From the NCBI GenBank assembly GCA_904420255.1, contig CAJFUT010000206.1, forward strand, positions 1-8,516: 8,516 nt of DNA, read 5' to 3'. The notes under the pieces were generated by a model. That model worked only from the letters and a program-made list of their open reading frames with translations. It was not told where the DNA came from and did not search any database. Position 1 is the stretch's first letter. Each line of letters begins with the position of its first letter. The stretch comes from an uncultured Angelakisella sp. GTDB taxonomy: Bacteria > Bacillota > Clostridia > Oscillospirales > Ruminococcaceae. The translations under genes were made by a program, and so were the position numbers. Of the stretch, positions 1 through 8,516 are shown piece by piece.

Positions 1-791
1 CCCTGGAGGTGCTGGAATCGGAGGATTTCATCGCCGCCGAGGATACCCGGGTCACCCTGAAGCTGCTGAACCGCTTCGGCATCAAAAAGCCCATGGTGAG
101 CTATTACCAGCACAACCTCCGGGAGCGGGGGGAGGAAATCCTTCGCCGCATCCAGGCGGGGGAGAGCTGCGCCATTGTCACCGACGCCGGGATGCCCTGC
201 GTCAGCGACCCGGGGGAGGGGCTGGTGGACCTCTGCCACGGCGCCGGGGTCCCGGTGCGGGTGGTGCCCGGCCCCACCGCCGCCATGTCCGCCCTGGCGG
301 CTTCGGGGCTGCCCACCGGGCGGTTCGCCTTTGAGGGGTTCCTGTCGGTGAAACCCTCCAGCCGCCGCCAGCGCCTGGAGGAGGTCCGGGACGACCCCCG
401 CACCCTCATCTTTTACGAGGCCCCTCACAAGCTGCTGCGCACCCTGGAGGATATGTCCGCCGCCTTTGGGGGGGAGCGGCGTATCACACTGTGTCGAGAA
501 ATCACAAAAATATACGAGGAGTATATCCGCACCACCCTTTCCGGGGCCCTGGAGCTTTGCCGGGAAAAGGAACCCCGGGGGGAATACGTCCTCATTGTGG
601 AGGGCGCGCCCCCCAGGGAAGCCCCCGCCCTCACCCTCCCTCAGGCGGCGGAGCTGGCCGCCCAGATGGCCGGCTGCGGGGTGTCCCTCTCCGAGGCGGC
701 CAAGAGCGTCGCCGCCGATTCCGGCTTCAAAAAGGGGGAAATCTACCGGGCGGCCCTGGAGCTGCTGCGGCCCGGGGAAAATGGCTCTTGA
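1..791 (+). CDS. rsmI: 16S rRNA (cytidine1402-2'-O)-methyltransferase RsmI, 5' end outside window
   Basis: RsmI uses S-adenosylmethionine to 2'-O-methylate C1402 of 16S rRNA in the decoding centre. The reading frame is open from base 3 with no stop, and the first visible residues (LEVLESEDFIAAEDTR) match a point about 20 residues into the family, so the start codon lies left of the window; the GTG at position 9 is internal. Visible family motifs are FIAAEDTR, the glycine-rich VTDAGMPCVSDPG loop, the VVPGPTAAMSALAASGLP segment and FYEAPHKLLRTL, all typical of the tetrapyrrole-methylase fold. About 262 residues are present of a usual 275-290, and the C-terminus looks complete. The TGA stop overlaps the -35 box of the next gene's promoter, and no T-run terminator follows, so read-through into the acetyltransferase gene is possible. 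Codons around 480-532 are unusually A/T-rich for this gene. Confidence 0.95.
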   Translation, partial: LEVLESEDFIAAEDTRVTLKLLNRFGIKKPMVSYYQHNLRERGEEILRRIQAGESCAIVTDAGMPCVSDPGEGLVDLCHGAGVPVRVVPGPTAAMSALAASGLPTGRFAFEGFLSVKPSSRRQRLEEVRDDPRTLIFYEAPHKLLRTLEDMSAAFGGERRITLCREITKIYEEYIRTTLSGALELCREKEPRGEYVLIVEGAPPREAPALTLPQAAELAAQMAGCGVSLSEAAKSVAADSGFKKGEIYRAALELLRPGENGS

Positions 792-816
792 CAGGGCCCC
801 GGCGGGGCTCCATAAT
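788..816 (+). promoter_or_regulatory. Promoter of the GNAT acetyltransferase gene
   Basis: TTGACA (788-793) is a perfect sigma-A -35 box. A 17-bp spacer leads to CATAAT (811-816), a five-of-six -10 box. The expected start of transcription is near 822, about 35 nt before the ATG at 857. The spacer is itself an inverted repeat (GCCCC 796-800, GGGGC 804-808), and a second dyad, ATAGG-TG-CCTAT (817-828), sits on the predicted start site. The -35 overlaps the rsmI stop codon. Confidence 0.8.
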
Positions 817-856
817 ATAGGTGCCTATTATCATACGGAATCTGAGGTTTTGCGAC

Positions 857-1402
857 ATGGATTACGAATTTGAACTGCGGAAATACCCCCGGCTGGAGGG
901 GAAGGACATCATCCTGCGCCGCTTCACCCTGGGGGACGCCGGGGACGTCTTTGAGTACGCCAGCGACCCCTTTGTGACGGAGCACCTCACCTGGGAGCCC
1001 CACGGGAGCGTGGAGGAAACCATCACCATCATGAAGCACCTGTTCCTCAACAACCCCTGTATGTACGCCCTTGCCCTGCCCGATTCGGACAAGTGCATCG
1101 GCTCCATCGACATCCGCATCGACCCCAAGCACAACAAGGCCGGCTTCGGCTACTGCCTGGGCCGCCCCTATTGGGGCCAGGGCTACATGACCCAGGCCCT
1201 GGGGCTGCTGCTGGAGCTGGGCTTCGGGAAGCTGGGCCTCCACCGGATGGAGGGCCGCTGCTGCCCGGAGAACCCCGCCAGCGGCCGGGTGATGGAGCGG
1301 TGCGGCATGGTCCGGGAGGGCGTCACCCGCCAGTCCGCCCTGGTGAAGGGGGAATACCGGGACGAGATCATCTACGGCCTCCTGGCCTCGGAGTTCCACT
1401 GA
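857..1402 (+). CDS. GNAT family N-acetyltransferase, RimJ/RimL-like
   Basis: This 181-residue protein belongs to the acetyl-CoA-dependent GNAT superfamily, in the branch that includes ribosomal-protein N-acetyltransferases RimJ and RimL. Residues 12-25 (RLEGKDIILRRFTL) are the usual beta1 start. Residues 97-124 (GFGYCLGRPYWGQGYMTQAL and following) are motif A with the pyrophosphate-binding GQG loop at 107-109. Residues 138-151 (ENPASGRVMERCGM) are motif B. I chose the ATG at 857 because GAGGT lies 8 nt upstream and the predicted transcript starts near 822; an in-frame GTG at 821 would fall at the transcription start. The substrate cannot be deduced: this subfamily acetylates protein N-termini, amines or small molecules. 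It has its own promoter and is followed by a strong terminator, so it is probably monocistronic. Confidence 0.9.
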   Translation: MDYEFELRKYPRLEGKDIILRRFTLGDAGDVFEYASDPFVTEHLTWEPHGSVEETITIMKHLFLNNPCMYALALPDSDKCIGSIDIRIDPKHNKAGFGYCLGRPYWGQGYMTQALGLLLELGFGKLGLHRMEGRCCPENPASGRVMERCGMVREGVTRQSALVKGEYRDEIIYGLLASEFH

Positions 1403-1420
1403 GGGTTCGGGAGATACGGC

Positions 1421-1452
1421 AAAAACGGCACAGCCTGGGCTGTGCCGTTTTT
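1421..1452. terminator. Bidirectional intrinsic terminator between convergent genes
   Basis: AAAAACGGCACAGCC (1421-1435) pairs perfectly with GGCTGTGCCGTTTTT (1438-1452). The A-run on one side and the T-run on the other make it a terminator for both directions. It lies 18 nt after the acetyltransferase stop on the + strand and 27 nt after the membrane-protein stop on the - strand. Confidence 0.93.
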
Positions 1453-1479
1453 CTTCGCCCCGGAGGGCGGATGGTTTTT

Positions 1480-1989
1480 TCAGGTCTGGGCGCTGCCGCT
1501 GTAGGGGCCTTCCGCCGGCGGCCCAGGCTGGACCGGGGGCTGGGGCGCCGGTCCGGCGGGGCCGTTGTCATCGGGGGTGTAGTACTGGGTCATGCGGCGG
1601 CGGCCGAAGGCTTTGTCCGCCAGGGAGTTGGCCAGGGGCAGGCTGGCCTCCCCGCCCTTGGAAACCCGCACCAGGGCCACAATGGCCAGGATCAGCACCA
1701 CCAGGGAGAGGATGCCCCCGATGAAGCCCAGGATGCCGCCGATGGCCGCGCCCAGGATGGGGACGGCGTACAGCGCCGAGAAAACAGCCGTCACGGCCGA
1801 AACAATGCCGTTGAAAAGGCAGAGGAAAAAGGCCTGCATCACCTGGCGGGTGAGCCACTCATTGCCGTGGACCAGGATCACGAACCCCAGCAGCAGCCCG
1901 CAGAGCAGGGTCTGCCCCAGGATGGCCAGGACAAAGGCCAGGACAGCGTAGAAGGTAAGACGGATTCCAAAGCGGTCTTTTTGCACCAT
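1480..1989 (-). CDS. Small integral membrane protein with proline-rich tail (possibly DUF4870/Tic20-like)
   Basis: I do not recognise a specific named gene. The 169-residue product has a short basic N-terminus (MVQKDRFGIR), then hydrophobic segments at about 11-40, 52-73 and 76-108, consistent with three or four membrane helices. A polar NEWLTRQ turn comes between the first two, and a GGILGFIGGIL run lies in the last. Residues 110-133 are basic (ending FGRRRM), and 139-169 form a Pro/Gly-rich, probably disordered tail. The NEW...QA turn followed by a helix pair resembles the DUF4870/Tic20-like fold, but that is a weak shape-level match. The ATG at 1989 is preceded by AGGAGG with 7 nt spacing; the longer upstream frame is GC-rich leader sequence crossing the promoter, so I reject it. 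It has its own promoter, a structured leader and a shared terminator. Role unknown. Confidence 0.8.
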   Translation of the reverse strand: MVQKDRFGIRLTFYAVLAFVLAILGQTLLCGLLLGFVILVHGNEWLTRQVMQAFFLCLFNGIVSAVTAVFSALYAVPILGAAIGGILGFIGGILSLVVLILAIVALVRVSKGGEASLPLANSLADKAFGRRRMTQYYTPDDNGPAGPAPQPPVQPGPPAEGPYSGSAQT

Positions 1990-2078
1990 GACGACTCCTC
2001 CTGTTGACGCACATTTGATCAAGCGCACCCGCCGGGAAAGGACGGGAGGCAGCGGCGGCGGGACGACTGCCTCCCCAT
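1990..2078 (-). promoter_or_regulatory. Structured 5' leader of the membrane-protein gene, possible translational switch
   Basis: Read on the - strand, GGGAGGCAG (2075-2067) pairs with CTGCCTCCC (2052-2044), a 9-bp stem almost at the transcript's 5' end. The loop segment CCCGCCG (2062-2056) is perfectly complementary to CGGCGGG (2034-2028), allowing an H-type pseudoknot or a competing hairpin. The real Shine-Dalgarno block GGAGGAGTCGTC (2001-1990), just before the ATG, is nearly identical to GGAGGCAGTCGTC (2074-2062) in the first stem. The CTGCCTCC arm could therefore pair with either one, freeing or hiding the ribosome-binding site. The pairing is visible; the switching is inference. I do not recognise a known riboswitch class. 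Confidence 0.45.
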
Positions 2079-2084
2079 GGGCAA

Positions 2085-2113
2085 AGTATACCATGAACCG
2101 CCGCCCATTGCAA
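2085..2113 (-). promoter_or_regulatory. Extended -10 promoter of the membrane-protein gene
   Basis: On the - strand TTGCAA (2113-2108) is followed after 17 bp by TATACT (2090-2085), with TG one base upstream of the -10 box (TGGTATACT), the extended -10 signature. Transcription should begin near A2078, giving a leader of about 89 nt. A terminator lies between this promoter and the upstream non-coding RNA unit, so the two are separate. Confidence 0.8.
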
Positions 2114-2174
2114 GCCGGCGGGCCGGGGCGGAAGCCCGCTGTCCCCTCCCCCGGCCGGGGATTCCATCCGTCGC

Positions 2175-2204
2175 AAAAAGGCACGGACCCTCGCGGCCCG
2201 TGCC
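2175..2204. terminator. Intrinsic terminator of the large non-coding RNA
   Basis: GGCACGGACC (2180-2189) and GGCCCGTGCC (2195-2204) form a 10-bp stem with one mismatch and a 5-nt loop. On the - strand it is followed by TTTTT (2179-2175), which ends the transcript that starts near 2735. On the + strand TTTTT follows at 2208-2212, so it can act in both directions. Confidence 0.88.
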
Positions 2205-2575
2205 CTGTTTTTCGTTATTCACTTTTGGCCCAGATCAAATCTCTCACATTGCTGTTCTTGAAATCCAATCTATGGTCTGCGGTCCTACCGCTTCTTCGCT
2301 TTGCGGCTGCCTGTGTATCCATTGGGAGCTCTGCTCCCATTCCTGCCAGGCTCTCGGCCGGGTCCATCCAGCATGACGGCGTCCGCCGCCTCCCGGAGCC
2401 TTTCTCTCCGCCTGGGTGTGGTGCCCGCCACTGGCGCTGGGCGTTTTATTTCTTCATTGGCATAAGGCAGTCCCGGACTGACGGCAGGTCAGCCCCAAAG
2501 CGCTGCTGGGTAACCGTGTCCACTGGACTCACCTCTTTCTCTCTGAATTTCCTCGCTTGTGGCCTCCTTGGGCCG

Positions 2576-2646
2576 CCTTAGTACATTGGACTGATTTCCT
2601 TTCGCTTTTTCTTCTCAGCCGGGAAAGTCTACCCTAGTACATTGGA
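2576..2646 (-). repeat. Pair of 15-nt direct repeats inside the non-coding RNA
   Basis: On the - strand TCCAATGTACTAGGG (2646-2632) and TCCAATGTACTAAGG (2590-2576) match at 14 of 15 positions, 56 nt apart. Each follows an A/G-rich AAAGG stretch and precedes a short hairpin-forming segment. The shorter core CCAATG occurs five times in the RNA (+ strand CATTGG at 2320, 2455, 2584, 2640 and 2657), far more than chance in about 560 nt. Confidence 0.75.
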
Positions 2647-2741
2647 GTATCCCTTTCATTGGTCCACAGCTCTTGTGCTTTCCGAAACGCCGGTGTTCCG
2701 CGAGGCCCTCGCCTCCTTCGGATTCCTTTGTTTCTGGCTTT

Positions 2742-2770
2742 ATGATACCACAGCTTTTCGGTTTTGTCAA
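2742..2770 (-). promoter_or_regulatory. Strong promoter with UP-like element driving the non-coding RNA
   Basis: On the - strand a perfect TTGACA (2770-2765) is followed after 17 bp by TATCAT (2747-2742), with an extended -10 TG one base upstream. Immediately upstream of the -35, about 2776-2800 is very A/T-rich with A and T tracts (AAAAATTTTTA), like an rRNA-type UP element. Transcription should start near A2735. An inverted repeat, TAGTGG 2825-2830 with CCACTA 2845-2850, lies further upstream. Confidence 0.85.
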
Positions 2771-2879
2771 TACATCTAAAAATTTTTCACAAATTATTCT
2801 TTGTTCCGTCATAACAACCATTCCTAGTGGGTTTTCCCTGCACACCACTACATCTTGTGTGTTCTCCTGACTTGACGCG

Positions 2880-2905
2880 AAAAGGCCCCGGGGTTTCCCG
2901 GGGCC
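2880..2905 (-). terminator. Terminator at the end of the alpha operon
   Basis: GGCCCCGGG (2884-2892) and CCCGGGGCC (2897-2905) form a perfect 9-bp all-GC stem with a 4-nt loop. On the - strand TTTT (2883-2880) follows. It begins 24 nt past the rplQ stop codon and separates the ribosomal operon from the non-coding RNA promoter. Confidence 0.92.
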
Positions 2906-2929
2906 TCTCTTCGCTCCTTGCGGGCCGGC

Positions 2930-3271
2930 TCACACCAGCTCGATGATGGCCATCTCGGCCGCGTCGCCCCGGCGGGGGCCGGTGCGGATGATGCGGGTAT
3001 AGCCGCCCTTCACGTCCTTGTACTTGGGGGCCAGCTCGTCGATGACCTTCTTGGCCACCGATTCCTTGGTGATGTAGGAATAGACCTGCCGCTTGGCGTG
3101 GAGGTCGCCCCCCTTGGCGATGGTGATCATCTTCTCCGCCATGGACCGGACCTCCTTGGCCCGGGTGACGGTGGTTTCGATTTTGCCGTTTTCCATCAGG
3201 AAGGTCACCATGGCGCGCAGCATGGCCCTCCTGTGGTCAGAGGTTCTGCCCAGCTTTCTGACTCCTGGCAC
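2930..3271 (-). CDS. rplQ: 50S ribosomal protein L17
   Basis: L17 is a component of the large ribosomal subunit. The 113-residue product is of normal length and carries the conserved start [21 protein letters not shown] (first 21 residues, the family signature) and the C-terminal segment [25 protein letters not shown]. It starts with GTG at 3271 (the Met-Pro-Gly start is universal in the family), with AAGGAG 9 nt upstream. It is the last gene of the alpha operon, 50 nt after rpoA, and is followed by the GC-rich terminator at 2880-2905. Nothing unusual is seen. Confidence 0.98.
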
Positions 3272-3321
3272 TGTGATTCACTCCTTCAATCCTGTGTTGG
3301 TTTTTCGTGGGACGGGGCTTT

Positions 3322-4278
3322 TTATTCCTCGTCCTTGTGCAGGTTGACCCCCAGGGCCTCCAGCTTGCTGATGACCTCCTCCAGGGACTTTTTGCCCAGG
3401 TTGCGGACCTTCATCATCTCATCGGGGGATTTGTTGATCAGGTCCCCCACCGAGTTGACGCCAGCGCGTTTGAGGCAGTTAAAGGCACGAACAGACAGGT
3501 CAAGCTCTTCAATGGTCATCTCAAGGACTTTGTCCTTCCCGGTATCTTCCTTCTTCTCCATGATCTCGGTGGACCCCACCTCGTCGGAAAGCTCCACGAA
3601 GTGGTTGAGCTGTCTATTGAGGATCTTGGCGGCAAGGCTGACCGCTTCCTTGGCGGAGATGGTCCCGTCGGTCCAGACCTCCAGGGTCAGCTTGTCATAG
3701 TCGGTAATCTGCTCCACGCGGGTATTTTCCACGCTGTAGTTGACCTTTAACACAGGGGTGTAAATGCTGTCTACAAAAATGGTGCCAACAGGAGCCTTGT
3801 CCCCGTCCAGCTGCTTGTTGCGGTCGGCGGAAACATAGCCCTGGCCCTTCTGGAGCACCAGCTCCATGCCCAGCTTTGCGCCCTCCGCCAGGGTGGCGAT
3901 GTGCATGCCGGGGTCCAGGACCTCCACCTCGGAGGAGCCGGAGATGGAGCCGGCGGTGACCTCGCACTCCCCCTCCGCCGCGATCTTCACCCGCACCGGC
4001 TCATCGCAGTAAAGCTTGGCGGTGAGCCCCTTGATGTTGAGGATGATCTCGGTGACGTCCTCCTTGACGCCGGGGATGGTGGAAAACTCATGCTGGATAC
4101 CATCGATCTTCACTGAGGATACGGCCACGCCAGGAAGCGAGGAGAGCAGCACCCTTCTCAGGCTATTGCCCAAGGTGATGCCAAAGCCGCGGTCCAGAGG
4201 CTCCGCCACGAACTTGCCATAGGTTCCGTCAGGCTTGAGCTCTGTCGTTTCGATCCTTGGCTCAATAATTTTAACCAT
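3322..4278 (-). CDS. rpoA: DNA-directed RNA polymerase alpha subunit
   Basis: RpoA dimerises to nucleate RNA polymerase assembly, and its C-terminal domain contacts UP elements and activators. The 318-residue protein has the N-terminal domain with the signature [21 protein letters not shown] (30-50), a flexible linker around 232-252 (rich in E, K and D) and the C-terminal domain from about 254. There R264 and N267 in VRAFNCL and the NLGKKS helix at 293-298 match the DNA-contacting residues of the E. coli subunit (R265, N268, N294-S299, offset by one). Because these residues are intact, UP-element recognition, as proposed for the non-coding RNA promoter, is plausible. AAGGAGGG lies 9 nt before the ATG. 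The 72-nt gap after rpsD contains a small 5-bp hairpin (4299-4303 with 4310-4314) but no convincing promoter. Confidence 0.98.
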
Positions 4279-4350
4279 CTAGAATAACCCTCCTTATCAA
4301 GACTGAATCGTCTTTCCTTCCCATACTGATCCGGCTGTAACCACAGCAGA

Positions 4351-4980
4351 TTACTTGCTGTAAAGCTCGACGATGAGGTGCTCGGCGACGTCAAAGTCGA
4401 TGTCTTCACGGTTGGGCAGGTTGAGAACCCTGACCTCAAGCTTTCCGGTGTCTACATCCAGCCACTTGGGGGTGGGTCTGGAGGAATTGGCCTCCACAAC
4501 AGCCTTGAGCTTGTCGGAGGAGCGGCTGCCGTCGGCGATGGCCACCACGTCCCCGGCCTTCAGCTGGATGGAGGGGATGTTGGCCTTGTGGCCGTTGAGG
4601 CGGAAATGGTTGTGGCGCACCAGCTGGCGGGCTTCCTTCCGGGAGGAGGCGAAGCCGCTGCGGTAAACCACGTTGTCCAGGCGGCTCTCCAGAATCCGCA
4701 TCAGGTTTTCGCCGGCCTGGCCGGGCTTCCTGGCGGCTTCCTCAAAGTACTCCCGGAACTGGCTCTCCAGCACGCCGTAATAGCGGCGGGTGGACTGCTT
4801 GGCGCGCAGCTGCACGCCGTATTCGGACTGCTTTCTCATCCGGGCCTTGCCGTGCTGGCCGGGGACGGTTTCTCTGCGGGTGACGGCGCACTTGTCGGAA
4901 TAGCAGCGGTCCCCCTTCAGGAACAGCTTCTTGCCCTCCCGGCGGCAGAGTCTGCAGCTGGGGCCGGTATATCTTGCCAT
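4351..4980 (-). CDS. rpsD: 30S ribosomal protein S4, zinc-binding form
   Basis: S4 is a primary 16S rRNA-binding protein that nucleates 30S assembly and, in studied bacteria, represses its own operon by binding mRNA. The 209-residue protein has four N-terminal cysteines (C9, C12, C26, C31) spaced like the zinc-binding form. The S4 RNA-binding domain spans roughly 98-160 and includes [20 protein letters not shown] and the [10 protein letters not shown] turn. AGGAGGTG lies about 9 nt before the ATG. It sits between rpsK and rpoA, the common arrangement in Clostridia and proteobacteria, whereas B. subtilis keeps rpsD elsewhere. I see no clear S4-binding pseudoknot in the short gaps present here. 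Confidence 0.98.
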
Positions 4981-5001
4981 AATCTATTACACCTCCTGTA
5001 G

Positions 5002-5403
5002 TTACACTCTGCGTCTTTTGGGCGGGCGGCAGCCGTTGTGGGGGATGGGGGTCACGTCCTTGATCATGGTGACCTCAAGCCCGGCGGCCTGCAGGGCGCG
5101 GATGGCGGCTTCGCGGCCGGCGCCGGGGCCCTTCACAAAGACCTCCACCGTCTTCAGGCCGTGCTCCATGGCGGCCTTGGCGGCAACCTCGGCGGCGGTC
5201 TGGGCGGCATAGGGGGTGGACTTTCTGGAACCCCGGAAGCCCAGCCCGCCGGAGCTGGCCCAGCTCAGGGCGTTGCCCTGGGTGTCGGTGATGGTGACGA
5301 TGGTGTTGTTGAACGTGGACTGGATATGCGCCGAGCCCCGCTCGATGTTCTTGCGCTCCCGGCGCTTGCGGGTGACGACTTTCTTTGCGGCAGTTTTCGC
5401 CAT
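5002..5403 (-). CDS. rpsK: 30S ribosomal protein S11
   Basis: S11 lies on the platform of the 30S subunit, binding 16S rRNA near the mRNA exit region. The 133-residue product has the usual basic N-terminus ([15 protein letters not shown]), the core [14 protein letters not shown] and [20 protein letters not shown], and the conserved tail [18 protein letters not shown]. The Shine-Dalgarno sequence is fused to the rpsM stop codon (TAAGGAGGG), with a 14-nt gap between the genes, which suggests translational coupling to rpsM. No irregularities. Confidence 0.98.
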
Positions 5404-5417
5404 TCTCCTGTCCCTCC

Positions 5418-5786
5418 TTACTTCTTCTTGTTGGCGATGGTCTTGGCCGGGCCCTTCCGGGTGCGGGCGTTGGTCTTGGTGCGCTGGCCGCGGACCGGCA
5501 GGCCCTTGCGGTGGCGCACGCCCCGGTAGCAGCCGATCTCCACCAGGCGCTTGATGTTGAGGGAAACGTTCCTTCTCAGATCGCCCTCCACAGTGACGTG
5601 GTGGTCGATGTACTCACGGATTTTGGCCTCGTCCTCCTCGGTCAGGTCCTTGACCCGGGTGTCGGGGTTGACGCCGGTGGCGGCCAGGATCTCGTTGGCG
5701 GTTTTGCGGCCGATGCCGAAGATATAGGTCAGGCCGATCTCCACCCGTTTCTCACGGGGCAGGTCGATACCAGCAATACGAGCCAT
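5418..5786 (-). CDS. rpsM: 30S ribosomal protein S13
   Basis: S13 is in the head of the 30S subunit, contacting the P-site tRNA and forming intersubunit bridges. The 122-residue product starts [20 protein letters not shown] and contains the helix-two-turn-helix segment [14 protein letters not shown], the [26 protein letters not shown] region near its end (about residues 86-111), and a lysine-rich tail that reaches the tRNA. AGGAGGTG lies about 8 nt before the ATG, and the gap from rpmJ is 24 nt. Length and motifs are normal. Confidence 0.98.
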
Positions 5787-5810
5787 AATTCTGCACCTCC
5801 TACTATTTTC

Positions 5811-5924
5811 TCAGCCCTGACGCTGCTTGTGCTTGGGGTTTTCGCAGATGACCATGATGCGGCCCTTGCGCTTGATGACCTTGCACTTTTCACACATGGG
5901 CTTAACCGAAGGTCTTACTTTCAT
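5811..5924 (-). CDS. rpmJ: 50S ribosomal protein L36, zinc-binding form
   Basis: L36 is the smallest large-subunit protein and helps fold 23S rRNA domains near the peptidyl transferase region. The frame from ATG at 5924 encodes 37 residues beginning [20 protein letters not shown] and ending KHKQRQG. The zinc ribbon ligands C11, C14, C27 and H32 are all present (C-x2-C-x12-C-x4-H), so this is the zinc-containing paralogue type. AAGGAGGTAA lies about 8 nt upstream. It sits between infA (33-nt gap) and rpsM (24-nt gap), its standard place. Confidence 0.97.
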
Positions 5925-5957
5925 TGGAAATTACCTCCTTGCGCGACTTGCCCTTCC

Positions 5958-6176
5958 TTATTTGGTCCGCCAGGTGATGCGTCCCTTGGTGAGATCGTAG
6001 GGCGAGATCTCCACCGTTACCTTATCGCCCGGAAGGATGCGGATGTAGTTCATACGCAGCTTGCCGGAAATATGCGCCAGTATCTGATGCCCGTTGGGCA
6101 GCTCCACCTGAAACTGCGCGTTGGGGAGGGCCTCCACCACGGTGCCCTCGATCTCGATGACGTCCTGTTTCGACAT
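5958..6176 (-). CDS. infA: Translation initiation factor IF-1
   Basis: IF-1 binds the A site of the 30S subunit and works with IF-2 and IF-3 during initiation. The 72-residue product begins [19 protein letters not shown] and has the S1-like OB fold with [19 protein letters not shown] and the [19 protein letters not shown] segment, a full-length match to the family. I chose the ATG at 6176: GGAGG lies 9 nt upstream, whereas the in-frame TTG at 6182 would be only 3 nt from it, and the family starts at MSKQD. It follows the KOW gene by 15 nt and precedes rpmJ. Confidence 0.98.
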
Positions 6177-6191
6177 TCGCAAATGCCTCCC

Positions 6192-6449
6192 TTATTCTTG
6201 CTCAGGCTCCTGGGGGCGCAGGCCGCGCAGCAGCCGCCGCAGCGCCCGGTCGGAAGCGATGTCCGTCAGCTCCACCCATTCCCGGGTGGGGCGCAGGTGC
6301 CGCGGGTTTTTTCGCTTGGGCCGCTCCAGCTTCCTGCGCTTTCCGTCGGCGATGGCGCAATACCCGTCGGCCTCCACCCGCACCACCACATAAAAGCTGT
6401 CCTTGTCGTGGCCTGCGGCGGAACGGACCACCTGGCCTCTTTTCAGCAT
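6192..6449 (-). CDS. KOW-domain putative RNA-binding protein
   Basis: This 85-residue basic protein starts MLKRGQVVRSAAGHDKDSFY, a KOW-type motif (G-x-V-V then a glycine-containing hydrophobic strand). The segments VVVRVEADGYCAIADGKRRKLERPKRKNPRHLRPT are typical of the L14e/L19e-like KOW proteins found between map and infA in many Clostridia. The C-terminal third (from about 57) is variable and ends acidic (PQEPEQE). Its neighbours suggest a role in ribosome biogenesis or initiation, but I know of no established biochemical function. AGGAGGTG lies about 5-6 nt before the ATG, the gap from map is 12 nt and the gap to infA is 15 nt. Confidence 0.88.
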   Translation of the reverse strand: MLKRGQVVRSAAGHDKDSFYVVVRVEADGYCAIADGKRRKLERPKRKNPRHLRPTREWVELTDIASDRALRRLLRGLRPQEPEQE

Positions 6450-6461
6450 CGGGGCACCTCC

Positions 6462-7211
6462 TCAGGGCCTGGTCAGGATGACCGGCCCGTTTTCGGTGAT
6501 GGCCACGGTGTTTTCAAAGTGGGCGGAGGGCAGGCCGCTCTGGGTCACCACTGTCCAGCCGTCCTCCAGGGAACGGACCCCATCGCCCTTCATGTTGATC
6601 ATGGGCTCGATGGCCAGGGTCATGCCCGGGCGCAGCCGCAGGCCGTGGCCGGGGGTGCCGTAGTTGGGGACCTCCGGGTCCTGGTGCATCTCGTCCCCGA
6701 TGCCGTGGCCCACATATTCCCGCACCACGCCGAAACCGTGGCTGAGGGCGTACTGCTCCACCGCGGCGCCGATGTCCCCCAGCCGGTTTCCCGGCTGGGC
6801 GGCGGCGATGGCCAGCTCCAGGCACTTCTGGGTGACCTCCATCAGCTCCCGGCACTCCCGGCTGGTCTGGCCGGCGGCCACCGTGAAGGCGTTGTCCCCA
6901 TGGTAGCCCTTGTAGATGGCCCCGGTGTCGATGCTGACGATGTCCCCCTCCCGGATGACCCGGTGCTTGGAGGGGATGCCGTGGATCACTTCCTCATTGA
7001 CCGAAACGCAGGCCGAGGCAGGGAACCCGGCGTATCCCAGGAAGGAGGGCTTGGCGCCCATGGACACGATCACCTCATGGACTGCACGGTTGACGTCCAT
7101 GGTGGTCCTGCCGGGAGCCACCGCCTTCACCCCTGCCATCAGGGCCAGGTGGGAAATCCGCCCGGCCTCCCGCATCAGCTCCAGCTCATGTCTGGTTTTC
7201 AGAATGATCAT
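6462..7211 (-). CDS. map: Methionine aminopeptidase, type I
   Basis: Map removes the initiator methionine from nascent proteins whose second residue is small. The 249-residue enzyme has the pita-bread fold with all five metal ligands visible: D95 (SIDTGA), D106 (HGDNAF), H169 (GHGIG), E202 (AIEPMI) and E233 (FENTVAIT). The substrate-contacting H77 (EEVIHGIP) is also present. There is no N-terminal extension or zinc finger, as in type Ia enzymes. The ATG overlaps the adk TGA by 4 bases (ATGA), and GGAGG from the end of adk serves as the ribosome-binding site, so the two genes are probably translationally coupled. Confidence 0.98.
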   Translation of the reverse strand: MIILKTRHELELMREAGRISHLALMAGVKAVAPGRTTMDVNRAVHEVIVSMGAKPSFLGYAGFPASACVSVNEEVIHGIPSKHRVIREGDIVSIDTGAIYKGYHGDNAFTVAAGQTSRECRELMEVTQKCLELAIAAAQPGNRLGDIGAAVEQYALSHGFGVVREYVGHGIGDEMHQDPEVPNYGTPGHGLRLRPGMTLAIEPMINMKGDGVRSLEDGWTVVTQSGLPSAHFENTVAITENGPVILTRP

Positions 7212-7846
7212 TCTCCATCCTCCAGGATCCTGAGGGTTTCCTCGGTAGACGCCTCGATGGTGCCGCTGCCGTCAATCTCGTGGAGCTTGCCCTGGCCCCG
7301 GTAGTACGCCACCAGGGGCTCGGTGAGCTCGTGGTAGGTGGCCAGCCGCTCCCGGATGGTGTCCGGCTGGTCGTCCTTGCGGACAACCAGCTTTCCCCCG
7401 CACCGCTCGCAGAGGTCCCCCGCCGCCGACGGCTGGTTCAGCAGGTGGTAGATGGCGCCGCAGCCCTCGCAGACCCGCCGGTTGCCCAGCCGCGCCACAA
7501 TCACCTCGTCCTCCACATGGAGGTACAGCACCTTGTCGATCCGCACCCCCATTTCATCCAGGGCCCGGGCCTGGGGGAGGGTCCTGGGATAACCGTCCAG
7601 GATAAATCCCTCCCTGCAGTCCTCCTGCTTCAGGCGCTCCTCCACGATGCCGTTGACCACCTCGTCGGGGACCAGGCCCCCCCGGTCGATGACCTCCTTG
7701 GCCTGGAGCCCCAGGGGGGTCCCGGCCTTGATGGCCTCCCGCAGGATGACGCCGGTGGAAATCTCGGGGATGCCGAACCGCTCACGGATAATTTCGCCTT
7801 GTGTGCCTTTCCCCGCTCCGGGGGCTCCCAAAAGAATCAGGTTCAT
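7208..7846 (-). CDS. adk: Adenylate kinase, zinc-binding LID form
   Basis: Adk converts AMP and ATP to two ADP, balancing adenine nucleotides. The 212-residue protein has the P-loop GAPGAGKGTQ (7-16), the AMP-binding STG..LREAI segment (30-39) and the GFILDGYPRT motif (80-89). Its LID domain carries four cysteines (C126, C129, C146, C149) of the zinc-stabilised Gram-positive type, followed by RKDDQPDTIRERL (156-168). The residue after STG is V33, where many adenylate kinases have Asp; this position varies among Clostridia and I do not read it as loss of function. AAGGAGGG lies about 6 nt before the ATG. The gap from secY is 46 nt, and the gene overlaps map. Confidence 0.98.
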   Translation of the reverse strand: MNLILLGAPGAGKGTQGEIIRERFGIPEISTGVILREAIKAGTPLGLQAKEVIDRGGLVPDEVVNGIVEERLKQEDCREGFILDGYPRTLPQARALDEMGVRIDKVLYLHVEDEVIVARLGNRRVCEGCGAIYHLLNQPSAAGDLCERCGGKLVVRKDDQPDTIRERLATYHELTEPLVAYYRGQGKLHEIDGSGTIEASTEETLRILEDGE

Positions 7847-7892
7847 GTCAAACCCTCCTTCCGGTCCATGGCAGGGCTTCGCTCTTCTGCTT

Positions 7893-8516
7893 TTATTCCA
7901 GGAAGCCTTTGTAATGACGCATCATCATCTGGCTCTCCAGGCTCCGCACCGTATCCAGGGCAACGCCCACGATAATGATGACGGAGGTGCCGCCCAGGGC
8001 CACGTTCATGCCGGTGAGGGCGGTGATGATAATGGGCAGGATGGCGATGGCCGCCAGCATCAGCGCCCCCACCAGGGTGATCTTGGAGATGACCTTGGTG
8101 ATGAAGTCCGAGGTGGGCTTGCCGGGACGGATGCCGGGGATGGCGCCGTTGTTCTTCCTGAGGTTGTTGGCCATTTCAATGGGGTTGTACTGGATGGCGA
8201 TATAGAAGTAGTTGAAGCCGATGATCAGCAGGAAATACAGCACCGCGTAAAGCAGGGACCGGTAGCTGAACATATTGAAGAAGGCCGTCCAGTAGGGATG
8301 CGCCACCGGGTCCAGGTTCAGGAAGCCCCCGATGGTGCCGGGGATGGCTAAGAAGGTGGAAGCGAAGATGACGGGCAGCACGCCGCTCATGTTCACCTTG
8401 ATGGGCATATAGGAGCTCTGGCCGCCGTACATCTTCCGGCCCACCACCCGCTTGGCGTACTGGATGGGGATGCGCCGCTCGGCGTTGTTCATCAGCACGA
8501 TGAAGGCGATTTCCAC
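7893..8516 (-). CDS. secY: Protein translocase subunit SecY, C-terminal half
   Basis: SecY is the channel of the Sec translocon in the cytoplasmic membrane. Only the last 207 residues are in the window; the frame is open to the right edge, so the N-terminal half (about transmembrane helices 1-5) is missing. Seen in order are the cytoplasmic loop with RRIPIQYAKRVVGRKMYGGQ, the helix starting NMSGVLPVIFAS, a helix around YAVLYFLLIIGFNYFYIAIQ, the C5 loop with GIRPG (fragment residues 128-132, the conserved SecA/ribosome contact), and the last two helices near ITLVGALMLAAIAILPIII and GGTSVIIIVGVALDTV. It ends RHYKGFLE and TAA. It is the first visible gene of the spc/alpha operon here. Confidence 0.97.
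   Translation of the reverse strand: MEIAFIVLMNNAERRIPIQYAKRVVGRKMYGGQSSYMPIKVNMSGVLPVIFASTFLAIPGTIGGFLNLDPVAHPYWTAFFNMFSYRSLLYAVLYFLLIIGFNYFYIAIQYNPIEMANNLRKNNGAIPGIRPGKPTSDFITKVISKITLVGALMLAAIAILPIIITALTGMNVALGGTSVIIIVGVALDTVRSLESQMMMRHYKGFLE

Follow-up and report, generated by a model that had tools for sequence, protein, structure and literature searches.

The minus strand of the window (the whole 8,516-nucleotide stretch of DNA analysed here, from an uncultured Angelakisella sp.) carries a candidate structured RNA that holds two reading frames of two codons each, both behind a Shine-Dalgarno (SD) sequence. Because such SD-led two-codon frames (minigenes) are common to units in 14 genera, they point to an RNA that engages translation rather than to a plain ornate RNA. 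From sequence comparison, we put at about one half the probability that this is a stand-alone RNA with likely translated two-codon ORFs, which would act by repeated ribosome loading and release and not by coding for a protein. More tentatively, and at somewhat under an even chance, the units may form a new, family-wide bacterial RNA class: a structured stand-alone ribosome trap whose dipeptide cistrons, set out in an array, would adjust translation capacity in trans as ribosomes repeatedly start and at once stop on Met-Tyr-stop frames, and which often adjoins aminoacyl-tRNA synthetase or ribosome genes.

The earlier note on this DNA had described a unit running from a promoter to a terminator, and this observation was confirmed for the minus strand at 2735-2175, the unit being conserved in two other species. 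Its features in the window are as follows.

2175 to 2735, minus strand: candidate RNA transcript of ~560 nt, conserved between CAGAAAC and the terminator, with the 5' end placed from the -10 box
2742 to 2770, minus strand: predicted promoter, -35 box TTGACA at 2770-2765 and -10 box TATCAT at 2747-2742, with an A-tract upstream (scan and sequence)
2684 to 2734, minus strand: 5' helix GAAAC (2734-2730)/GUUUC (2688-2684) of the MFE fold, both arms seen in three aligned sequences
2651 to 2656, minus strand: Shine-Dalgarno AAAGGG of minigene 1 (sequence; counted as SD-led)
2634 to 2642, minus strand: minigene 1, ATG TAC TAG (Met-Tyr-stop), from the pattern search; the stop is TAG in G001 and TAA in G009
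2597 to 2602, minus strand: Shine-Dalgarno AAAGGA of minigene 2 (sequence; counted as SD-led)
2578 to 2586, minus strand: minigene 2, ATG TAC TAA (Met-Tyr-stop), from the pattern search
2529 to 2536, minus strand: Shine-Dalgarno AGAGGTGA of the longer micro-ORF, AGAGGTGA in G001 and AGGGGTGA in G009
2446 to 2523, minus strand: micro-ORF of 25 codons with a GTG start, VDTVTQQRFGADLPSVRDCLMPMKK-stop (alignment and ORF search)
2266 to 2505, minus strand: 3' structured core, the basis of model R1 (alignment and covariation)
2266 to 2292, minus strand: invariant 27-nt stretch AGCGGTAGGACCGCAGACCATAGATTG, a hairpin plus tail, identical in three of three species
2175 to 2204, minus strand: intrinsic terminator (sequence and covarying hairpin)

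The near-consensus promoter claimed in the note is present: in the promoter scan, TTGACA and TATCAT, separated by a 17-nt spacer and with the TG of an extended -10 element 5' of the latter, matched 11 of 12 consensus positions, and the scan found 5 promoter-like sites in the whole window versus 1.6 in shuffles. Directly 5' of it lies the A-tract AAAAATTTTTAG; the note had proposed an A/T-rich UP-like element. In the two homologues (G001 and G009) the -35 box is identical and the -10 box reads TATCCT or TATTCT. The proposed intrinsic terminator is likewise in place, with the arms GGCACGGGCC and GGTCCGTGCC at 2204-2180 forming a 10-pair stem followed by TTTTT at 2179-2175; a simple terminator scan did not report this hairpin, which was identified from the sequence, and it is kept in both close homologues with two pairs changed on both sides. 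Because the conserved stretch runs from the predicted start (CAGAAAC) to the terminator, we take the unit to be real. The gene order in the window is rsmI-like, GNAT acetyltransferase, membrane protein (minus strand), the unit (minus strand), rplQ, rpoA, rpsD, rpsK, rpsM and onward to secY, with names assigned by eye except for rplQ (Pfam L17). A strong promoter-like sequence, TTGACA-17-CATAAT (11 of 12 positions), was also seen on the plus strand at 788-816, at the end of rsmI and 5' of the GNAT gene.

A DNA search of 100 relatives returned two strong matches, with 73 and 74% identity over ~400 nt, in other species of the window's genus (Oscillospiraceae bacterium S33_Bin3 and an Angelakisella sp., both MAGs), where the gene neighbours differ from those of the window and between the two homologues; conservation therefore extends beyond close strains. 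Promoter, start, body and terminator could all be aligned across the three sequences, and beyond the strong matches the genus gave short weak ones in G003 and G006. At E 1e-6 the unit was found in 3 of the 10 genomes of the genus; the housekeeping role suggested in the note is unsupported, as the other seven genomes, one of them 97% complete, gave no match at this threshold. The RNA from 2735 to 2185 has a folding energy z score of -2.07, with 0 of 100 shuffles equally stable, and the three-species consensus fold contains 138 pairs, 18 of them with compensatory change, of which 5 lie, implausibly, in promoter columns. Within the 3' core, 7 of 66 pairs are changed on both sides, a count reached by 1 of 500 shuffles, with slid alignments giving 0-1, and covariation here stood above the controls in an alignment of three sequences only. 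Overall, the conservation and the covarying stems support the claim that a structured RNA of ~560 nt has its own transcription unit here. We also noted that the 27 nt of AGCGGTAGGACCGCAGACCATAGATTG are invariant although the three species are otherwise only 73-74% alike; a looser version of this pattern had two matches in the genome collection, both being the known homologues.

The Rfam search that the note had proposed gave zero matches within the unit up to E = 5, the scores in further Rfam scans (E up to 1) all fell well short of the gathering cut-offs, and a gathering scan of 19 related loci found tRNA genes only. OLE, ROOL, GOLLD, raiA and any other Rfam family were rejected, no covariance-model match being found. 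The unit had also been said to lack the signatures of RNase P RNA and tmRNA, and both were rejected here: RF00010 lies elsewhere in four of four genomes tested and had no match in the window, and for tmRNA, ARAGORN reported 0 tRNA or tmRNA genes in L001 (which covers the unit), L024, L025 and L037 and Rfam reported none. A blastn search of 50,697 phage and 72,556 plasmid records for homologues gave zero matches. In viral contigs, which were searched with six patterns, CCAATGTACTAN{30,60}CCAATGTAC and looser forms gave only matches that resembled chance or coding DNA by eye or by model score, two further patterns gave 0 matches, and TAGGANNNNAGACCATAGAT occurred in 5 stretches, one scoring 16 bits over 47 nt.

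Beyond the genus, model R1 recovered from 396 genomes of the family and 394 of the order only the three known members plus two matches near 20 bits, and in 41 relatives it gave further matches of 14-19 bits. Model R2, from the 5' core, scored 22.2 bits (E 0.0013) in one genome among 41 relatives, G021 of another genus, where two tandem units lie 3' of argS, each with promoter- and terminator-like sequences. Two copies of CCAATGTAC are common to the window unit and the G021 units. A gapped pattern matched 8 places in 6 of the 396 family genomes (reversed pattern, 0), among them a ~1.3-kb unit 3' of argS in G017; the match in G296 was discarded as coding DNA from its context by eye. Reading these places side by side revealed that each CCAATGTACTRR sits behind a Shine-Dalgarno sequence and reads ATG-TAC-stop. 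The pattern ASTCCAATGTACTRR then gave 48 places in 39 of the 396 family genomes and in 16 genera, with 0 for the reversed control, and after 3 places (G306, G410 and G396) were dropped by eye as chance matches in coding DNA, 45 places remained, spread over 36 genomes and 14 genera (g1, g9, g13, g16, g19, g26, g30, g87, g91, g96, g112, g114, g138 and g143). At the order level, 115 genomes (6 in the family) gave 3 matches versus 1 for the reversed control, namely G179, already in the set, and two chance-like matches outside the family. Because an exact pattern misses variant forms, failure to match in a given genome says little about absence; each species is represented by a single genome, and many of these assemblies are in pieces (G000 is 81% complete). 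Covariance ties the other genera only weakly to that of the window, and it is chiefly the minigenes and layout in common that connect them. Tandem paralogous units of ~500 nt with the same layout were observed in L037 (430-945 and 1205-1740) and on the minus strand of L050 (G021 and G177). No promoter of its own was visible for the array in G214, no start for the unit in G181 and no end for those in G187 and G101.

The earlier note had seen no protein-like frame in the unit, which stands in that an ordinary protein is lacking but fails for the two SD-led two-codon ORFs and the 25-codon GTG ORF; these micro-ORFs (2642-2634, 2586-2578 and 2523-2446) had been overlooked. At 2642-2634 and at 2586-2578 the window has the complete arrangement of SD, ATG, one sense codon and stop. 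Across the 45 retained places the third codon is TAA in 19, TAG in 13, TGA in 13 and TGG in 0 (Fisher one-sided p = 0.005, uncorrected for relatedness), and with all 48 kept there is one TGG, in G306 (p = 0.013, one-sided and likewise uncorrected). In g91, three minigenes at matching positions in five species swap stop codons and none loses its stop, the series being TAA/TGA/TGA/TGA/TAG at site 1, UAA/UAA/UAG/UGA/UAA at site 2 (AUG UGG) and TGA/TGA/TAA/TGA/TGA at site 3. In g26, the middle minigene is present in five of six species. An SD core lies 4-12 nt 5' of the selected site at 27 of 27 loci examined, versus 577 of 2626 ATGs (22%) in flanking DNA, and its letters vary between sites (AAAGG, GGAGG, GAGG, AGGG).

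With the pattern sites excised and one unit taken per genus, 13 SD-ATG-X-stop frames were left versus a shuffle mean of 1.74 and maximum of 8; 0 of 1000 dinucleotide shuffles reached 13, and the antisense count was 0. Seven of the 14 units supply these 13, which comprise 6 AUG UAC frames, close to the searched motif, and 7 others with the second codons UGC, UGG, UUC (twice), AAC, AAA and AGA; the window contributes 0, as both its minigenes match the search pattern. The density of such frames is 1.11 per kb in the units, whereas 176 kb of flanking strand has 12, or 0.068 per kb; unit limits were set by eye, and those at the ends of G101 and G187 and the start of G181 are arbitrary. Selected sites included, 20 units contain 40 two-codon frames, each unit having between 1 and 6; 200 shuffles gave 2.3 on average and never more than 9, and the antisense strand gave 0. 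In G214 (L148, 3492-4255), six consecutive two-codon frames were seen directly 3' of the gene for the S30AE/HPF hibernation factor.

We propose that the unit would be transcribed as a stand-alone RNA with the minigenes lying between its stems, that 30S subunits would initiate at each SD, and that the ribosome would make fMet-Tyr and then terminate or drop the peptidyl-tRNA. The summed events may act in trans, the RNA being a decoy that draws on free ribosomes, initiator tRNA or Tyr-tRNA; a role in trans is proposed because the window unit includes no protein gene. Against the minigene reading count the presence of only two two-codon sites in the window, the second of them occupied in G009 by a 7-codon frame (MYSKDKE-stop), and the absence of the unit from 7 of the 10 genus genomes at the sensitivity used and of the middle minigene from G390.

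The neighbourhoods of the units were read with Pfam for L17, G197, DUF1292, RuvX and S30AE/HPF and by eye for the others. The argS gene lies 5' of the unit in g9 (four of four species), g13 (G021 and G177), g87 (G101 and G197), G128 of g114 and G319 of g91, and is not directly 5' in G409 (g114) and G105 (g91), as far as these were read. An Asp/Glu racemase gene is found 3' of the unit in G197 (Pfam), G017, G034 and G423, with metG further downstream in G197 (Pfam); DUF1292 adjoins the unit in g16, g138, g96 and g30 and RuvX in g19 (all Pfam), a tRNA cluster lies near the g26 unit (L104 and L107), and rplQ adjoins that of the window. Thirty argS loci were collected and 16 scanned for motifs, and argS of G001 has none within 1.5 kb. 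The neighbours in common suggest that the units were for the most part inherited vertically and changed place in the genus of the window, and the recurrence of argS, metG, the tRNA cluster, L17 and S30AE/HPF suits a link with translation capacity without proving one.

The longer micro-ORF raises the alternative that the unit serves as mRNA for a micropeptide of ~16 residues (of the type MVxEEPVQFxQxGxCR), in which the minigenes only retain ribosomes and protect the transcript in cis. An SD-led ORF of 14-25 codons occurs in at least one unit in 13 of the 14 genera, as this reading would expect, and g112 has one of 10 codons (those of g16, g138 and g96 were read by eye); the peptides include MVIEEPVQFWQDGTCR (g26), MVKEEPKQFGQGGSCR (g91), MKSEEPVQFWQVCAD (g143), MSNTEPVQQWQARGR (g9) and MANFKDPISHRQAWAC (g87), with EEPVQFWQ common to G034 (g26) and g143 and EEPVQF present in g19. 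Stabilisation in cis by minigenes also has a precedent, as proposed for axe-txe and LEE4 (PMC8708949). The codon differences, summed over pairs as synonymous/nonsynonymous, are mixed: 10/7 in g87 favours a peptide, whereas g26 gives 0/12 (0 synonymous and 3-5 nonsynonymous per pair) and g91 5/14, with 2/2 in g143 and none in g9, so that a conserved peptide is not established and there is no clear synonymous excess overall. Further, an ORF search conducted as in the other species did not find the ORF in three of the six g26 species, and in the window's genus both homologues start with ATG, where the window has GTG, and carry the C-terminal half in a different frame. The long structured remainder, ~1.3 kb in G017, would also be left unexplained, and we regard a micropeptide mRNA as unlikely. 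What counts in the longer ORF may be its start, its stop and the inner hairpin, and that the 25-codon GTG ORF of the window is the counterpart of the longer ORF of other genera is our guess.

If the units were instead plain ornate non-coding RNAs in the manner of OLE, ROOL or GOLLD, GGA..UCCAAUGUACURR would be a structural or protein-binding module and the codon reading a coincidence. The stems do covary, the UCCA 5' of the AUG is conserved though translation has no need of it, and the palindromic GUAC of site 1 pairs with that of site 2 in the consensus fold, so these letters could be structural in the window's genus. Such a module would not be expected, however, to vary in its second codon (UAC, UGC, UGG, UUC, AAC, AAA, AGA) while ATG and stop stay constant, or to use TGA, TAG and TAA commonly and TGG once in 48 places, in a match judged to be coding. 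The SD letters vary yet remain complementary to the canonical anti-SD, at the usual spacing, and the unselected two-codon frames are enriched; we therefore consider a plain ornate RNA quite unlikely. Very unlikely, in our view, is a cis leader whose minigenes, as ribosomes pass over them, control read-through into the gene that follows. In its favour, the same strand carries, 3' of the unit, a racemase gene (G017, G034, G423 and G197) or rpe (G432, by eye), and known leader minigenes work in cis (PMC8708949); but a terminator-like hairpin ends the window unit and most units viewed by eye, the next gene in g13 is on the opposite strand, and the downstream genes differ among genera, that of the window encoding an unrelated membrane protein. 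An axe-txe-type cis leader minigene was rejected for the window, where the predicted terminator at 2204-2175 would separate the unit from the next gene.

The reading as a stand-alone RNA with translated minigenes has partial parallels. Lambda bar minigenes are reportedly two-codon ORFs (AUG AUA) in phage transcripts that cause peptidyl-tRNA drop-off, and are said to draw on ribosomes or tRNA in trans when overexpressed. Like them, the frames described here consist of an SD-led AUG, one sense codon and a stop and would act in trans via ribosome or tRNA use; unlike them, they are mostly AUG UAC, number up to six per RNA and lie in a chromosomal structured RNA. RNAIII, a dual-function regulatory RNA of ~0.5 kb with a short ORF, resembles the unit as an RNA of regulatory type and similar size, but the ORFs here are tandem two-codon ones. 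In axe-txe mg2, LEE1 and B. subtilis ycbK, bacterial RNAs naturally carry SD-led minigenes that have two codons or encode a dipeptide; these precede a protein gene and act in cis (PMC8708949), whereas the window unit ends in a terminator and includes no protein gene. According to PMC8708949 and PMC8012679, minigenes can hold ribosomes on an RNA, a strong SD can permit reinitiation without dissociation, how toxic a minigene is depends on its last codon and its stop, and the leader minigenes investigated work in cis. OLE, ROOL and GOLLD are treated in PMC12286853 as large structured RNAs whose function is unknown; tRNA islands are often close to GOLLD and ROOL, and GOLLD is bound by ribosomes in pull-downs. 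The units are likewise large and structured but have no Rfam match and no phage or plasmid match, and minigenes are their recurring feature.

The literature searched, with subscription papers and supplements outside it, gave no account of a stand-alone RNA family built on two-codon minigene arrays or of an RNA class that catches and releases ribosomes in place of making protein; two-codon minigenes have so far been met as toxins in the laboratory, as oddities of phages and in a few leaders. Should translation occur as predicted, these RNAs would spend ribosome initiations without a protein product in members of the family including Angelakisella, and whether an RNA buffers or senses free ribosomes in bacteria would become a directly testable question. 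The units would also carry a warning that a conserved feature of large "non-coding" RNAs can be translation initiation, which ORF callers and Rfam-style searches miss.

Several further frames were observed in the course of this reading. In G001 (L002, minus strand), an extra SD-led CCCATGTACC start lies 5' of site 1 and reads MYLAVSVQTEKWTEERDTPMY, in frame with minigene 1 and terminating at its stop. A 3' micro-ORF, MTPII, MTPIG, MTPKK or MKPII, recurs just 5' of the terminator in L037, L141, L139 and L140 (reversed), and it is preceded by an overlapping ATGAGGCTATGA in the first g13 copy and in G128. In the latter genome (L141, 3700-4150), an internal duplication of ~260 nt was found, each half of which contains one MY-stop and one MF-stop frame (AUG UUC UAG).
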